Source: a virus
Length of the DNA: 64,000 nucleotides
Virus record (IMG/VR): IMGVR_UViG_3300045303_000182
Span: 1-64,000 of that record
Direction: 5' to 3' (one strand)
Shown here in pieces: positions 1 through 64,000 of this stretch (positions are counted from its first letter, which is position 1; the number at the start of each line of letters is the position of its first letter). The notes under the pieces are model-generated. The model was not told the origin of the DNA. It was given only the letters and a program-made list of their open reading frames with translations, and did not search any database. The position numbers and the translations under genes were made by a program.

Positions 1-308
1 TTGCCTTGGAAGCCGCCGCGGACATCAACCTTGAGTACTTCCTTGTGGCCCTCGGGGTTGCCAGTGCCACCACCCCACACTGAGAGGGCACCAGCAAGCT
101 GCTTGGCCGGTCGGCCACCGGGGAGCACCGAGTCAGGCTTGCCGATGCGGCGCGCCGTGACGTTGCCGTATGACTCCTCTAGAGCGAAGCGATCCTTGCT
201 GCCCTTGGGCTGGTACACCTCGTTGCGCGTGTACTTCTGACCGGCACCGCGTCGCTCGTCGCGGAAGTCACCGAACTGACCGAACTGGACGTGCTCATGC
301 GCTGCCAT
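1..308 (-). CDS. Hypothetical protein, partial at left edge
   Basis: An ATG at 308 opens a leftward frame that stays open for 102 codons and runs off the window. The product starts MAAHEHVQFGQFGDF and is rich in Gly, Arg and Lys, with no membrane segment and no family I recognise. It overlaps the 3' end of the small membrane gene upstream (stop at 295-297), as is usual in this compact genome. Only the N-terminal part is visible, so its size and role cannot be judged. The position next to other small genes of unknown function gives no clear hint. Confidence 0.65.
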   Translation of the reverse strand, partial: MAAHEHVQFGQFGDFRDERRGAGQKYTRNEVYQPKGSKDRFALEESYGNVTARRIGKPDSVLPGGRPAKQLAGALSVWGGGTGNPEGHKEVLKVDVRGGFQG

Positions 309-444
309 CAGGAGCCTCGGCAGTGGTGGGCGGTTCCGGCGTCCCGCCCACCGTCTCCGCGTTCGCCTTCTTGTAGATCGTGATGACTGTTCCAACGACG
401 ACGGCGATCAGGAAGAACAGCAGGAGCCACAGAAGGATCGGCAT
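295..444 (-). CDS. Small membrane protein, 49 aa
   Basis: The product begins MPILLWLLLFFLIAVVVG, a single strong hydrophobic helix in the first 25 residues. A short basic patch (YKKAN) and a Pro/Thr-rich tail follow. The ATG overlaps the stop of the upstream gene as TGATG, so translation is probably coupled. It was probably missed by simple ORF calling because it is short. One-helix proteins of this kind are common in phages, including holin-like and spanin-like factors, but nothing here assigns a function. Confidence 0.6.
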   Translation of the reverse strand: MPILLWLLLFFLIAVVVGTVITIYKKANAETVGGTPEPPTTAEAPDGSA

Positions 445-707
445 CAGCGGTGCTGCTTGAACTGGGTGCTGTGGCGGCTCTTGCCACCGATCTTCCCGGC
501 CTGCCGCCAGCGCGGACGCTGGTCGTTGCCAGGGGTCGGCATGCAGATCGCAGCCTGGCCGCTGCCCTTCATCAGGTGCCCACCCTTCTGCTGCGGGTCA
601 CACACCGAGCCACCACGAACCATGTTGAGCGGCATCGGTGCGTCGTGCGACTCCGGTCCGACCTGACGGCCTGGGTGGTTGCCACGGTCTGGCGGCGTGT
701 TCGCCAT
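444..707 (-). CDS. Hypothetical protein, 87 aa
   Basis: Small hydrophilic protein starting MANTPPDRGNHPGR, with two cysteines (SVCDPQQ and AAICMPT) and a basic C-terminus ending QFKQHR. No family was recognised. The start at 707 lies about 20 bp downstream, in reading direction, of one copy of the dispersed 14-bp motif (727-740), which may be a control site. The gene is coupled to the small membrane gene downstream. Confidence 0.55.
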   Translation of the reverse strand: MANTPPDRGNHPGRQVGPESHDAPMPLNMVRGGSVCDPQQKGGHLMKGSGQAAICMPTPGNDQRPRWRQAGKIGGKSRHSTQFKQHR

Positions 708-943
708 AGGTCGAGATCGTAGTCCCCGTATCGGGCTACGGCGAGAACCTGCTCGTCGTGCGCCTCGAGCTTGCCGGCGAGCTCAATCCCGTTGCCCCGG
801 CCAGATCAGGAGGAGCACGAAGAACGAGATGAGGGTGACAGCGGCGAGGGTGCGCTCGGGGTGGGTGAAGCACAGGATGCGTCATCGTGGCACCTGGCTG
901 TGTCAGCCTGGGCATACACGCGGGCTAGTACCGAGGAGCGTTC
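708..943. other. 236-bp stretch without a confident gene
   Basis: No frame has a convincing start, ribosome site and composition. On the minus strand a hydrophobic peptide frame (TLAAVTLISFFVLLLIW, ending at 783) is open but has no usable start codon; see the findings. The left end holds a copy of the 14-bp motif. The right end holds the ribosome binding site AGGAG (934-938) of the rightward gene that starts at 944. Confidence 0.4.
727..740. repeat. Dispersed 14-bp motif copy CGTATCGGGCTACG
   Basis: It matches the recurring motif GGTATCGGGCTATC at 11 of 14 positions. It lies 20 bp upstream of the start of the leftward gene at 707, in an intergenic stretch. Possible operator; see the findings. 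Confidence 0.45.
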
Positions 944-1108
944 ATGGACCTTCATCCGCTGGTGCGGCATGAGTGGGCAGACGACCACCGGCTCTCAGAG
1001 CGGTCGTTGATCTGGATTCACGACAACGCCGACGAGGGAGACCCACAGCCTGTGATGACTGCGATCGAGCAGCTACGAGCGGAGAGTGCCCGTTGGGAGA
1101 TGCCGTAG
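944..1108 (+). CDS. Small hypothetical protein, 54 aa
   Basis: The product is MDLHPLVRHEWADDHR... ending SARWEMP, rich in acidic residues and His/Trp, with the look of a folded soluble mini-protein. A clear AGGAG lies 5 bases before the ATG. It is one of the few rightward genes in this part and converges with the leftward gene that ends at 1073, with a 36-bp tail overlap. No family was recognised. Confidence 0.55.
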   Translation: MDLHPLVRHEWADDHRLSERSLIWIHDNADEGDPQPVMTAIEQLRAESARWEMP

Positions 1109-1306
1109 GTACTCGGCAGCGCACTCGACGCAGTAGAAGCGTGGGCCGGGGAACTCGTCCCACATTGTCGTGACCTCGACCTCGGCCCCGCGCTGACACA
1201 CTCCCCGCGGCGTGTAGCCGAACTCCAAGTAGCCCTCGGTCCGCAGGAACTCCTGCTGTTCCAAGCTCAGGCCGTTCCAGCACGCCATGTTCCACCAGCC
1301 ACGCAT
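1073..1306 (-). CDS. Small putative zinc-binding protein, 77 aa
   Basis: The sequence contains CQRGAEVEV and then a CVEC pair (FYCVECAAEYLRHL), giving three well-spaced cysteines that could bind metal. The aromatic N-terminus (MRGWWNMACWNG) is unusual. An internal ATG at 1288 is an alternative start. The gene is divergent from the membrane protein gene at 1369 and shares with it a 62-bp intergenic region holding an 18-bp perfect palindrome. Function unknown. Confidence 0.5.
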   Translation of the reverse strand: MRGWWNMACWNGLSLEQQEFLRTEGYLEFGYTPRGVCQRGAEVEVTTMWDEFPGPRFYCVECAAEYLRHLPTGTLRS

Positions 1307-1335
1307 AAGTGTGTCACTCTATCTGTTCCAAACAA

Positions 1336-1353
1336 GTTTCTGCTAGCAGAAAC
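1336..1353. promoter_or_regulatory. 18-bp perfect palindrome, possible operator
   Basis: The sequence GTTTCTGCTAGCAGAAAC reads the same on both strands. It sits between the divergent starts at 1306 and 1369, only 15 bp before the GTG at 1369. It is A+T-rich relative to its surroundings. Position and symmetry fit a dimeric regulator site, but no regulator is identified. Confidence 0.45.
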
Positions 1354-1368
1354 CGGTATCATGAAGAC

Positions 1369-1938
1369 GTGACCTACCACCCGAATCTCCAGCCCTTCCA
1401 AGGCGCTGTGCCCGAGCCGCAACTGGCTCCGCAGGCGTCCACCTACTACCCCGGCGAGGGCACCTACGCCCTGATGGAACTCAAGCGCCGCTGCGAGACG
1501 ATGTGGCTCGGCTGGGTCGCCTACCGCGCTGGCAAGAACTACTACGCCCTGCACCCGAACGTCGAGGACGCGTTCATCCACGGAGCGCACGCCGCGCGTC
1601 GCTGGTTCATCTGGCTGCTGTTCACCAAGGTCTGGCTGTTCAGCCTCGGCTTCCTCGGCTGGATGCTCTGGCTCCGGTTCCATGACATCCGCGGCGAGTC
1701 GTTCCAAGAGGCCGTGGGCAACACAGGCGACATGGGCATCGTGATCCGCAACCTGCTGATCTTCCTGCCCCCGGCGTTCCTCGTCCTGCTGGTGACCTAC
1801 GCACGCAACGTGGACTTCTCACTGTTCCAGCGGCGGGCGCTGTACACGCTCGTCAAGCCGCTCGTCGTCGTGCTCGACCGAGTGCCAGTCGGGTTCCTGT
1901 ATCTCATCGTTCTCTTCCCGCTGTTCTTCCCCTTCTGA
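1369..1938 (+). CDS. Membrane protein, 189 aa
   Basis: I start the product at GTG 1369 (VTYHPNLQPFQ) because the upstream in-frame ATG at 1309 would make an unnatural leader through the palindrome. A soluble N-terminal half contains Tyr-rich segments (ASTYYPGEGTY). It is followed by three or four hydrophobic helices: around LFTKVWLFSLGFLGWMLWL, IVIRNLLIFLPPAFLVLLV, and the C-terminal VGFLYLIVLFPLFFPF. The arrangement suggests an inner-membrane protein. No family was recognised. It is the first gene of a rightward trio. Confidence 0.6.
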   Translation: MTYHPNLQPFQGAVPEPQLAPQASTYYPGEGTYALMELKRRCETMWLGWVAYRAGKNYYALHPNVEDAFIHGAHAARRWFIWLLFTKVWLFSLGFLGWMLWLRFHDIRGESFQEAVGNTGDMGIVIRNLLIFLPPAFLVLLVTYARNVDFSLFQRRALYTLVKPLVVVLDRVPVGFLYLIVLFPLFFPF

Positions 1939-1950
1939 GGTTGCCCTTCC

Positions 1951-1964
1951 CCTACCGGGGTATG
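1951..1964. repeat. Dispersed 14-bp motif variant CCTACCGGGGTATG
   Basis: A variant of GGTATCGGGCTATC that keeps TA-C-CGGG-TAT spacing. It lies in the intergenic region, 44 bp before the ATG of the rightward gene at 2008. The sequence GGGGTATGACAC here also occurs at 6968-6979. Confidence 0.3.
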
Positions 1965-2007
1965 ACACTGCTACGTTGAAGAGTCATAACCCGGCAGGAG
2001 AGGATTC

Positions 2008-2484
2008 ATGGCTGAGCGACTTCGACAGTTCGACTTCACGGCGCAGAGCGCGATCACATCGGCAGAGAGCAAGGGCCGAAACCGCTACCCGTGGACCGAC
2101 TGGTTCGACGGTGACATCTGGAAGATCACCCAGGGCGAGGACTTCGACACGTCCCCCTTGATGATGGAGCGGATCATCCGCACCCGCGCGTCGAACAAGA
2201 ACCACAAGGCGAAGGTGACACTTCGCCACCTTGCCGCGCTCAACGGCGACGCCCCGGCGATCGTGCTGCAGCGCACCGACATCTCTGGCCCCTCGGTGTT
2301 GAAGAAGGCCGAGCAGGCTGAGAAGCGAGCGGCGAAGAAGGCCGAGGCCCAGGCGGCTGCTCAGGAGACGTTGCAGAAGGCCGGTATCACCCCGAAGGCA
2401 TCACCGACGAAGAGGCCGATCAGCAAGCGACCGGCGAAGAAGGCACCTGCCGTGCCGAAGCGTCGCGCTGCTGCCGTCGCGTAG
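2008..2484 (+). CDS. Basic, possibly DNA-binding protein, 158 aa
   Basis: The ATG is preceded by a good ribosome site (AGGAGAGG). The N-terminal 80 residues look folded, with Trp-rich YPWTDWFDGDIWKI and basic RASNKNHKAKVTLRHL. The last 65 residues are Lys/Ala/Pro-rich (AEKRAAKKAEAQAAAQ, then SKRPAKKAPAV), resembling the tails of histone H1-like bacterial proteins. A nucleoid- or DNA-binding role is plausible but not shown. The stop overlaps the start of the methyltransferase gene (TAGTG), so the two are probably co-translated. Confidence 0.6.
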   Translation: MAERLRQFDFTAQSAITSAESKGRNRYPWTDWFDGDIWKITQGEDFDTSPLMMERIIRTRASNKNHKAKVTLRHLAALNGDAPAIVLQRTDISGPSVLKKAEQAEKRAAKKAEAQAAAQETLQKAGITPKASPTKRPISKRPAKKAPAVPKRRAAAVA

Positions 2485-3143
2485 TGGGCCTGACCGGTTC
2501 GGTCGCCAAGCATCCCGCTCAGTACAGCCCCGAGATTCTCGCTGTACTGGCTGATCTGATCCACCCTGGCGAGCACGTCCACGACCCGTTTGCGGGCCTG
2601 GGCGTGCGCCTGGGGGCGCTCTGCGACCGCCTCGGGGTCGGCTTCACCGGCACCGACATCGAAGACTGGGAGGGCAAGGATCCGCGCGTGGTGCTCGGGG
2701 ACTCGACCCACTTCCTGACCTACCCGATGCGCTCGTCGTTCACGGTGGTGACCTCGCCGGTCTACTTCGGCAACCGCATCAGCAGTGACTACGTCGAGGG
2801 GCCGCGGGAGACGACGAAGCTGAACGGCCGGCGCTCCTACGGCATCTCACTCGGTCGTGCGCTCGACGCGAGCAACGCTGCGCGCGTCTGCCGACCGAGC
2901 CAGAGCGACGAGTACTTCAAGCTCCACGCCGAGGCGGCGAAGTACTGGGGCCACCGCGCCATCGTCAACGTGGACTCGCCGGTCGAGGAGGAGTGGATAG
3001 ACCTGCTCGCCGTAGCCGGGTATGGATCGATCAGCACTCAGCCGGTGGTCACACGGCGCTACCGAGTGGCCGGTCACGGAGAGCAGCGGCCTGCGGCCGA
3101 AGTCATCATCGATGCTCGCCGCGTCAAGCGCTCAGTGCGTTGA
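2484..3143 (+). CDS. DNA methyltransferase-like protein, 219 aa
   Basis: GTG start at 2484. Residues about 39-44 read DPFAGLG, the usual S-adenosylmethionine motif I. Acidic motifs follow at FTGTDIEDW. TSPVYFGNR lies where amino-methyltransferases carry the catalytic (D/N/S)PPY; here the first Pro of PP is kept and the second is Val. The likely role is base methylation of phage DNA (N6-A or N4-C), for example to evade restriction. No restriction partner is visible. The altered catalytic motif makes the exact chemistry uncertain. Confidence 0.7.
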   Translation: MGLTGSVAKHPAQYSPEILAVLADLIHPGEHVHDPFAGLGVRLGALCDRLGVGFTGTDIEDWEGKDPRVVLGDSTHFLTYPMRSSFTVVTSPVYFGNRISSDYVEGPRETTKLNGRRSYGISLGRALDASNAARVCRPSQSDEYFKLHAEAAKYWGHRAIVNVDSPVEEEWIDLLAVAGYGSISTQPVVTRRYRVAGHGEQRPAAEVIIDARRVKRSVR

Positions 3144-3230
3144 CTTCCACACGGCCCACACGAACACGGCCGTGAAGAAGACGACCATGAACCAACCGAG
3201 CGCCTCGAGGGCCTGTACCGCTGAGATCAC
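3132..3230 (-). CDS. Putative single-helix membrane peptide, 32 aa
   Basis: GTG 3230 to TGA 3132 encodes MISAVQALEALGWFMVVFF followed by TAVFVWAVWKSTH. This is a 20-residue hydrophobic helix with a short basic end. It lies directly after the 3248-4654 gene in the same direction and overlaps the tail of the rightward methyltransferase gene by 12 bp. The ribosome site is weak, so the call rests on hydrophobicity, position and the close packing of genes. Confidence 0.35.
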   Translation of the reverse strand: MISAVQALEALGWFMVVFFTAVFVWAVWKSTH

Positions 3231-3238
3231 TTCGTGCT

Positions 3239-3252
3239 GGTATCGGGCTATG
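3239..3252. repeat. Dispersed 14-bp motif copy GGTATCGGGCTATG
   Basis: Contains the exact 11-bp core TATCGGGCTAT (3241-3251). It overlaps the stop codon of the leftward gene ending at 3248 and lies just upstream of the small membrane ORF that starts at 3230. Confidence 0.5.
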
Positions 3253-4654
3253 CCTCGGCCGAGTCGTGCTCGACCATGTCAGCGTCCTCGATGATGGTGT
3301 CGGACAGGACCGGCACCTCCAGCATCCGAGCGTTGTTGCCCGCCTCGGAGCCAAACAGGCGGCTGATCATGCCCATCGACCCGTCGGCATCCGGGCCGCT
3401 GGCGCTGATGCCGATGTTGAGCTTGGTGGTCTGCTCTTCGATCCGCTTCCAGCCCTCGACCATCTTGAAGAGGCGGTCCATCTCCACGCCGACCATCGCA
3501 TCGGGCTGGCCGTTGACCTGCTCAGCGAAGCTCCCCATCATGATCCGCTGGGTCTGAATCTCGACCAGCGTGCGGAGGAGGGCCTGGCGCTGGTCCTTGG
3601 TGCGGATCACGACTGGGATGTTGTAGGCGCAGGAGTTGCCAGGCTGGTAACTAGGGCACGCGGGGCCGAGCGCACACGTCGAGCACTGCCGCACGCTGCC
3701 GGCGACGCTCTCGATGGTCATGGGCTGCTCTATCTCGTTGCCCTGGTCGTCCTTGATGACCGGGGTGACGGTGCTCATGATGGGCAGAACGGCAGCCGCT
3801 TTGTGCCGTAGCGGAGAGACCGGGTTGGCAACTGTGACCGAGCCGTTCACCCCGTTCGCCGTGGTCGTGGAGGAGCCACTAGTAACTACGATCGGCTGCA
3901 CCTGAGGCGCTGGGACGTGTTCCAAGGCCCTGCCGGTGCTCAGGAAGCGCTCCATGGCGAGCCAGGAGAGCACGGCGAGCTTGGCCGTCTCCTTGGGGTC
4001 GTCCATCAGCACCGCGCTCACATCGGCACCAAGCTCTTCGATCTGCTCGGTGTACCGCTGGCGCTTGAGGTGCTTGTCGTCGCTGTTGAGCCGCACCATC
4101 CGGTTGCCGACCCACACCTGCGTCTCGCCGTGCTTCTGAGCAGCCCACCACGCCGAGGACACCAGGAGATCGAACTTGTCGATGCCCTTCGACCGGCCGG
4201 TCAGACCGCCGAGGGTGCTCATGCGTCCCATGGCGGCGCGCGCCTGGCGCACGGCCAGCCCGTTGTCCACCACAGCGTCGGGGAGCACGGTCCCGTCGTA
4301 GAGCTCAACGAAGTGCCGCAGGTTGCTCGCGTCGTGCCCGTCCCATATCGGCAGGAACATGATGTCGCTGTCGTTGAGCCACGTCTCGGTGGCCCAATCG
4401 AGCGGACCGACCACGGCTTCTGGCTCCGACGATGACCCGCTCAGTAGCTCCAGGAGGGGCGCTACGGGCGTGGAGGGGGAGTCAGCGTAGATGAGCCAGT
4501 CGAGGCCACTGAGGCGACTCTGTGCAGCCCAAGCTGCGTAGTCGCGGGTGTGTCGAGCGAGGTTGGCGACGGACACAGCAACACGTTCGACGCCGCAGGC
4601 TCGCAGCGTGTCGAGATGCGCTTGTGACTCAGCGCCAGCGAAGTAGATCTGCAT
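3248..4654 (-). CDS. Hypothetical protein with cysteine cluster, 468 aa
   Basis: The N-terminal 250 residues have an alternating alpha/beta pattern (MQIYFAGAESQAHLDTL, VAVSVANLARH, LDWLIYAD), possibly an enzyme-like fold. A Ser/Thr-rich linker near residues 255-275 leads to a C-terminal part. There CSTCALGPACPSYQPGNSC places four cysteines, likely a zinc or iron-sulphur site. An amphipathic helical region follows (TLVEIQTQRIMMGSFAEQ). I do not recognise a named family. It is leftward and separated by 6 bases from the upstream 739-residue protein, with which it probably works. Confidence 0.5.
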   Translation of the reverse strand: MQIYFAGAESQAHLDTLRACGVERVAVSVANLARHTRDYAAWAAQSRLSGLDWLIYADSPSTPVAPLLELLSGSSSEPEAVVGPLDWATETWLNDSDIMFLPIWDGHDASNLRHFVELYDGTVLPDAVVDNGLAVRQARAAMGRMSTLGGLTGRSKGIDKFDLLVSSAWWAAQKHGETQVWVGNRMVRLNSDDKHLKRQRYTEQIEELGADVSAVLMDDPKETAKLAVLSWLAMERFLSTGRALEHVPAPQVQPIVVTSGSSTTTANGVNGSVTVANPVSPLRHKAAAVLPIMSTVTPVIKDDQGNEIEQPMTIESVAGSVRQCSTCALGPACPSYQPGNSCAYNIPVVIRTKDQRQALLRTLVEIQTQRIMMGSFAEQVNGQPDAMVGVEMDRLFKMVEGWKRIEEQTTKLNIGISASGPDADGSMGMISRLFGSEAGNNARMLEVPVLSDTIIEDADMVEHDSAEA

Positions 4655-4660
4655 CAGGCA

Positions 4661-6880
4661 TCAGGCGGCGCTGATCGCTCGCCTCGAGGTCCGCGAGCCA
4701 GACGAGTACATCGGGTTGGTGTTCGGCTGCGGCCCGACGGCGGCGGTCCCCATCGTGTTGGCGAAGTCCATGTAGCCCTGGCCGCTGTTGTCGAACTTGA
4801 AGTCGTCGGGCGACGAGGAGTCAGCGTCGATGAAGCTGTTGTTGTTGGACGGTCCCGGACCGATGGCACCGATCGGCTGCCGCAGCGGGCTGACGTTGGT
4901 GAGGTTGTGGCGAGCACCGCGCGCCTCGCCCATGCGGACCACCGGGCCAGAGTCAAGCTCGGGCCGCTTCGGCTGGCCGGGGTTGAGCGCACCCTCGGGC
5001 TGCTGACCGGCCGACACGGCGTACATGCCGCTCTTGGGAACCTCGGGCGACCAGGCTTCCGGCGCACCCTGCTCGTTCAGGTTGCCCTCACCCTGCTGCC
5101 GTTGCTGCTCGTCGTACGCAGCCTTGTCGTTGCCCCACTTCGCCTTCGCCTTCTGGTACCCGGCACGCTTCGCGGCCCCCTGGACGGACCCCGAGTCGAT
5201 CTTCCGCAGCGGGTCCACCGGACGCCAGTCGTAGTTGGCCTTGATGCCACCGGCCCACTGGCTGCGCGGCCCCTCCCAGAAGTGCTGGCCCTGGGGCATC
5301 CAGTCACCCTTGCGCTTGGGTGCGTTGCCAGGATCCTTGAGCGTCTGCTGTTGCTGACCGCCAGGTGTTCCAGGCGTCCCTCCGGTGCTCCCCGGAGCGT
5401 TGGGCACGGGCTGGAACTGCTTGCCGACGGTGCCCGTGGGAGGAGGACCACCAGCGGTGCCACCAGCACCCTGCATGCCGTAGGGGCTGGTCGCCTGACC
5501 GGCCGTGGCTTGACCGGCCGTGGCTTGACCGGCCGTAGCGTTCGGGCCAGCGGTCTGGCCGCTCGGCAGCGCCGCCTGCGGGAAGTTGGATGCCGGGGCC
5601 TGGCCGTAGGCCGTGCCACCGGGAGGCGTTCCAGGAGGAGTCGCCGCGTACATGCCGGTGGCCGTCTGGCCTGTTCCAAGCGCCTTCTGCTGGCCCTCCG
5701 CGAACGCACCCTGCCGACCGGGCTGGGTGTACATGCCGGTGGAGGTCTGGTTGGGCTGGACCAGACCGCCACTGGTCTGACCGCCCGAGCCGATGGCCTT
5801 CTGCTCGTCGCCGCCGTAGAGGCCCACACTCGTCTGTCCGATATCGGTGTATCCCGAACCAGAGCCAGCACGCTCGTTGACATAGTCAGCGACCTTCTCG
5901 TCGCCGCCGTGATGCATGGCGTAGCCCACCGGATCGGCAGCAGCCTCGACATCACGCCCGACGTTCTTGATGTCCTGTGGCGTGTCGAGGACGTTCTGCG
6001 CCTGGTTGTAGCGGTGCTGCCACTTGCCCAAGCCGCTGTACAGACCTTGATCGACAGCGTTGTTGCCCTCGCCGGCAACCACCCGGCCAGCCATCTGACG
6101 CGCTGTGGCGGTGAAGCCAGACTCGGCCAAGTCCCCGGCGACACCCTCGGCCATGGCGGCGCGCTTGGTCGCCATCATCCCGTAGCGGCTCATGCCGAGC
6201 GATTCACGCGCTGCGCCCTTGACCTCGCTGACCATGTTGAGGCCCTTGTCGAGCTTGTCCAGGCCCTTCGCTTCCTTGAAGGCATCGACGCTGCCGCGCA
6301 CGTCCTGGGCGAAGCGCCCGGTGCGGCTGAGTTGCGTCGCCTCGCCAGCGGCCTCCAGGCCCTCGGCTGCGCCCGACGCTGCCTCACCGGCCTTGACGGC
6401 GGAACTCGCCGCCTCTGCACCCTTGACGACCTCACCGGCAGCCTCGGCACCCTTGACCGCTGTTCCAACCGTCTCGGCACCCTTGGCGAGCTCACCAGCA
6501 GCCTCGACGCCCTTGACGGCGGATGCTCCAGCAGAGAGGGCCTTGGCACCGGCACCGATGGCCTCGCCTCCAACAAGAGCGCCCTCGGCAACCTCACCGA
6601 CGAGTGCCGGCGCAGCAGCGCCGCCCGTCGCCACGGTGAGCGCCAGCAGACCGGCCGTGATCGCCAGGTTCTGCGGCTTGAGTTGGTCCTTGAGCATGGT
6701 GCGGCCGACTTCGAAGCCGGTGTCCCACACCTGTCCGGGGTGCTCGGCCACGTACGCGCCAGCCTTGCCAACACCCTCTGCGATGTCGTCCCAGTGGTCA
6801 GGTCGCGCGACCCAGGCCGCACCCTTGGCGACGTTGCCGACAGCCTCTCCGACGCCGTGTACGAAGTCACCAAGTCCCAT
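4661..6880 (-). CDS. Large Ala/Gly-rich protein, possible virion/ejection protein, 739 aa
   Basis: The ATG at 6880 has a perfect AGGAGG site. Residues 1-60 contain amphipathic segments (DFVHGVGEAVGNVAKGAAWV). A hydrophobic helix follows (LAITAGLLALTVATGGAAAP). Residues about 100-190 form a run of heptad-like Ala-rich repeats built on KGAEAAGE. The second half is low-complexity, with repeated Q(T/S)xxG(M/L)Y units and a tandem GQATA triplet. Such a membrane-interacting, disordered composition suits a protein carried in the particle and ejected with DNA, but this is inference. The frame on the opposite strand is a shadow. Confidence 0.5.
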   Translation of the reverse strand: MGLGDFVHGVGEAVGNVAKGAAWVARPDHWDDIAEGVGKAGAYVAEHPGQVWDTGFEVGRTMLKDQLKPQNLAITAGLLALTVATGGAAAPALVGEVAEGALVGGEAIGAGAKALSAGASAVKGVEAAGELAKGAETVGTAVKGAEAAGEVVKGAEAASSAVKAGEAASGAAEGLEAAGEATQLSRTGRFAQDVRGSVDAFKEAKGLDKLDKGLNMVSEVKGAARESLGMSRYGMMATKRAAMAEGVAGDLAESGFTATARQMAGRVVAGEGNNAVDQGLYSGLGKWQHRYNQAQNVLDTPQDIKNVGRDVEAAADPVGYAMHHGGDEKVADYVNERAGSGSGYTDIGQTSVGLYGGDEQKAIGSGGQTSGGLVQPNQTSTGMYTQPGRQGAFAEGQQKALGTGQTATGMYAATPPGTPPGGTAYGQAPASNFPQAALPSGQTAGPNATAGQATAGQATAGQATSPYGMQGAGGTAGGPPPTGTVGKQFQPVPNAPGSTGGTPGTPGGQQQQTLKDPGNAPKRKGDWMPQGQHFWEGPRSQWAGGIKANYDWRPVDPLRKIDSGSVQGAAKRAGYQKAKAKWGNDKAAYDEQQRQQGEGNLNEQGAPEAWSPEVPKSGMYAVSAGQQPEGALNPGQPKRPELDSGPVVRMGEARGARHNLTNVSPLRQPIGAIGPGPSNNNSFIDADSSSPDDFKFDNSGQGYMDFANTMGTAAVGPQPNTNPMYSSGSRTSRRAISAA
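5498..5542. repeat. 15-bp tandem repeat, three copies
   Basis: Three tandem copies of GACCGGCCGTGGCTT-like units, the last slightly diverged. On the coding strand they encode repeated GQATA in the 739-residue protein. The repeat is translated, so this is a low-complexity protein segment rather than a control site. Confidence 0.7.
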
Positions 6881-6895
6881 GACAGCCTCCTGGCC

Positions 6896-7324
6896 TTAGA
6901 GAGTACCCGATACCTCTGCCCAGGGCCGAGGACTCGCTTCGTGTTGACGCCATCCCACCTTGATAGTGGGGTATGACACAGCGAGCGTGAGCACGCCAAG
7001 CTCGGTGACTCGCTGGAGCACCTCGAGGTCCACGTCGAGCATCAGCCCAACCTCCCAGCCCTCGGCCAGGAACTCCTCGATCTGTCGGACCTTCCAGTTC
7101 GGCCAATCGAGGTACGGCTCTTGTGTCATCACTGCAGCCCAGCCACCGAGGCCCTCGCGCTTGAGCCACCACGCTGCAACATCGGGGTCAGCCTTGGTGA
7201 ACGCGATCGTGCGGAAGTTGAGTGCCAGCCCCTCGTAGAGCGCGCGTCCCCACTTGGTGGGCTGAGCGTTGCGAAGGTCATCGCTGGTGGCGAGGACACC
7301 TTCGATGGCGATGGCAGCGATCAT
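6896..7324 (-). CDS. HAD-like protein without the nucleophile, 142 aa
   Basis: The N-terminus MIAAIAIEGVLATSDD lines up with HAD motif I (hhhDxDGT/VL). The first Asp (nucleophile) is replaced by Ala and the second by Glu. Later segments fit the Rossmann-like core: FRTIAFTKA, then DWPNWKVRQIEEFLAEGWEV and VGLMLDVDLEVLQ. The shortened, degenerate form suggests a binding or regulatory role instead of a phosphatase. A second HAD-like protein with the same E-G-V-L variant is encoded at 32822-33241. It overlaps the glycosyltransferase gene by ATGA. Confidence 0.5.
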   Translation of the reverse strand: MIAAIAIEGVLATSDDLRNAQPTKWGRALYEGLALNFRTIAFTKADPDVAAWWLKREGLGGWAAVMTQEPYLDWPNWKVRQIEEFLAEGWEVGLMLDVDLEVLQRVTELGVLTLAVSYPTIKVGWRQHEASPRPWAEVSGTL

Positions 7325-9060
7325 GGATCCCCTCCGTCAGGTGGCAGCGAGGCATCGTAGTAACCATCCCAGGACTTGACCCCGACCTGCGCCCAGGAGG
7401 CGGGGTCGTAGTTTGTGATCCACATCTGATTCTCGTCGTCCCACTTGAGCGGGATGTTGCCGCTCTTGTTGTCCTCGTACCAGACGCCGTCGCGCATGTT
7501 GAGGCGGAACACGCAGTCGTAGAGCGGGATCACCAGGCCCTCCAGCGAGGGGTCCGGTGGCACCGGGGGGTCCATCAGCAGCCCGGTCTTCGGGTCGATC
7601 GGGTCCGGGTTGTTGGTGTCGGCTGGTGCCCACGGCCCAGGGAGGCCGACAGGATCCGCCTCGGGCGGAACCCACGTATCGCCATATGGCAAACTTGGAA
7701 TCGGCCGCACCTTGCTCAACAACTTCCGCATACGGAAGCCGTCGTCGTTGTCGGCGTCGAGCGGTGGCACAGTGGTAGCGGGCGGTTCGATGTCCTGCAG
7801 GTTCCAGTGGGCGTAGCCGTAGCTCAGGATCTGTGCCTTGGCGTTGGGACTCGCTGGCTCGACGCGGTCGAGGATCGACCAGTCGAAGTTGGCCTTCCGC
7901 AACTCCTTGGCGTTCCAAAGCCGACGCAGGCCATGGTACGGCAGGTAGTACGGGACCGACAGCGCCTGCATCACTGGAGGCACGTCGCCCTCCAGACCCT
8001 GGGCGAGCATCGTCGGGTATGTCACATTGGTGATGTGGTCCGAGCGCAGGAAGACGTAGTACGGCAGCACGGCCGATGACTCACCGTTGTCCTGAGCTCG
8101 CTGGATCTCGCGCCACAGGAAGCTCTTGAACGGTTCGAACGCGTAGTCGTTGGGCAGCGAACGATTGTCGAGGCCGAGGCCCTCATGGGCGTCGAGGAAC
8201 AGGAACCAGTCGCTGTCGTCGGGGTCACCGAACTCAAGGACATACTGCCGCCACTGCTCCTTGCGGAACTCGGTCGGGAGCACGAAGTAGTTGATGCCAG
8301 TGACCTTGTGGTGAGCGTCGGGGAACGTCTGCGCCCAGTTGACGATCCAGTACCGCGGTGTTCCAAGGTTCACGTCGAGCACGAAGAGGTTGTCGGTGTA
8401 CCAGTGGAGCCAGCGCACGCTCTTGCCCACGTCGAACTCGAGGTCACCGAACTGCGCCCCGATGATGGCGTGGACCAACGGCTCGGCTGTCGAGTGGACG
8501 GTGGGCTGCGGCGGTGCGCCGCGCGTCGAGCGGCGAGCCGACACGACTGGCTCGACCCACACCTCTTCCGTGACGTTGCTCCAGATCCCATCGAGGAGCC
8601 GCACCTGCCCAGCCGTCCCACTCGCAGGACGGTTCGGAGTGTCATATCGGAGTACGGCTCCAACCTCCATCACGGCGTCGGCCGGCGCAAAGCTCCCGAG
8701 GTCGGTCCAGTCGATCGAGTCCTCTGAGGAGGAGTAGCTGAGGACTCCGTCTTCGTGCTCGATACGCAGCGTCAGCGCTCGGCCGAAGAACGGAACGTAG
8801 ACGGTGTCGGTCTTCGCCGCTGGAGGCATGGGGTGGGCGAGAAGCTCGAGGAGCTCACCTGAGGCGAGTTTGACCGATAGCCCGATACCACCGCCCTGAT
8901 CTATCGATACGGGTGATACGAACGCCGTCCACGGACCTGAGGGCACTGGCTGGTACAGCGACGGCTCGTCAGACTCCATCCCGAAGATGTTGTCCTCGGG
9001 CCGATAGGCGAGCAGCCACGCATCGACGCTGACCGAGTAGGAGGCGATGTACGAGGGCAT
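7321..9060 (-). CDS. Lectin-like domain fused to a family-2-type glycosyltransferase, 579 aa
   Basis: I start at ATG 9060 (MPSYIASYSVSV); the open frame upstream is a shadow of the next gene. Residues about 30-170 resemble a concanavalin/LamG beta-sandwich (WTAFVSPVSIDQGG, ALTLRIEHEDGVLSY). Residues about 220-430 resemble a GT2-like glycosyltransferase, with a D-x-H metal-binding motif in DWFLFLDAHEGLGLD and a conserved helix at FKSFLWREIQRA. The C-terminal 130 residues are Pro/Asp-rich. It could glycosylate a virion or host surface. It lies among virion-type genes and is coupled to its neighbours by TGATG and ATGA overlaps. Confidence 0.6.
   Translation of the reverse strand: MPSYIASYSVSVDAWLLAYRPEDNIFGMESDEPSLYQPVPSGPWTAFVSPVSIDQGGGIGLSVKLASGELLELLAHPMPPAAKTDTVYVPFFGRALTLRIEHEDGVLSYSSSEDSIDWTDLGSFAPADAVMEVGAVLRYDTPNRPASGTAGQVRLLDGIWSNVTEEVWVEPVVSARRSTRGAPPQPTVHSTAEPLVHAIIGAQFGDLEFDVGKSVRWLHWYTDNLFVLDVNLGTPRYWIVNWAQTFPDAHHKVTGINYFVLPTEFRKEQWRQYVLEFGDPDDSDWFLFLDAHEGLGLDNRSLPNDYAFEPFKSFLWREIQRAQDNGESSAVLPYYVFLRSDHITNVTYPTMLAQGLEGDVPPVMQALSVPYYLPYHGLRRLWNAKELRKANFDWSILDRVEPASPNAKAQILSYGYAHWNLQDIEPPATTVPPLDADNDDGFRMRKLLSKVRPIPSLPYGDTWVPPEADPVGLPGPWAPADTNNPDPIDPKTGLLMDPPVPPDPSLEGLVIPLYDCVFRLNMRDGVWYEDNKSGNIPLKWDDENQMWITNYDPASWAQVGVKSWDGYYDASLPPDGGDP
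8876..8889. repeat. Dispersed 14-bp motif copy (reverse of GGTATCGGGCTATC)
   Basis: On the minus strand this is the full consensus GGTATCGGGCTATC. It lies inside the lectin-glycosyltransferase gene, so it is not a classical promoter position. Confidence 0.5.
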
Positions 9061-9635
9061 CAGCGATACGCCCCCTTGCGCCGCCGAAGCTCGACCTGGA
9101 TCGCCGTCTGCTGGAAGGGGCAGACGTAGCAGAGGTAGGTGCGGTACTGCGGTGGCACGGTGATGGTGTGGCCGTCGCCATCGTTGTACGTCGCCGGTCC
9201 GATGCGCCGGTCGTCGTTCATGTAGTCCGAGCAGCCGCTCTGGATGTCCGGGTTGCCGTGCTTGTTGTAGCACTGCAGCGCCGCGTCGCGGTAGTCGTCC
9301 TTCTCCTCGTACCAAGCGTCGGTCTGCTTGTGAAGCTCGTCGCGGATCTTGGTGACCACGTCCATCGTGTCCCAGGTCTTCTGGTCCACGGCGTAGACCT
9401 GGATCAGCCCCGATATCACATCACGATCGTCGCGGCCGTGGGAGTGCCGCTCCACGAAGTCTTCCAACACCGGGTCGTAGGCGGCGACCATCTGCGGCAA
9501 GCCGGTGTCGTCCCGGTAGATGAAGTCGAAGCCCTCCTTGAACTCGATGCGCGCCGGCACCTTCGGTGTCTTCGGCGGCACGTCGGGGATCCGCTGCAGG
9601 ATGTGGCACCAGTTGCATTGGGCTAGACGGGGCAT
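9060..9635 (-). CDS. Hypothetical protein with CxxC motifs, 191 aa
   Basis: Cysteine pairs lie near both ends: CNWC at residues 7-10 and CYVC near 170. An extra LQCYNKHGNPDIQSGC lies between them, consistent with a zinc-bound closed structure. The middle region is helical and acidic (TKIRDELHKQTDAWYEEKDDYRDAAL). No family name was recognised. It is coupled by TGATG overlaps to the lectin-glycosyltransferase gene downstream and the ART-like gene upstream, which suggests a shared virion or assembly role. Confidence 0.5.
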   Translation of the reverse strand: MPRLAQCNWCHILQRIPDVPPKTPKVPARIEFKEGFDFIYRDDTGLPQMVAAYDPVLEDFVERHSHGRDDRDVISGLIQVYAVDQKTWDTMDVVTKIRDELHKQTDAWYEEKDDYRDAALQCYNKHGNPDIQSGCSDYMNDDRRIGPATYNDGDGHTITVPPQYRTYLCYVCPFQQTAIQVELRRRKGAYR

Positions 9636-9973
9636 CAGATGTGCTTCTCCCAGTTTGGATGACCCTTCTTGACCAGCCGGATGCGGTCGGGAGGGATGTG
9701 TTCGGGAGAGAACTTAGTGGCTGATGGCTGTGACTCATCCGTCTTGAGGTCCATGCCGGTCACGTTCACACGCCAGCGGTCGTAGCCGAAGTGCGAAGCG
9801 TCGTTCATGCTCGACCCGTACTCCGAGTGTGATAGAGGAGCCATGTACACACCCTTGGGCAGGTCGCTCGCCATGTACGGCACCGAGGGGCGCAGGCCGG
9901 TCGAGCGGATCGACTCACGATCGTTGAGATGCGATTCGTGGTAGAGGAACTGCTGCGGGTGCAGGACGCTCAT
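9635..9973 (-). CDS. Possible ADP-ribosyltransferase-fold protein, 112 aa
   Basis: Start at ATG 9973 overlaps the ParB-like gene by ATGA. The N-terminal pattern is LYHESHLNDRESIRSTGLRPS, then GVYMAPLSHSEYG. This resembles small ART/KptA-like domains, in which a His near a Ser is followed by an Ile..GL..(P/S) helix and a strand with a GVY-type turn. The later glutamate of the family is not obvious. Assignment is by pattern only and could be wrong. ART-like and ParB-like domains occur together in phage head/MuF-type neighbourhoods. Confidence 0.35.
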   Translation of the reverse strand: MSVLHPQQFLYHESHLNDRESIRSTGLRPSVPYMASDLPKGVYMAPLSHSEYGSSMNDASHFGYDRWRVNVTGMDLKTDESQPSATKFSPEHIPPDRIRLVKKGHPNWEKHI

Positions 9974-10869
9974 GAGTACCCCGGCGACGACTTGGCTTCC
10001 CAAATGTCAGCCCAGTGCTGCACCGGGATCGGCTGGTCCGGGTTGATGTCCTCCTGCGCCGCGATGCGGTGGTGCCCACCCACGACCGACGGCTTGCCGT
10101 ACTGACCCATCTGGTTGTACGAGAGGTGGACCGGCGACTGCACGCCCTCGGCGCTGATCTTGTCGTAGAGAGTCGCCCCGCCGTAGTTGTTCTGCTCGTC
10201 CCACTCGTTGTAGGCCCGGTCGTAGTGCGACTGGACGTGATCGCCGTAGCTGTCCTCGCGTTCGTGGTACTCATCCCACGTCGATGTTCCTGGTACCCGT
10301 CCCCCAGTGCCGCGCTCAGGATGCGCTGGCGGCTTGATGTCGCTGGGCATGAACCCTTCCGGGTTGTCATAGTCAGGCGGTCCGCTCTGGCTGCCGAACG
10401 CCCCGCCGCGGTGGTGCTCGCGGTAGTCGCTGGGGTCCATCTGCGTCTCTTGGAGCTTGCGGGCGTATAGCTGGTCGTCCGTCTCTTCGGCCCAGTCCTC
10501 GTTGCGCGCGTACGGGTAGTCCTTGACCTGTGACGCCCCACCGTGCCAGCGCCCCCAGCGCTCCTTCAACGCCGTGTTCGCCACGATGTTCGGCTCGCCG
10601 GCAGTCGTCTCCGGGCGACGTGTCATCTCGCCAGCGCGATCCGGCTCGACATCTTCACGGTCGGCGTCGAGCGCTTGGTACTTGCTGCGGATCTCACGCG
10701 GCGTCATGAACATCTGGAACTGACCGGGGTGCGTGTTCGGCACGATCCTCGACGGCTGCGGCTGGTCGTTGGAGCCAGGGGCGGCGTCGGGCGGCATCTC
10801 GAACAACTGGGGCTGACGCCGCCCCACGTTCTCGCCCTCATCGAATGGGAGTCGCTGCTGGCCCTTCAT
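9970..10869 (-). CDS. ParB/Srx-like domain protein, 299 aa
   Basis: I choose ATG 10869, not GTG 10872, because GAGG lies 6-7 bases before it. The first 200 residues are hydrophilic and probably disordered. The last 70 contain LYDKISAEGVQSPVHL and SVVGGHHRIAAQED. This matches the ParB-like nuclease/CTPase fold, whose GxxRxxA signature appears here as GGHHRIAA. Such domains are frequent in actinophage structural clusters, where their role is unknown. The downstream neighbour is the ART-like protein. Confidence 0.6.
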   Translation of the reverse strand: MKGQQRLPFDEGENVGRRQPQLFEMPPDAAPGSNDQPQPSRIVPNTHPGQFQMFMTPREIRSKYQALDADREDVEPDRAGEMTRRPETTAGEPNIVANTALKERWGRWHGGASQVKDYPYARNEDWAEETDDQLYARKLQETQMDPSDYREHHRGGAFGSQSGPPDYDNPEGFMPSDIKPPAHPERGTGGRVPGTSTWDEYHEREDSYGDHVQSHYDRAYNEWDEQNNYGGATLYDKISAEGVQSPVHLSYNQMGQYGKPSVVGGHHRIAAQEDINPDQPIPVQHWADIWEAKSSPGYS

Positions 10870-10871
10870 CA

Positions 10872-11081
10872 CTACCTCGTCGCGTAGGGGTTACGAGCGC
10901 GCTTGGGCTGGCCCTGCTTGTCCTCGTAGTGGCCGGTCGAGCACGTCAGCCCGCCATCGGACTGCTTGAAGAGCTTCTTCTTGGTGTGGGTGTAGCCACA
11001 CTCGGCGCAGCAGTACGACTCAGCCTCGGGCTGAGTGCCAGCACCGATCTGGAAGTGCTCGTTGCTGCGCCCCGCAGGCAT
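10872..11081 (-). CDS. Small zinc-ribbon protein, 69 aa
   Basis: Residues 24-27 read CCAEC, followed after a basic segment (THTKKKLFKQ) by LTCSTGHY, giving a CxxC...CxxxH-type metal site. The C-terminus is Lys/Arg-rich (QPKRARNPYATR). The likely role is protein or nucleic-acid binding; no specific family was recognised. It precedes the ParB-like gene with only the stop/start overlap. Confidence 0.5.
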   Translation of the reverse strand: MPAGRSNEHFQIGAGTQPEAESYCCAECGYTHTKKKLFKQSDGGLTCSTGHYEDKQGQPKRARNPYATR

Positions 11082-11087
11082 GACGAC

Positions 11088-11333
11088 TCAGAACCGGATG
11101 TCGCCAGAGTCGTTGGTCTTGCGCTCGCGGGGCAGAGGGAGACGCTGTGCCATCACCTCACCGAAGGGGTGATCGCGGTGCATCTCGGCCTGACCGTACG
11201 TCGGCCACGTCAGGCGCTCGGTCGGCACTACGGATGGCACCCCACCGCGGTCCGGGGCAAGTTGGATGTATGTCTCATCCACAGTGCCCTGGGCGAACTC
11301 GAGGTTCATGGATCGTGACTCATTGACAGCCAT
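11088..11333 (-). CDS. Hypothetical protein, 81 aa
   Basis: ATG 11333 with an AGGAG site, chosen instead of longer open frames. The sequence MAVNESRSMNLEFAQGTVDET...NDSGDIRF is hydrophilic, without membrane segments or metal motifs. It overlaps the stop of the 25-residue membrane peptide upstream (TGATG). Function unknown. Confidence 0.5.
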   Translation of the reverse strand: MAVNESRSMNLEFAQGTVDETYIQLAPDRGGVPSVVPTERLTWPTYGQAEMHRDHPFGEVMAQRLPLPRERKTNDSGDIRF

Positions 11334-11410
11334 CAGACTCTCCTGACGAGATAGATGATGAGCAGGATGACCAGGATCAGGATCAGGATCCCTCCAACGC
11401 CGTAACCCAT
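11333..11410 (-). CDS. 25-residue transmembrane microprotein
   Basis: The whole product, MGYGVGGILILILVILLII followed by YLVRRV, is one hydrophobic helix with two arginines at the C-terminal edge. A strong AGGAGG site lies 6 bases before the ATG, and the stop overlaps the next start, which supports real translation. It is far below usual ORF cut-offs. It may be a membrane microprotein that modulates lysis or a host membrane complex. Confidence 0.6.
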   Translation of the reverse strand: MGYGVGGILILILVILLIIYLVRRV

Positions 11411-11413
11411 GAC

Positions 11414-11824
11414 TCATCCTCCTTGATTCGGTGAAGCGCTGAACCCGCGCAGGGTGCCCGACCACTGGTCTTCGATCTGGTCAACGTGACGCGGCTGACG
11501 GGGCGTGCCCGAGAACCAACTCCTCTGCTGGGGTGTCCAGCGATCGGTCTGGAGCACCTGATCGATCGTGAGTTGCACGTTCGGGCCGTAGCCAAGCTGT
11601 GCCGGGAAGGGGTTGGAGATGAAGGGCGGGCGCACCGTGCGGATCGCTTCCGCGGGCACCTGCATCAACCTCATCGCCTCGGAGACGATGTACTCAGTCT
11701 TCGTCGTGAACGGCCGCGGTTGCCAAGGGTTGACCTGCGGAGCGTTCTCTTGGATCACGCTGCCACCCGCGGTGGACCCAGCACCCACTGGGTCGTAGAT
11801 CTCGCGGGAGACGATGACAGCCAC
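11414..11824 (-). CDS. Hypothetical protein, 136 aa
   Basis: GTG 11824 (VAVIVSREIYDPVGA). The middle is Gln/Pro-rich (PQVNPWQPRPFTT). A helix (IVSEAMRLMQVPAEAIR) follows, and then NPFPAQLGYGPNVQL. No clear ribosome site lies before the start, and a hairpin terminator lies 42 bp upstream, so this gene probably begins a transcript. No family was recognised; it may be a minor virion protein. Confidence 0.5.
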   Translation of the reverse strand: MAVIVSREIYDPVGAGSTAGGSVIQENAPQVNPWQPRPFTTKTEYIVSEAMRLMQVPAEAIRTVRPPFISNPFPAQLGYGPNVQLTIDQVLQTDRWTPQQRSWFSGTPRQPRHVDQIEDQWSGTLRGFSASPNQGG

Positions 11825-11865
11825 GCTGCGACGTTAGCGCAGTATGGCCTTCCTAAGGGAGGTAT

Positions 11866-11887
11866 GGCGGGGCTGTGACACCCCGCC
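11866..11887 (-). terminator. Hairpin, 7-bp G+C stem
   Basis: GGCGGGG and CCCCGCC form a perfect 7-bp stem with an 8-base loop, just past the stop of the acidic-protein gene (11894-12133) in the reading direction. There is no T-run after it, so it may be an intrinsic terminator of the high-G+C type or an RNA-processing hairpin. Confidence 0.5.
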
Positions 11888-11893
11888 ACGCCA

Positions 11894-12133
11894 TCACGGT
11901 GTACGCGGCGGGTTGTCCGGGTCCGGGTAGGTGTTGGGATCCTCCCGGTGGTGCTCGACGTGATCACCCTCTTCGTCAGCAGGACTCTCATCGACAGCCT
12001 CGTCGTCGTCGTCCTTGTTGTGACCTGGAGCGTCCTCGGACTTGCCCCGGTTGTTGCCAGGGCCTCGAGGCGGCTGCTTCTCGTCAGGAAGATCCTGGTT
12101 CGGCTCGGGGTCGGTTGGCTTGCGCGTCGCCAT
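11894..12133 (-). CDS. Acidic disordered protein, 79 aa
   Basis: MATRKPTDPEPNQDLPDE... is dominated by Asp, Glu, Pro, His and Asn, with no hydrophobic core. It is intrinsically disordered by composition. It is coupled to the next acidic/lysine-rich gene upstream by TGATG. It could be a scaffold-like or DNA-mimic protein, but nothing distinguishes these options. Confidence 0.5.
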   Translation of the reverse strand: MATRKPTDPEPNQDLPDEKQPPRGPGNNRGKSEDAPGHNKDDDDEAVDESPADEEGDHVEHHREDPNTYPDPDNPPRTP

Positions 12134-12351
12134 CAGTCGTCGGACTTCTTGGTCTTCTTGTCGCTCTTGCCGCTGGCGAGCGACGCGCGCACGTCGTCGG
12201 GAAGGTCGGCGTCTGCGCCGGCAACGAGAGCTTCCTGAGCGCTCATCCCCGAGGGGTAGTACGGACCCACGTCGGGCTGATCGTCGGGCATGCGGCTGAT
12301 GGTCTGCCGCGGGCCGTCCTTGGCGTCCTTGGTGTCCTTGGTGTCTGCCAT
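12133..12351 (-). CDS. Small hydrophilic protein, 72 aa
   Basis: ATG 12351 has an AGGAGG ribosome site. The product begins MADTKDTKDAKDGPRQT, has an acidic helix (SAQEALVAGADADLPDDVRA) and ends GKSDKKTKKSDD. Low complexity at both ends and no family recognised. The downstream partner is the acidic 79-residue protein. Confidence 0.5.
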   Translation of the reverse strand: MADTKDTKDAKDGPRQTISRMPDDQPDVGPYYPSGMSAQEALVAGADADLPDDVRASLASGKSDKKTKKSDD

Positions 12352-12398
12352 TAGTAACTCCTCCTGTTGGGGCTAGCTAGCGTCGCGATCGTACCCCT

Positions 12399-12587
12399 CT
12401 AGAGCACCAGCCAACCGAGGGCGACCAGGCACAGGCCCGCACTGATCAGCGTGGCGTAGAAGGTCTTCACCTGATAGGCGAACACTGCGGCGATGCCGAA
12501 CAGGATCGCTGCGATCAGGAAGAAGATGTCGGCAAGGTTGAGGTTGCCCTGGAAGATGCCGTCATCAACGGCAAGCAGTGTGTGCAT
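12399..12587 (-). CDS. Two-helix membrane protein, holin candidate, 62 aa
   Basis: AGGAGA lies before ATG 12587. Two hydrophobic helices, about residues 18-38 (LADIFFLIAAILFGIAAVFA) and 45-62 (YATLISAGLCLVALGWLVL), are joined by a short polar turn. The size, the helices and the position two genes downstream of the endolysin are compatible with a holin. The 13279-13557 protein is an equal candidate. Confidence 0.45.
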   Translation of the reverse strand: MHTLLAVDDGIFQGNLNLADIFFLIAAILFGIAAVFAYQVKTFYATLISAGLCLVALGWLVL

Positions 12588-12598
12588 TCGTATCTCCT

Positions 12599-13282
12599 TT
12601 AGTCGGCGGCACAGATCGTGACCAGAAGGTCTTGATCGACCGGTTGTCGTTGGTGTACTGAGATGGTTTCCAGATGGAAGCCCGTTTCACACACCGGGCC
12701 TGGCGGTCCTTCAGGGCCTACGGGACCGGTGGCTCCGGGTGTTCCTTGCAGACCAGCTTCCCCTTGTGGTCCCGTGGCCCCAGGTGCGCCGACCTCACCG
12801 GGTGGACCGGGTTGTCCTTGCTCACCGGCTGGCCCCACCGGTCCAGCGGGGCCTGTCTCTCCCGTTGCTCCTGGCGCTCCTGTAGCGCCCGCAGGCCCTG
12901 GCGCTCCGCTTCTTCCCGGCTCGCCTTGAGCACCTTGCCGACCAGGATTCCCACTGGGACCGACAGGGCCAGCCACACCAGCAGCCCCAGCACTACCCAC
13001 CGCACCCGTTTCACCCGTCAGCCCCTCCGGGCCTTGAGGCCCTGGTGGTCCTGGAGGCCCAGGTGGACCCTGCGGTCCGGGATCACCCTGCTGAGGGACA
13101 CTACTAGCTGGTATCGAGCTATCAGGGGGGATACCAGACGAAGGTGCTGTCGTTGAGCTCGAGCTCGAGGCCGGCGTAGTTGCCGGCGTGGCTGAGTCGG
13201 CCAGCGCTCCAGTGCTGACGAGGGTCAGCGCGCCAACCGCGGCGCAACAGGAGAGTGCGTAGAGCGGGGTGAACTGCTTCAC
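12599..13282 (-). CDS. Secreted collagen-like protein, 227 aa
   Basis: Residues 1-29 ([19 protein letters not shown]...) look like a signal peptide with a plausible cut near ALADSA. A Ser/Thr/Pro linker follows to about residue 65. About 120 residues of uninterrupted Gly-X-Y triplets follow ([16 protein letters not shown] and so on). A 30-residue end contains two cysteines ([14 protein letters not shown]). GTG 13282 is the only sensible start and overlaps the upstream gene by GTGA. Collagen-like repeats are common in phage fibres, but a signal peptide is unusual and suggests export from the infected cell. Confidence 0.65.
13110..13123. repeat. Dispersed 14-bp motif copy GGTATCGAGCTATC
   Basis: One mismatch to GGTATCGGGCTATC. 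It lies within the linker-coding part of the collagen-like gene. A second ATACC box follows 8 bp later. Confidence 0.45.
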
Positions 13283-13557
13283 GACGGCGGCTCTTCGTCT
13301 CTCTCACCGGGCCGCGTGGTCAGATCCTCGGGGCCACCCGTGGTGTTGGACGTTGCCTTGCCAGCGATCAGGCCGAGGAGGGCACCCAAGATGCCCGACA
13401 CCAGCGACGCCAGCGTGTTGGCGATGATGCCGGTGTCGGCGTCGGGGTTCTTGACCTCCACGATCAGGATCAGCACGCTCAGCCCGACGATGAAGAACGC
13501 CACGATGAACGTGAACGTGATGACCATGATCTCGATGACAGAGCGCCTCTTGAACAT
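13279..13557 (-). CDS. Membrane protein, holin candidate, 92 aa
   Basis: After a basic start ([10 protein letters not shown]) come two hydrophobic helices: [20 protein letters not shown] at about residues 10-33, and [20 protein letters not shown] at about 50-69. A charged, disordered tail follows (ERDEEPPS). The N-in hairpin topology, small size and position directly after the endolysin make it the best holin candidate, though similar proteins occur elsewhere. It overlaps the collagen-like gene by GTGA. Confidence 0.5.
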
Positions 13558-13587
13558 GGTGGGTGGTGCTCATGGTGTGAGCAGGGG

Positions 13588-14391
13588 TCATCCGCCCGAG
13601 ACGTTGAGGATGTACTTCCACGTCTGTGGACCGACCCACGCGTCCTGGGTGAGGCCACCGTCACGCTGCATCCTCTTCACAGCGTCCTGCGAGCGCGGCC
13701 CGTAGTCGCCGTCGGGCTTGCCGCAGTCGTAGGCGGGGTCGCCAATCTGCTTGAAGTGACCCTGCGCGATCTGCTGGATCAAGTACACGTCACCGTTGCC
13801 GCGGAGTTGCTCCCGCTTGGCCGGTGTCACATCGTTCTTCTGAAGTTCCAAGGTGTAAGTCCCTCCTGCTGGTGGCGTGACGGGTGGCGGCGTGACGGGC
13901 GGTGGTGTGATGTTCGGCAGATCCCAGGTGTAGAGCGGCGGCGGCGACGTGGCGTAGCGCCGGCTGGCCGTGATCTCGGTCGGCTGGATGTGCCACGGCT
14001 CGTTGCCCACGTACTTGAACGTGCGGAAGCCGTAGGCCCCGCAGTGTGTCTCCATCCACGGCCACGACACGTTGGGCACGGTGTCGATGGCGAACGCCGT
14101 CGGGCTGTGCGGGTTGACAGGGCATGACTCATGCCAGGAGTTGCCAGGCTTGGCGAAGCCAGGCGGGGGAGGGTCAGGCTGCGTGCGCCAACCGGTACCG
14201 ACGCCAAGGTTGACGCCGACGGCGTATGCGTCGTGGATGAGCGCCCCGAACCGTCGCTGCACCTCCGGGTGGAGATGGTTGAAGGTCTTCTTGGCGCACA
14301 ACTGACCCCACGTCAGCATCGTGCCCATGCCCTGGGGACCGCCATCAGGAGGCCGCGCGTAGCCATACGGGAACAGCGGCTCGTCACTCAT
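13588..14391 (-). CDS. Endolysin: M15 peptidase plus peptidoglycan-binding domain, 267 aa
   Basis: Residues about 30-145 form an M15/VanY-type zinc peptidase. SWHESC...AFAIDTVP supplies the first His and the Asp, and EPWHIQP supplies the last His. A Pro-rich linker (PPPVTPPPVTPPAGG) leads to a C-terminal domain of about 75 residues with the PG_binding_1 pattern (GDYGPRSQDAVKRMQRDGG...WVGPQTWKYI). It should cut peptide cross-links of the host wall at the end of infection. Coupled by ATGA to the gene upstream, it is followed by membrane proteins that probably let it reach the wall. Confidence 0.8.
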   Translation of the reverse strand: MSDEPLFPYGYARPPDGGPQGMGTMLTWGQLCAKKTFNHLHPEVQRRFGALIHDAYAVGVNLGVGTGWRTQPDPPPPGFAKPGNSWHESCPVNPHSPTAFAIDTVPNVSWPWMETHCGAYGFRTFKYVGNEPWHIQPTEITASRRYATSPPPLYTWDLPNITPPPVTPPPVTPPAGGTYTLELQKNDVTPAKREQLRGNGDVYLIQQIAQGHFKQIGDPAYDCGKPDGDYGPRSQDAVKRMQRDGGLTQDAWVGPQTWKYILNVSGG

Positions 14392-14525
14392 GCTGGCTCC
14401 TCGTCGGGGAACAGGTCCGGGTTGTTGACGTGCTCGGGGGAGTCGATGAACTCCCGCCGATCGCCGTCAGGATCACCCTCGTCGTAGACCGGCACTTCCT
14501 CGTCGTCGTTTGGTGTGTCGCTCAT
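14388..14525 (-). CDS. Small acidic protein, 45 aa
   Basis: MSDTPNDDEEVPVYDEGDP...LFPDEEPA contains about 40 percent acidic residues. The ATG lies after a GGAGAGG site, and its stop overlaps the endolysin start (ATGA). It is short enough to be missed by ORF callers. Function unknown. Confidence 0.5.
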   Translation of the reverse strand: MSDTPNDDEEVPVYDEGDPDGDRREFIDSPEHVNNPDLFPDEEPA

Positions 14526-14543
14526 ACCTCTCCTTGTCCGTTG

Positions 14544-14759
14544 TTACATCGTCCTCAACGAAGGGTCGAGGCCGAGTTGCTCGACCTCGTCAGCATTGAA
14601 GGCCGCACCGCTGGTGCGGTCCACCCAATCCTGACCCGACCACACCGCTCGGTTGGCGGGAGGTCCGGTCGGCGCACGCGTCACCTGATGGTGCGAGGTG
14701 GGGTCTTGAGTCCTGGTGGCGGTGATCCGGTGGGCCGCACCTTGTCGTTCCTGAGGCAT
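14544..14759 (-). CDS. Small hypothetical protein, 71 aa
   Basis: ATG 14759 has a strong AAGGAGG site. The product MPQERQGAAHRITATRT...LGLDPSLRTM is polar, with a possible short helix at ADEVEQLGLD. A copy of the 14-bp motif (14788-14801) lies 29 bp upstream, which suggests independent control. No family was recognised. Confidence 0.5.
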   Translation of the reverse strand: MPQERQGAAHRITATRTQDPTSHHQVTRAPTGPPANRAVWSGQDWVDRTSGAAFNADEVEQLGLDPSLRTM

Positions 14760-14787
14760 GGCAACCTCCTTCCCTTAGGAAGTCTGC

Positions 14788-14801
14788 CATATCGGGCTAT
14801 C
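14788..14801. repeat. Dispersed 14-bp motif copy CATATCGGGCTATC
   Basis: Contains the exact core TATCGGGCTAT. It is intergenic, between the genes starting at 14759 and ending at 14815. It sits 12 bp from TTCCTAAGGGA, which also occurs in the intergenic region near 11850. Confidence 0.5.
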
Positions 14802-14814
14802 AGACCCTGGTACC

Positions 14815-15144
14815 TCAGGCGCGGAGACCCTTCCACTGATCACGCGTCGTGCTCTTCAGCTTGGACTTCAGGCTGCTCATCGACCCCGAGTGACTGAAGT
14901 CCCCGACGCTCTTGTAGTAGCTACCCGAGAGGTCGCGCTCGTCGTGCGGACCGTGGACGACCTTGACCATCCACTGGTTCGGACTCGTCTCGGTGGCCTG
15001 CGCGCGGATGGCGTGAGGCTCACCGCTCTGGCGACCGGGCACGTTGATTTCGTGATACACGGTGCGGTAGCCGGTGTTGTAGTTCTTGCTCTCGCTGAAC
15101 TCGCCCTCGGGGTTGGGCTGCTTGCGCTGCGGTGCCGACGGCAT
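14815..15144 (-). CDS. Hypothetical protein, 109 aa
   Basis: ATG 15144 follows GGGAGG. The N-terminus is polar. The central part suggests a beta-rich fold (YRTVYHEINVPG, NQWMVKVVHGPHDE). The C-terminus is a basic helix (MSSLKSKLKSTTRDQWKGL). No family was recognised. It stands between two other unknown genes with virion-like neighbours. Confidence 0.5.
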   Translation of the reverse strand: MPSAPQRKQPNPEGEFSESKNYNTGYRTVYHEINVPGRQSGEPHAIRAQATETSPNQWMVKVVHGPHDERDLSGSYYKSVGDFSHSGSMSSLKSKLKSTTRDQWKGLRA

Positions 15145-15147
15145 GCA

Positions 15148-15732
15148 CTACCTCCCTGGGTACGGGACAGCCATGCCGGGATTCGCCCTTCCAGTGCTCC
15201 AACCCGGAGCCTGAGATCGCAGCGTGGCGACACGGTCTGGATCGGGGACGGCAGGAGCCAGGCCGCTGCCAGGCTTGGCGTAACGAGCGCCGACCGGGAC
15301 ACTACGCGGACCCACCTTGCGATCGGTGGGGTAGCGCTCGTCCTCCAGCATCCCGCCTTCAGCGAGGCCAGGCGGTGAGAACCTCTTGCCCTGTGACTCC
15401 AGCGCGATGCCGGTCCACAGATTGAACTCCTCGGGCCAGAAGTAGTCACGCGTGTCGATGCGCTCGCCCTTGTGGACGCCGCGCGTGTACGGACGGTTCT
15501 GCGTGCGCGCCTTGAGGCCATCCATCAGCCGGTCGCCACGCCGGCTCGGGACCGTGCCGAGGTAGCCGTCGGGGTACGTCGCCTCTGGCGTGCGCCGCCA
15601 GTTCATCCGCACGGCGTCGAGCATGCTGTGGGCGTACGGCACCGGGCCGAATGTCTCAGCGACGCGGAACGGAGCGTCGGAGCCGGGGTACTGCGACCCT
15701 GCTCGCTGCACCTGGCTGAAGGACTGAGCCAT
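15148..15732 (-). CDS. Hypothetical protein, 194 aa
   Basis: I start at ATG 15732 (MAQSFSQVQRAGSQ) because the longer frame upstream is a shadow of the repeat protein. The sequence is Pro/Gly/Arg-rich, with many Tyr and Trp (DYFWPEEFNLWTG) and few predicted helices. The ribosome site is poor. The composition resembles minor virion proteins, but no family was recognised. Confidence 0.45.
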   Translation of the reverse strand: MAQSFSQVQRAGSQYPGSDAPFRVAETFGPVPYAHSMLDAVRMNWRRTPEATYPDGYLGTVPSRRGDRLMDGLKARTQNRPYTRGVHKGERIDTRDYFWPEEFNLWTGIALESQGKRFSPPGLAEGGMLEDERYPTDRKVGPRSVPVGARYAKPGSGLAPAVPDPDRVATLRSQAPGWSTGRANPGMAVPYPGR

Positions 15733-15745
15733 GGCCCGGATGTTA

Positions 15746-16570
15746 CTAGACGAGCACCCACTCCTCGAGGTTGCGGGGCTGGCCGTTCTGCAGGGTCCGA
15801 GGGGTGCCGTTCTCCAGGAGGAAGGGCCGCAGGCTGGCGTTGCCGTAGGCGTAGGCGTTCCACCTGCCCCACGACGATGTGACAGTGGCAGCGATGGTCT
15901 TAACAGCGGTAGCCGAAGCTGTCCAAGTACCCCACGACGATGCGCTGAAGGCTGGGTGGACGACTGCTGCCGTAGAAGCAGCGTTCCACCTGCCCCAGGA
16001 CGTGGTGATGGAGACGTACTGCTGTGGTCGGTGGATGCCGGTCGCCTGAGCATCCCAGGTGCCCCACGACGATGTGACAGTGGCGACCTTGGTCGGGACT
16101 GCGCTCGCGGTAGCGATCCAGGTTTCCCACAACGTGTTGATGCTCACCGGGCGGTTGACGCTCGCAGATGCGGTCCACGCCCCTCCCCACGTTGTGACAA
16201 TCGTTGCCGGGTGTACCACTGCTGCGGAAGCGGTACCGGTCCACGCCCCCCAGTTGGTAGAGACGCTGGCGTACAGCCAGTGAGACGCCGAGCCTGTGGC
16301 GTTCCAAGTGCCCCAGTTGCTGCTGATCGTGGCAGCACGGACCGAGACACCGACGGCCGTGGCTGTCCACCTGCCCCAGTTGGTGTTGATGTAGCCCTCG
16401 ATCTTGTTGGCGAGAGCTATCGCCGTCCACGATCCCCAGTTGGTAGTGATCGTTGCGTTGGTCGCTCGGGTGGCAGTGGCTTGAGCGCCCCAACTCCACA
16501 GCGCCAGGCCCTGTGCGGACCACTCAGGCACCACCAACGCTGATGCGATGTTGCCAACTCCAGTGCTCAT
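15746..16570 (-). CDS. WGxW-repeat protein, 274 aa
   Basis: I start at ATG 16570 (MSTGVGNIASALVV). The body is about 11 repeats of roughly 20 residues, of the form TITTNWGxWTAxAxA plus a variable strand (TNWGSWTAIALA, TSSWGRWNAYAY). This pattern suggests a stacked beta structure. The C-terminus (RPFLLENGTPRTLQNGQPRNLEEWVLV) echoes the RTLE motif at the N-terminus of the 1092-residue repeat protein encoded at 57945-61223. It is probably part of a tail fibre or surface decoration. It overlaps the collagen/fibre-tip gene upstream by TGATG. Confidence 0.6.
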   Translation of the reverse strand: MSTGVGNIASALVVPEWSAQGLALWSWGAQATATRATNATITTNWGSWTAIALANKIEGYINTNWGRWTATAVGVSVRAATISSNWGTWNATGSASHWLYASVSTNWGAWTGTASAAVVHPATIVTTWGGAWTASASVNRPVSINTLWETWIATASAVPTKVATVTSSWGTWDAQATGIHRPQQYVSITTSWGRWNAASTAAVVHPAFSASSWGTWTASATAVKTIAATVTSSWGRWNAYAYGNASLRPFLLENGTPRTLQNGQPRNLEEWVLV

Positions 16571-16998
16571 CAGCCGCTCAGATCGCCAATGACCACCCAA
16601 GTGTTCGCAGCGATCTTCTTCGCAGTGGCTGCGCTGTACTGAGCGCGCAGTCTCAACCCCGGCGTGCCATTGACGATGGCTCCTCCACCAGGAGCAAACA
16701 TCGGTCGTCCAACACCGAGCCACAGGAAGTCCACCTCCGACCCGAGCACGAACGCTTGCGTGGCATCATCCGGCAGCATCACCGTGATCACAGCGGCGTT
16801 GGAGAGCGTGATCATCTGGTTCTCGTCGCTGAGGACCGGAGCGTACGTAGTGGCAGTGCTGGCCTTGACCGTGCGCCGCGGTCCTGCTGGTCCCTGCGCC
16901 CCCGTCGCCCCAGGGTCACCCTTCGGTCCGGGAGGACCAGGGGAGCCGACGGTGAGGTCCACCCACTGGCCGTTGACCTTGGCTCTCAGCACTCCCAT
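16570..16998 (-). CDS. Tail-fibre-like protein with short collagen stretch, 142 aa
   Basis: The N-terminus ALRAKVNGQWVDLTVG-type segment is followed by seven or eight Gly-X-Y triplets (GPPGPKGDPGATGAQG). A beta-rich domain ends in TWVVIGDLSG. The last 100 residues match the C-terminal part of the protein encoded at 63154-64000 in order and spacing (ITLSNAAVITVMLP, GSEVDFLW, AGGGAIVNG, ending WVVxGDL). The two are therefore paralogues. The likely role is receptor binding or fibre tip. It is coupled to the WGxW-repeat gene downstream. Confidence 0.6.
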   Translation of the reverse strand: MGVLRAKVNGQWVDLTVGSPGPPGPKGDPGATGAQGPAGPRRTVKASTATTYAPVLSDENQMITLSNAAVITVMLPDDATQAFVLGSEVDFLWLGVGRPMFAPGGGAIVNGTPGLRLRAQYSAATAKKIAANTWVVIGDLSG

Positions 16999-17007
16999 GT
17001 CATCTCC

Positions 17008-17796
17008 CTACGGACTCGGGGCGATCGCAGCGCCCTTGTCGGTGATCCAGATCCCGCCGCCACCATCAGTCCACACCGCTCCCGCTCCTGACCCAGTCCT
17101 GGCGCGGATCGTGATGGCGTAGGTCTGCGTCACCGTCGGCCTGATGATCGCGTCCCAGTTGAGGAAGGCATAGGTGGTCGGCGTGTAGGCGTACACATCC
17201 ATGACGAAGCCAGCGATGACCGGCGCGCACGACAGGGTGAAGTTGACGTACTGCGTGGAGTTCAGCGCTCGGCAGGTGACCTTCATCTCGTACTGCCGAC
17301 CCGCCGTCAGCGGCGCGCTGATCGTGTAGATGGTGGTGTCCGTCGTAGTCAGGGGGATGCCCGCCTGGGTGCCCTGCTTCCAAGCGATGATGGATCCGGT
17401 CCGATCGATCGGCACCGCGTCGGTGTCGTACCAGATCTCAAACCCGGTGGCGATGGCGTCGGGATCGTCCGGGCCGATCCATATCTCATCACTGCCTGGT
17501 GCCGGGGCGTCGGGGTCGTACCACAGTTCCTTGAAGGCATCAGTCGGAGCGTCGTTGCCGATCCAGACCTCGTCAGCCCCGCCACCGCCTCCACCGCTGC
17601 CTTCGCCAGCCCACACCGGGAACTCGCAGTTGCCTGCCTGGAAGAAGACCCAGCCCATCATCGGGCCGAGCGGGAGAGAACCCATCGACTCGGTGATCGT
17701 GATCGATGTCTCACCAAACACCTGAGGAACGAACGCCTCGATGGACCCTGGCCCTACGGAGATGGCCTTGGCCCGGTAGAGAGACGGGTGGTCCAC
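17008..17796 (-). CDS. Putative tail/fibre-associated protein, 262 aa
   Basis: GTG 17796. The first 65 residues look beta-rich. Residues about 66-125 contain a Gly run and then three similar units with WIGND/WIGPD and (E)(L/I)WYD, that is DEVWIG...ELWYDPDAP. The last 130 residues resemble a jelly-roll domain (IYTISAPLTAGRQYEMKVTCRA...IRARTGSGAG). Repeats of this kind occur in phage structural proteins that bind surfaces. No named family was recognised. Confidence 0.5.
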   Translation of the reverse strand: MDHPSLYRAKAISVGPGSIEAFVPQVFGETSITITESMGSLPLGPMMGWVFFQAGNCEFPVWAGEGSGGGGGGADEVWIGNDAPTDAFKELWYDPDAPAPGSDEIWIGPDDPDAIATGFEIWYDTDAVPIDRTGSIIAWKQGTQAGIPLTTTDTTIYTISAPLTAGRQYEMKVTCRALNSTQYVNFTLSCAPVIAGFVMDVYAYTPTTYAFLNWDAIIRPTVTQTYAITIRARTGSGAGAVWTDGGGGIWITDKGAAIAPSP

Positions 17797-17799
17797 CGT

Positions 17800-18099
17800 C
17801 TACCTCACGAACAGGTGGAAGGTCTGCGCCGTGATCTCCTCGTTCTGCTCGTTCATCACGTTGGTGAAGCCGATGTTGCAGCCGAGGTCGAGGCCCTGCG
17901 TGGCGACGAGGCCGCGCGCCACGGCGATGCCCTTGCACGCCTGGTTCACGGCACCTGCACCGACGGCGCGGACGATGGGCATCTTGTGCTCATCGAAGAT
18001 CGCGATGCGGATCGAGTTCGCCACCTGCTGCACGGGGGAGTTGGTACGCACCCGAATCGTGACCTCGTCCTGGTCAATCAGTACGTCCATTCGTGACAC
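17800..18099 (-). CDS. SpoVS-domain protein, 99 aa
   Basis: Residues about 12-99 follow the stage V sporulation protein S family closely. They contain VANSIRIAIFDEH, then the hallmark VRAVGAGAVNQACKGIAVARG (where the family has IGAGALNQAVKAIAIARG), then LVATQGLDLGCNIGFTNV. SpoVS is an Alba-like small protein linked to sporulation and division in bacteria. It is not a usual phage structural component. GTG 18099 is preferred (GGAG 8 bases before); ATG 18090 is the alternative. It lies at the border between the virion and DNA-metabolism genes. Confidence 0.75.
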   Translation of the reverse strand: MSRMDVLIDQDEVTIRVRTNSPVQQVANSIRIAIFDEHKMPIVRAVGAGAVNQACKGIAVARGLVATQGLDLGCNIGFTNVMNEQNEEITAQTFHLFVR

Positions 18100-18137
18100 C
18101 GGGTCGTCTCCAGTCGCTTAGGGCTGGTAGGACGGTA

Positions 18138-18533
18138 TCACTCGGCCTCGTATCGAGGTATGACCCGCTTCCGCCTCATCGGGAGCCTCGAGCCTTCGGC
18201 TTCCAGGGCCACGTCGAGGATCTCCATCATCAGGTGGACGGGGAGCACCGCGTAGTAGTCCCCGACGTTGGTGGTGCCCCGCTTCTTGTGGATGGCGAAG
18301 CCCCACTTGTTGCCGGCGTTCTTCATCTCCGCTGCTAGCTCGCGCTGGGTCTGCGGAAGCTGGAAGCCCTTGCGGTCCTTGCACTCGATCGTCACCGGGA
18401 TGCCGTCGCCCAGGGTCACGTCGCCCTTGTCGCGCTGGCCCTCCTTGACGATGCGCCGGGACCACGGCCAGCCGTGAGCGCGCAGCCAGTTGACCGAGGC
18501 CGTCTCCAGCTTCGTGCCCTTGGGGTTGGTCAC
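18138..18533 (-). CDS. PD-(D/E)xK nuclease, resolvase-like, with KRVIPR tail, 131 aa
   Basis: The GTG at 18533 overlaps the zinc-ribbon stop (GTGA). The core motif DKGDVTLGDGIPVTIECKDRKG supplies the Asp, Glu and Lys of a PD-(D/E)xK metal site. The preceding segment (ETASVNWLRAHGWPWSRRI) fits the family's first helix. The likely role is cleavage of branched or recombining phage DNA, though a restriction-like role is possible. The C-terminus reads MRRKRVIPRYEAE, a copy of the KRxIPR tag found on other DNA proteins here. Confidence 0.65.
   Translation of the reverse strand: MTNPKGTKLETASVNWLRAHGWPWSRRIVKEGQRDKGDVTLGDGIPVTIECKDRKGFQLPQTQRELAAEMKNAGNKWGFAIHKKRGTTNVGDYYAVLPVHLMMEILDVALEAEGSRLPMRRKRVIPRYEAE
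18149..18162. repeat. Dispersed 14-bp motif variant CGTATCGAGGTATG
   Basis: Four mismatches to GGTATCGGGCTATC. It overlaps the 3' end of the nuclease gene and lies 50 bp upstream of the SpoVS-gene start. Confidence 0.3.
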
Positions 18534-18637
18534 GCCAGGAGGGTCCGGTCCTCTTCGTGGCCGCACTCCGGGCAGGTCCAGAAACCGATGTCGTCGTCGT
18601 GCTCTTCCATCTCAGCGTCACAGTTCGGACAGATCAT
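18530..18637 (-). CDS. Zinc-ribbon microprotein, 35 aa
   Basis: MICPNCDAEMEEHDDDIGF then WTCPECGHEEDRTLLA: two CPxC knuckles 16 residues apart, a minimal zinc ribbon. The ATG overlaps the stop of the upstream gene and the stop overlaps the nuclease GTG, so the three genes are probably translated together. It may act as a partner of the nuclease or of the transcription machinery. Confidence 0.65.
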   Translation of the reverse strand: MICPNCDAEMEEHDDDIGFWTCPECGHEEDRTLLA

Positions 18638-18924
18638 GTCGTCGCTCCTCTCTTCGCCACCTCATCGATGCCCAGGATCTCGACCAGGGCCACCACCATC
18701 CTGGCACTCTGACGATATGTCAGTCCCGCGTCAGTGTCGTGCATCTGGACGCACCAGTAGTCGTGCGCGATCTGGTGGCCGATGCCACCGAGGAAGGAGC
18801 GCAGGCTGCACTCATGGTGGGCGTACTGCACCGGGTTCAACGGCACCCACGCGTCGTGCAGGTGGTCGATCGGCTCGTCGCACATCACGCACTGCGAGCC
18901 GCTGCCGTTGATCGGCATGCTCAT
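18634..18924 (-). CDS. Putative zinc-binding protein, 96 aa
   Basis: CVMC at residues 12-15 and AHHEC near residue 39 give a CxxC...HxxC-like site. A helical C-terminus (ARMVVALVEILGIDEVAKRG) follows. It is coupled to its neighbours by ATGA overlaps. Family unknown. Confidence 0.5.
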   Translation of the reverse strand: MSMPINGSGSQCVMCDEPIDHLHDAWVPLNPVQYAHHECSLRSFLGGIGHQIAHDYWCVQMHDTDAGLTYRQSARMVVALVEILGIDEVAKRGATT

Positions 18925-19178
18925 CGGCCAGCGTCCTCCACGTACTCCCCGAGATCGAAGATGACCTCACGCAACGCTGCGTTGCTGTGATAGTTCTGGA
19001 ACGACCACAGGTGCTCGGCCAGGCGGAACGTGATGGGGCTGAACCGCACCGCCGAGCAGTGGAAGGCGGCGTTGGACTTGTCGAGGTGGTAGAAGTGAGC
19101 GAACGACTGCCAGAGGGTGTTCTCCAGCGAGAGCTTCGGCTCCACCTCGGTGTGTGGGATCATCGTCGGCAGCCTCAC
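18921..19178 (-). CDS. Hypothetical protein, 85 aa
   Basis: GTG 19178 overlaps the upstream stop (GTGA). The sequence is helical and aromatic (LENTLWQSFAHFYHLDKSN, FRLAEHLWSFQNYHSN, VIFDLGEYV). No motif was recognised. It is part of the run of small genes before the nuclease. Confidence 0.5.
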   Translation of the reverse strand: MRLPTMIPHTEVEPKLSLENTLWQSFAHFYHLDKSNAAFHCSAVRFSPITFRLAEHLWSFQNYHSNAALREVIFDLGEYVEDAGR

Positions 19179-19564
19179 AGGGTCGGGAGCTTGAAGCCCT
19201 CGGCGGCAGCGAGGTTGGCCTGGTCTTCGAAGTAGTCAGCGATGGTGAGCAGTTCCTTGCTGACCTCAGGGTCGCCGTGGTTCTTGGCGACGAGCGCGAT
19301 CATCTGTGCGTACGTGGCGAGGCATGGGCTGGCGAACAGATCCTGCCGACGGATGACGACGGCGTCGTTGAGCCGCGTCTTCTGGACCTCGGCCTCGATC
19401 AGCGCAGCGAGCGGAGCGGAGTCCATGCTGGTGCCGATCAGTTCTCCCGACGCCTCGTCCCGCCACGGTGGGAGGGCGAGGTAGCCCATCATCGTGTAGA
19501 ACTCGCTCGTCTTGAACGTGATGTACTTCTCTTGCTCGGTGCTCTCGTTGCTCACGGTGCCCAT
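19175..19564 (-). CDS. Hypothetical protein, 129 aa
   Basis: Mainly helical (DSAPLAALIEAEVQKT, LATYAQMIALVAKNHG, ELLTIADYFEDQANLA), with no metal or nucleotide motif. It overlaps the 3' end of the tagged 165-residue gene by 13 bp. Function unknown. Confidence 0.5.
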   Translation of the reverse strand: MGTVSNESTEQEKYITFKTSEFYTMMGYLALPPWRDEASGELIGTSMDSAPLAALIEAEVQKTRLNDAVVIRRQDLFASPCLATYAQMIALVAKNHGDPEVSKELLTIADYFEDQANLAAAEGFKLPTL

Positions 19565-20049
19565 CGGCTTGCCCTTCTCTCGGATCCCGCCGCACCGATG
19601 CGACGAGATAGTTCTCTGCTGACCACGAACACGGAGCGCTCGCAGTTGTCGTACATGACCTTGGTGACCTTGCGCCTGGCGTAGGCGTTGAGCGCATCAG
19701 TCTTGGCCTTCACCACCGTCGGGTCCAGAGCGATCTCCGCACGGACCTCGGTGACCTTGGTCTTCGGACCATACGCTCGCACCATCCCGCTCGCCTCGAG
19801 GAACCGGACCTGTGCGTTCGCGCGCTCCTCAGCGACCTCGGCCTCAGCGAACTGCACCGCCGAGTAGTTCTGCCAGCCGGTGAACTGCACGAACAGTTCC
19901 ATGAGTGACTCATCACCGATGTCGCTGATGTTGGTGGGGATGTCGGGCAGGTCGTAGTCAGGCAGGTCGAAGAGACCGCCGCCGCTTGTCGGACTTGGCT
20001 CGGATGACTCGGGTGGCTGGCGCGGGATCGTCCGCTTGCGTTGTGACAT
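19552..20049 (-). CDS. Hypothetical protein with N-terminal KRTIPR tag, 165 aa
   Basis: GGGAG lies before ATG 20049. The N-terminus MSQRKRTIPRQPPE carries the KRxIPR peptide. A Ser/Pro/Gly linker and an acidic patch (FDLPDYDLPDIP) follow. The rest is helical (VQFAEAEVAEERANAQVRFLEA), ending with a conserved-looking NCERSVFVVSRELSRR. The tag suggests a role with the replication or recombination proteins. The first 92 bp overlap the Cas4-like gene in another frame. Confidence 0.5.
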   Translation of the reverse strand: MSQRKRTIPRQPPESSEPSPTSGGGLFDLPDYDLPDIPTNISDIGDESLMELFVQFTGWQNYSAVQFAEAEVAEERANAQVRFLEASGMVRAYGPKTKVTEVRAEIALDPTVVKAKTDALNAYARRKVTKVMYDNCERSVFVVSRELSRRIGAAGSERRASRWAP

Positions 20050-20947
20050 CTAGTGCTCCCAGGTTCCAACAGGCCCTGCGGTAGGGACAGGACTTACATA
20101 TCTTGCTATCGGAGTCTTCGGCCCAGTCGGGCCGTGCCGGCGGGCTGCCAGCAGCCACGGCCTTGGTGACCTCACGCGCGACCTCAAGGACGGGAGCGAT
20201 CATCGCAGGGTTGTAGGCGACGACGAACTCCTTCACCTGCTGGTGGAACTTGGACTCGTAGATGAAGCAGATCTCCTCGTACCGCGGCCACGCCATCCAC
20301 AGGTACAACTGGGCCTGCTTGAGGTGGGTGCCGAAGGGGCGCTGGATCTTCCACCAGATGTTCTCCAACGTCTCGCCGTCGAGGTAGCGCTGGTGCAGGC
20401 GGGGTGCCTCCATGCGGAGCGTGCCCATGCCGATCGACTTGACCTCGATCAGCCCGGTCCAATCGTCCAGGTCGTGGACCGCGCCGTCGGCGTGCCCACC
20501 GACGAGCTCACGGTTGAGCGGCACCTCGCGGTACATCAGCCGGGGTGACATGCACTCGGGGCACTCCCGAGGCGAGAGGCCGTCCCAGTTGAAGTCGCAG
20601 GAGAGGCACAGCCAGTGCCCGTAGAGCACGCCCATCTCCCACAGCCAGTCCTGGTACTTGCCGTGGATCGTGTGGCCCTCCGCGAAGATGTTGTTCATCG
20701 TGAAGCTGGGGTTCGCCAGCGCTGCGTCCTTCTCCGAGGCCGTGCCGATGATGCGGTAGTAGTCGTGCCGACCACACCAGTCCTTCTTCGCCATCTCGCT
20801 CGGGTGCATCACGTCGTGCCGACGGGTGCTCACCTCGGTCGCCAGCGCTCGCATGACGTGGCGCTGCATCGATGGCAGCACGCGGTCGTCGCCCTTGTAC
20901 GTGTCCTTGAGCCGCTTGAGGGCAGACGGTCGCAGCGGAGGGGTCAC
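19958..20947 (-). CDS. Cas4/RecB-like exonuclease, 329 aa
   Basis: GTG 20947 overlaps the upstream stop. A cysteine near the N-terminus (KKDWCGRHDYY) and the C-terminal CKSCPYRRACW give the cluster typical of Cas4/AddB-type iron-sulphur nucleases. The metal site is GGHADGAVHD...WTGLIEVKSIG, that is D-(x)n-E-V-K. An extra zinc knuckle (CLSCDF...CPEC) is inserted. It probably resects DNA ends for recombination. There are no CRISPR genes or arrays nearby. The C-terminal DKRRRSLRPA is basic and may be a degenerate tag. Confidence 0.7.
   Translation of the reverse strand: MTPPLRPSALKRLKDTYKGDDRVLPSMQRHVMRALATEVSTRRHDVMHPSEMAKKDWCGRHDYYRIIGTASEKDAALANPSFTMNNIFAEGHTIHGKYQDWLWEMGVLYGHWLCLSCDFNWDGLSPRECPECMSPRLMYREVPLNRELVGGHADGAVHDLDDWTGLIEVKSIGMGTLRMEAPRLHQRYLDGETLENIWWKIQRPFGTHLKQAQLYLWMAWPRYEEICFIYESKFHQQVKEFVVAYNPAMIAPVLEVAREVTKAVAAGSPPARPDWAEDSDSKICKSCPYRRACWNLGALDVTTQADDPAPATRVIRAKSDKRRRSLRPA
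20097..20110. repeat. Dispersed 14-bp motif variant CATATCTTGCTATC
   Basis: Keeps both A+T boxes and the spacing of GGTATCGGGCTATC. It lies 48 bp upstream of the start at 20049, inside the Cas4-like gene. Confidence 0.3.
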
Positions 20948-21258
20948 CAGCGCACCGACTCCCACGTCGCCAACGTCGCGCGATCCTCGGGGAGGATGAG
21001 CTTGTCGCCCAGGTCGAGAAACAGTGAGTACTCGATCAGGTCGTCGGGGTCGTCCTCGTAGACGCGAGCGATGATGCCGTCGTACATGTAGGAGGACATG
21101 TAGGTGCCACGCTTCCACGGCAGGCCGTTCTTCTTGAAGAAGCAGGCATCACCCTTCTTGAGCGTGGCCGCGGCCCACTCGAAGACGTTGCAGACGTAGT
21201 ACTCAGTGATGCCCTCGGGCGGTTCGGTCGTGCCAGGAGGGAGCGCTGTGATGCTCAC
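20944..21258 (-). CDS. Hypothetical protein, 104 aa
   Basis: GTG 21258. Compact alpha/beta sequence (YYVCNVFEWAAATLKKGDAC, YDGIIARVYEDDPDDLIEY, LDLGDKLILPEDRATL). The start and stop overlap the neighbours by GTGA. No family was recognised; its position beside the exonuclease suggests DNA metabolism. Confidence 0.5.
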   Translation of the reverse strand: MSITALPPGTTEPPEGITEYYVCNVFEWAAATLKKGDACFFKKNGLPWKRGTYMSSYMYDGIIARVYEDDPDDLIEYSLFLDLGDKLILPEDRATLATWESVRW

Positions 21259-21686
21259 TGGTCTTCGGGGCGACCCTCAAGGAAGCCGATGACGAACTGA
21301 TCCTGGTTCCGCTCCTGCTCCTCGCGTTCGTCACGGTCCAGTGCCTCGGCCAGGCGAGCGACATCCTCGTCCTCCTCGACCTCTTCGATGGTGCCCTCGT
21401 TGTCCTTCCAAGGCTCCCGCGCGAGGAACTCCTCGACCTCTGTCCTCCCGCCGGCAGCGTGGACGCGGCGCACCTCGTACAGGTTGACGGCGACCTGCAT
21501 GGCGTTGGCGAACCAACCCACCATCAGGCCGGGATCGACCGGGCTGTTCTGGCCGGGGTTGAACTCGTCGGCCATGACCATCTTGCCGTTGAAGATGCGG
21601 CAGAACTCCTCGGCCCACACCATCGCGTCATCGGTGCCCATGAGGGTGTGGTCGGTCGTCTGAGGTTGTTGTGGCTCGATCGTCAT
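21255..21686 (-). CDS. Hypothetical acidic protein, 143 aa
   Basis: The first half is helical (VWAEEFCRIFNGKMVMADEF, VGWFANAMQVAVNLYEVRRV). The second half is strongly acidic (EGTIEEVEEDEDVARLAEAL). The N-terminal half resembles small phage helical proteins found with recombination genes, but I cannot name it. AGGTAG before ATG 21686 is an acceptable site. Confidence 0.5.
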   Translation of the reverse strand: MTIEPQQPQTTDHTLMGTDDAMVWAEEFCRIFNGKMVMADEFNPGQNSPVDPGLMVGWFANAMQVAVNLYEVRRVHAAGGRTEVEEFLAREPWKDNEGTIEEVEEDEDVARLAEALDRDEREEQERNQDQFVIGFLEGRPEDQ

Positions 21687-21700
21687 AGCTACCTAGTATG

Positions 21701-22003
21701 TCACTTATTCGGTGGCATCAAAGCATCGAAGTCATCGCGGCTGATCACGACCAGGCCAAGGTCACCGATCTGTATGTCCAGCGCCGGCATCGCCCCACCG
21801 AGGATCGCGTTCGTCCTCAAGTCGTTCCACACGGCCTTGGAGACGGAGATCGACTTGCCATCGGTGAACTTGGCTTCCCACAAGATCTCCCGGCCCTCGC
21901 GGATGTCGTTGCGCTGCCGCCATCCGCTGCCGCTGCCGCGCGTTCGGGCACCGCCACGGCGCTTGGCGATTGCCTTCTCCTGCTCCTGCCACGAACGACT
22001 CAC
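21701..22003 (-). CDS. PD-(D/E)xK resolvase-like nuclease, 100 aa
   Basis: The GTG at 22003 overlaps the recA stop (GTGA). The pattern GSGSGWRQRNDIREGREILWEAKFTDGKSIS has Gly-rich, Asp and E-A-K elements. These match the small phage nuclease family, with its GSG...GD...EaK.t...S layout; a helix and ALDIQIGDLGLVVI follow. The likely role is Holliday-junction or branched-DNA cleavage together with RecA. It is the third PD-(D/E)xK nuclease in this operon. Confidence 0.6.
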   Translation of the reverse strand: MSRSWQEQEKAIAKRRGGARTRGSGSGWRQRNDIREGREILWEAKFTDGKSISVSKAVWNDLRTNAILGGAMPALDIQIGDLGLVVISRDDFDALMPPNK

Positions 22004-23049
22004 GTCCGAGGGATGGAGCGCTTGCGAGGGGAACTGGTGTTCGGTGGAGCCTGGCCGAGAACTTCTGTCCGTACCCGGATATCGAGCGCGTCCACGATGG
22101 ACTGGTCCTGACCCATCGCCTTCCACACAGCGTCCTTGCCGTTCCACTTGCCGCCTTCGAAGTGGAACCACGCACCCTTGCGCTCGATGATGTCGTGCAG
22201 CAGCGCCAGGTCGTAGACCTCACGGATGGTGTCATAGTCCCCGGCGAAGTGACCGTTGGCGTCTTCGAAGTAGAAGTCCACCTGGCCGGTGCGCCGCGGC
22301 GGTGCCGTCTTGTTCTTGATCGTGCGGCACTTGATCACCTGGCCGACCTGAACGTCCTTGTCCTTGAGCCACTCGTCGCGCGTCGCCTCGACACGGGTGA
22401 GGTAGGTGTAGTTCTTGCCACGCCCGCCAGGGGTGGTGCGTGGGTCACCGAACTGGACGATGGCATCGCGCCACTGGTTGACGCAGATGACGAGGATCGG
22501 CCGCTCGTACTCGGTGAAGCTGCGCGACGCCGCCGTGTAGGTCTTCCGCATGAACTTGTTGGTGAGCAGTGCGCCCTTGCCCACCGTCATCTCGCTCATC
22601 GTCTTCTCGTCCTCCCAGGAGGGGACGAGGGCGGGCAGGGAGTCGATGATCACGGCGTCGGCGGCACGCTTCTTCATGACCTCGAGGCACGCCTCGTAGA
22701 CCTCCTCCATGATGTTGGACATGATGAAGGTCATCCGGCTGGCGTCCACGCCGAGGGTGGCAGCCCAGCCGAAGTCGAAGTCCTCGGAGGCAGCCCACAC
22801 GGTGTGGTAGTCGGGGTTGAGCGCCTGCTGGGTGGCGATGGTCTTGAGGACCGAGGATGTCTTGCCGCTGCTCTCGTTGCCGATGATCTCGTTGACGCCG
22901 TTGAGCGGCCAGCCACCGCCGAGCATGAGATCGAAGCTCAGGGAGCCTGTGGAGGCCCGCAGGAAGCGCCTGTCGAGCAGGTCCGCACCTCGGTAGAGCA
23001 ACTGCTCCTTCTTGTTGAGCCTTGCCATCACGTCATCGATCTCAGTCAT
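22000..23049 (-). CDS. recA: RecA-like recombinase with KRSIPR tail, 349 aa
   Basis: Walker A is IIGNESSGKTSSVLK at about residues 56-70. Walker B is AADAVIIDSLPAL, and the ATP-sensing ILVICVNQWRD lies near residue 200. Loop-2-like GDPRTTPGGRGKNY follows. The order and spacing fit RecA/UvsX strand-exchange proteins. The C-terminus reads SSPRKRSIPRT, a tag shared with other DNA proteins here. It sits between a zinc-ribbon gene and a resolvase-like gene, forming a recombination group. Confidence 0.85.
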   Translation of the reverse strand: MTEIDDVMARLNKKEQLLYRGADLLDRRFLRASTGSLSFDLMLGGGWPLNGVNEIIGNESSGKTSSVLKTIATQQALNPDYHTVWAASEDFDFGWAATLGVDASRMTFIMSNIMEEVYEACLEVMKKRAADAVIIDSLPALVPSWEDEKTMSEMTVGKGALLTNKFMRKTYTAASRSFTEYERPILVICVNQWRDAIVQFGDPRTTPGGRGKNYTYLTRVEATRDEWLKDKDVQVGQVIKCRTIKNKTAPPRRTGQVDFYFEDANGHFAGDYDTIREVYDLALLHDIIERKGAWFHFEGGKWNGKDAVWKAMGQDQSIVDALDIRVRTEVLGQAPPNTSSPRKRSIPRT

Positions 23050-23468
23050 GCTCCACCTTGCCAGTTGGACTCCAGGCCCTGTTCGAAGAGGTCGTTGTAA
23101 CCGCAGGTGAAGCAGTGAGGCGCTGGCTGAGGGCCACGGCTCTTCTTCCCGAGGTCGTGGTAGTAGAGGGAGCCACCGCAGTTGGGACAGGGATCCGGGT
23201 TGAGCCGCGCTCCCTTGCCAGGAGCGAGGCCCTTCCCGTGCTGCTGCATGTCGAGCATCTCGGTCAGTGTTTCGGGTGGGGCCATTGGGACCGAGGGGAC
23301 CGCTTGGTCCGCTTGGACCCTCGAGGCCGGCGCTTGAGGCACCTGCTGTTGATAGCCCGGTACGGGCTGCTGATACTGGGGTACGGGCTGGCGCTGCGGG
23401 AACGGCTGCTGCCCTCCCCGAGCTTGGGCGAGCTTGCGCTGGTACCAGGAGGCGGTGTCCTCAGCCAT
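23046..23468 (-). CDS. Zinc-ribbon protein with Pro/Gln-rich linker, 140 aa
   Basis: Residues about 18-60 are low complexity (QPFPQRQPVPQYQQPVPG). The C-terminal part holds CPNCGGSLYYHD and HCFTCGYNDL, a typical zinc ribbon. Zinc ribbons of this style occur in single-strand DNA-binding or primase-associated proteins. Coupled to recA by ATGA. Function not established. Confidence 0.5.
   Translation of the reverse strand: MAEDTASWYQRKLAQARGGQQPFPQRQPVPQYQQPVPGYQQQVPQAPASRVQADQAVPSVPMAPPETLTEMLDMQQHGKGLAPGKGARLNPDPCPNCGGSLYYHDLGKKSRGPQPAPHCFTCGYNDLFEQGLESNWQGGA
23351..23364. repeat. Dispersed 14-bp motif copy, reverse (CGTACCGGGCTATC)
   Basis: Three mismatches to the consensus when read on the minus strand. 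It lies inside the Pro/Gln-rich linker of the zinc-ribbon gene. Confidence 0.4.
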
Positions 23469-23640
23469 TGCGTATCACCCGAGCGGCTTCTGCCAGGAAG
23501 GCGATGAAGCTACCCGAGAGCGCGGCGTGCAGTTCAGAAGCGTCTCGCGCCTGGTCCATGCAGTCGATGAACGACGCAGCGTGGTCGTCCGCGAGCGCGA
23601 CGATGCTCTCGACCTCGGTGCAGACGGTTGCCGTTCCCAT
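23461..23640 (-). CDS. Small helical protein, 59 aa
   Basis: MGTATVCTEVESIVALADDH...FLAEAARVIRNG is almost entirely helical. ATG 23640 is preferred to GTG 23658, but neither has a clear ribosome site. It overlaps the zinc-ribbon gene by 8 bp. No family was recognised. Confidence 0.4.
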   Translation of the reverse strand: MGTATVCTEVESIVALADDHAASFIDCMDQARDASELHAALSGSFIAFLAEAARVIRNG

Positions 23641-23731
23641 AGCTGCGAACGGTAACACAATCCGTTTGCGGACTGACTGCGTGTTCCTGCTGCGTATGGC
23701 TCATTCATACCCTCGTCACCATCGATTCACG

Positions 23732-25861
23732 CTAGCCCTTCGCCTCTGCCCAAGTATCTCCCGTCGCCGCCGAGGCGACGAGCGGGACGGTCCCGAGGAT
23801 CGGCTTGCCGCTGACCGGATCCATGACTCCTTCCATCACCTTCTTGGTGATGAGCTCGGCCTCGGCAGCCACCTCGTCGTCAGCGATGACGATGATCTCG
23901 TCGTGGACCTGGGCGATCATCGTCGCCCCCTTCGGGAGGGTGTCATGTAGCTCGACCATCGCCAGCTTGGTGACGTAGGCAGCGAAGCCCTGACACAGGG
24001 CGTTGATCGCCTGACGCTCAGCGTGGAAGCGGATGTAGTCCTTGTCGAGTTCGAACAGGTTGGGCAGCCGACGGAGCCGTCCGAAGGGCGGGATGACGAC
24101 GCGCGGTGGGTCCATCCACGGGTTCTGTCGATCGCCTCGCTTGCGGGCCAGTTGCAGTTCGCGATATTTCCACCGCTCTAGCAGGGCGAACGTAGCGAAG
24201 TATGACCTAATCAGTTCCTGCGCCCTGTCGATGCTGCAGCGGGCCACGTAGGCGATCTTGTCGGGGCCAGCGCCGTAGAGCACGGCGAAGTTCTGCGTCT
24301 TGCCCACCTGCCTGAGCTCGGAGGACACGTCGGCCGGGTCCATGCGGAACATGGCTGCCGCAGCCGAGCGATGGATGTCCTCGCCACGCTTGAAGACCCG
24401 GACCATCTCGGGGTCACCTGATAGGAACCCGGCGCAGCGCAGTTCGATCTGGTCGTAGTCGGCCACGATCAGGCGTCGGCCAGGGCCAGCCACGAACAGT
24501 TCCCGGATCGAGTGGCGACCCTTCTGCTCGCGTGGCAACTGGTGGATGTTCGGCTCGCTGGCCGAGAACCGTCCGGTCACCGTGCCGTGGAACTTGAACG
24601 AGGAGTGGACCGTCGGCAGCCCACCGGGGTGCGAGACGAGGAACTTGTCCATGCCGTCGATGAAGGTGCCGCGCAGCTTCTCCAGGCCCGCCCAGTCGGA
24701 GAGCAACTCGGCCATGCGGTTGCCCTTCTCGGCGTAGTACTCCAGCACCGCGGCGGTGACCTGAGGTACCTCCTCCTTCTGCGTGCGCGTACGGACACGG
24801 AGGTTCTGGCTCTTGAGCTTGAGCTTGTTCTGGCCGTAGACCGGGATCGGCACGCCGGCAGGGTTGGTGTGACCGCTCTCTCCGAACAGCACCCAGCGCT
24901 TGGCGTCGAGGTTGGAGAGGGGGAACTGGTCCCCGGCGATCTTCCACGCCTCCTGCTCGGCCTCAGCGATCTGTGACTGCAGGGACGCGCGCACCTCCTC
25001 CATACGGGACAGGTCGATCGGGAAGCCGTGGACCTCCATCCGCATCACCGAGGCGTAGACCTGCATCTCAAAGTCGTAGACCTGACGCAGGCCCTTGCGC
25101 TCGAGGCGCGGGATGAGATCCTGGAACCTCATCCAGGCATATCGAACGTCCTTAGCCAGGTATCGGGCGATCTCATCCATGCCGAAGTTGTCGGTGCCCT
25201 GCTTGCCGAGGTTGGGGTACCAGGCGGCGCGCTTGTCGTAAGGCACCTTGAACCAGTCGGCGGTCAACGTCTTGAGGTCGTAGCTCATCCGGTCCTCGTC
25301 CAGGACGTGGGTGAGCACGATGGTGTCGTGGTAGGGGCCAGGTGGGATCTCGCCGCCGTAGTACTTCGCCACCGTCTCCAGGTCGAACTTGACGTTGTGG
25401 CCGACCTTGCCCTTGTCGCTGAACATGATCGGCCGCAGCAGGTCCATCACCTCATGCGGGTACAACTGCGTCGGCGGGGGCCAGTAGGTGGCCTCGACGT
25501 TGTGCTCGACCGCGCGCCACGACGGCTTGCGCTGCTCGACGGGGAGCTTGCGCGTGCCTGGCGTGTACGAGCGCACGTCGTCAGGCCCGTAGAAGAGGAA
25601 CGCTGCCGTCTTGTCCTTGTGCCGGGGCTTCTTCACCGGGCCGAGCGGGTGGCCGCAGGGGATCAGATGGACCAGGCCCTCAGCACCGATGCCGATCCAG
25701 CGAAGCTCGTTGCGTGCAGCGCCACCGAAGGTGGTCTCCACATCGAACACGAAGTTCGGGCGGTCCTTATAGAGAGCGACCGCTTGCTCTACTTCGTCTA
25801 CCGTGGTGAGGACGTGCGGAGCACGACGAAGAGTCCCCCCAGCTTCATCATCGTGCTCCAC
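23732..25861 (-). CDS. DNA polymerase I-type (family A), 709 aa
   Basis: The 3'-5' exonuclease motif NFVFDVETT is near residue 35, with a second motif around KVGHNVKFDLE. Polymerase motif A is IVADYDQIELR, motif B includes the helix ERQAINALCQGFAAYV, and motif C is AQVHDEIIVIAD. No 5'-3' exonuclease domain is present, as in other phage family A enzymes. GTG 25861 has an AGAGG site 7 bases before it. This should be the replicative polymerase; it lies directly after the SSB gene. Confidence 0.9.
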   Translation of the reverse strand: MEHDDEAGGTLRRAPHVLTTVDEVEQAVALYKDRPNFVFDVETTFGGAARNELRWIGIGAEGLVHLIPCGHPLGPVKKPRHKDKTAAFLFYGPDDVRSYTPGTRKLPVEQRKPSWRAVEHNVEATYWPPPTQLYPHEVMDLLRPIMFSDKGKVGHNVKFDLETVAKYYGGEIPPGPYHDTIVLTHVLDEDRMSYDLKTLTADWFKVPYDKRAAWYPNLGKQGTDNFGMDEIARYLAKDVRYAWMRFQDLIPRLERKGLRQVYDFEMQVYASVMRMEVHGFPIDLSRMEEVRASLQSQIAEAEQEAWKIAGDQFPLSNLDAKRWVLFGESGHTNPAGVPIPVYGQNKLKLKSQNLRVRTRTQKEEVPQVTAAVLEYYAEKGNRMAELLSDWAGLEKLRGTFIDGMDKFLVSHPGGLPTVHSSFKFHGTVTGRFSASEPNIHQLPREQKGRHSIRELFVAGPGRRLIVADYDQIELRCAGFLSGDPEMVRVFKRGEDIHRSAAAAMFRMDPADVSSELRQVGKTQNFAVLYGAGPDKIAYVARCSIDRAQELIRSYFATFALLERWKYRELQLARKRGDRQNPWMDPPRVVIPPFGRLRRLPNLFELDKDYIRFHAERQAINALCQGFAAYVTKLAMVELHDTLPKGATMIAQVHDEIIVIADDEVAAEAELITKKVMEGVMDPVSGKPILGTVPLVASAATGDTWAEAKG
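25159..25172. repeat. Dispersed 14-bp motif copy GGTATCGGGCGATC
   Basis: One mismatch to GGTATCGGGCTATC. It lies inside the DNA polymerase gene. Confidence 0.4.
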
Positions 25862-25870
25862 ACGCGTCCT

Positions 25871-26623
25871 CTAGTACTCGTCAGCAATCTCGGCAGCGAT
25901 GCCTTCCAACTCCTTGGTCTTGGGCATCGTGATGATGTCGGCGTCGTACAGCCCGAGCTTCGCCATCTCCTCCGGGGTCGGAGCTTCGATGTCATAGTCG
26001 TCGCTCAGGCTGTGCGCCTTGATCGGGACCAACTGGTAGTTGACGGTGCCCTTCTTGCCCGACCGGCTGGCGAGGAAGTAGCCCTTGCTGATCGGTGCGA
26101 CCTTCGGGTCGCGGGCGTAGTTCTCCACGATGCCGAGCAGCTTGGGGCCGCAGTCGAACGTCTTGAGCAGCGGCACCCCGTCGTCACCGATGAGGGCGAT
26201 GTTGAAGGCGCTGACCGCCTGGGCCTTGTCCCCGGCCTCGCACAGCGGGCAGGTGGGCTTGCCGAAGTTCTTGAGGCAGTTGTAGCTGCGGAGCGAGCGA
26301 CCCGTCGGGGTCATGCGCTCGATCCAGTGACGCGTGTAGCTCGCGTACGGCTCGTCTTCCAGGAACTTGATCACCTGGATCTGCTCGGTCAGCTTGAACG
26401 CCTGAGCGAAGCTCGAGGTGGAGTCGGCCACCTGGCGTGCGGCTGAGAAGCCACGACGGATGTGGGATGACGGCTTGTCTTCGCCGCCCTCGTCTTCGGC
26501 CTCGTCGTCCTCAGGCTCCTCGACTGGAGCGGCGGCTCGACGGCTGGGTGTGGGGGCCTCGTCCTCATCCTCATCACGCTGGCGTGGGATCTGACGCGCG
26601 GCTCGCTTCGTTGGCGTTGCCAT
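25871..26623 (-). CDS. Single-strand DNA-binding protein-like, 250 aa
   Basis: I start at ATG 26623 (MATPTKRAARQIPRQRDEDE). After an acidic disordered region comes a core with KPTCPLCEAGDKA and a later cysteine (TFDCGPKLL). This is the arrangement of zinc-containing phage SSB proteins of the gp32/gp2.5-like type. It should coat unwound DNA next to the polymerase. The N-terminus carries a variant of the KRxIPR peptide. The C-terminus ends IAAEIADEY; the helicase at 31482-32822 also ends DEY. Confidence 0.65.
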   Translation of the reverse strand: MATPTKRAARQIPRQRDEDEDEAPTPSRRAAAPVEEPEDDEAEDEGGEDKPSSHIRRGFSAARQVADSTSSFAQAFKLTEQIQVIKFLEDEPYASYTRHWIERMTPTGRSLRSYNCLKNFGKPTCPLCEAGDKAQAVSAFNIALIGDDGVPLLKTFDCGPKLLGIVENYARDPKVAPISKGYFLASRSGKKGTVNYQLVPIKAHSLSDDYDIEAPTPEEMAKLGLYDADIITMPKTKELEGIAAEIADEY

Positions 26624-26661
26624 GGTGTACTCCGTTTCGTGGGTTGTGTTAGTGCAGTGTG

Positions 26662-27108
26662 TTACGTGTTGCTCGACGTGAGTTGTTCGAACAGGACTTT
26701 GACATCCCGAGCGAACGCTGCAGTCGGTGGTCGCTTGTTCAGGATCACCTTGTGCCGACGAGCGAGTCGCAGAATACCCTCGATCTGCTCCCGCGTCCAG
26801 AGGCGCTTCCCCTTGTTCGATCGTCCCCCGGCTACCGGCTTCTTCGTCCGCGGTGAGCGGAACGGGGAGCGAGGGAGCAACCCCTTGTCCTCCCAAGCAC
26901 GGATGGATTGGACCGAGTAGCCGAGGGCCTCAGCGAGGCTAGAGATCGTGAAGAACTCTTCCACCTGGCCGCTGACCATGTATCGGACGGGCTTCTCGGT
27001 CCATAGGGGGGTATCGGGCGCTGGTTCCCCCTTGGTACCCCGGTTCACCGGCTTGCGCCGGCCGGGGTAGTCGAGGTCATCGAACCGCTCTGCGAGTGAG
27101 TCACTCAC
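26662..27108 (-). CDS. MerR-like helix-turn-helix DNA-binding protein, 148 aa
   Basis: Residues about 53-75 (FFTISSLAEALGYSVQSIRA followed by WEDKGLLPRSPF) match the winged helix-turn-helix of MerR/excisionase proteins, and RLWTREQIEGILRLARRH supplies the next helix. The effector domain is lacking. It may regulate the replication operon or act as an excisionase-like factor, although no integrase is in the window. GTG 27108; it overlaps the next gene upstream. Confidence 0.6.
   Translation of the reverse strand: MSDSLAERFDDLDYPGRRKPVNRGTKGEPAPDTPLWTEKPVRYMVSGQVEEFFTISSLAEALGYSVQSIRAWEDKGLLPRSPFRSPRTKKPVAGGRSNKGKRLWTREQIEGILRLARRHKVILNKRPPTAAFARDVKVLFEQLTSSNT
27010..27023. repeat. Dispersed 14-bp motif variant GGTATCGGGCGCTG
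   Basis: Keeps the left ten bases of GGTATCGGGCTATC but not the right A+T box. It lies inside the MerR-like gene. Confidence 0.25.
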
Positions 27109-27376
27109 CGTTGCCTCCAGCCGCCAGGGCTTTCGCCAGGGAGAGACGATGGGCTTCCTCCACGTCCTCGGTGGGGTACTCGATCGCCACTGCTGTGGCG
27201 AGAGCCGGGGGCGGCTCGGGAAGCTCGACGTTCACTGTGCCCACGATACGCGGGGGTGTCGGACAGGTGACGATGATCTCGACGGCGACCTCGTTGACCG
27301 CAAGCTGCGGTCGGCGCTTCGCCAGTCGTAAGTCATCACCGTTGCGGATGACGAGCCAAGTGTGGATGGTCTTCAC
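27101..27376 (-). CDS. Hypothetical protein, 91 aa
   Basis: MKTIHTWLVIRNGDDLRLAK, then a beta-rich segment (AVNEVAVEIIVTCPTPPRIVG) and a C-terminal helix (EDVEEAHRLSLAKALAAGG). It is in a regulator-rich stretch; no family was recognised. GTG start, overlapping the upstream stop. Confidence 0.5.
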   Translation of the reverse strand: MKTIHTWLVIRNGDDLRLAKRRPQLAVNEVAVEIIVTCPTPPRIVGTVNVELPEPPPALATAVAIEYPTEDVEEAHRLSLAKALAAGGNGE

Positions 27377-27753
27377 GACGCCTTCTTCCGTCCACGTATC
27401 GGGGTGGGTTCCCGTTCAGGCCCGAGGAAGTAGGAGGGGTCGAGTGTGTCCCAGTAGGTGGCGCGCCACCAGCTGAGGTCGTGCTTCTCTTCCAACGCCT
27501 GCGTGTACCAAGGGGGCTTGTCGTAGGTGCGAGGAGCTAGGCGCTGCCCGGTGATGCGCGACACCTTGTCGTAGGCCAAGGTGCCGCACTGCACACACCG
27601 CTGCACGAACAGGTGCCCGAACTCGGGCCTCGGTGTGCCTGGCGGTGCCGGGATCGGCTCCAGCGTGTGACGCCGAGAGGCGACACAGCGGGAGGCTTCC
27701 AAGATGGCGTGAGCCAGATCTTCTTGACTGAGGCGTGGGTGTCTACGGGGCAC
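27373..27753 (-). CDS. Hypothetical protein, 126 aa
   Basis: GTG 27753 has AGGAG. It contains a single CVQC pair (LFVQRCVQCGTLAYDKVS) with further histidines, and a Trp/Tyr-rich second half (SWWRATYWDTLDPSYFLG). A small zinc site is possible. Family unknown. Confidence 0.5.
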   Translation of the reverse strand: MPRRHPRLSQEDLAHAILEASRCVASRRHTLEPIPAPPGTPRPEFGHLFVQRCVQCGTLAYDKVSRITGQRLAPRTYDKPPWYTQALEEKHDLSWWRATYWDTLDPSYFLGPEREPTPIRGRKKAS

Positions 27754-27799
27754 TGTGTTACTCCTGCGGTAGGTGAGGAGCAGACCGTAGCACTAGCTA

Positions 27800-27946
27800 C
27801 TAGCGAGAAAGAATCCGACGGGCGTGGATGTAGCCCCACAAGGGGTTGTACCTGAACCCGGCGAAGCGGGTCCGCGGTCTGACCACCACGCAGAGGTCAC
27901 CGACCTCTGCGTGGCAGGTCGGGCAGTCAACAGCGAGCGTCCGCAT
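27800..27946 (-). CDS. Small zinc-finger-like protein, 48 aa
   Basis: MRTLAVDCPTCHAEVGDLC followed by VVVRPRTRFAGF and YIHARRILSR. Three cysteines and His in a CPxCHxxxxxxC layout suggest a compact metal site, and the rest is very basic, as in nucleic-acid binders. The ATG overlaps the stop of the ribbon-helix-helix gene (TGATG). Too short for most ORF finders. Confidence 0.55.
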   Translation of the reverse strand: MRTLAVDCPTCHAEVGDLCVVVRPRTRFAGFRYNPLWGYIHARRILSR

Positions 27947-28161
27947 CAGTGAACGATCAACTCTTCGGCTTCCCAGCGCTCCAGGCTCTCCTGCAGCGCG
28001 CGCTCGACCATGTACGAGACGCTGACGCCACGTCGGTCGGCCTGTCGCTTGAGGCGGTCGCGCGTTCGCTTCTGCGTGCGCGTGTTCAACTGGACCCGCA
28101 CCCCCTTGATCGGGGGTCGGCCTCCCTTGTTCTTCGGTGCGTCGATGACTGCGGTGCTCAT
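27946..28161 (-). CDS. Ribbon-helix-helix DNA-binding protein, 71 aa
   Basis: I start at ATG 28161. KGVRVQLNTRTQKRTRDRL forms the strand and first helix, and RRGVSVSYMVERALQESLERW the second helix of an Arc/MetJ/CopG-type dimer. Such proteins bind operators as dimers and are often autoregulatory. Candidates for its sites are the palindrome at 1336 and the dispersed 14-bp motif; this is speculation. Confidence 0.65.
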   Translation of the reverse strand: MSTAVIDAPKNKGGRPPIKGVRVQLNTRTQKRTRDRLKRQADRRGVSVSYMVERALQESLERWEAEELIVH

Positions 28162-28646
28162 GATTCTGAATCCTCTGTGAGATAGAAGGCGAACGTGCTG
28201 GACTCTGAGTAGAGAGCAGCCAGTTCCTTGTCGGTGATCTTCCCGGCGTAGTTCGCAGCGAGGATGGCGTCCTCGTCCACGGCCACGATGGTCTGTGTGC
28301 ATTCCTCGGTCAGGCCCTTGCGAGCGAGCAGCTTGAGCGCCTTGTCCTCGTCCAGACGGTTGGCGACGCGCTCGCGGCGTTCGATGCCGACGATCTTCTT
28401 GGGGGCTGCCTTGCCCGCCTTGTACTGCGTGTAGGGCAACGGAGCGTCGAGCGCGAGCACCTGCTTGTGCTTCTCGACCTGATCACCGACCGCCTCGAGG
28501 ATGCCCATCAAGTCCTTCTTGAGGCGTCCTTCGTGGTACTCGGAGCGCTCACGCATGGAGCGGTTCTGCAGGTACTCCTCGACGGCCGGCGTGAGCTCGG
28601 CAGTGGACTGGTTCCTGGGGATGACTCTCTTACGTGCTGTCGCCAT
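28158..28646 (-). CDS. Hypothetical protein with N-terminal KRVIPR tag, 162 aa
   Basis: The N-terminus MATARKRVIPRNQSTAELTP carries the shared KRxIPR peptide. The rest is helical and charged (EYHEGRLKKDLMGILEAVGD, RRERVANRLDEDKALKLLARK), ending ESSTFAFYLTEDSES. It lies directly downstream of the SNF2-type helicase gene. No family was recognised; the tag links it to the DNA-metabolism group. Confidence 0.5.
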   Translation of the reverse strand: MATARKRVIPRNQSTAELTPAVEEYLQNRSMRERSEYHEGRLKKDLMGILEAVGDQVEKHKQVLALDAPLPYTQYKAGKAAPKKIVGIERRERVANRLDEDKALKLLARKGLTEECTQTIVAVDEDAILAANYAGKITDKELAALYSESSTFAFYLTEDSES

Positions 28647-28672
28647 GTCTTACATGCTACAGAGTGATAGCA

Positions 28673-30223
28673 CTAACCGTCTACAAACTCACGTAGCGAC
28701 TCCAAGTCAAGGTTGAGCGTACCCGACTTAGGATCGAAGTCACCGTCGATGAAAGCCCTGCTCACGGCACGTTTCTGGATGAGCATGTTGAACATCCGCT
28801 CCTCGATTGTGCCCTCCCCGAACATGTACCCGACCATGATCTGATCGAAGGCTGAGTTGGTCCGATCGATGCGGCTGATGCGCTGAGACAGTGCCCCGGC
28901 GCTCCACGGCAGGTCGTAGCAGATGAGGTGGCTGCCCTGGTTCAGGTCCACGCCGTAGGCCCCGGCGTCCGAGGAGAGGAAGACCCGACAGTCGGGGTCG
29001 GTGTTGAAGCGCACGATGTTGGCGTCCCGCTGCGCCGTGCTCACGTCCCCCGTTATCTTCACCCAGTGGACAGACCTCTTGGCGAACTCAGCACCCATCA
29101 TCGCGAGCATGGGCTTGAAGAACGAGAAGATGACGAGCTTGTGCCTGGGATCCTCGGTGAGGATCTCCTCGGCGTGCTCCATCAGTGCGTCGAGCTTGGC
29201 TGTGTTCGCTGGGAGGTTGTCGAGCAGGCCAGCAGCCTTCAGGTCGCTCGCGTACTGCGACCCGGCTGCTGATATCTCACTATCGAACTGGTCAGCCGAG
29301 AGCCGCAGCAGTTGGGGGTGGCTGGACAGCATCCGCATGGCGAGCATGCGCGACATGACCTGGCCCATCGGCGTGGTGGCACCGTGACCGTCGGCGCGGC
29401 CGTAGTGCGCCGCCAGGTTGAAGCCACCGCCCTGGCCTGCCTCCAGGGCCTGCTCGATCGCCAGGCTCAGATCCTTCTTGACGTACTCATGGAGGGCCAT
29501 GGCTGCCGGGTCGAGGGTCACCGGCATCTCCAGTTCGATCATGTCCGGGAGCCACTCCTTGATGTCCTCGCGGCTCTTGCGGTACATCGCCTCGCCCAGG
29601 CGCTGCTTGATCAGCCCAAGGTTGCGGTACTTCTTCGGCTTGCCCCAGTGGTCGCGCTCGATGAACGTGCGATCGAACTTGGGGAACGGACCCAGCACCT
29701 CGGGGTTGATGAACTCCATGATCGAGAAGAGCTCCTCGGGCCGGTTCTCGACAGGTTGTCCCGATAGCCCGATACGGACGGGACATGACTTGCCCAGCAC
29801 CTTGGCCCGCCGGGAGGTCTTCGCGCTGAAGCCCTTCAGCATCGTGACCTCGTCAGCGATGATGAAGTCGATCGGCAGGTACTGCTTGATCTCCTCCCAG
29901 TCGTGGATCAGACACTGGTAGTGGAGGATGGTGTAGTTGAAGCGGTGGGCCTTGCGGATGGCCGCGACGCGCGCCTTCTTGTCGCCGTCCACCACCTGCA
30001 CGCTGGCCCTGGGATCCCACTTCTTGATCTCGCGGACCCACTGGCCCTTCGTGCTCTTGAGGGCGAACACCACGCCGTGATCGACCTGGCGCTGCCGGCG
30101 CATCTTCCGCACCGCAGCGACGGACGTGGCTGTCTTGCCTGCTCCCATGGTGAGGGCCAGCAGCAGGTCGCCGCGAGCGATGATGCGCTCGACGGCCTCG
30201 GCTTGGTAGGGGCGTAGCTCCAC
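28673..30223 (-). CDS. SNF2-like superfamily 2 helicase, 516 aa
   Basis: I start at GTG 30223 (VELRPYQAEAVERII), which begins with the Q-like motif. Motif I is LLALTMGAGKTATS, motif II is FIIADEVTMLKG (DEVT), motif III is IGLSGQPVENRPEEL, motif V is FLSSDAGAYGVDLNQGSHL and motif VI is LSQRISRIDR. The order and wording fit SNF2/DEAH-type translocases in phages, which remodel or unwind DNA in replication or recombination. It follows the tagged winged-helix gene by 4 bases. Confidence 0.8.
   Translation of the reverse strand: MELRPYQAEAVERIIARGDLLLALTMGAGKTATSVAAVRKMRRQRQVDHGVVFALKSTKGQWVREIKKWDPRASVQVVDGDKKARVAAIRKAHRFNYTILHYQCLIHDWEEIKQYLPIDFIIADEVTMLKGFSAKTSRRAKVLGKSCPVRIGLSGQPVENRPEELFSIMEFINPEVLGPFPKFDRTFIERDHWGKPKKYRNLGLIKQRLGEAMYRKSREDIKEWLPDMIELEMPVTLDPAAMALHEYVKKDLSLAIEQALEAGQGGGFNLAAHYGRADGHGATTPMGQVMSRMLAMRMLSSHPQLLRLSADQFDSEISAAGSQYASDLKAAGLLDNLPANTAKLDALMEHAEEILTEDPRHKLVIFSFFKPMLAMMGAEFAKRSVHWVKITGDVSTAQRDANIVRFNTDPDCRVFLSSDAGAYGVDLNQGSHLICYDLPWSAGALSQRISRIDRTNSAFDQIMVGYMFGEGTIEERMFNMLIQKRAVSRAFIDGDFDPKSGTLNLDLESLREFVDG
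29763..29776. repeat. Dispersed 14-bp motif copy, reverse (CGTATCGGGCTATC)
   Basis: Contains the exact 11-bp core on the minus strand. It lies inside the SNF2-like helicase gene. Confidence 0.5.
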
Positions 30224-30227
30224 TATG

Positions 30228-30557
30228 TCAACAGTACTGGCGGGGGATGATCCTCTTGCGGGGCGTGGACCGGAGGATGAGCCGGTACTCAAACAGACCC
30301 CTGCGTGGATCGCCCCGACGCCGACGCTCCACCGTGTGCCTACCGAAGCGGGCCTTGCGGAAGTCACGCAGGCGAGCGCTGATGGACTGGAGGGGGTAGT
30401 AGTCCCCGCCGCTGAGGACGATCATCTCCTGGATCTCATCCAGGGTGCGCCACGCACCGTCCCGTGTGATGTCGAACACCACCCGCCACTGACCCGTGAG
30501 ACGCACCCCATCCAGTCGGATGTCGAATGTCTCACCGTCGAAACGATGGACTGTCAT
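30228..30557 (-). CDS. Winged-helix-like protein with KRIIPR tail, 109 aa
   Basis: I start at ATG 30557 (MTVHRFDGETFDIRLDG), overlapping the primase stop. Residues about 40-95 (WRTLDEIQEMIVL, YPLQSISARLRDFRKARFG, LFEYRLIL) have the helix-turn-helix plus wing pattern. The C-terminus is STPRKRIIPRQYC, another copy of the tag. It may bind DNA at the replication complex. Confidence 0.55.
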   Translation of the reverse strand: MTVHRFDGETFDIRLDGVRLTGQWRVVFDITRDGAWRTLDEIQEMIVLSGGDYYPLQSISARLRDFRKARFGRHTVERRRRGDPRRGLFEYRLILRSTPRKRIIPRQYC

Positions 30558-31465
30558 AGCCCAAAGGTACGCGTTCGCGTGAAGGCCGCGAGCAACGCTG
30601 CGTCGTCGGGCACGTCGCCCACGTCCTTGGCTGGGTCGCCGTCGGCATCGACCAGGCCGGTGTAGTCCCAGTCGATGGCGGCGCAGCCCTGCTTCTTGAG
30701 CATCGGCTTGACGATGGCGGTGGCTTCCTTCCCCGCCTTGTCGTTGTCGAGGGCGAGGATGACATACGAGAAGCAGCGAGCCATGAGCGTGACCTGATCG
30801 CGCGACACCCAGGCTCCGAGGGAGGCCACGGCCGGGATGCCTGCGCCGAACAGGCGCACGGCGTCGAGCGGTGACTCGACCAGCACCGCGTAGTCCCCGT
30901 CCTTCACCGTGTCGTAACCGAACAACGTCTGGCTCTTCGCCATGCCAGATGGGAGGGTGAGCACCGATCCCTGCTGGCGATACTGCGCTCCGAGGAGGTT
31001 GCCTCGAGGATCCCGGATCGGCATCACCCATTGCCTCGTATCCCGGTTCCAGCGCACTTGGTATCGGTCTATGGCGCTTCGGATGAGGTACCTGAGCTCG
31101 AGCAGCCGGCGGGGCACGTCACCGAGGATGTTGGTGATCGCCCACTCGGAGATGACCGGCTCCAGCGTCTCCTCAGGCTGCTCGCGCACCGCCATGCGGC
31201 CGAGGAAGGACTGCCTTCGTAGCTCGTCCACCAGATCAACAGGGGCCGAGCCGGTGAGGTCGTAGAGCAACTGGCTGAGCGTGCCCTTGTAGCCACAGGA
31301 GAAGCAGAAGTGCAGGTAGGTGGTCTTGTTGACCGACCAGGAGGGGTGGGAGTCCTCCTTGCCGGTGCGTTCGAAGTGACCGGGGCAACGGCCCACGATC
31401 TCCTTCGATGTCTCACGTAGCCCTTGGACCCCCGCGGCCTCCAGCATGTCCAGCAACTCAATCAT
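30554..31465 (-). CDS. DnaG-type primase, zinc finger plus Toprim, 303 aa
   Basis: The N-terminal zinc finger is GRCPGHFERTGKEDSHPSW...HFCFSCGYKG. Toprim motifs follow at YAVLVESPLDAVRLFGAG (ES) and VILALDNDKAGKEATA (DxDxxG-like). The long C-terminal helicase-binding domain of bacterial DnaG is missing, as is common in phages. It should lay RNA primers for the polymerase and is one gene from the DnaB-type helicase. Confidence 0.85.
   Translation of the reverse strand: MIELLDMLEAAGVQGLRETSKEIVGRCPGHFERTGKEDSHPSWSVNKTTYLHFCFSCGYKGTLSQLLYDLTGSAPVDLVDELRRQSFLGRMAVREQPEETLEPVISEWAITNILGDVPRRLLELRYLIRSAIDRYQVRWNRDTRQWVMPIRDPRGNLLGAQYRQQGSVLTLPSGMAKSQTLFGYDTVKDGDYAVLVESPLDAVRLFGAGIPAVASLGAWVSRDQVTLMARCFSYVILALDNDKAGKEATAIVKPMLKKQGCAAIDWDYTGLVDADGDPAKDVGDVPDDAALLAAFTRTRTFGL
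31060..31073. repeat. Dispersed 14-bp motif copy GGTATCGGTCTATG
   Basis: Two mismatches to GGTATCGGGCTATC. It lies inside the primase gene. Confidence 0.4.
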
Positions 31466-31481
31466 CGGCCTGGTCCCTCTC

Positions 31482-32822
31482 CTAGTACTCGTCGTCGTCG
31501 TCTGCGAGCTTGTCCGGTCGCTGCCGTAGCCGCTTCGCCTGCAGCATCGGGTCCAGTTCCTCGACCGACCCCTCGCTCCAGTCCCACTCCAGGATCACGT
31601 TCTTGCGTGGCCCGGAGCGGCTCTCGATCACCCTGAACTTGATCTGCACAGGCCCAGCCGTGACGATCTCGTTCTCCTCGTCGTTGTTGCCCCCCGGTGT
31701 CGTCGGGGTGATGCGCTCGACACCGAGGAGGATGTCGGCGTCCTGCGCCCACGACTGGCTGTACATCGCGCTGCCCATGTGCAGCCCGCCCTTCGACCGC
31801 GTCTGCGACGCCTGCGTCGTGACCACGATCGGGATCTTCGATGACTGCGCCAGCCGTTTGAGGCCGCGCGAGATGCTGGTGATCGCCTGAGCCGAGCCGG
31901 GTTCGAACCGGGCCTCCTCGGACTGCATCATGTATGCGCCATCGACTATCACAACATCAGGCTGTAGCTCCTGGATCTTGGCCTGGATGCCTGACACCGT
32001 CATGCCCGACGTGATGTCCGAGGAGAACAGCAGCGAGCGCATGCCGAGCATCGCCTTGTGCGCTGCGTCGATGCGCTTGCGCTCGTTCACCGACATCGTG
32101 CCATTCATGATCTTGGTGAGGTTCACGCCGGCGATCAGCGACAGGGTGCGGTCGGTCTGTTCGATGTTGCTCATCTCGAAACCGACGAACAGCGGACGGA
32201 AGGCGCTCATGTGGATGCGGATCGCCATCGCCAGAGCGGTGGCTGACTTGAAGCTCTTCGGGATACCCATCAGCACCACGAAGTGCTCAGGCTGCAGCCC
32301 ACCAGTGACATAGTCGATGCCCGAGAAGCCAGTGCTGATCCCGCGCAAATACCCTGGGTCGGCCTCGCGCTCGTTGAGGACGCGCTGCACCTCATCGAAG
32401 TACTCCTGCGAGGTGAAGTCGATGTCGTAGGTGCGGTTGCCCTCGACAGCCGCAGCGGTCAGCGTCTCCTTGAGCATCTGCTCCATGAGATCGGTGGCGT
32501 CGGGGTTGTCGGTGTCGTGGTAGTACTTCGCCGCCTCGTCCAGCCCAGCCACCAGGATCGAGAACTTGCGTCGCTGCAGCAGGGCGTTGATGAAGTACTC
32601 CAGCGGCTGCGGGTGGTCGTCCCACACCATCGAGGGGAACGCGCGTTGCACCACGGTGATGTCCGGGCTGGTGCTGTACTCCTTCCAGTGCTTGAGGAGG
32701 TAGCCGTAGACCCGCTTGTACTTGTCGTCGGTGAAGTGGTCCTCGGAGATGCGAGCGTTGACGGCCTGGCGCAGGTCTTGGTGGATGATCACCTTCGCCA
32801 GGAACGCTCCTTGCACATCCAT
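31482..32822 (-). CDS. DnaB-type replicative helicase, 446 aa
   Basis: An N-terminal helical domain (KVIIHQDLRQAVNARIS...) is followed by a RecA-like core. It has STGFSGIDYVTGGLQ, the ATP loop MGIPKSFKSATALAM (the usual Gly before Lys is Phe), PDVVIVDGAYM as Walker B, and PIVVTTQASQTR. This is the typical DnaB/KaiC arrangement. It should form the hexameric helicase at the fork. The C-terminal tail is acidic and ends LADDDDEY, resembling the end of the SSB-like protein. Confidence 0.8.
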   Translation of the reverse strand: MDVQGAFLAKVIIHQDLRQAVNARISEDHFTDDKYKRVYGYLLKHWKEYSTSPDITVVQRAFPSMVWDDHPQPLEYFINALLQRRKFSILVAGLDEAAKYYHDTDNPDATDLMEQMLKETLTAAAVEGNRTYDIDFTSQEYFDEVQRVLNEREADPGYLRGISTGFSGIDYVTGGLQPEHFVVLMGIPKSFKSATALAMAIRIHMSAFRPLFVGFEMSNIEQTDRTLSLIAGVNLTKIMNGTMSVNERKRIDAAHKAMLGMRSLLFSSDITSGMTVSGIQAKIQELQPDVVIVDGAYMMQSEEARFEPGSAQAITSISRGLKRLAQSSKIPIVVTTQASQTRSKGGLHMGSAMYSQSWAQDADILLGVERITPTTPGGNNDEENEIVTAGPVQIKFRVIESRSGPRKNVILEWDWSEGSVEELDPMLQAKRLRQRPDKLADDDDEY

Positions 32823-33241
32823 CAGATGTCCTCTCCCGGTACGACGGCGTGCCCGAGTTGGCCGTACTGGTCGAGACGGGTGGGGTCTGAATCGTAGACC
32901 CGCTGCACGTCGCGCTGGTACCTGAGGAGGGTGGCGAACTCCGAGAACGACCGGTATCGAATCTCGTCGTACTGCAGGCCCACCTCGTCCAGGAACTCGG
33001 CAGCCTGGTCAGCGAAGTCCTGGCTCACGAAGGTCACCAGATCCTGTGCCGTGTCGGGCCAGCGATCCTTCATGTACAGCATCCGCTTGAGCGGCACGTC
33101 GTACCAGGAGGCGTTGTAGCCGGTCACCTTGCTGCCGCGGAAGCGGCGCTCTGTCACGACAGGATCGACGCGGCAGAGCACCCCCTCCACGACCACGACG
33201 TAGCGCGGCCGAGTCCAAAGCTCGAGGTCACCGCGCTGCAT
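32822..33241 (-). CDS. HAD-like protein without the nucleophile, 139 aa
   Basis: I start at ATG 33241 (MQRGDLELWTRPRYVVVVEG); it overlaps the loader gene by 14 bp. RYVVVVEGVLCRVDPVV lines up with HAD motif I, but the nucleophilic Asp position holds Val and the second Asp is Glu. Later VPLKRMLYMKDRWPD and DEIRYRSFSEFATLL fit a small alpha/beta fold. The same E-G-V-L variant is seen in the protein at 6896-7324. Because it sits in the replication operon, a regulatory role seems more likely than catalysis. Confidence 0.45.
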   Translation of the reverse strand: MQRGDLELWTRPRYVVVVEGVLCRVDPVVTERRFRGSKVTGYNASWYDVPLKRMLYMKDRWPDTAQDLVTFVSQDFADQAAEFLDEVGLQYDEIRYRSFSEFATLLRYQRDVQRVYDSDPTRLDQYGQLGHAVVPGEDI

Positions 33242-33791
33242 CGCAGAGGGCGGTGATGAAGTGCGTGTCGATGACCCTGGCCGGGAGGAAGTCATGCACG
33301 GGCGGCAGTGTGGTGCTGACGACGGTGGGCATCCCGTGCTTCACGCGTCGCTCGATGAACGGCTGGACGTGCTTGCGCCAGATGTTCCAGTCGATGGTGT
33401 CGTGGTGCAGGTCATCGACCCACAGCAGGCGACACCGGTAGAACAGGTAGTCGAGGCGATCCTCGATGTCGCGTGACTCCAGGAACAGAGCGAGGTCGTC
33501 AGAGTGATCGCGCTGCTTGCTCGACGCTCCCCACGTCGCGCGCACCAGGGTCACCAGATCGACGGCCTCGGTGTGCTCGGACTCCAGCCAGCCCTCTTCG
33601 TCGTAGACCATGCGAGCGACGATGACCTGCGCTGCGTACGTCGTGCCCGAGCCGCGTGGGCCGAACAGCCACAGGCCCTGCTTGCCCTCGCCAGCGAGCA
33701 CGTTCTGCCGCCACTGCCGCACGGCGTCCTTCACAGGGTCGGACAGCTTCTTGATCGACACGCCGGCATAGTTCAGTTCACTCAGGCTCAT
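33228..33791 (-). CDS. DnaC/IstB-like helicase loader ATPase, 187 aa
   Basis: The P-loop reads GLWLFGPRGSGTTYAAQV: the layout is right but the invariant Lys is Thr. Walker B is CRLLWVDDLHHD, and a sensor region MPTVVSTTLPPV follows. This fits DnaC/IstB-type loaders, which place DnaB on DNA. The missing Lys suggests weak or no ATP hydrolysis. Neighbouring genes (initiator upstream, DnaB downstream) support a loader role. Confidence 0.65.
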   Translation of the reverse strand: MSLSELNYAGVSIKKLSDPVKDAVRQWRQNVLAGEGKQGLWLFGPRGSGTTYAAQVIVARMVYDEEGWLESEHTEAVDLVTLVRATWGASSKQRDHSDDLALFLESRDIEDRLDYLFYRCRLLWVDDLHHDTIDWNIWRKHVQPFIERRVKHGMPTVVSTTLPPVHDFLPARVIDTHFITALCDAAR

Positions 33792-34738
33792 GGCTTCTCC
33801 CGGTAGGCGGCGTAGATGTCTCCCGTATCAACGTGGCGCTGCCGTCCCCACGCTCCGGTGAAGCACATCCACCCGGACTGCCCCTTCTTGAGTGTGATAT
33901 GGCCCTGCCGCACGGCGTGGACGAACTCTTCCATCATCGTGCGGATCTCGAGCTCAGTGCGTTCCTTGAAGTGAGCGTTGATGTACGTCGCCGCCTGGCC
34001 GAGGCTCTCCAGGCCGCGACGGTCCTTGTGCAGACCGGAGTCCACCTGCATCTGCTCCCAGCACACGGCGAAGTACTCAGCCATGCGGCGCTCCTTCGGC
34101 GGCGGCTTCGGAGCGCGCTTCTTGCGGCGGCGCTTCGAATCGATCTGGCTCACGATCTCATCAGGGTTCGCTCGCAACGGGCGCTTCGCTCGCCGCAGGG
34201 ATGGAGCCGCAGGAGCACCAACGTCGCGGCTGTGCTCGTCGGTCCACTCCCTCATCGACACCACGGTAGATCCTCTCGGCCGACCGGAGGGAGGGTTGCC
34301 CTCGGCCGCAGGCCGAGGTGACGACGGAACCCCTGACGAAGTCAGGGGAGACGGAGTCTCACTGAGTACTCCGTAGGAGTACGAAGTACATTCGCGCGCC
34401 AACTTGGCGGCATAGCATGCCGCCAGATCGAGGGTATAGAGGTTGGTCTTCGACCCCATGTAGCGCTTCGGCCCAGCCCCTGCGTCGGGGGTCACGACCA
34501 GCCATCCGGCGTCCACGGCCCTGTGGATGTAGCGCTGCAGCGATCGCATCGGGATGCCCGTCCGGGCGACCAAGGTCTGCTGGCTCGGGTACGCCTTCGG
34601 GTAGCAGCGAGCGATGGCGGTGAGCACACGGTGGACGCCCTCCCACGTAGCGCGCGACATGCCTTCTGGACGTGTCATTCCTGCTACAGCACGCTGTGCG
34701 GCTTGCCTGGATCTTGGTGGTGTGTTACTTTCGCGCAC
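33788..34738 (-). CDS. Putative replication initiator with helix-turn-helix, 316 aa
   Basis: GTG 34738 is preceded by AGGAGGTCC. Residues about 35-95 (VHRVLTAIARCYPKAYPS, then QTLVARTGIPMRSLQRYIHR) form a winged helix-turn-helix typical of phage replication proteins. A disordered basic linker (SKRRRKKRAPKPPPKER) and a C-terminal helical domain (YINAHFKERTELEIRTMMEE) follow. It is first in the replication operon and lies beside the divergent region with the long hairpin. It probably recognises the origin. Confidence 0.6.
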   Translation of the reverse strand: MRESNTPPRSRQAAQRAVAGMTRPEGMSRATWEGVHRVLTAIARCYPKAYPSQQTLVARTGIPMRSLQRYIHRAVDAGWLVVTPDAGAGPKRYMGSKTNLYTLDLAACYAAKLARECTSYSYGVLSETPSPLTSSGVPSSPRPAAEGNPPSGRPRGSTVVSMREWTDEHSRDVGAPAAPSLRRAKRPLRANPDEIVSQIDSKRRRKKRAPKPPPKERRMAEYFAVCWEQMQVDSGLHKDRRGLESLGQAATYINAHFKERTELEIRTMMEEFVHAVRQGHITLKKGQSGWMCFTGAWGRQRHVDTGDIYAAYREKP

Positions 34739-34878
34739 GTAGTGGACCTCCTGAGGCAGTTCAGTGGCAGGTCTTGAGAAGGCCCGAGTTCACGCTCGGG
34801 CCTTCTCCGCGTCCCCAAGGGCGGATGGCGGGGCCTGGACCTCGGAACGTATCACATACCGGCAGTAGGGTCGCAAGG
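34739..34878. promoter_or_regulatory. Divergent intergenic control region
   Basis: This 140-bp gap separates the leftward replication operon (start at 34738) from the rightward genes (start at 34879). It holds the leftward ribosome site, a 13-bp-stem hairpin (34776-34807) and the A+T-richer GTATCACATACC near 34850. No sigma-70-like promoter pair is clear to me. A control region or replication origin would fit here. Confidence 0.4.
34776..34807. other. Perfect 13-bp stem hairpin
   Basis: GAGAAGGCCCGAG, a six-base loop (TTCACG), then the exact complement CTCGGGCCTTCTC. Neither side is followed by a T-run, and both flanking genes point away, so it is not an ordinary terminator. It could be an RNA leader structure, an insulator or part of an origin. 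Confidence 0.6.
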
Positions 34879-35142
34879 ATGACTTGGCTGCTCGCGGTAC
34901 TGGGTGTGTGGATCCTGTGGACAATCCTGGGGATGGTGTTCACGACCCCCGACTGGTTCGGCTACGTGTTCGCCATCGTCATCGGCCTCGGCTATGCCCT
35001 GCTGATCGACATCGACCAGTGGTACCTCGGCGTGGGTGTGGGTGGCGGCGCTGCATTCCTCACACGGGTGTCAGATGTGCTACTAGTAACTGCCGACGCG
35101 ATTCGTGCTGGAGTACTAGTTCGACTCGGTCGCAGAGGCTAA
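34879..35142 (+). CDS. Membrane protein, 87 aa
   Basis: I start at ATG 34879 (MTWLLAVLGVWILWTILGMV). There are two or three hydrophobic helices (residues 2-20 and 27-46, with a weaker one near 50-65). A soluble C-terminus (RVSDVLLVTADAIRAGVLV) follows. The site AAGG lies very close to the ATG. It is the first gene of the short rightward island. No family was recognised. Confidence 0.5.
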   Translation: MTWLLAVLGVWILWTILGMVFTTPDWFGYVFAIVIGLGYALLIDIDQWYLGVGVGGGAAFLTRVSDVLLVTADAIRAGVLVRLGRRG

Positions 35143-35179
35143 TCTGCCTCTCCCGGACAACCAGAAGGAGCACCGAAAC

Positions 35180-36118
35180 GTGACAATGCACGCAGTACTT
35201 GGCGACGGAGACATGACCCGTCGAGAACTCACAGAGACGCTTGCCGATCTGTGGAAGAGCGATGAAGCCGAGGGCCAGAGCTTCTGGTTCCTCGTTCAGG
35301 GCAAGAGCGAGCCGACCGACACCGACAAGGCGTTGGTGACGTGGCTGGAGAAGAACGAGATCTACTACGAGGTCGTCACCGACGACCCGGAGTCGATGAG
35401 CGAGATCTACACCGCGCCGCAGGAAGTCCACACGGCGAAGAAGCTGTCGCAGAAGGTCGTCGGCCTCATGCAGTCCAAGCCCGAGGAGGGCGAGACGGCT
35501 GAGGTGCTGGCGCTGTTCTTCGACACCAACGACGTGACCGCTGCCGAGGACCGCTGGCTCAACGGCGTGATCCAGGCGGCGTACGACGGCGGCTTCGCGA
35601 CGCGGGCACTCAACGACGGGCTGGTCGAGATCGATCTGTCCGAGGGTGCGGCTGAGCCTGAGCCTGAGGAGAAGCCCACGCCGACCAAGGCCGTGGCGAA
35701 GAAGGCGGTCGCCAAGAAGGCTGCTGCTCGGCCCGCCCCGAAGCCCGATACGGAAGAGGCCGATACCGAGGTACCAGCAGAAGTCGAGGCAGAGCTCGAG
35801 GAGCCGCCGGCAACGCCTGCCGCCTCGGTCCCGACCCGCGAGGAGTTGGAGGAGATGGAGCCGTCGGAGGTCAAGGAGGTCGCCGCTTCACTCGGCATCG
35901 TCCTGCCGCCGCGGACGCGCGCCACCACCTACATCGACCACATCCTGGGCGAGGCCAAGGCCCCGGCTCCGACCGCCGAGGTCAGCGAGGTGCCTGAGGT
36001 GGCCGAGGTGGACATCGTCTCGACCAACGGCCACCTTGATGCCGACGCCCTCGCTGAACGGGTTGCCGACATCCTGTGGGAGCGCTGGAGCGAGCGGCTC
36101 ACCAAGGCGCTCGCCTGA
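35180..36118 (+). CDS. Two-domain protein with Lys/Ala linker and SAP/Rho-N-like end, 312 aa
   Basis: GTG 35180 has AAGGAG. Residues 1-150 look like an alpha/beta domain (SFWFLVQGKSEPTDTDKALV, EVLALFFDTNDVTAAEDRWL). A linker of PxPxK, AKKAVAKKAAAR and acidic Glu/Pro stretches follows. Near residue 215-265, TREELEEMEPSEVKEVAASLGI resembles the small helical SAP/Rho N-terminal fold that binds nucleic acid. A last helix (LAERVADILWERWSERL) ends the protein. A DNA-binding or nucleoid role is possible. Confidence 0.45.
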   Translation: MTMHAVLGDGDMTRRELTETLADLWKSDEAEGQSFWFLVQGKSEPTDTDKALVTWLEKNEIYYEVVTDDPESMSEIYTAPQEVHTAKKLSQKVVGLMQSKPEEGETAEVLALFFDTNDVTAAEDRWLNGVIQAAYDGGFATRALNDGLVEIDLSEGAAEPEPEEKPTPTKAVAKKAVAKKAAARPAPKPDTEEADTEVPAEVEAELEEPPATPAASVPTREELEEMEPSEVKEVAASLGIVLPPRTRATTYIDHILGEAKAPAPTAEVSEVPEVAEVDIVSTNGHLDADALAERVADILWERWSERLTKALA

Positions 36119-36217
36119 GTGCCCAAGGAGAAGCTCTCACCGAAGGGTGAAGTCATCCTCATGGCATCGATGGTGCTGCTGCTAGCAGTCATCATCTTGG
36201 GGTCACGTTGGATGTGA
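36119..36217 (+). CDS. Small membrane peptide, 32 aa
   Basis: GTG 36119 begins directly after the stop of the upstream gene. MPKEKLSPKGEVILMASMV followed by LLLAVIILGSRWM gives a basic N-terminus and one hydrophobic helix. The close packing and composition support translation, but there is no separate ribosome site. Confidence 0.4.
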   Translation: MPKEKLSPKGEVILMASMVLLLAVIILGSRWM

Positions 36218-36230
36218 TAGTCTCCCGTCC

Positions 36231-36479
36231 GTGACAGCGGCGGGCGCGGTGGTTGAGGGGCTGGCAGCGGGTGCGCTGGCTTCGTGGGTGGTGGTGGAAG
36301 CCACGATCCTCTGGAAGGGACGGGTACCAGTTACCTTCGACCACCGCACCCGCCGCTGGCGCTCAGTGCGAGCGATCAAGAAGGAAGCCGCCATGCGGAA
36401 CCCGCCTGCCGTCTACCCGATGAGTCACGTCAAGCCCGAGCCGACTCGGCTCCATGTCGTACGTGACATAGCCTCCTGA
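36231..36479 (+). CDS. Small membrane-associated protein, 82 aa
   Basis: GTG 36231. A hydrophobic N-terminal helix (AAGAVVEGLAAGALASWVVV) precedes a basic middle (FDHRTRRWRSVRAIKKEA) and a polar C-terminus. No clear ribosome site. It ends one base before the converging tail module, whose last stop is at 36480. Function unknown. Confidence 0.45.
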   Translation: MTAAGAVVEGLAAGALASWVVVEATILWKGRVPVTFDHRTRRWRSVRAIKKEAAMRNPPAVYPMSHVKPEPTRLHVVRDIAS

Positions 36480-38495
36480 TCACCCCCAGGGGCTAACGAC
36501 TCCGTCCGGTGTTCCCGTTGACCAGTACGGCAGGATGCCTGCCGCCTTGGGAGGTAAGGGGTTCTGAGCGTCGAACGGATAGAAGATGTCGAGGTGCGGG
36601 ACCACGGTGATCCCCGCCGGCACCCAGCGGTAGACCAGACCCTGCTCTTCCATGTCCTCGTCGGTGACGTTCTGCGAGGGGTCGTTGGGATCGACGGTGC
36701 GAGCGAACAGACGGCCCGTCACAGCCTTGCGGTGGTTGTACCAGAGGCTGTAGGTCTGGCCCTGACGGTTGCTGCCGCCGTACCAGGAGAAGTCGTCGCG
36801 TGCCCCGTACTTCTCGTCGCCGTCGAAGTACAGCCAATCCTTGAGGTAGCCACGCTCGGCCAGCACACGGTCGATGGTGAGCAGGTCACCCTGTAGCTCG
36901 AGGCGCACCATCGCGATCGCTGCCTCGGGCGCGCGTCGGTGCGTGGCGACGTGGGTCCACGCACCTGCTGCCAGATCCCACGTCTCGTCGTCGCCCCAGT
37001 CCACGGCCGTCATGCGGTAGTCAGCGTCCCAGTAGACGAGTCCCACCTTGAGCTTGCCGCTGCCCTTCGCCATCAACTGCACGGTCCACTGCTCACTGTT
37101 GAGCTCGCCCAGCAGCGTCGGGAAGATGTTCGACTCCATGACGACGTACCCTGGCAAGGGACCGGTCTTCGGTGTGATAGCCGAGGCAGAACTGAGTGTC
37201 CAGGTACGGCCGCGGGGATCGATGTAGCTGGTGCCGGTGCCGGGGTAGTCGCTGGCATCGAACTTCCAGATCACCGTGCCCTTGGCGGGATCGAGGCCAG
37301 TGCGAAGCTCGACGGAGTAGATGCGCCCGTTCCAAGCGTTGACCCCGTCGTAGCCACCGATGCTGACGGGTGATGACGCATCGGCCAGTGCCATCGTTGG
37401 TGCTGACGCTGTCGCTACCTGCGTCCACACCCCTCCCACGGGATGGAAGGCCGTCAACTGCATCTGACCCGCACCGTCGTCCAGGTCGAGAGACATGGCC
37501 CACGTCTCATCGATCGACGTGGTTGCCCCGAGAGTGACACCGGATACTGCCGACGGGTAGGTGCCGACAGCAGTCGTCGCACCCAACTGGAGGGTTCCCG
37601 AGGGGAACCGTCGCTGCAGGAACCAGGATGCGTTCCCCGCAACCGTCTGAGCAGCGACAGTGTGATACCCACTCCGTGTGAACGGACCCTGTGTCTTGAA
37701 GACGAACGTGCATTCGCTGGGCAGTGGCCCTGGGTCGGGCGTCGTGACGGTGCCAACCGTCGGCGTCAGGTAGCCGGGAGAGTTCCCACCGCAGCTACCG
37801 GACCACGCACCCGAGCCAGGTGCGCCTCCCGAGACGCGCGCGAGCGCTGAGCTACTCGACCAGAAGTTGGTGCCCGGTGCTTCGAAGCTCGGGTTGGCGA
37901 TCATGTTGGCGCGCTGCGGGTAGAGCCAGGCGTGCTGCGACCCGCTGACTTCGAAGTCAGGAGAGCCGCGCGACAGGACGAGCGGTCCCTCGGTGGGGTC
38001 TGGTGCTGTCGTGGACCAGCCGAACAGCCAGCGGTTGGTGGCGTCGGGGAACGTGGAGTCCGGGCTAGCCGTGAGCGCGTCATCCGGTGCGAGGTTGGTG
38101 ACACCGTTGACCGGCGTGTTGGTCACGAAGATCAGCGGCTCGTTCACACCGCCAAGCGCTGCGACGCGCACGATGGCGATGGCACGGATCTCGGCCGATT
38201 CCAGAAGCTCGGTGAAGCGGTAGTCGGAGAACATCACGTAGCGCGACCCACCGAGAACGCGCGTTCCCACGTCCAGCAGGAGGTCCATCGGATATCCCGA
38301 TATGGAAGTGACCTCTACCCACCCCGGACTCGAGGCGATGAGTTCGGGCACGGTCTTGGCAGCAGTCCACGCCGAGTTGGGGTAGCCCATCGCCGGGGCG
38401 TAGCGGAAGAGCACGACCTTGATCTTCTGACCATCCATGATCCCCTGGTTGGCTTGCAGCGCCTGACGGAAGTTGTCAGTGAAGAAGTAACTCAT
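36480..38495 (-). CDS. Minor tail/adhesin-like protein with carbohydrate-binding domains, 671 aa
   Basis: MSYFFTDNFRQALQANQGIM and the following 130 residues resemble actinophage minor tail N-termini. The next region resembles a jelly-roll (RANMIANPSFEAPGTNFWSS), then a LamG/concanavalin-like domain (TWAMSLDLDDGAGQMQLTAF, NGRIYSVELRTGLDPAKG). Another beta domain (WTVQLMAKGSGKLKVG) follows. The last in the tail operon, after gpI and gpJ homologues, it is probably a fibre or adhesin at the baseplate. It contains a copy of the 14-bp motif. Confidence 0.55.
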   Translation of the reverse strand: MSYFFTDNFRQALQANQGIMDGQKIKVVLFRYAPAMGYPNSAWTAAKTVPELIASSPGWVEVTSISGYPMDLLLDVGTRVLGGSRYVMFSDYRFTELLESAEIRAIAIVRVAALGGVNEPLIFVTNTPVNGVTNLAPDDALTASPDSTFPDATNRWLFGWSTTAPDPTEGPLVLSRGSPDFEVSGSQHAWLYPQRANMIANPSFEAPGTNFWSSSSALARVSGGAPGSGAWSGSCGGNSPGYLTPTVGTVTTPDPGPLPSECTFVFKTQGPFTRSGYHTVAAQTVAGNASWFLQRRFPSGTLQLGATTAVGTYPSAVSGVTLGATTSIDETWAMSLDLDDGAGQMQLTAFHPVGGVWTQVATASAPTMALADASSPVSIGGYDGVNAWNGRIYSVELRTGLDPAKGTVIWKFDASDYPGTGTSYIDPRGRTWTLSSASAITPKTGPLPGYVVMESNIFPTLLGELNSEQWTVQLMAKGSGKLKVGLVYWDADYRMTAVDWGDDETWDLAAGAWTHVATHRRAPEAAIAMVRLELQGDLLTIDRVLAERGYLKDWLYFDGDEKYGARDDFSWYGGSNRQGQTYSLWYNHRKAVTGRLFARTVDPNDPSQNVTDEDMEEQGLVYRWVPAGITVVPHLDIFYPFDAQNPLPPKAAGILPYWSTGTPDGVVSPWG
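38291..38304. repeat. Dispersed 14-bp motif copy, reverse (CATATCGGGATATC)
   Basis: On the minus strand, three mismatches to the consensus. It lies inside the adhesin-like gene. Confidence 0.35.
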
Positions 38496-40456
38496 GTGGA
38501 CCTCATGTCGCGCTGCGACGAGCCGATGACGAAGCCTTCGAAGCCTGCCTTCGGCTCACCCAGCTTCTCAGACGGGTCGCCCAAGGTGAGATAGCGATCA
38601 GGAGGCGTCACCGAGACAACCGAGTTCTCGTCACCGAGGGGGTAGACCATGGCCGCGGCCACGTCGATCGCTGCCGAACGCTGGACGGTGGTGTGCGCGA
38701 CGCGGTCGAAGATGTAGATGGCGGGGATCAGGTACCGGGCCTCAGGGAGGGTGCTGGTCTTCACCGGGGCGAGGCCCTGGCCGATGTACTGCTTCCACGC
38801 TGTGCCGCTGGAACCTTTGGGGATCCCGAGTGACACATCAATCACCTCGTCCACGTCACCGGACGGACCGATCCAGATGAGCACGGCCTGCACCGTGAAG
38901 TTCTTCTCGGGTGCCTGGACCCACACACTGAACCCGTAGGGCACGCCGGCGGTGATGGAGATGCCACCCGTCAACGGGATGGCATCGCGATACTCAGCCG
39001 TAGCTGGCGGCAGGATGTCGTCCCCTGGCCGAAGGATGGTGTCGGGGTCATCGCGGATCCGAGCGTCACCACAGGTGATCAACAGGTTGCTCAAGCCTTG
39101 GGCCTTCGTCGTGTACACACGCATGACGCCGCGGCCGGTTGGAGGAGCCACGTTCACGCGTCCAACGTAGATGCTGCTCCAGTCGAGCGAGGTCAACGAT
39201 GGCTCCTGGGCAAGTACCGGTGGCAGAGCCTGGGGGTGAACGCCGCCCCAGTTGCCGGTCGAGTTGAAGAAGTCGCTGTCGTCCGGGAACAGCACCAGCG
39301 TCTGACTGCCGGTGACCTGAGTCTCGTACTTCGACACGGCCTCGATCACCTGCCGCAGGCCGACGGCGGTACCTCGAGTGTGCTGAGCGTTGGGGGCGTT
39401 GGCTACCAGTCCGCGGTACCGGATGTCTCCGATGCCCGCCTCGTAGGGCAGCCCGTAGTTGGCACCCAGGCCCTTGAGCAACGGCATCGGCGTCTTGTCG
39501 ATCTGGTGCAGGTCGAGCACGCCCTCCACGAACTCGCGCGTGTTGTCCATCACGAAGCCGAAGACGTTGAGGAACTGGCGCAGGTGACCGGCACCGATGC
39601 GGTAGTTGTCATCGACCCACTGGTGATACGGAGGGACGCAGTCCCACATGCGCTCGCGGTGATGGAAGTCCCGCGGCAACAGGCATGAGTCACTCATCCC
39701 GACGATCCAGTCGATGGGCGTCGTGCGGAAGAAGAGCGTGTAGTAGAACGTGCGCCCGTTGGGGACGAAGCCGGTGTCCCAGCCATCCCCGACCGGGATC
39801 CGGGTGGGCAGCGGGTGGTCGTAGACGACAGGCGGTGGACCCAGCACTGGCTCGTCGTCCTCGGACATGAAGTCGGCGCGCAGCGATCGGAAGATCGTCG
39901 TGCCGTCTCGCGGTGTCGAGGGATGGCCGAACGTCGAGCGCACCAGTGCCACCTCGGCCCACTTGTCGGCGTACTGGACCGGCCAGCCCCACAGGATCTC
40001 GATCGTGTTGTAGTCGAAGGGCCGAGCGAAGAGGATCGCTGGCGCGATGTCAGGGTCGTATGGCTCAGCCGCCGTACTCGGATATCGAAGGGCGGTATGG
40101 GGCAGGTCTGTTCCCGGCCCGATGTTGACCCAGGCGGTGCCGTCCCAGCGGACGATGTGACCAGTCTTCGCGGTCACCACCGCTGGCATGATCGGGTTGC
40201 CGTTGCCGTCAAGCTGCGTAGGCGGCGGTTGCCACGACGGAGCGTTGCTGGGGATCGGAGTCCCCAGCAGCCATGACTCATTGGTGCGATTGAACGCATC
40301 CGCGGCGGGGATGACCGGCAGTGTCCCACCGTTGAGCGTGCCTTGGATCTGAGAGGTCGCGCGAACCCAGTCGCCTCCCACAGACGTGCTGTAGGACTGG
40401 CGCTTGACGCGGAACGCCGGGAGGTCGTACCCCTCAGGCCACCAAGTGTCGGTCAT
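38492..40456 (-). CDS. Baseplate protein, P2 gpI-like with added beta domains, 654 aa
   Basis: The middle contains a gpI-type signature: LLKGLGANYGLPYEAGIGD and then YRGLVANAPNAQHTRGTAVG and LRQVIEAVSKYE. The preceding HLRQFLNVFGFVMDNTREFV is also typical. The last 250 residues look like a carbohydrate-binding jelly-roll domain (AYGFSVWVQAPEKNFTVQAV). It should cap the baseplate wedge with the gpJ-like protein encoded next to it, and it overlaps that gene by ATGA. Confidence 0.7.
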   Translation of the reverse strand: MTDTWWPEGYDLPAFRVKRQSYSTSVGGDWVRATSQIQGTLNGGTLPVIPAADAFNRTNESWLLGTPIPSNAPSWQPPPTQLDGNGNPIMPAVVTAKTGHIVRWDGTAWVNIGPGTDLPHTALRYPSTAAEPYDPDIAPAILFARPFDYNTIEILWGWPVQYADKWAEVALVRSTFGHPSTPRDGTTIFRSLRADFMSEDDEPVLGPPPVVYDHPLPTRIPVGDGWDTGFVPNGRTFYYTLFFRTTPIDWIVGMSDSCLLPRDFHHRERMWDCVPPYHQWVDDNYRIGAGHLRQFLNVFGFVMDNTREFVEGVLDLHQIDKTPMPLLKGLGANYGLPYEAGIGDIRYRGLVANAPNAQHTRGTAVGLRQVIEAVSKYETQVTGSQTLVLFPDDSDFFNSTGNWGGVHPQALPPVLAQEPSLTSLDWSSIYVGRVNVAPPTGRGVMRVYTTKAQGLSNLLITCGDARIRDDPDTILRPGDDILPPATAEYRDAIPLTGGISITAGVPYGFSVWVQAPEKNFTVQAVLIWIGPSGDVDEVIDVSLGIPKGSSGTAWKQYIGQGLAPVKTSTLPEARYLIPAIYIFDRVAHTTVQRSAAIDVAAAMVYPLGDENSVVSVTPPDRYLTLGDPSEKLGEPKAGFEGFVIGSSQRDMRST

Positions 40457-42681
40457 GTGCCCAGCAGCCCTCCGTCAGCGATCACCCACAACCCATCGTG
40501 CATGCGCTCATCCTCATCGATGTCGGGGTAGTCCACCTCGCTCTCGGGGAGGTTGACGGTGGCGACCTTGCCGGTCGGATCGAGCGTGACCTCAGTCAGG
40601 TTGCCGGCGGTCTTGGCGTAGGTCAACGTGGTCGCCAGTGGCGTGGCGACGATCACGTACTGTCCGTTGTACGTCGTCGGCGTCACAGCGGTCACCTCGA
40701 TCGTCTCACCAGGGAGCATGTTGTGAGCCGCCGTCGTCGTGAGCGTGACGACGTTGGCGGTCAACGACGCCTTGAGAACGTTGGCCGTCTTGATCGGTGG
40801 GTAGGGCGTGATGCGCGGGATCAGAAGCTCGTCCGTCTCAATGTCCTCCACCCCTCCGAGCGAGTCAGGTGACGGCGTGTAGCGCAGCACCGAGAAGGCC
40901 ACGTCCTTGTTGTTGCCCGGTGGATTGACGACGGCGGCCTGATCGATCTTGGCGACGGCCACCTGGAACCACGTCGTGTTGTTCACCGGAGCGGCGGTGA
41001 CCACGAAGCTCATCCAGGAGTTGGGGTCGCCTACCGGGCTGTAGACGATGTGGTCACCGACCTGGATGCCAGCGATGTTGGGCTGAGCACCCGTCTCGTC
41101 GGTGCGCGAGAAGGCGAAGGCCGTCGGGTTGGTGGTGTTGTTGCGCCGGTAGTCCCCGTTGCCAGGGTCAGCCATCGTGGTGTTGGTGTCGTCGCGATAG
41201 GTGGTGCGGGCAACGGTGATGGTGTCACCATTGGACGGGTCGGTGTCATCGACAGGCTCGGTGGTGCTGAGCCAGGTGAGCTCGCACCACTCCACGCCCT
41301 GCACGGCGAGTGCCGAACGATAGATCTGGCCGATCGATACGCGGGTACCGAAGTCCACGTTGTCGAAAGCGAGCACCTGGCGGATGGTGGCATCAACAGC
41401 CGAGCGCACAGCACCACGGTTGTAACCCTTGGAGACGTGGACCTGCACCTGGATGTACACGTCCTGCCAGAGATCGTCCATCGTCTCTGGCTCGGCGTAG
41501 ACCGTCGAGCCGATGATCACCTTGTCGGACATGTAGTCCTCGACATCGGCGCACAGCCTCACCATGTACTCATCGGTGCCCTGACCCCCGGTCGGTGCGA
41601 TCTTGACCCGCACAGCGGTGTACACGGTGCCGTGAGCGACGCTCTTGGCGACGCCCGGTACCTGCAGGGCCATGTCGGCGTAGTCGTGCAGCGTGATCGC
41701 CCGGTTCTTGATGCGCGCCGCGGCGCGAGGGATCGACTGGCGCATGGCGTCGATCGACTCCGGGTCAGTGCCACCGACAGGGTTGTTGGTGTTGGTCACC
41801 GAGACACCCCACCAGTCGTCACCGCTGTCGTTGACGACGGTGTTGATCGCTCCGGGACCGAGCAGGTTGGCCTCGGCCCCCACGCCGTAGCGATAGGTGA
41901 TGAAGATCTCGGCGTTGACCGGAGGGATGCGGCCCGAGGCGTTGTCACCGAAGACGATGTGCGTCAGATCCTGATCATCGCGGAACGTGGTGAACAACGG
42001 CTGCGTCGGCCGAGCCAGCGAGAGGTTGGCGATGTAGGTCCACTCCACCAACTGCCCACCCTCACGCGAGGTCACCGAGATGGAGCCGTACACGATGCCC
42101 TTGTCGGGGATCACGAACTCAGTGTTCGGTGAGCCAGAACAGATGCCAAGAAGCCGGTCGTGCTGCACGATGCCTTCGGTGGCGTAGCCGGTGACGACGA
42201 GGATCTGCGGGTCCACCGTCGGGTCGAGGGTGACCTCGAGGTCCGTCTCGAAGACGATCAGATCGTCAGCGTTGCTCGCAGCGTTGTGCAACCGCGTGCC
42301 CTTCGGGATCGTCACCTTCTCCGTGGCGTTGGCGTTGATCGAGAACTCCAGCGTGACGGACGCTGACTGCTGGCCGATCGGTGTATAGCCAAGCATGTTG
42401 GCGATGTACAGCACGCTCTGCTGACGCAGGGCCGAGCCGAGGAACGCCTCGCTGGCTGTGCGGTCGATGTAGAAGTGCATCACGTCGCCCATGTAGGCGA
42501 AGATCTCCAGCAGCAGGGTGCCCATGTCGCTGGCCTCACCTGCCGTCTCCCACTCGGGCATCAGACCCTTGGCGAGGCCGACCAACTGGCTGCGGATGGC
42601 GGTGAAGTCACGGCTGGTGTAGTCGAGGACGACGCGGGAATCGATGTCCTGGTCTTCCAGTTGAGCGAATGCGTCGGGCAT
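40453..42681 (-). CDS. Baseplate wedge protein, gpJ/gp6-like, 742 aa
   Basis: The N-terminal segment DSRVVLDYTSRDFTAIRSQL followed by SDMGTLLLEIFAYMGDVMHF is the Baseplate_J pattern. ALRQQSVLYIANMLGYTPIG and QSASVTLEFSINANATEKVT continue it. Later domains are beta-rich repeats. Its place between gp25-like and gpI-like genes is the standard order in contractile phages. It forms the wedge that sheath contraction acts on. Confidence 0.85.
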   Translation of the reverse strand: MPDAFAQLEDQDIDSRVVLDYTSRDFTAIRSQLVGLAKGLMPEWETAGEASDMGTLLLEIFAYMGDVMHFYIDRTASEAFLGSALRQQSVLYIANMLGYTPIGQQSASVTLEFSINANATEKVTIPKGTRLHNAASNADDLIVFETDLEVTLDPTVDPQILVVTGYATEGIVQHDRLLGICSGSPNTEFVIPDKGIVYGSISVTSREGGQLVEWTYIANLSLARPTQPLFTTFRDDQDLTHIVFGDNASGRIPPVNAEIFITYRYGVGAEANLLGPGAINTVVNDSGDDWWGVSVTNTNNPVGGTDPESIDAMRQSIPRAAARIKNRAITLHDYADMALQVPGVAKSVAHGTVYTAVRVKIAPTGGQGTDEYMVRLCADVEDYMSDKVIIGSTVYAEPETMDDLWQDVYIQVQVHVSKGYNRGAVRSAVDATIRQVLAFDNVDFGTRVSIGQIYRSALAVQGVEWCELTWLSTTEPVDDTDPSNGDTITVARTTYRDDTNTTMADPGNGDYRRNNTTNPTAFAFSRTDETGAQPNIAGIQVGDHIVYSPVGDPNSWMSFVVTAAPVNNTTWFQVAVAKIDQAAVVNPPGNNKDVAFSVLRYTPSPDSLGGVEDIETDELLIPRITPYPPIKTANVLKASLTANVVTLTTTAAHNMLPGETIEVTAVTPTTYNGQYVIVATPLATTLTYAKTAGNLTEVTLDPTGKVATVNLPESEVDYPDIDEDERMHDGLWVIADGGLLGT

Positions 42682-43091
42682 CAGATCTCTCCAATCGGAA
42701 TCGCGCGCTGCCGGTTGAAGAACTCAGAGGCGAGGGGCACAGCGATCTCAGCGTCAGTGGCGTACAGCGCCGGCCGATACACCACTTTGATAGTGACATA
42801 CGCCGGTTCGGGGTCGTCGGCGGTGAGCGTCACGCTACGAACGATGGCACGCGTGACCAGTTGCTCCAAGCGACGCTTGATCTGACCGGCAGCATCGCGA
42901 CGTACGAGCTCATCGGTCGGGTCGAACAGCGCAGCCTGGATGTCACATCCGTAGCGCGGACGCATCACCCGCTCACCGAGGTTGGTCATCAGGGCGTCGA
43001 TGACCTGGCCGCGCACGATCTGTGCGTAGTCGGTCGTCTCTGCGAGCTTGCCACCCGGAGCCAGCGAGAAGGGCCAGAGGAAAGCTCTCAT
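42681..43091 (-). CDS. Baseplate wedge protein, gp25-like, 136 aa
   Basis: I start at ATG 43091 (MRAFLWPFSLAPGGKLAETT). The family signature NLGERVMRPRYGCDIQAALF is present, and IVRSVTLTADDPEPAYVTI follows. Length and order match the T4 gp25/P2 gpW wedge family. It is coupled to the gpJ-like gene by the TGATG overlap at 42681. Confidence 0.85.
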   Translation of the reverse strand: MRAFLWPFSLAPGGKLAETTDYAQIVRGQVIDALMTNLGERVMRPRYGCDIQAALFDPTDELVRRDAAGQIKRRLEQLVTRAIVRSVTLTADDPEPAYVTIKVVYRPALYATDAEIAVPLASEFFNRQRAIPIGEI

Positions 43092-44371
43092 GATGCGATG
43101 GTCCTGACCGTGGCGTTCGACCACGACGACACCCACACGTTGGTGCTGGCCGAGGGAGTGTCGATGATGGTCGGCCACTTCTCGATGGACGACGGCAAGA
43201 TACCGATCGAGTTGACCGGCTGCAGCATGTTCATCGTCTGGCTCAGGGTGAGGACGGGCTTCGACTTCCCCAGCGACTGCCAGAAGGGCACGTAGCCACC
43301 CGTGAAGACCTGGGTGGTGCCATCGGGCCGAGCGAGCGCCAGGTTCGACTGGTAGCTCTGGCGGTCCATCTTGTGCTGCACCGCACGGACCAGCCAGCGC
43401 CCGTTGAACTTGCCGGTGTAGTACTTCGCGTTGGTCGTCATCACCTCGACGGTCATGCCGGGGTAGAGCGCAGCGTTGCCCATGATCCGAGCCTTGGCCG
43501 TCTGCGCCCACCGAGACGAGTCACTGTCCTTGCTGTTGACGTAGAGGCTTGCCTCGCTGGCGTCACGGATCACGAAGTCGGTGAGGAAGCTGTAGTTGGA
43601 GTGGTCGCCCTTCTGCAGGGCCACCTGCATCTGGTCGTTGTTGAAGTAGGCGACCTTGTAGCCCTGCTGCTCGACGCTGCTCTCGGCCACCTCGGTCGGG
43701 TCGAACTCGAGGAGCACGCGCTCTTCGTCCATCGATGCCTTGGCGAGCGTGTACGTCTCGGAGATGAGCGTGGCGGCGCTGCCCTGGTCGCGGAACAACT
43801 GCAGCGGGTCGTAGAGCAGCACGATCCCGTAGCGGTTGAACACCGACCACCCGAGCCGCGTCGCCAGCTTCACCGCCATCTGCCAGTCGCTGCTGTCGGT
43901 CTGAGCCAGCGCAGGCCATAGGTGGGTATGGGCGTGCCCCGCGTAACCGAGGTACGAGACGTACGTCAACGTCTCGACGGCGCTGGGGATCGTGCGCTGG
44001 GTCCAGAAACGAGGGTTGCCCGTCTGCATCGACTTGGTCGGACCGGTCATGCTCATGGTCCACGTCAGCGTGCCCGACTCGTTCTGCTTCTCAGCGACCG
44101 CGATGACGTAACCGCAGAAGACCTCGGTCTTCGGGGCGAGGCCGAAGAGGAACGAGATCGGCTGCTCCAGCAGGCCCGCTGTGGTGGTGCGCTCGGTCGA
44201 GGACACCGTCATCTCCACGGTGTCGTGCATGTTCTCGCCCATCATGATGGAACAGTCCTGGACTGTGACATCCAGCGGCTCCCCGGCGAGCATGATGCGG
44301 TAGATCGGCGTGCGCCCTCGGGTGTTGCGCCCGCTCGTCTGCGGCGAGCCGAGCATGTCCATCATGCTCAT
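43088..44371 (-). CDS. Baseplate hub protein, gpD/gp27-like, 427 aa
   Basis: The sequence reads YRIMLAGEPLDVTVQDCSIM and HDTVEMTVSSTERTT, followed by EVFCGYVIAVAEKQNES. This is the two-barrel hub core in which a ligand-like tail protein family (late control D) makes a trimer. Later GYKVAYFNNDQMQVAL and YPGMTVEVMTTNAKYYTGKF complete the beta domains. It should hold the tube and spike together. The upstream gene is gp53-like and the downstream gene gp25-like. Confidence 0.75.
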   Translation of the reverse strand: MSMMDMLGSPQTSGRNTRGRTPIYRIMLAGEPLDVTVQDCSIMMGENMHDTVEMTVSSTERTTTAGLLEQPISFLFGLAPKTEVFCGYVIAVAEKQNESGTLTWTMSMTGPTKSMQTGNPRFWTQRTIPSAVETLTYVSYLGYAGHAHTHLWPALAQTDSSDWQMAVKLATRLGWSVFNRYGIVLLYDPLQLFRDQGSAATLISETYTLAKASMDEERVLLEFDPTEVAESSVEQQGYKVAYFNNDQMQVALQKGDHSNYSFLTDFVIRDASEASLYVNSKDSDSSRWAQTAKARIMGNAALYPGMTVEVMTTNAKYYTGKFNGRWLVRAVQHKMDRQSYQSNLALARPDGTTQVFTGGYVPFWQSLGKSKPVLTLSQTMNMLQPVNSIGILPSSIEKWPTIIDTPSASTNVWVSSWSNATVRTIAS

Positions 44372-44703
44372 GACGGGATCCTGATGTAGCTGCCCGGAGG
44401 CAGGTCGAGCGGATACCAGACGGGGACGTTGACCTCAGCGATGCGCCACCACTGGGTCGAGTCCTCCATGAACTTGAACGCCAAGAACGGCATGTGCTCG
44501 CGGTCCTTGACGTAGTACTCCGCTGGCGGCGGTGGCGGCAGCGGCAGTGTGGTGACGCGGTACGTGGCCTCGCGGTTCCGCACTTCGAAGCGCAGCGTCG
44601 GAGGAGTCGCCTCCTCCAGACGGATGGTCTCGTACACGTCGTAGACGTGACACGACACCCAGCCACGGTCGGCTTCCTCGTATCGGGATCCAGGACTAAT
44701 CAC
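44368..44703 (-). CDS. Baseplate wedge protein, gp53/LysM-like, 111 aa
   Basis: GTG 44703. The C-terminal half contains AEYYVKDREHMPFLAFKFM, then STQWWRIAEVNVPVWYPLDL and PGSYIRIPS. This is the usual gp53/LysM-like small baseplate protein layout. It overlaps the upstream peptidase gene by GTGA and the hub gene by ATGA. Confidence 0.6.
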   Translation of the reverse strand: MISPGSRYEEADRGWVSCHVYDVYETIRLEEATPPTLRFEVRNREATYRVTTLPLPPPPPAEYYVKDREHMPFLAFKFMEDSTQWWRIAEVNVPVWYPLDLPPGSYIRIPS

Positions 44704-46280
44704 CAGGCGCTACTTCCCCCGCCCCCGCCACCGTTGTAGCCCGACGCCTGGGCCGCAGAGCCGGTGGCACCGAGTGGTGTGGGTCGGATGAGATGAGTGA
44801 ACTTGCTGGTGCCAGTGACACCGCGCTCACCTACCTCGGGCTGCGAGGTGGTCGAGGCGGCATCGAACACGATGCACCCGCCCTCCTTGTAGCGCACGAA
44901 GAAGGCGGTGTGCCCAGGGCTACCGGGGCGGATGAAGATGTCGCCGGGGAGCAGGTCGGTCTGCCAGTTGATCGAGGACAGTGGGACGTAGATGCCGTTG
45001 TTCTTGTTGATGCTGCTGGGCATCGAGGCCGTGCCGGGGTTGCTGTTCCAGCCCATCGTGGTGCCGTGACCGATCGCCTTGTACGCCTGGGTGACGAGGC
45101 CCGAGCAGTCAGCCGACTTCGGCAGGTCGAAGCGCGCCGACCAGTAGTTGGGTGTGCTCGACGGGGCGTAGTTCGTCCACCCTGGGTCCATCACGTTCTT
45201 CGCACCGGGGCCACCCTGATGCGTGTTGTCGTAGGCCCACTGCAACGCCTGCAGCCTGATCTTGTGGTTGGCGTCGTTGGCCTGCCCAAGCTGGCCGGTG
45301 TACTGCACGTTGCCCGAGTCCACCCCGCCAGGGATGCCGGCGGCGTCGTCGGCCGCGCGCTCGACCTCTTCGAAGGTGATGTCATACACCGTCGCCTTGA
45401 AGTCATCGATCGGGATGGCCTCCTCAGCTATCAACTCCTCCTTCTTGTACTCGACCATGTCGCGCACGGGGCCGAAGTAGGAGGCGAGGATCTGCAACTG
45501 GATCCGCATGCGGATCGGCGTCATGCGGTGGGTGAACTTCTCGAAGACCACCTGAGCGTTGGTCGGCCGACCCTGCACCGTGATCATCGGTGAGAACACG
45601 ACGGTGATGTCGCGTGGGTTGACCATCATCACGCCGTTGTCGGGGAGTGTGTTATTCGACTGGGCCGGGTCGTTGGGGATGACGTTGCGGACCACCATGT
45701 CGAAGAACTGGTAGTCCACGAAGACGCCGGGGTGGTCGGGGTCGGCTGCTGCCTCCTCCTGCCGGTCGAAGAAGAGCTCGAAGGAGAAGTTGAGGATGGA
45801 GGGCGGGGCGATGGCGTTGCCGCTCTGGTACACGGTGTTGAACGGGTCGAGCGCCGACTGCTCCAGGTAGCTCACGTACTCCCGCGTGATGATCTCGGGG
45901 TTGTACATGAAGTAGAGACGGCACTTCGACAGGTCGTCCTTCACGTCGTACTCGGCACGACGGATGTAGCCGCGCAGGATCCGCGCTGGCCCCCCGTCAG
46001 GGCCGAGCAGCAGAGGGTGCAGCCGACCTGCTGCTCCACTCACGAAGGGAGGGTTGACCAGACCCTGTGCGCCTGTGAAGCCAGCGGAGCGATCGCCCGA
46101 CTGGAACCACTCGTAGGCGAACTGCTGACGCAGCGCGTCGGTCGAGATGTTGGTCTGGTGGTCCACCCACTGGCTCGGCACGTCGGCCGAGGAGTACGTC
46201 TGGCCGCGCGCCCACCCGTAGGCGTGCGGGGTCAGTTGCGCTGGCTTGTAGCTGTTCTTGATCCCGTATTGGTATGCCAT
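44700..46280 (-). CDS. Baseplate/tail protein with C-terminal NlpC/P60 peptidase, 526 aa
   Basis: Residues 1-300 look like a tail tube-end protein (GYIRRAEYDVKDDLSKCRLY, TVVFSPMITVQGRPTNAQVV). The C-terminal 190 residues form an NlpC/P60 domain with DCSGLVTQAYKAIG (catalytic Cys) and SPGHTAFFVRYKEGG (His). It is expected to cut wall stem peptides during injection. It sits directly after the tape measure gene, as in siphophage and myophage tails. Confidence 0.7.
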   Translation of the reverse strand: MAYQYGIKNSYKPAQLTPHAYGWARGQTYSSADVPSQWVDHQTNISTDALRQQFAYEWFQSGDRSAGFTGAQGLVNPPFVSGAAGRLHPLLLGPDGGPARILRGYIRRAEYDVKDDLSKCRLYFMYNPEIITREYVSYLEQSALDPFNTVYQSGNAIAPPSILNFSFELFFDRQEEAAADPDHPGVFVDYQFFDMVVRNVIPNDPAQSNNTLPDNGVMMVNPRDITVVFSPMITVQGRPTNAQVVFEKFTHRMTPIRMRIQLQILASYFGPVRDMVEYKKEELIAEEAIPIDDFKATVYDITFEEVERAADDAAGIPGGVDSGNVQYTGQLGQANDANHKIRLQALQWAYDNTHQGGPGAKNVMDPGWTNYAPSSTPNYWSARFDLPKSADCSGLVTQAYKAIGHGTTMGWNSNPGTASMPSSINKNNGIYVPLSSINWQTDLLPGDIFIRPGSPGHTAFFVRYKEGGCIVFDAASTTSQPEVGERGVTGTSKFTHLIRPTPLGATGSAAQASGYNGGGGGGSSAW

Positions 46281-49123
46281 CAGGCTGACCTCACCAGTCG
46301 TCGCTTCATCTCGTCCTCGAGGTGGTCCGCGATGAGGTTCACGGTGCGCCTTACGTCGATACCGCCATTCGCACCGCCCCCGTATCCCCCTACGGAGAGC
46401 TTGAAGTCGTTCTGGAAGACGATGTTGCCACCACCCTGGCGCGACGGGTAGTTGTACGCCATCGCCATCGCCTCGACATCACCGAGGCCCGCCTTCTTGA
46501 GCGCCTGGTCTGCGAGGCCCGCCGCCTCCGCTGGGATGCCACCGAAGGGGTTGCCGTTGATGTTCCACGGACGCATCGTGTTGGGACCGCCAGGCCCGTT
46601 CATCGGTGACACATTGCGGTACTGGTCCCAGGCGATGAACGCTGCCGCCTGCGGGTCCATGGCGTCGGCCTGGGTGAACGGCGACGGATTGCCCTTGTCC
46701 GTCCACGGCTTCTGGTTCGCCTGCAGGATGCCGCCGCTCTCATCGACGGGGCCAGAGTTCCAGGCGTTGGCTGTCCAGTGCGACTCACGGTAGGAGATCT
46801 TCAGGAAGTTCTTCAGCACGTCACCGCTGAAGCCAGCGTTGTGCAGAGCCTTGGCGACAGCAACACCACGCTCGATCGGGTCGCTCGACTGGATCCCCGC
46901 CACGATGTCGGGCGACGCCGTCTGGTTGTACTTGTCACCGCGGCCAGAGGCGCTGGTGCCCTTCCAGATCTTGCCGTTCGTGCCGCCCCAGCCAGTACCA
47001 GTGCCAGCGACCGACTCACCCTTGGCGGTCTGCGAGAAGGAGGACTGCACCTCGCCACCATTGAACACGCCACCCAGCACGCCACCGAACCCACCCACCT
47101 TGGGCGTCATGCCGAGCACGGTCTTGGATGACGAACCAGCGAGGCGCTTGTACATGTCGTCGGCGTCGGTGGCGAAGGCCGTCGTCTGCTCCGTACCGCC
47201 GATGAGCTTGCCCAGCGCGCCTGTCATCGTGGAGAGGATCTTGGTGATGAAGCCCGCCATGCCCTCCGGGCTGGAGGCCACGTCCTTGATGCTGTCCACG
47301 AACTTGTCGAAGTCGTTGTCCCCGATGTCCGCGTCACCGACGCCAGAGATGTCACCCGGCATCCCGACGTGCCACGGCTCACCGTGGTTCTTGCCCGAGG
47401 CCAGCCCGAACTTCTTGGCGTTCTTCATGATCCAGCCGTACTGGCTGCGCGGTCCGAGGTCGGCAGCCATGCCGCGCGTGTGGGCGCTGGGCTTGCCCGA
47501 GACGTTGGAGTAGCCCTTGGCCCGGAGCCGCTCCTGAATCCCGGTGTCGCGCAGACCGGAGGTCATGCGGAGCTTCGGGTTGGCCTTCATCATCGCGCCG
47601 ACCTTGGACTTCATGTCCGGGTGCAGACCGCTGAGGCCGTTGCCGCCAGTCGCTCCGTAGGCGTCCCCGATGTCGCCCATGCCGCCGAAGGCGTTGGGCA
47701 CGTCGCCGCCGCCGACGAGTTCGTTCATGCCCCGTTCGGCCCCGGTCATCATGAGGTCTTCCAGCGAGTCAGGCAGGTACTGGATCCAACGGAAGATCGA
47801 GTTGGAGAGGGCCGGGATGACCTTCTCCTGGATCGACCCCATCAACTCGTTGAACCAGCGGTTGCTGCCCTCACGCTGTGCGTACTGGCCTGACATCTTC
47901 CCGGCGAGGCTGAACTCGGTGCGGGTGAGCTCGGACCCGGCGCGCAGGCGCTGCCACGCGACGTTGTCCTTGTCCGCACCGATCTCAAAGCCCTTCTCCG
48001 TCGAGGAGGCTCCCTTGCTCGTCTTGCTGAGGGCGTACGTCCACCAGTAGTCGCGCATGTTCTGCGGCACGCCGGTCGTGTTGAACCAGGCGTCGATGTT
48101 GCTGCCAGGGAAGTACTGCGCCATCAACTCGCCGTAGCTGAACCCCTTGCCGCGGTTGGCTCCGGGCCGCAGACCTTCGAACCAACGCAGGATCGACTCG
48201 GCCCACTCGCTGAGGCTCTTCTGGCGACCGCCGGCAGCGATCATGCCCATCGTTCCGCCCGTGAACATCTGCGCCCGCTGCTGCGAGCCGGTGTCAGCGG
48301 CGTAGCCACCGATCTGGCTGACGAGGCCACCCTGCCCACCAACCTGAGCCAGGGGGTTGAGCATCTGCGCCTCGCGCACGCCCTTGAACAGACCAGCGGC
48401 GCGCACACCTTGGCCCTCAGGGTTGCCACCGAAGTTGTAGCTCGCACCAAGGCGGGCCGAGTCACCGAACATGCTGATCATGTCCTGCGGCGTGCCGTAG
48501 ATCGAGCCAGGGAACTTGGCGATCGTGGACATCATCGACGCCGTGTTGACGCCCTGCTGGTTGGCGGTCATGTTCAGCCCACCGGAGGCCATGATCGCTG
48601 TGTCACGGTTCGTGTTGATCCGCGACCGCAGGTAGCGCAACGGGGCGAGCGCCAAGTCCTTGGTCAGGTCGTCGCCGCTGGAGCCGACGAAGGCTCCGAG
48701 GCTGAGGCCACCCGGCAGCTTCTTGTCCACAACGTTCTGGATGGCTGCCGAGGCCGACGACGTTGCGCTGTACATCCAGCCGCTGTTGCCACCACCGCCA
48801 CTGCTCGATGACTGCGCTGCGGCAGCGGGGACGTTGCCGCCTCCGCTACCGCCGCCGCCGCCCGCACCTGCTGCGCTGAGCGCGCTACCCATCCCAGCGA
48901 GTTGCTGGGTGACCTTGGTCGCTGTGTCACCGATGGACTTGAGGTGACGGTTGATCTTGTCTGCGATGGCGTAGGCGTTGTTGCCGAAGTCGGAGAGAGC
49001 CTTCTCCAGGCCCTTCATGGCGGCAGCCATCTGCGAGATCGATGCTTGCGCGGCCTCAGTGTCGATCTTGAGGTTCGCGGCAGGCCCCATGTTGTAGGCC
49101 CGTGCAGCATCAGGCTCAGCCAC
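46280..49123 (-). CDS. Tape measure protein with M15 and transglycosylase domains, 947 aa
   Basis: GTG 49123. The N-terminal 90 residues are coiled-coil (ASISQMAAAMKGLEKALSDF, KINRHLKSIGDTATKVT), followed by Gly/Ser-rich and long helical parts. Near residue 540 an M15-like peptidase appears: SAHTRGMAADLG with EPWHVG. Near 800, KISYRESHWTANAWN and ESGGILQANQKPW fit a lytic transglycosylase (catalytic Glu in RESH). Position after the chaperones supports the tape-measure role; both domains would open the wall at injection. Confidence 0.75.
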   Translation of the reverse strand: MAEPDAARAYNMGPAANLKIDTEAAQASISQMAAAMKGLEKALSDFGNNAYAIADKINRHLKSIGDTATKVTQQLAGMGSALSAAGAGGGGGSGGGNVPAAAAQSSSSGGGGNSGWMYSATSSASAAIQNVVDKKLPGGLSLGAFVGSSGDDLTKDLALAPLRYLRSRINTNRDTAIMASGGLNMTANQQGVNTASMMSTIAKFPGSIYGTPQDMISMFGDSARLGASYNFGGNPEGQGVRAAGLFKGVREAQMLNPLAQVGGQGGLVSQIGGYAADTGSQQRAQMFTGGTMGMIAAGGRQKSLSEWAESILRWFEGLRPGANRGKGFSYGELMAQYFPGSNIDAWFNTTGVPQNMRDYWWTYALSKTSKGASSTEKGFEIGADKDNVAWQRLRAGSELTRTEFSLAGKMSGQYAQREGSNRWFNELMGSIQEKVIPALSNSIFRWIQYLPDSLEDLMMTGAERGMNELVGGGDVPNAFGGMGDIGDAYGATGGNGLSGLHPDMKSKVGAMMKANPKLRMTSGLRDTGIQERLRAKGYSNVSGKPSAHTRGMAADLGPRSQYGWIMKNAKKFGLASGKNHGEPWHVGMPGDISGVGDADIGDNDFDKFVDSIKDVASSPEGMAGFITKILSTMTGALGKLIGGTEQTTAFATDADDMYKRLAGSSSKTVLGMTPKVGGFGGVLGGVFNGGEVQSSFSQTAKGESVAGTGTGWGGTNGKIWKGTSASGRGDKYNQTASPDIVAGIQSSDPIERGVAVAKALHNAGFSGDVLKNFLKISYRESHWTANAWNSGPVDESGGILQANQKPWTDKGNPSPFTQADAMDPQAAAFIAWDQYRNVSPMNGPGGPNTMRPWNINGNPFGGIPAEAAGLADQALKKAGLGDVEAMAMAYNYPSRQGGGNIVFQNDFKLSVGGYGGGANGGIDVRRTVNLIADHLEDEMKRRLVRSA

Positions 49124-50091
49124 GCGCCTTCTCCCTCTTCCAGGTAATCATCTTGAGCCAGTAGCTCCGCTGTCGTCCGGTCATCGCACGTATCTCACTC
49201 AGGGTCCATCCGCTGTAGTTGGAGGCGATCACGTCGTAGTTGACGTACAGCGCCTGATCGTTAGCTACGAAAGAAGTCACCCCATCCCATGCCCAACGTC
49301 TGCGAGGCTCCACAGGAGGCGCAGGTCGTAGTGACGTTGAGGTCGATCTGCGGCTGGCGCTCGACCAGAAGCTCGAGGAACTTCTGGCGGTCGCGCATCG
49401 ACAGCGACCGTGCGAACCCCATCGGGTCGGTGACCAGATCGCCGTTGCGCTTGGTGACACAGCGGCTGATCATCAACGTGTTCTGCTCGGCCACGCTGAG
49501 GCCCTTCTTGTCCATCACCTCTTCCTGGTCCGAGCCGAGGGCAGCCCGGTAGGTGAGCACCTCGCCCTTGGAGGTGGTCCACTCCAAGGTCGTGGCGTCC
49601 ACGTTCTCCACCTTCGTCGGCGGGAAGTCCGTGTCGAGGAGGAGATGCACTTCCTGCGCTACCCCACACGACTGACAGGTGAAGCCGATGTCGCGCGAGT
49701 TGCCGAACGACACCTGCACCACCTTGAGGAAGATCTGCTCACGCTCCCCGATCAGCAGGTCGTTGAGGAAGTACTGACGCTCGGGGACCGAGTGCTTCGA
49801 CAGGTCGAAGGAACCGATCGATGTGACACCGAGAGCCAGCACCGTGTTGAAGTACTGGTATGGGGTGGTCGCCTTGGCGAGCGCCTCCTCGTCCACCCCG
49901 GTGAGCTCGCGGCAGACAGCTTCACGCTCCCATATGCCGCTATGGAACAGCCCTCTCGGCAGCTTAATCACGGGGTCCGGTGCGTCATCGATGAGAGGCA
50001 CCGGTCCCGCGATCGCTTCCTTCGCTTCGCGCAGCGTCTGCTGCTTGTCTTGCACCGCCTGTTCAGAGGCGAACACGTCAGTCGTTGTCAC
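49116..50091 (-). CDS. Tail assembly chaperone, frameshifted long product
   Basis: The in-frame protein (276 aa, stop at 49261) shares its 5' part with a second frame that stays open to 49116. That frame ends SNYSGWTLSEIRAMTGRQRS and YWLKMITWKREKARG, the usual C-terminal style of phage tail-chaperone extensions. A likely slip point is GGGGTGA (minus strand, 49283-49277). A -2 shift at GGT, or a +1 shift near TTC TTT C, would join the frames. The fused product would have about 325 residues and overlap the tape measure start. Confidence 0.6.
49261..50091 (-). CDS. Tail assembly chaperone, short product, 276 aa
   Basis: GTG 50091. Two zinc-type pairs are present: FTCQSCGVAQEV in the middle and TCASCGASQTLG near the end. 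The core reads YFLNDLLIGEREQIFLKVVQ, reminiscent of T4 gp26-type hub/chaperone proteins. Its place between tail tube and tape measure genes, and the downstream overlapping frame, indicate the tail assembly chaperone. Confidence 0.65.
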   Translation of the reverse strand: MTTTDVFASEQAVQDKQQTLREAKEAIAGPVPLIDDAPDPVIKLPRGLFHSGIWEREAVCRELTGVDEEALAKATTPYQYFNTVLALGVTSIGSFDLSKHSVPERQYFLNDLLIGEREQIFLKVVQVSFGNSRDIGFTCQSCGVAQEVHLLLDTDFPPTKVENVDATTLEWTTSKGEVLTYRAALGSDQEEVMDKKGLSVAEQNTLMISRCVTKRNGDLVTDPMGFARSLSMRDRQKFLELLVERQPQIDLNVTTTCASCGASQTLGMGWGDFFRS

Positions 50092-50117
50092 GTCTAGTTC
50101 TCCGGTCGTTGGTTGAG

Positions 50118-50723
50118 TCAGCGCAGCGCTTGTGCAGAGTGCCGCAGGTTGGCCGCGTCCTGTGCTCCGTGGAACACGTCGAAGCCTTCGTGGTGGACCT
50201 GCATCTGATGCACCAGCACGGCGTTCTCCATCGCGCTCAGGTTGTTGAAGCCGATGCTGGCGGTCCAGCAGTTGTAGAAGGCGAACGCGAGGATCGCCCC
50301 CGAGGTGTCACCGGTCGAACCGGAGGCCGGTCCGTCGGTGACAGGGTGGTCGAGAACGCGGACCGCCATGTCATAGCGGAACTCCTCCCCGAGGCCGATG
50401 GTGCCAGCGCCCCACTGGACGCTGAACATCTGCTTGGCGAGGTTCCACATACCGGGCTTGGTGTAGAACACGCCGGCCGAGCAGGTGAGCGGAGCAAAGT
50501 CCGTCTGCCCCGGCAGCTTGTGCGGGTTGGTGTTCCAGCCGCCTTCGCGGTACTGGACCATGTCGGTGTTCATGGCGATGCCCTCGACCACCATGAACCC
50601 CATCTCAGCGATCTGCCGAGAGAGGGTGGCGTCCGAGTGGAACATCTGAACTTGGAACTTGAAGTTCCTGACGGGGTCGGCCCGAAGCCGGGTCCGATCC
50701 GCCAGGGATGGTGCGCTTGGCAT
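50118..50723 (-). CDS. Tail tube protein, 201 aa
   Basis: ATG 50723 has AGAGGAG. The sequence RADPVRNFKFQVQMFHSDAT, followed by FMVVEGIAMNTDMVQYREGG and AFYNCWTASIGFNNLSAMEN, is the usual tube pattern in T4-like and actinophage contractile tails. It is between the sheath gene and the chaperones, with a 17-bp gap to the sheath. It forms the inner tube through which DNA passes. Confidence 0.85.
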   Translation of the reverse strand: MPSAPSLADRTRLRADPVRNFKFQVQMFHSDATLSRQIAEMGFMVVEGIAMNTDMVQYREGGWNTNPHKLPGQTDFAPLTCSAGVFYTKPGMWNLAKQMFSVQWGAGTIGLGEEFRYDMAVRVLDHPVTDGPASGSTGDTSGAILAFAFYNCWTASIGFNNLSAMENAVLVHQMQVHHEGFDVFHGAQDAANLRHSAQALR

Positions 50724-50739
50724 GTGTTACTCCTCTGGC

Positions 50740-52620
50740 CTATGCGACCGGCTGGACTTCGGTCGTGAAGGAGCCACGATCGAACTGGGTGATCTTGATG
50801 ACGACGAACTCAGCGGGGTACTCCAACGCCACGCCGATCTCCATGCGGACTTCGCCCGACTGGATGACGGCTGGGGTGTTGATCGTGTCGTCGCAGGTGA
50901 TGTAGTACGCCTGAGCGGTGTTGGCACCGCGCAGCCCCCCTGCTTCCCACAGAGGCCGCAGGATGCGTTCTGCGGACATCCGCAGGGCACTCCACAGCCG
51001 CTGATCGTTGTTCTCGAAGACGGCGAACTGGGTCGAGCGCTTCACCACCTCCTTGATGTAGATGAGCGTCCGACGAGCGGAGACGTAGCGGTCAGCGCCG
51101 TACGTCTTGCGGGTGCGGCCACCCATCACGCAGATCCCCGAGCCGACCACGGAGCGGACGACGTTGATGTTCTGCGAGTTGAGATCACCGAGCTCAGTGT
51201 CGGTGAACTTCGTCTGCACGCCCACGGCGTTGCTGAGTCCTGCGATCACACCAGCGGGCGCGCGGAACACGCCGACGGTGGCATCGACGCGCGCCATCAT
51301 CCCGGCGACCGCCCCGCCCGGAGGCACGTTGATCGTGGTCCCGACCCGAGCCGGGTTGGGGATGATCAGCCAGGGGCCGTAGGAAGCCGAGTAGCTGTCG
51401 CCCGTGTTGGCCCCGAGCGACGTGACGATCTGCGTCTTGTAGACCGACGACGACGTGCCGGGGTTCCGCGGAGGAGCCGAGTCGTTGATGATGAAGATGT
51501 CCTGCCGGTCCGAGAAGAAGGTCGAGGGGATGGTCGCACCCACCCACGACGAGGCGAACTCGGAGGTGTCGGCCTTCGATGCGTCAGCGAGGTAGCCGCA
51601 GATGTTGAGGGCGATCGGACCCTCCACCTTGGTGATCATCTCGGCGGCGTCCTGGAGGTCACCAGCGTCAGGGATCGACGGATCGATACCACCGGCCAGG
51701 ACCACAGGGTCGTCGGTCGCCATCGGCCGCGGCTGCTGCTCGTTGATGCCCGACACCGAGAGGTACAGCGAGCCTGAGGCCGAGTCGTTGATCACCGTGT
51801 CGATGCGCCGCGTGCCTGGGATCTCGCCCTTGATCGACAGCGACGGGAACGTCTCCACGACCTCGTCGTTGCCTTCGCTGTTGCGGATCAGCACTTGCAG
51901 GGCGAACACGTCCTCGGCCGTCGCGCCGGCACCGACAGTGCTCTGCGTGGTGAGGCCGTACTTGAGGCCGTTGCCCCACACGCCGGGAGAGCGAGCCTTC
52001 AGCGTGAAGCTGGTGAGGTTGCCCGACCCAGTGTTCTGGCCGTTGACAGCGATGGTCGAGGCGGTGCCCTTCTCAGGGGCCGCGGTCGGCGTGGCTCGGA
52101 TCACCCAGCACAGCCGCCCACCGTTCTGGAAGTACGAGTAGACGCTGAACGGAAGGTACGAGAGCACCTTGGGCGTGACCGGGATGGCTGCCGGCGTGCC
52201 GGGGAAGGCACCGGCCACCCACACACCCGCAGGGGAGTGCGGCGTGAAGTGGGCCTTGGATCCATCAGCGAGCTTGACGTACTGACCCGCCGTGAAAGCA
52301 GCACCGCCGAATGGCGTCTGGTACTTGCCGTCACCGTAGGTGGCATGGGCCTTGATGGCGGTGAGGTCAGCGGGGACCGGCGTCGTGACACGGCCGGTCA
52401 CATCGTTGGGATCAGCCAGCGCAGGCTGCGAGATCGGGTTGAGGCCACCGAAGACGGTGACATAGTCACTCCAGGACTCAACGAGGATCGGCTCGTTCAC
52501 CGGCCCCTTCTCGGCAGCCCCGACGAAGGCACCCACGGTGTAGGTGCCCGCCACGTCGGACGGGTTGACGAGTAGTGACTCCTCGAGGTAGACGCCTGGA
52601 CGGCGGTAGTACATGGGCAT
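50740..52620 (-). CDS. Tail sheath protein, 626 aa
   Basis: ATG 52620 with AGGAG. The N-terminus YYRRPGVYLEESLL is the sheath hallmark (PGVY.E). The core has VPPGGAVAGMMARVDATVGV and RAPAGVIAGLSNAVGVQ, followed by QNINVVRSVVGSGICVMGGR. The C-terminus includes TQFAVFENNDQRLWSALRMS and the FVVIKITQFDRG strand. It contracts to drive the tube into the cell and identifies the phage as a myovirus. Confidence 0.92.
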   Translation of the reverse strand: MPMYYRRPGVYLEESLLVNPSDVAGTYTVGAFVGAAEKGPVNEPILVESWSDYVTVFGGLNPISQPALADPNDVTGRVTTPVPADLTAIKAHATYGDGKYQTPFGGAAFTAGQYVKLADGSKAHFTPHSPAGVWVAGAFPGTPAAIPVTPKVLSYLPFSVYSYFQNGGRLCWVIRATPTAAPEKGTASTIAVNGQNTGSGNLTSFTLKARSPGVWGNGLKYGLTTQSTVGAGATAEDVFALQVLIRNSEGNDEVVETFPSLSIKGEIPGTRRIDTVINDSASGSLYLSVSGINEQQPRPMATDDPVVLAGGIDPSIPDAGDLQDAAEMITKVEGPIALNICGYLADASKADTSEFASSWVGATIPSTFFSDRQDIFIINDSAPPRNPGTSSSVYKTQIVTSLGANTGDSYSASYGPWLIIPNPARVGTTINVPPGGAVAGMMARVDATVGVFRAPAGVIAGLSNAVGVQTKFTDTELGDLNSQNINVVRSVVGSGICVMGGRTRKTYGADRYVSARRTLIYIKEVVKRSTQFAVFENNDQRLWSALRMSAERILRPLWEAGGLRGANTAQAYYITCDDTINTPAVIQSGEVRMEIGVALEYPAEFVVIKITQFDRGSFTTEVQPVA

Positions 52621-52642
52621 AGTCGCTCCTGACGGAAGGTTG

Positions 52643-52699
52643 CTAGTTGGTGGATCCGATTAGTGCGACGACTGGTTGTACGAGCCTGATGGCGGTCAC
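52643..52699 (-). CDS. Possible 18-residue leader peptide
   Basis: GTG 52699 overlaps the stop of the gene upstream (GTGA), and the frame encodes MTAIRLVQPVVALIGSTN. The close overlap resembles real genes here, but the peptide has no feature of its own. It ends 23 bp before the sheath start and might only influence sheath translation. Confidence 0.2.
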   Translation of the reverse strand: MTAIRLVQPVVALIGSTN

Positions 52700-53424
52700 G
52701 GTTGAGGTGTCAGAACCTCTTGCCCTTCGTGGTCAATCTCGAAGAGCTTCTCCAGGCCATCTCGCGTGTAGGCGTCGAGGTGGACCCGGAAGACCTTGTA
52801 GAAGCTGGCGTCGAGGAACCGCGTCTGCGGCACCTCGGCAAGCAGTGAGACGGTGTACACCTTGCGGAAGATCCGCTTGGTGCCCGATTCCGATGTCTCG
52901 GACTGGTCGGTGTTGGCGTAACCGATGAGCTCAGTGCGCCGCCATGTCTGATCAGCGTCGCAGGCGATCCAGAAGGGTCGCTGGGGGAACACATCAGTGG
53001 CGAAGATCGACCGGAGGTAGCGGTCGTGGAGGTTGTGCCGCGCGAAGACGCTCACCTGATACACCAGCCGGAACGGGAGGTAGTTCAGGATCTGGTAGTC
53101 CTGCAGCGCCCAGCCATGCTCAGGCGGCGGCAACGTGGGCGAGACGCTCGGCCGGTACAGGCCCTGAGTGTTCTCGAGGTGGTTGCTGTGGAACAACTCG
53201 TAGGCAGGCTCGGCCGTGATGGCGTCGATCGTGATGAAGGGGTACTTCAACTGGCGCTCGGACTGCGGCCAGCGGAACCAGACGCCCACCTTCTCCCACG
53301 TCGAGTCGGGATCACGCCCTGGTACCTCGATACCAGTGAGGTAACTCTTGAGCGCCTCGTCCTCGGCCAGCAGGAACCCGACGTGTTCGTGGATGTCAGG
53401 CTGGTCGCGCAGCGGGCGTATCAC
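52696..53424 (-). CDS. Tail completion/neck protein, 242 aa
   Basis: GTG 53424. It is alpha/beta with aromatic repeats (YLPFRLVYQVSVFARHNLH, KRIFRKVYTVSLLAEVPQTR) and a C-terminal strand-helix (FYKVFRVHLDAYTRDGLEKL). Length and place directly upstream of the sheath gene resemble gp15-type tail terminators. This is position-based; the sequence match is not decisive. Confidence 0.5.
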   Translation of the reverse strand: MIRPLRDQPDIHEHVGFLLAEDEALKSYLTGIEVPGRDPDSTWEKVGVWFRWPQSERQLKYPFITIDAITAEPAYELFHSNHLENTQGLYRPSVSPTLPPPEHGWALQDYQILNYLPFRLVYQVSVFARHNLHDRYLRSIFATDVFPQRPFWIACDADQTWRRTELIGYANTDQSETSESGTKRIFRKVYTVSLLAEVPQTRFLDASFYKVFRVHLDAYTRDGLEKLFEIDHEGQEVLTPQP

Positions 53425-53810
53425 AGCGGCTTCCCGACGATCCCGGACCCGTAGATGTAGCCGTGGGCTTCCATCTCGTCCTTCCAGCGCTTGTTCGCTT
53501 CGCGCACATCCTCTGAGAGGGAGCGGAACAGCGCCGAGGGAGGACGCACCTCGTCGCCGTACTCCAGGGCCATCGCCTCGGAGACGCGGTCCTGGTTGTT
53601 GACACCGAGGAACATGTAGCCGTCCTGCGACCAGACCGTGATGTCGTCAGCGAGGTCGGACCATTCGGGCGTCTCACGCGCACGCTCCACGACCCGGTCG
53701 TGGAGGAAGGAGACAGCAGAGGATGCGGCGGCTTCAGTGTCGGCCTGGAGCTTGTCCATGTAGCGAGACAAGCTCGCGAACCACTCCGCGCTGATGCTGA
53801 TCTGCGCCAT
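53421..53810 (-). CDS. Neck/tail completion protein, HK97 gp10-like, 129 aa
   Basis: ATG 53810 follows GAGGAG. The sequence SISAEWFASLSRYMDKLQAD, then SFLHDRVVERARETPEWSDL and FLGVNNQDRVSEAMALEYGD, fits the gp10-like minor tail family, with a helical N-terminus and a short beta part. It lies between other neck genes. The assignment is moderate. Confidence 0.45.
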   Translation of the reverse strand: MAQISISAEWFASLSRYMDKLQADTEAAASSAVSFLHDRVVERARETPEWSDLADDITVWSQDGYMFLGVNNQDRVSEAMALEYGDEVRPPSALFRSLSEDVREANKRWKDEMEAHGYIYGSGIVGKPL

Positions 53811-53868
53811 GGACTCCTCGATGCTGTGCTATGGAGGTCATACCCGCTTGGTATGGCCTGGCCGGAGC

Positions 53869-54120
53869 CTAGCTCAGCACGTCGAGCGCAGCGAGTAATC
53901 GCATCACCGCGTCCACCTGATCCCCTCGCAGCGTGATCACCAGATCAGCGTGGCCCTCAGCGTCCTCACCCATCGCCCGCGTCCAGGAGTCGGGACGGAC
54001 CTCGTTGGCAACTTGACGGACGAACTCGACACCCGACTGCATGAGTGCCAACTGGCCGGTGAGGTTGGCGACATCGACACTGATCCGACGTATGGCCCCA
54101 AGGGCAACTGTGCTCTCCAT
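53869..54120 (-). CDS. Hypothetical protein, 83 aa
   Basis: ATG 54120 is chosen over GTG 54123 because it overlaps the upstream stop in the common TGATG form. The product is helical (DVANLTGQLALMQSGVEFVR, VDAVMRLLAALDVLS) with one polar middle. A possible small neck or assembly factor. Confidence 0.45.
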   Translation of the reverse strand: MESTVALGAIRRISVDVANLTGQLALMQSGVEFVRQVANEVRPDSWTRAMGEDAEGHADLVITLRGDQVDAVMRLLAALDVLS

Positions 54121-55013
54121 CACCAGTAACTATTGCCGGCGTAGTTGCGGTCCACGTAGTACACGCTCACGTCGTAGTACTCCGTGCCGTCACACCACAT
54201 GTCCTCGCACCAGAGCATGTAGGTACCGTTGCCGGTCGTGCTCCAGCCAGAGCCTCGAGCTACGAAGCCGCAGGCTTGGCCGTTGCCCCACTCGTAGAGA
54301 GGGAAGTCCCACCAGGCATAGCTGCTGCCGCTGAGAATGGTATGGCCGATGTGGTCGTTGAGCGGACCCCGATCGACGGTCTGAGTGATCAGGTTGACCG
54401 TGCGCTGGTTGTAGGGGGTGACGACGCTCGACTGCGGCGTGGTCATGTTGCGCCAGTGCAAGCCGGTGAGGATGACGCTGCCTGGCACGCCGACCCAGAA
54501 CGGATCGTCCCTGTTGCGCGCGCTGCTGATGTGCTCCGAGCTCCAAGGACGCGACTGCTGCACGGTGCCGTAGTGCCCAAGCTCGGTATGGCCGATCTGC
54601 ACACGCACCGGACCGCACCAGCCACTCTCCAGACCAGCAGCGCTGACGGACTGCACGAAGAACTGGTAGCGCCCGTCCTGGCCGACGCCGAAGTTGCCCC
54701 ACGGTGAGCCACCGACGTTGACCGAGTTGAGCCAGTTGCCGTTGGCGTCGGTCTGAACGAGCCGGTAGTACGCGACAGGAGCGCCACCGGCCGGTGGGCC
54801 AGTGAAGCCGATCGCCACGTTGTTGAAGTCCCAAGCGTGGACCCAAATGCTCTGCGGTGCGAGGGGGAAGCCGCGGTAGCCCGAGTCCTGCCAAGCGCCG
54901 TTGACCTTCTCGTAGATGTAGCTGGCTGTCTGCCATGCCCCGCCCCACCTGATCTTGATCTGACCGTTGTTGCCGGCGCGCCAAGCTCCACCAGACTTGA
55001 TGTAGACGGTCAT
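54120..55013 (-). CDS. Tail fibre-like protein, 297 aa
   Basis: The N-terminus has repeated Trp-Gly-Gly units (YIKSGGAWRAGNNGQIKIRW, GGAWQTASYIYEKVNGAW), similar to actinophage minor tail proteins. An FN3-like middle (NNVAIGFTGPPAGGAPVAYY) and an aromatic C-terminal domain (TYMLWCEDMWCDGTEYYDV) follow. It is coupled to another fibre-like gene upstream. Probably a surface-binding appendage. Confidence 0.55.
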   Translation of the reverse strand: MTVYIKSGGAWRAGNNGQIKIRWGGAWQTASYIYEKVNGAWQDSGYRGFPLAPQSIWVHAWDFNNVAIGFTGPPAGGAPVAYYRLVQTDANGNWLNSVNVGGSPWGNFGVGQDGRYQFFVQSVSAAGLESGWCGPVRVQIGHTELGHYGTVQQSRPWSSEHISSARNRDDPFWVGVPGSVILTGLHWRNMTTPQSSVVTPYNQRTVNLITQTVDRGPLNDHIGHTILSGSSYAWWDFPLYEWGNGQACGFVARGSGWSTTGNGTYMLWCEDMWCDGTEYYDVSVYYVDRNYAGNSYW

Positions 55014-55942
55014 TGGATCATGATCGATCCCTCAGGACAGTTGCCCACGCCAGGGTCGCCCCAAAAGTGCGGAGCGAAGTAGCCAGTGTGAGCACCGTCG
55101 TAGCGGATGTACTGGATGGGGTTGGTGAAGATCCGAGCCTGGGTGTTCGCCAGGATGTCGAGGACTCCACCGCCACCGATGTTGATGCCACCAGTCGTGG
55201 TCTGCACATAGGGACCAGTGCGGTTGACGTGACGCATGATGGCGCTGCCGCTGTCGCCATAGAACGAACCGCTCTGCGAGTCGAACCCGGCCGAGGCCGT
55301 GGCCTTGTTGCCAGAGTGGGCGACACCGCCGATCGTGCCGCTGGTCCCGTTGATCACACCGCCCGTGAGCGTGCCCGACATCGTGATGTTCGGAGCCGTC
55401 AGGGTGCCGCTCATCGAGATGCTGCCCGCCGAGACTGTGCCGGTGGTGACGAAGCCTGCCGCTGATATCGGGATATCGGAGACGAGGTTGGCGGCGTCGG
55501 TGGTGAGCTTGGCCGCTCTGGCACCGGTCTTGATCGAGACCCCGGTGCCGTCCACGGTGAGCACGCCGCCCATCACCAGGATCGGGTTGTCGAGCACCGT
55601 CTGCGTCGGCTGGAACGTGATGCCCTTGCCGCCAGCGTTCTTGTGCGAGATGGCGACACCGGCAGCGGTGTCCTGCAACGAGACGAGGTTCACCCACTGC
55701 GGGATCTGCACCCAGGTGTTCTGCGTCTTGGAGAACGCCTCCAGCCTGTCGCTCGCCTCGTTGTAGGTCGTCATCCCGAACTTCGGGTTCGGGTACTGCG
55801 TCTGACGCGATGCAGTCGTAGCGAAGCGCAGGACCGCGCGCTCCATGATCCACTCGGCGTCGATCTCACGCCAGTAGTTGGAGTAGTCCACCCAGTCGGC
55901 CTTGCCATACCCACCAGCCGGAAGCGGTTCGATGATCGTCAT
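55010..55942 (-). CDS. Tail fibre-like beta-helix protein, 310 aa
   Basis: A helical N-terminus (EIDAEWIMERAVLRFATTAS) is followed by beta-repeats of the form xGTLTAPNITMSGTLTGGVI and VDGTGVSIKTGARAAKLTTD. This fits a trimeric fibre with a beta-helix shaft. The end (YFAPHFWGDPGVGN) contains aromatic residues suited to a tip. It carries the 14-bp motif at 55464. Confidence 0.55.
   Translation of the reverse strand: MTIIEPLPAGGYGKADWVDYSNYWREIDAEWIMERAVLRFATTASRQTQYPNPKFGMTTYNEASDRLEAFSKTQNTWVQIPQWVNLVSLQDTAAGVAISHKNAGGKGITFQPTQTVLDNPILVMGGVLTVDGTGVSIKTGARAAKLTTDAANLVSDIPISAAGFVTTGTVSAGSISMSGTLTAPNITMSGTLTGGVINGTSGTIGGVAHSGNKATASAGFDSQSGSFYGDSGSAIMRHVNRTGPYVQTTTGGINIGGGGVLDILANTQARIFTNPIQYIRYDGAHTGYFAPHFWGDPGVGNCPEGSIMIQ
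55464..55477. repeat. Dispersed 14-bp motif variant GATATCGGGATATC
   Basis: A variant with symmetrical GATATC boxes. It lies inside the fibre gene. Confidence 0.35.
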
Positions 55943-56463
55943 GGTGTCACCACCTCAGGTGCGGTCCCCGGAGGGAAGTCGAAGTTCATGTCGTCGTCAG
56001 GGAAGCTCTCGATGGCGGTGATGCCGATGATCACGTCCTCGCCCTTGGCGCGGCCGCGGATCTGGTAGGCGCTGATCTCCCAGTAGCGGCCGTCGTAGTA
56101 ACACATGTCGTGCAGCCGGTCCCGCCGCCAGATCTCGCTGGGGCTGGTGTCGTAGACCCGGTTGCCGTGCGTCTCGGTGACGGAGAAGCCAGCCTCGTAC
56201 ATGTTCTTGGCCGAGACGGCGAGGCGCAGACGCTGCGTGGGCCGACGACCCTCAGGGGCGTAGTCCTCGGTGGCCTCCTGCTGATCGACCCACAGGATGG
56301 GGATGACCTTGCCCTTGTGGTACTGGCGGTAGCCCTCGTCGTAAACCCGGTCGTACCTCGAGGCGTCAGCGTCGAAGCGGAAGTAGATCAGCCCCTCACC
56401 GATGGTGCCGTAGTGGCGATCGAAGTGCTTCCAGATCTGGCGAACCTCACGGCGTGTGTCCAT
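55939..56463 (-). CDS. Neck/connector-like protein, 174 aa
   Basis: The sequence is rich in Tyr, Arg and Asp: IYFRFDADASRYDRVYDEGY, then LAVSAKNMYEAGFSVTETHG and MCYYDGRYWEISAYQIRGRA. The last element has the layout of small head-tail joining proteins. No sure family match. It overlaps the zinc-ribbon gene by 17 bp. Confidence 0.4.
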   Translation of the reverse strand: MDTRREVRQIWKHFDRHYGTIGEGLIYFRFDADASRYDRVYDEGYRQYHKGKVIPILWVDQQEATEDYAPEGRRPTQRLRLAVSAKNMYEAGFSVTETHGNRVYDTSPSEIWRRDRLHDMCYYDGRYWEISAYQIRGRAKGEDVIIGITAIESFPDDDMNFDFPPGTAPEVVTP

Positions 56464-56641
56464 CGGACACCCCTTGCCGATCGAGGAGCTCCGGGGCCAT
56501 CTGCATCTTCATCTCGACCTCGCGCTCCTCGGTGAGCGCCCCGCACTCTCCGCACCGCGTCACGTTGGTGTCCTCGTCCCACATGACGTTGGCGTCCTTG
56601 CCCTTGCACCACCCGGTGTGCTCGGTGTGCTGCTCCTTCAT
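56447..56641 (-). CDS. Small zinc-ribbon protein, 64 aa
   Basis: MKEQHTEHTGWCKGKDANVM, then RCGECGALTEEREVEMKMQM. One CGEC pair and an additional C-x-K and His residues form a probable zinc ribbon. ATG 56641 overlaps the upstream stop (TGATG); GTG 56644 is the alternative. Function unknown. Confidence 0.45.
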   Translation of the reverse strand: MKEQHTEHTGWCKGKDANVMWDEDTNVTRCGECGALTEEREVEMKMQMAPELLDRQGVSDGHTP

Positions 56642-57486
56642 CACGGCACCCCGAGCCAGCCAGGACCGACGGCCGGGTAGCCAGCGCCTGTGCTGCGGCG
56701 AGCGGATGAGCGGTCGTAGATCTCAACGCCATCGATCACTTCGACCGTGCCGTCATCGACCACGCCCATCGTGTAGTCGGGGATGGGCGGGTACAGCCGC
56801 TTGGGCCAGCGCGGATCATCGATCTCACGGTTCTGGTACATCGGCACGTAGCGACCTGTGGTGAGGGCGACGCGGCGCAGCTTGAAGACCTCCAGAGCGC
56901 CGTAGCCGAGGTTCAACGACTGAGCGCGCGTCTGGTACTCGTTCTCCCAGTACTGCATCATCTGCAGCACCTGGGCGTAGCGCTGGTGGGCCGGGATGAA
57001 CATGCCCTCGGGCGTTGACACATCGATGTCGAGCGCTAGCTCGATGCACAGCGACCACAGCAGACGGACGACCGCACCCATCTGAGCAACCTCGGACACA
57101 GCAGGATCGACCTCGCTGAGGTCTTGCCCCGGCGTGGTGTAGAGCACCTCGTCCGAGATGTTCTGGACCGCTCGAGCAACGTCGGAGTCTGAGAACCAGA
57201 TGTAGTGATATCCGGCTACCAGCACCCTCTGACCGATATATGACTCATCGGTCAGCTTGAGGATCCCGTTCCGTTCATCAAGCTGCCACTTGTCGGTGAG
57301 CGCCGGCGTAGTCGGGTCGGCGTCCGGGGTGACGTAGACCTGCAGCGAGCCAGGCGAGACGAGCGGGTGCGGGAGCCGGATCGTCAAGACCTGGACCGGC
57401 CCCTCCTCCACTTCGAAGTACTGCGGGAAGTCGCGGACCAGGGACCGGACCCCACTCGCCATCTCGACATCGACCGCTGTAGCCAT
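56641..57486 (-). CDS. Neck/virion protein, 281 aa
   Basis: An N-terminal beta-rich half (VQVLTIRLPHPLVSPGSLQV, LVAGYHYIWFSDSDV) is followed by a helical core (AQMGAVVRLLWSLCIELALD, RYAQVLQMMQYWENEYQTRA). A Pro/Tyr-rich tail ends the protein. It resembles connector or minor structural proteins encoded before tail genes. No specific family was recognised. Confidence 0.45.
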   Translation of the reverse strand: MATAVDVEMASGVRSLVRDFPQYFEVEEGPVQVLTIRLPHPLVSPGSLQVYVTPDADPTTPALTDKWQLDERNGILKLTDESYIGQRVLVAGYHYIWFSDSDVARAVQNISDEVLYTTPGQDLSEVDPAVSEVAQMGAVVRLLWSLCIELALDIDVSTPEGMFIPAHQRYAQVLQMMQYWENEYQTRAQSLNLGYGALEVFKLRRVALTTGRYVPMYQNREIDDPRWPKRLYPPIPDYTMGVVDDGTVEVIDGVEIYDRSSARRSTGAGYPAVGPGWLGVP

Positions 57487-57495
57487 GCCTCAACC

Positions 57496-57924
57496 TTACG
57501 CTGGGAGCCGCATCCACACCCCGATGGTGGGCGGCTTGTCGTCGGGCGGGACCGCCGGGAGCACAGGCCGGATGATCAGGGTGCCGGTGCGCGCGATGGT
57601 GATCGGAGAGTCATCGGCGTTGGTGTCGATGAAGGCCAGCACGTTGGGGTTGCCGTTGCCCACGTCCTGGGCCACCACGACCTGATACGGAGTGGCAGCA
57701 GACACCTTCTGGAAGGCGACCGGAAGACCCATCGCCTGCCCGTCTTCGAAGTACCGACCCATGATGGGCTGGACGCCACCGCGCTCGCCACCGAGGTCGG
57801 CCACCGTCTTGGCGACGGGGTCGAATGAGACATTGGTGCAGAGCAGAGCAAGGATCGAGTCGTACTGCCAGGTGAGCTTGCCCTGAGCGAAGAGCGCTGC
57901 GACCTGTTCGTAGTTCTGGTTCAT
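57496..57924 (-). CDS. Hypothetical virion protein, 142 aa
   Basis: I start at ATG 57924 (MNQNYEQVAALFAQGKLTWQ). The sequence is alpha/beta (LALLCTNVSFDPVAKTVADL, PYQVVVAQDVGNGNPNVLAF), ending in a Pro-rich segment. No family was recognised. It lies between the repeat protein and neck genes. Confidence 0.45.
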   Translation of the reverse strand: MNQNYEQVAALFAQGKLTWQYDSILALLCTNVSFDPVAKTVADLGGERGGVQPIMGRYFEDGQAMGLPVAFQKVSAATPYQVVVAQDVGNGNPNVLAFIDTNADDSPITIARTGTLIIRPVLPAVPPDDKPPTIGVWMRLPA

Positions 57925-57944
57925 AGCTGGGTATCCCTTCCGAT

Positions 57945-60900
57945 CTACACAAGTTCCCACACCAGTTCGTCACCGCAGTACACCCGATCGACGGCCTCGT
58001 CTCCGAGGAATAGTACGTCAGCCTCGTTGAGCGTGGTCCCACGACCGGCAGCGACAGCGAACGCCCGCGCATCCCAGGTGTCCCAGCCCCCGTAGGCGAG
58101 AGCGAAGTGCTCGACGGTTCCGGTGGCGCTGAAGGTCGCCGCGTAGACCGTGAGGATCGACGCCTGGCGCTCGATGGTCGCCAGCGCCGTGGCGGTCCAG
58201 GTGCCCCAGTCCGCAGTGATGAGGCCGGGAACAGCGACGGAGACTTCCGCTGTAGCGATCCACCGGCCCCAGTTGGTGGTGATGGAAGCAGGGTGGTTGA
58301 TGTAGACGACACCGACGGCAGTAGCGCTCCACGCCCCCCAGTTGGTGCTGATCGACGCCGAGGTGGTGATGCCGTGCGCGTCGCCAACAGCGGTCGCCGT
58401 CCACGTCCCCCAGTCCGACGTGATCGTGGCAGCGGTTGCGCGCGTCGCGCTCGCCGTTGCCGTCCAGGCCCATGTCGTCGTGATCGACGCTGGGTGCTCA
58501 ACGGTGGCGCTCGACCCCAGGAACGTCGTGCCCCAGTTGGTGGTGGCAGACGCTGCTACCAGAGGGATGGCTACCGCAGTGGCGTCCCACAGCCCCCAGT
58601 TCGTCGTGATCGTGGCGTCGATCTCCTCGGCCACGACCTGCGCTGTAGCAACGGCCTGCCAGGTGCCCCACGATGTCTCGACGCTGGCGTAGACGGTGTG
58701 AATGGCCTCGGCGCTGGCCGTCCAGGTGCCCCACGACGTGGTGATGCTGGCGTTGCGCTGGATCGGCTGGGCCGTGGCTGTCGCTGTCCAGGTGCCCCAG
58801 TCGCTGACGCTCGTCGCTGGGTGCTCGACCTCGGCCGTGGCTGCCGCCGCCCACGCCCAAACCGTGTCAACGGTCCCATAGTGGGATATCGGCAAGGCGA
58901 CCGCGATCGCGGTCCAGCCTCCCCAGTTGGTGGTGATGAACCCAACCGCCTGGCCCTCTTGGGTGCCGATCGCTGTGGCGCTCCAAGCACCCCAGTTGGT
59001 GGAGATCGAGGCGATGTGCGCGATCGGGTCAGCGATCGCTGTCGCAGCCCACGTACCCCAAAGCGATGTGATAGTGGACGTGTGGCCGACGAGCGCCGTA
59101 GCGGTCGCTGCCCATCCACCCCACAGCGTGTCGATCGACGCCGAATCCTCGACAACGGCTACCGCTGTCGCCGCCCACGTTCCCCAATCGGCCGTACTCG
59201 AGGCTGCGGTCGTTCGGACCGCCGTCGCTGTTGCTGCCCACGACCAGACCTCTGTGGCAGTGGCTGAACGCTCGACAACAGCAATCGCCGTCGTCGTCCA
59301 CCCTCCCCACGGAGAATCAGAGGTAGCACTGGTCTCGCGGACAGCGACGGCATCGGCAACCCAGCCGCCCCAGTTGCTGATGGCCGTGCCGGAAATGACC
59401 GGGAACGCTTCGGCCGTACCGAGCCACCCACCCCAGTAGCTGACGATGGTGGCGGGATGCTCGACCTCAGCAGTCGCTGGCCCGGTCCACCCACCCCAGT
59501 TGGTGGCGACCGATGCGTTGCGCTGGATCGGATCAGCAGTCGCAGTAGCGGTCCAGGTGCCCCACGACGTGACGCTCGTCGCGATGTGCTCCGATATGGC
59601 AGCGGCAGTAGCGGTCCAGGCGTCCCATACCGATGTGACAGTGGCCGGGTGATCAGGAGCCGCGACAGCCGTTGCTGTCCAGGTGCCCCAAGAAGAAGAA
59701 ATGGCACCATCGGTCGATCGAACACTGGTTGCGGTGGCCGTCCATGTGCCCCAACTCGAGGCAGCGTTGGCCGGGTGACTGACCGTGGCAGTGGCGATCC
59801 AGAAGTCACCCCCGCCTGCCGGAACTCCTGCGCCGAGGTACTTGGCCCGCAGGTGATCCTCGACGCTCTTGCGCTGGGCACCCGACAACCGACGGTCGTA
59901 AAGGCACACCTCGGCCACTTCGGCGTCGCACGTCTCCGCAGTGCTCATGTCGTAGCCACTGATGGCGAACGTGTCCGACCAACCGGCAGAGGTCGCCGCC
60001 GTACCGAGGAGCAACCCGTCACCGAAGAAGCGGGTCAGTCCAGTGATCCCGTCAGCCGAGTACATCTTCCATGCGCCCGTCATGGGTGTCTGTGTGTTCG
60101 GGTTGGTGAACCCGGCGTCGTAACACACATCCTCAAAGCCGTTCCAGTACCCGACGAGAAGGTTGGCTGGTGGGTAGATGCCGCTGATGACGCGGCCGAT
60201 CGCACCGCCAGGGATGATCCGCCCGACGTAGACCAGCGTCCAGTCGATGTTGACGCCCGTCCCGCTGCTCATGCGGATCCGGCCCTCGTTGATCTTGAAG
60301 CGCACGCTCGACAGGCCGTTGAGGGTGTTGCCCTGGACAACAGGCTCCGGGGTGCCGATCACCGGGATATCGACGGCACTGCCCTGGTTGGACCACGATG
60401 TGAGCGGCCCGAGTGGAAGCGCGTTGGCTTCTAGCCAGACAGTCAGGCCCGGTATGTCACTGGGAGAGAACGATGGCGCAACGGCGTTCCACACCGTGGT
60501 AACCGACGCCGGGTGCTCGACCCCGGCTGTTGCCGTCGCGACCCAGGCACCCCAGTTGGTGAGGATGACGCTGGAGAGCTCCGGCGTCGCCATCGCTGTC
60601 GCCGTCCAACCTCCCCATGACGTAGCGATCGATGCTGGTGTCGCGCGAACGGCTGTGACAGTGGATGCCCAGGTTCCCCACGACGAGACAGCAGAGGCTG
60701 GGTGCTCGACGGATGCGCTCGCTGTAGCCGACCAGCCGCCCCAGTTCGATGTGATAGTGGCAGGCCAAATGGAAGAGGCTGTCCCCGTCGCTGTTGCTAC
60801 CCATGTGCCCCAGGAGGTAAGTGCTGTAGCCGGGTGCTCCAACGTCGCCGTCGCTGTTGCCGCCCAGGTGCCCCACGACTGAGCGGAGGTCGCTGCAGTA

Positions 60901-61223
60901 GCTCGGACAGCGGTCGCTGTTGCCGCCCACGTTCCCCAGGACTGAGACGAGGTGGCAGCAGTCGCGCGAACAGCCGTGGCTGTCGCCGTCCACGACCATC
61001 TCTCGGTGATGGTGCCAGCGACCGTCGGGATGGCGGCAGCGGTCCAGGGCAGGTATGTCCAGTTGGAAGCAATCGTCGCTGCTCGACCAACCGTGGCGGT
61101 GGCTGTACCAGACCAACCACCCCAGTTGGTGGTGATCGTGGCGACTACTTCAGGCTTCTCCAGAGTGCGCTGAGCGCCACTCTCAAGTGTCCGTTGAACT
61201 CCAGACTCTAGGAAGCGGCTCAC
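57945..61223 (-). CDS. Large WGxW-repeat protein with inserted lectin-like domain, 1092 aa
   Basis: GTG 61223. After VQRTLESGAQRTLEKPE come about ten repeats of 19-21 residues (SWGTWAATATAVRATAAT, NWGGWSATASASVEHPA). Residues about 250-470 form a concanavalin/LamG-like domain (LTVWLEANAL, FFGDGLLLGTAATSAG, EVCLYDRRLSGAQRKSVED). About 25 more repeats follow. The C-terminus VYCGDELVWELV matches the end of many actinophage minor tail proteins (VYxGDxLVW). Probably a long fibre or surface protein. A shorter relative is encoded at 15746-16570. Confidence 0.7.
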   Translation of the reverse strand: MSRFLESGVQRTLESGAQRTLEKPEVVATITTNWGGWSGTATATVGRAATIASNWTYLPWTAAAIPTVAGTITERWSWTATATAVRATAATSSQSWGTWAATATAVRATAATSAQSWGTWAATATATLEHPATALTSWGTWVATATGTASSIWPATITSNWGGWSATASASVEHPASAVSSWGTWASTVTAVRATPASIATSWGGWTATAMATPELSSVILTNWGAWVATATAGVEHPASVTTVWNAVAPSFSPSDIPGLTVWLEANALPLGPLTSWSNQGSAVDIPVIGTPEPVVQGNTLNGLSSVRFKINEGRIRMSSGTGVNIDWTLVYVGRIIPGGAIGRVISGIYPPANLLVGYWNGFEDVCYDAGFTNPNTQTPMTGAWKMYSADGITGLTRFFGDGLLLGTAATSAGWSDTFAISGYDMSTAETCDAEVAEVCLYDRRLSGAQRKSVEDHLRAKYLGAGVPAGGGDFWIATATVSHPANAASSWGTWTATATSVRSTDGAISSSWGTWTATAVAAPDHPATVTSVWDAWTATAAAISEHIATSVTSWGTWTATATADPIQRNASVATNWGGWTGPATAEVEHPATIVSYWGGWLGTAEAFPVISGTAISNWGGWVADAVAVRETSATSDSPWGGWTTTAIAVVERSATATEVWSWAATATAVRTTAASSTADWGTWAATAVAVVEDSASIDTLWGGWAATATALVGHTSTITSLWGTWAATAIADPIAHIASISTNWGAWSATAIGTQEGQAVGFITTNWGGWTAIAVALPISHYGTVDTVWAWAAAATAEVEHPATSVSDWGTWTATATAQPIQRNASITTSWGTWTASAEAIHTVYASVETSWGTWQAVATAQVVAEEIDATITTNWGLWDATAVAIPLVAASATTNWGTTFLGSSATVEHPASITTTWAWTATASATRATAATITSDWGTWTATAVGDAHGITTSASISTNWGAWSATAVGVVYINHPASITTNWGRWIATAEVSVAVPGLITADWGTWTATALATIERQASILTVYAATFSATGTVEHFALAYGGWDTWDARAFAVAAGRGTTLNEADVLFLGDEAVDRVYCGDELVWELV
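57970..61150. repeat. Coding array of degenerate 57-63-bp repeats
   Basis: The WGxW repeats recur roughly every 57-63 bp, interrupted only by the lectin-like insert (about 59800-60470). DNA identity between units is modest and third positions vary. The array is thus kept at protein level and is not a recent amplification. Confidence 0.6.
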
Positions 61224-61240
61224 GACACATCATCTCAGGT

Positions 61241-63154
61241 TCACGGCGCAGCGCCGGGTGCCCAGTAGCCCCTGGCCGCAGTCCAGTGCCAGTGAACGAC
61301 GTTCCCAGCGATCGTGGCCGACTGCCCGGATGTCCAGTGCGCTGAGGTGCTGGAGTAGTAGCCGAACAACGAGCAGGCGGTGACCTGTTCGTTGGCCGGG
61401 AGAGCCGAAATCGCAGCGTTGGTGACGACATCACTCGGGTTCACAAGCGTGCCCCCGTTGGAGGGGGCGGCACCGCTCACCCAGGCTGTGCCGTTCCAGT
61501 AGTACTGGTGGATCACTGCCCCGTTGAGCATGTTGTAGAAGCGGAAGTCGGAGTTGCAGACGGTCGTTGTACGGTTGACCCAGGCGCTTCTGAACAGCGG
61601 CACGTAGCCGTAGCCCAGCAGGGCGGCAGCGATGGTGGAGTTGGAAGCCGTCACTCGGGAGTCGATGAAGGTTTGGCCCGGTGTCACTGCATACGTCGCC
61701 GCCTCATGGATCGTCACGGGAGCCGCAAGGATCACCCAAGATGTGCCGTTCCACTGAATGATGGCGTTCCCCATCCAGACGTGCTGATCGGCGGTCCACG
61801 GCGACGACGGGCTTCCCACGAAGTAGCTGTTCATCACGGCGACCTGATCCGCAGCGGCGATCGCACCGCAGTTCGGGTTGGAGCTATTGGGGTTGTAGAG
61901 CGACAGGGTGGTCGGTGCCAGAGCCGTTGGGGTGCCGTACTGAATGTTGGCGCTCCAATGGGAACCATTCCAGAACTGGCTGGCACCCAGGTACTTCATC
62001 CTCTTGTAGGGGGCGGTGTTCGACCTCCAGGCCAGCTTCTCCGAAGCTGCTGCTCGATACCCAGCAGCGGTCAGCCACGTAGCGAAGGTGCCGTCCTGGT
62101 ACCCAATGCCCAGGGCAGGCAGGTCAGATTGATGAATGACATACTGATCATCAGGAAGCAGCGCCGTCTTGACCGGCGTCGGCGGGGCGGTACCGGGTGA
62201 CACACCGTTCATGAAGGTGCCTGTGGTCATCCCGTACATCTGCTGCCCACCGATCGTCGTGTATGACGTTGGTGACCAGACCTCGTAGTTGCCGCTAGCG
62301 CCGACAGTCGCGTACGCCTCAGCAGCCCAGGCCCGTTGTTCCGCTGGCAGCGCTGCAATGCCTGCGTGGGCGAGCGTCTGCGTCATGTAGGCGTAGTTCG
62401 TTGTCGATGCGTACGTCCACCCTCCTGCGCCGGTCCAGAAGAAGCTGTACGTAGTGTTTGCCGTGGGACTCGGGAATCTGACGGCACCAGTGGTGTTGGT
62501 GAACCCAGGCGCTCCAATAGCGGGGTTCATCGTGTAGCCGAGGCCCGTGAGCTTGGCGGCGTTGGTGGCATCACCAGCCGTGATGTTCGGGTCCATTACC
62601 ACCGCGCACCCTGGTGTGAGCGTCTTGTCCCAGGCGTTCCCCAGGTACTCCGGGCCGGTCGAGGCGAACTCCCAGGCGGTGCCGTTCCACCTGACGACGT
62701 GACCAAGAGTGTTGGAGGCGTGACTCACCACGGCGTACTGGCCTGCCGCCCACGCTGTCAGAGGGCTGGCGACGCACAGCTTGTCTAGGTTGGTGATCCT
62801 CCGAGCAAGCGACAGTCGATTCCAGTCGAGATACCAGACGTAGCTGCTACTCGCCCCGCCCGTCGGCGTGAGCGTGGTCCTGGTGTTGCTTGGGGTGAAC
62901 GGCCTCCACTCCGACCCCGACCAGAAGAACGTGCTCCCGGCGTAGGTCATCGTTGTTGTGCTACCGAACCACGCATCAACGAACTGAGGGTCGGGATAGA
63001 ACCCGCAGTAGGTCAGGTAGGGGGCCTGCTGTGACGAGTTGGTGGCGTGCGTCGGCATCAGCGGATCGGCAGCGAACACGTCCTTCGGCCAGACCGCTGC
63101 CTTGCTGGCGACGCGCGACACGATCGCTGATGCTGTGACACCAGCGATGGGCAT
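61241..63154 (-). CDS. Tail fibre-like protein with WNGTxW modules, 637 aa
   Basis: I start at ATG 63154 (MPIAGVTASAIVSRVASKAA), which overlaps the upstream stop. At least four modules share a shape: W-T-A-x-Q-x-V, then a strand, then (Q/R)WNGT(A/S)W (WTADQHVWMGNAIIQWNGTS, WAAGQYAVVSH...RWNGTAW). ALPAEQ and ALPANEQ helices punctuate them. Such modules are typical of phage fibres that bind surface carbohydrates. It precedes the repeat protein, probably in the same appendage. Confidence 0.6.
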   Translation of the reverse strand: MPIAGVTASAIVSRVASKAAVWPKDVFAADPLMPTHATNSSQQAPYLTYCGFYPDPQFVDAWFGSTTTMTYAGSTFFWSGSEWRPFTPSNTRTTLTPTGGASSSYVWYLDWNRLSLARRITNLDKLCVASPLTAWAAGQYAVVSHASNTLGHVVRWNGTAWEFASTGPEYLGNAWDKTLTPGCAVVMDPNITAGDATNAAKLTGLGYTMNPAIGAPGFTNTTGAVRFPSPTANTTYSFFWTGAGGWTYASTTNYAYMTQTLAHAGIAALPAEQRAWAAEAYATVGASGNYEVWSPTSYTTIGGQQMYGMTTGTFMNGVSPGTAPPTPVKTALLPDDQYVIHQSDLPALGIGYQDGTFATWLTAAGYRAAASEKLAWRSNTAPYKRMKYLGASQFWNGSHWSANIQYGTPTALAPTTLSLYNPNSSNPNCGAIAAADQVAVMNSYFVGSPSSPWTADQHVWMGNAIIQWNGTSWVILAAPVTIHEAATYAVTPGQTFIDSRVTASNSTIAAALLGYGYVPLFRSAWVNRTTTVCNSDFRFYNMLNGAVIHQYYWNGTAWVSGAAPSNGGTLVNPSDVVTNAAISALPANEQVTACSLFGYYSSTSAHWTSGQSATIAGNVVHWHWTAARGYWAPGAAP

Positions 63155-64000
63155 CAGCCAAGATCCCCGAACACAACCCAACGAGTGCTGCTGATCAGCT
63201 TCGCTGTGACAACACCGTTCTGTGCCCGAATCGCGAGCTTGCCGTCAGCCGAGACGATCGTCGCGCCCGACCCTGCTGCGAACGTCACCGTCTGAGTCGT
63301 ATCACGCATGTAGTGGTACTCAGACCCGACCACGATGCTGGTGTTGGCAGCCGTGCCCAGCGTGATGGTGACCGCTGAAGCAGTGGTCAGGTAGCAGAAG
63401 TCCCCAGCACCCGATGGTAGAGGCGAGATCGAAGCGGAGACCGAGGTGGTGACGGGCGCTCCCCCACCACGCTTTGCCCACACCAAGGCGTAAGAGCCAA
63501 CCGCGGCTGGCGCATTGGATGTGCAGGTCCACTCGGTATCAGCTTGCGCTGTTCCCTCGGACACGAACACCGTGGCGTTGGTAGCAGTCGATGAGGTCGC
63601 CATATCAGTAGCGCGCGTCCATGCCCCGTTGGCGACCACGTAAATGCCGTTCTGAGTCTGAGTGGTCTGATCCTTCACCAGGACACGGTTGCCAGACACC
63701 GCACTGACACCGTCAATGGTCTGCGCTCCGCTCAGCGACGCGATGTTGGCTGTGCTGGCGCACCGCACCGCCGCCTTCCACGACAGAGTGAGAGGAACAG
63801 CATCGACGTACCCCTTGTTGGCAGCGTCGGTGTCGTTGTTCGGGCTGGAGACGTTCCTGACGTAGTACCCGCCGAACGACACGTTGCCTGTCGGTACAGC
63901 CAGGGCGTTGAGCGGGATGGTCGAGTGGGCCGCAGCGTTGTGGGAGGCAGGATCGAGCGCACCTAGTTGCTGCCAGCCCGTCCACCCACTCGGTCCATCG
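63154..64000 (-). CDS. Tail fibre protein, 5'-truncated at right edge
   Basis: The frame is open from beyond 64000 to the stop at 63154 (GTG at 63882 is internal, not the start). Residues SHNAAAHSTIPLNALAVPTG and NNDTDAANKGYVDAVP are typical fibre N-domain or shaft motifs. The last 110 residues match the fibre-tip-like C-terminus of the protein at 16570-16998 (ITLGTAANTSIVVGSEY, AIRAQNGVVTAKLIS, WVVFGDLG). It is the first of the fibre group in reading direction. Confidence 0.65.
   Translation of the reverse strand, partial: DGPSGWTGWQQLGALDPASHNAAAHSTIPLNALAVPTGNVSFGGYYVRNVSSPNNDTDAANKGYVDAVPLTLSWKAAVRCASTANIASLSGAQTIDGVSAVSGNRVLVKDQTTQTQNGIYVVANGAWTRATDMATSSTATNATVFVSEGTAQADTEWTCTSNAPAAVGSYALVWAKRGGGAPVTTSVSASISPLPSGAGDFCYLTTASAVTITLGTAANTSIVVGSEYHYMRDTTQTVTFAAGSGATIVSADGKLAIRAQNGVVTAKLISSTRWVVFGDLG

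Follow-up and report, generated by a model that had tools for sequence, protein, structure and literature searches.

A collagen-like gene and an overlapping membrane-protein gene form a conserved pair in the virus DNA analyzed here (the window, 64,000 nucleotides of a 109,846-base virus contig with contractile-tail genes such as baseplate wedge and sheath). The pair is real, conserved and, within the literature searched, previously undescribed, and its arrangement, the hydrophobic N-terminus of the collagen-like protein, the repeats and the C-terminal cap recur across many contigs of uncultivated viruses. The pair is read tentatively, at somewhat less than an even chance for the statement as a whole, as a portable late two-gene module that would place an exported trimeric rod in the envelope of the infected cell, most likely as an accessory of lysis or release. 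The envelope location, taken by itself, is considered very probable.

The reading frame given in the initial annotation was recovered to the nucleotide, together with the Ser/Pro linker, which is also rich in Thr, and the two-cysteine cap at the chain end (Table 1); the "about 40" Gly-X-Y triplets were counted as 44, without interruption. Glycine occupies every third residue across these triplets, and shuffling the residues of the protein 10,000 times gave runs of 8 triplets at most. PF01391 (Collagen) matched at 79.9 bits (cut-off 27.2; E 1.2e-22), which assigns the protein to this family, and was the sole Pfam domain found. Rod length in Table 1 was computed with 0.286 nm per residue. The N-terminal segment holds one Lys, has a mean Kyte-Doolittle value of 1.78 over residues 10-28, and reads ALA/D at residues 26-29. 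Two cysteines lie outside this segment, both in the cap, and the C-terminus ends in TICAAD, with no LPXTG wall anchor. A second protein of the window (16570-16998, minus strand; 142 aa) has a short Gly-X-Y stretch, no export segment and a collagen match below the cut-off; it is a phage collagen of the usual fibre type and provides a contrast inside the same phage.

Table 1. Coordinates of the gene pair and its neighbors in the window
Feature	Position	Strand	Details
Collagen-like protein, putatively exported	12599..13282	-	227 aa; GTG start at 13282; stop 12599-12601 included
Residues 1-28, putative hydrophobic export segment ending ALA/D	13199..13282	-	N-terminal hydrophobicity in 40/40 gathered loci
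Residues 29-65, Ser/Pro/Thr-rich linker	13088..13198	-	
Residues 66-197, 44 uninterrupted Gly-X-Y triplets	12692..13087	-	~38 nm if triple-helical
Residues 198-227, two-cysteine HQRxPVDxD cap, predicted beta-hairpin	12602..12691	-	30 aa
GTGA overlap (4 bp), membrane gene stop and collagen gene start	13279..13282	-	
Two-helix membrane protein (92 aa), constant partner of the collagen gene	13279..13557	-	
Endolysin, peptidoglycan-binding domain and weak VanY/M15 match	13588..14391	-	PF01471 E 1.3e-9; PHROG endolysins
Membrane protein (62 aa), possible separate holin	12399..12587	-	no family match

An IMG/VR search with the endolysin returned 7 loci, four of which (L003, L005, L006, L008) carried a putative exported collagen ORF just downstream. 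A profile built from six membrane proteins returned 40 loci; 38 had downstream sequence, and in 31 of these a collagen ORF with an export segment directly followed the membrane gene. The seven without it (L013, L040, L043, L046-L049) comprised six of the weakest matches and one close match, L013, in which the partner (L013:5001-5276) is 67% identical to that of the window and is followed by no collagen gene. An independent search with the cap returned 19 loci, and L055, L056, L057, L059, L060 and L063 were new and had upstream sequence; the two-helix gene was present in L059, L060 and L063 with the same 4-bp overlap. Counts are given for the 40 gathered collagen loci, for 38 non-redundant loci (minus L026, a copy of L025, and L035, a copy of L034), or for 38 complete proteins (minus L011 and L032, whose contigs stop inside the collagen gene, just inside a hydrophobic N-terminus; L026 and L035 still included). 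L016, a copy of L015, was never among the 40. G+C content ranged from 0.41 to 0.74 across 13 loci.

Retention of the export signal by relatives, a check suggested in the initial annotation, was borne out by a hydrophobic N-terminus in all 40 gathered collagen proteins. This, with the two-cysteine cap and the membrane-gene overlap described below, supports the proposed export. A strict A-X-A follows the hydrophobic stretch in 20 of the 40, which speaks against signal peptide cleavage in every case; the segment may be cut or may serve as an anchor. Inspection by eye showed no lipobox in any of the 40 N-termini, and the window protein has ALA/D at that place. The first 12 residues contain 0-2 basic residues (30 proteins). 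Rod span, interruptions included, was 18-57 nm with a median of ~30 nm in a length table of 30 proteins, which leaves out L055-L057, L059, L060 and L063. Loss of the partner seemed at first to go with strongly basic N-termini (L055-L057); this correlation was given up, the start codons of these genes being uncertain.

The stop of the two-helix gene and the start of the collagen gene overlapped by exactly 4 bp in 31 of the 40 gathered loci, and in five further loci the script put the value at -1 to 16. The remaining four were L055 and L056 (no two-helix ORF), L057 (a different ORF) and L044, where the contig begins inside the partner, yet the same 4-bp overlap was visible on separate inspection. 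L055-L057 carry an Amidase_2-type gene and, instead of the two-helix partner, another ORF with a single helix; this ORF has a (V/I)REVRR or REIRR motif and, in the coordinates given by the script, runs into the start of the collagen gene, with start codons uncertain. In 20 virus records the membrane-protein profile matched once in 18 and not in the other 2. The partner was the sole small membrane ORF besides the collagen gene in 11 of 24 screened loci (L015, L017, L018, L024, L025, L031, L033, L037, L041, L060, L063), and extra small membrane ORFs stood beside it in the window, L006, L010, L012, L019, L020, L030, L039 and L059. Small ORFs resembling the 62-aa membrane protein of the window were seen by eye in L012, L047, L057 and L059. 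No Pfam family, holin families included, matched the partner over its cut-off; Holin-X (PF07332) reached 13.8 bits with the window partner (curated cut-off 28.4) and matched 2 of 23 family members at E <= 0.1.

A C...C cap closes 37 of the 38 complete proteins, and 36 have exactly two cysteines past residue 35, a placement that would be expected for a disulfide formed outside the cytoplasm. HQR is present in 27 of the 38 and an N[S/A/T]PGG turn in 7; in 24 aligned HQR caps, C10, H22, Q23, R24, P26 and C36 were invariant. An AlphaFold2 monomer model of the cap, with a mean pLDDT of 91, showed a beta-hairpin whose strands span 15-23 and 29-37. Because this model is of a monomer, trimerization of the collagen chains by the cap is put forward as a suggestion by analogy; the foldon of fibritin is a small trimerizing hairpin. 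The cap profile matched once in 17 of 20 virus records and not in the other 3. With no second occurrence, the cap is private to the collagen gene in those records and not common to tail fibres. In L031 (2323-3108) the same gene pair ends in a domain of ~100 aa without cysteines in place of the cap, so the end of the rod is exchangeable. No structure in PDB or BFVD matched that of the cap at E <= 0.001, a 39-residue hairpin being too small for such comparison, and the cap profile gave chance matches only against PDB sequences.

The window endolysin ends 30 bp before the two-helix gene, in agreement with placement of the collagen gene in a lysis region. A lytic enzyme was encoded on the same strand within ~2.1 kb of the pair in 21 of the 38 non-redundant loci. 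These enzymes belong to unrelated families, namely M15/PG-binding (window, L006, L010, L012, L018, L019, L030, L037, L039), PHROG endolysins (L011, L015, L020), Amidase_2 (L041, L055, L056, L057, L059, L060) and, downstream of the pair, M23 or M15_4 (L017, L028, L031). A lytic enzyme was found on the opposite strand in L032 and L034, and an unconfirmed candidate in L024, L025, L033, L036 and L063; L014, L021, L022, L023, L027, L029, L038, L042, L044 and L045 had none in the available stretch, which is short in some. Single-locus enzyme models (L011, L015, L020, L063) were not accepted as proof alone, and PHROGs confirmed L011, L015 and L020, not L063. The F7 enzyme model rests on L025 and L033, both without a family match, since the L024 sequence was entered out of frame. 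L055 and L057 were assigned to Amidase_2 with a local model; its members L041, L056 and L060 are Pfam-confirmed.

Two loci do not fit a lysis region. The pair of L014 lies among head genes, with Peptidase_S78 upstream and, downstream, an ORF that looks capsid-like by eye, and that of L029 also lies among head genes, with head-maturation PHROGs upstream; the L029 record has a PG-binding enzyme ~39 kb from the pair, near a 68-aa membrane ORF. In L038 and L042 the pair follows tail fibre genes. Because of L014 and L029, the pair is treated as a portable late module and not as strictly lytic, and the simpler proposal that it is the holin and accessory of a lysis cassette was weakened by the same two loci. 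The pair moves as a unit among late gene clusters and mostly, not always, adjoins lysis genes.

The record also encodes, outside the window, a Thr-rich protein of 490 aa (L051:8121-9590, minus strand; G000 92121-93590); its N-terminus is hydrophobic, and its C-terminus consists of LPPTG, a hydrophobic stretch and RKRRRA. PF00746 matched it at 23.1 bits (cut-off 20), the one match over the cut-off among 20 records searched, and it is predicted to be a phage-encoded, sortase-anchored surface protein. Because of this protein and a G+C content of 64%, the host would be Gram-positive and is probably actinobacterial. A WhiB regular expression found nothing in the fetched loci or the window. Other genes observed were a sporulation-protein-like gene (17800-18099, minus strand; phrog_35646, E 4.4e-18), a queuine tRNA-ribosyltransferase-like gene (3248-4654, minus strand; phrog_887, E 8e-21) and a 213-aa ORF (L051:4000-4638, plus strand) with a possible export segment, a Pro-rich linker and no Pfam match, resembling by eye an exported lytic enzyme.

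Relatives were also sought in 50,697 phage isolate records by tblastn. None was found with the whole collagen protein (most of the repeat being masked by the low-complexity filter), the 92-aa partner, an HQR-type cap, or the window endolysin and another large window ORF, and a PGG-type cap gave one unrelated match (E 5). Megablast of 24 kb of the window against the same records found no relative. In 84,980 bacterial genomes, one short pattern each returned 220 stretches for the cap and 60 for the partner, none confirmed. The phage and bacterial searches alike were of low sensitivity. In the literature searched (titles and abstract starts, with most subscription journals outside), no paper described a phage collagen that is exported and encoded in a lysis or late module, and the word collagen was absent from the accessible part of a Gordonia phage lysis survey (PMC9671378).

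For the preferred reading, the following sequence of events is proposed. The two-helix protein and the collagen-like protein would be co-translated, and the latter would enter the host membrane by its hydrophobic N-terminus, with rod and cap moved outside. Three chains would then form a triple helix, typically of ~30 nm, closed by a disulfide-bonded hairpin cap from which trimerization would start. The rod would stand in, or cross, the wall of the Gram-positive, probably actinobacterial, host next to its partner, and would act as infection ends, most likely by aiding disruption of membrane and wall and release of phage. The gene overlap, hydrophobic N-terminus, paired cysteines, hairpin cap, private distribution of the cap and lytic neighbors all favor this account, as do the wall-anchor protein of the same record and the median rod span of ~30 nm, which is close to how thick Gram-positive walls usually are. 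Against it are the 10 of 38 loci without a lytic enzyme in the available stretch, the two pairs among head genes, the distant L029 enzyme beside another small membrane ORF, the L013 partner without a collagen gene, L055-L057 without the two-helix partner, and the lack of an isolate with the pair within the search. A bolder form would make the pair a new class of phage envelope machine, carried as a cassette across unrelated phages: a trimeric rod of collagen, coupled to the membrane, would span the Gram-positive wall and, with its two-helix partner, break or prise the envelope open late. This form is rather unlikely to hold in full.

The initial annotation had suggested coating of the cell, binding of other phages or a change of the host surface. 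In the corresponding alternative, exported rods on the infected cell would keep other phages from adsorbing, or progeny from adsorbing to the dying host cell or to host debris. The export segment and cap, movement of the pair as a unit into several late-cluster sites, as accessory genes do, and the LPPTG wall-anchored protein of the same phage are compatible with such a coat or receptor mask, and superinfection exclusion is a role of Ltp-type surface lipoproteins that phages encode (PMC3952083). However, a small cap with strong conservation in phages of 41-74% GC is unlike a part matching strain-specific receptors; late gene placement would be late for exclusion; the low-sensitivity searches of bacterial genomes gave no relative and so no sign of prophage expression; and the LPXTG match exceeded the cut-off in one record of 20. 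This alternative is possible but unlikely, and late placement, mostly beside lytic enzymes, fits lysis or release somewhat better than coating, phage binding or surface change.

A part of the virion, a head or tail fibre anchored in the particle by the hydrophobic N-terminus, is more doubtful still. Known phage collagens (SPP1 gp12, EHEC prophage fibres, FibU) do sit in virions, and the L014 and L029 pairs lie among head genes and those of L038 and L042 after tail fibre genes, but the hydrophobic N-terminus is universal among the gathered proteins, the gene is coupled to that of a membrane protein, Pfam finds collagen and no particle-attachment domain, and the PHROGs tail matches of the window protein fall chiefly on the repeat region.

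Periplasmic RI of phage T4 regulates the T4 holin. That the two-helix protein is likewise a holin or antiholin whose timing the collagen protein sets from outside the membrane is the least probable reading, being consistent with the 4-bp overlap, the loci in which the partner is the sole small membrane ORF and the two-protein holin-like pairs described in F1 mycobacteriophages (PMC13056207), but countered by other small membrane ORFs adjoining the partner in nine loci including the window, the distance of the L029 pair from the PG-binding enzyme and the lack of a holin family match over the cut-off.

Phage collagens described in the literature searched sit in the particle. If the preferred reading, a late envelope module, is true, this conserved collagen, exported and matched with a membrane partner of its own, would indicate that collagen rods also work for phages in the envelope of the infected cell. 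It would then offer a definite candidate for a step at the level of the wall, during lysis or release, in hosts that are Gram-positive and probably actinobacterial, and a short cap open to testing as a collagen trimerization tag.

Among known collagens, SPP1 gp12 on the capsid (PMC6316719), the EPcl proteins of EHEC prophage fibres (PMC3368898) and FibU of S. aureus phage 80alpha (PMC9430571) share with the window protein phage-encoded Gly-X-Y rods and a capping domain; they are described as particle or fibre proteins, whereas the window protein starts with a putative export segment and is paired with the gene of a membrane protein. Streptococcal Scl1, a bacterial surface collagen (PMC5005324), resembles the putatively exported window protein as a collagen rod on a Gram-positive cell, and differs in that the window protein is phage-encoded, lacks a terminal LPXTG and ends in a short hairpin cap; as a candidate for a secretion signal of the Scl type, the window protein has a hydrophobic N-terminus with ALA/D, and strict A-X-A is found in 20 of the 40 gathered proteins. 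Spanins, described as overlapping small gene pairs, some beside terminase and not endolysin (PMC6139136, PMC7344957), are like the module in consisting of two small overlapping envelope genes sometimes placed away from the endolysin; unlike them, the module has no lipoprotein and no outer-membrane partner, and a collagen rod would replace the coiled coil or beta domain. LysZ of C. glutamicum phages CL31 and Cog has one helix and a proposed N-in/C-out topology, and its deletion gives small plaques (PMC13056207). Compared here by description, LysZ is not called collagen-like in the accessible part of that source. Like the collagen protein as proposed here, it is a lysis accessory of similar size (177 aa) with one membrane helix and its bulk outside, in a Gram-positive host. 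The window protein shows one hydrophobic stretch near its N-terminus, and the module would be like LysZ or a spanin in topology and probably like neither in sequence.
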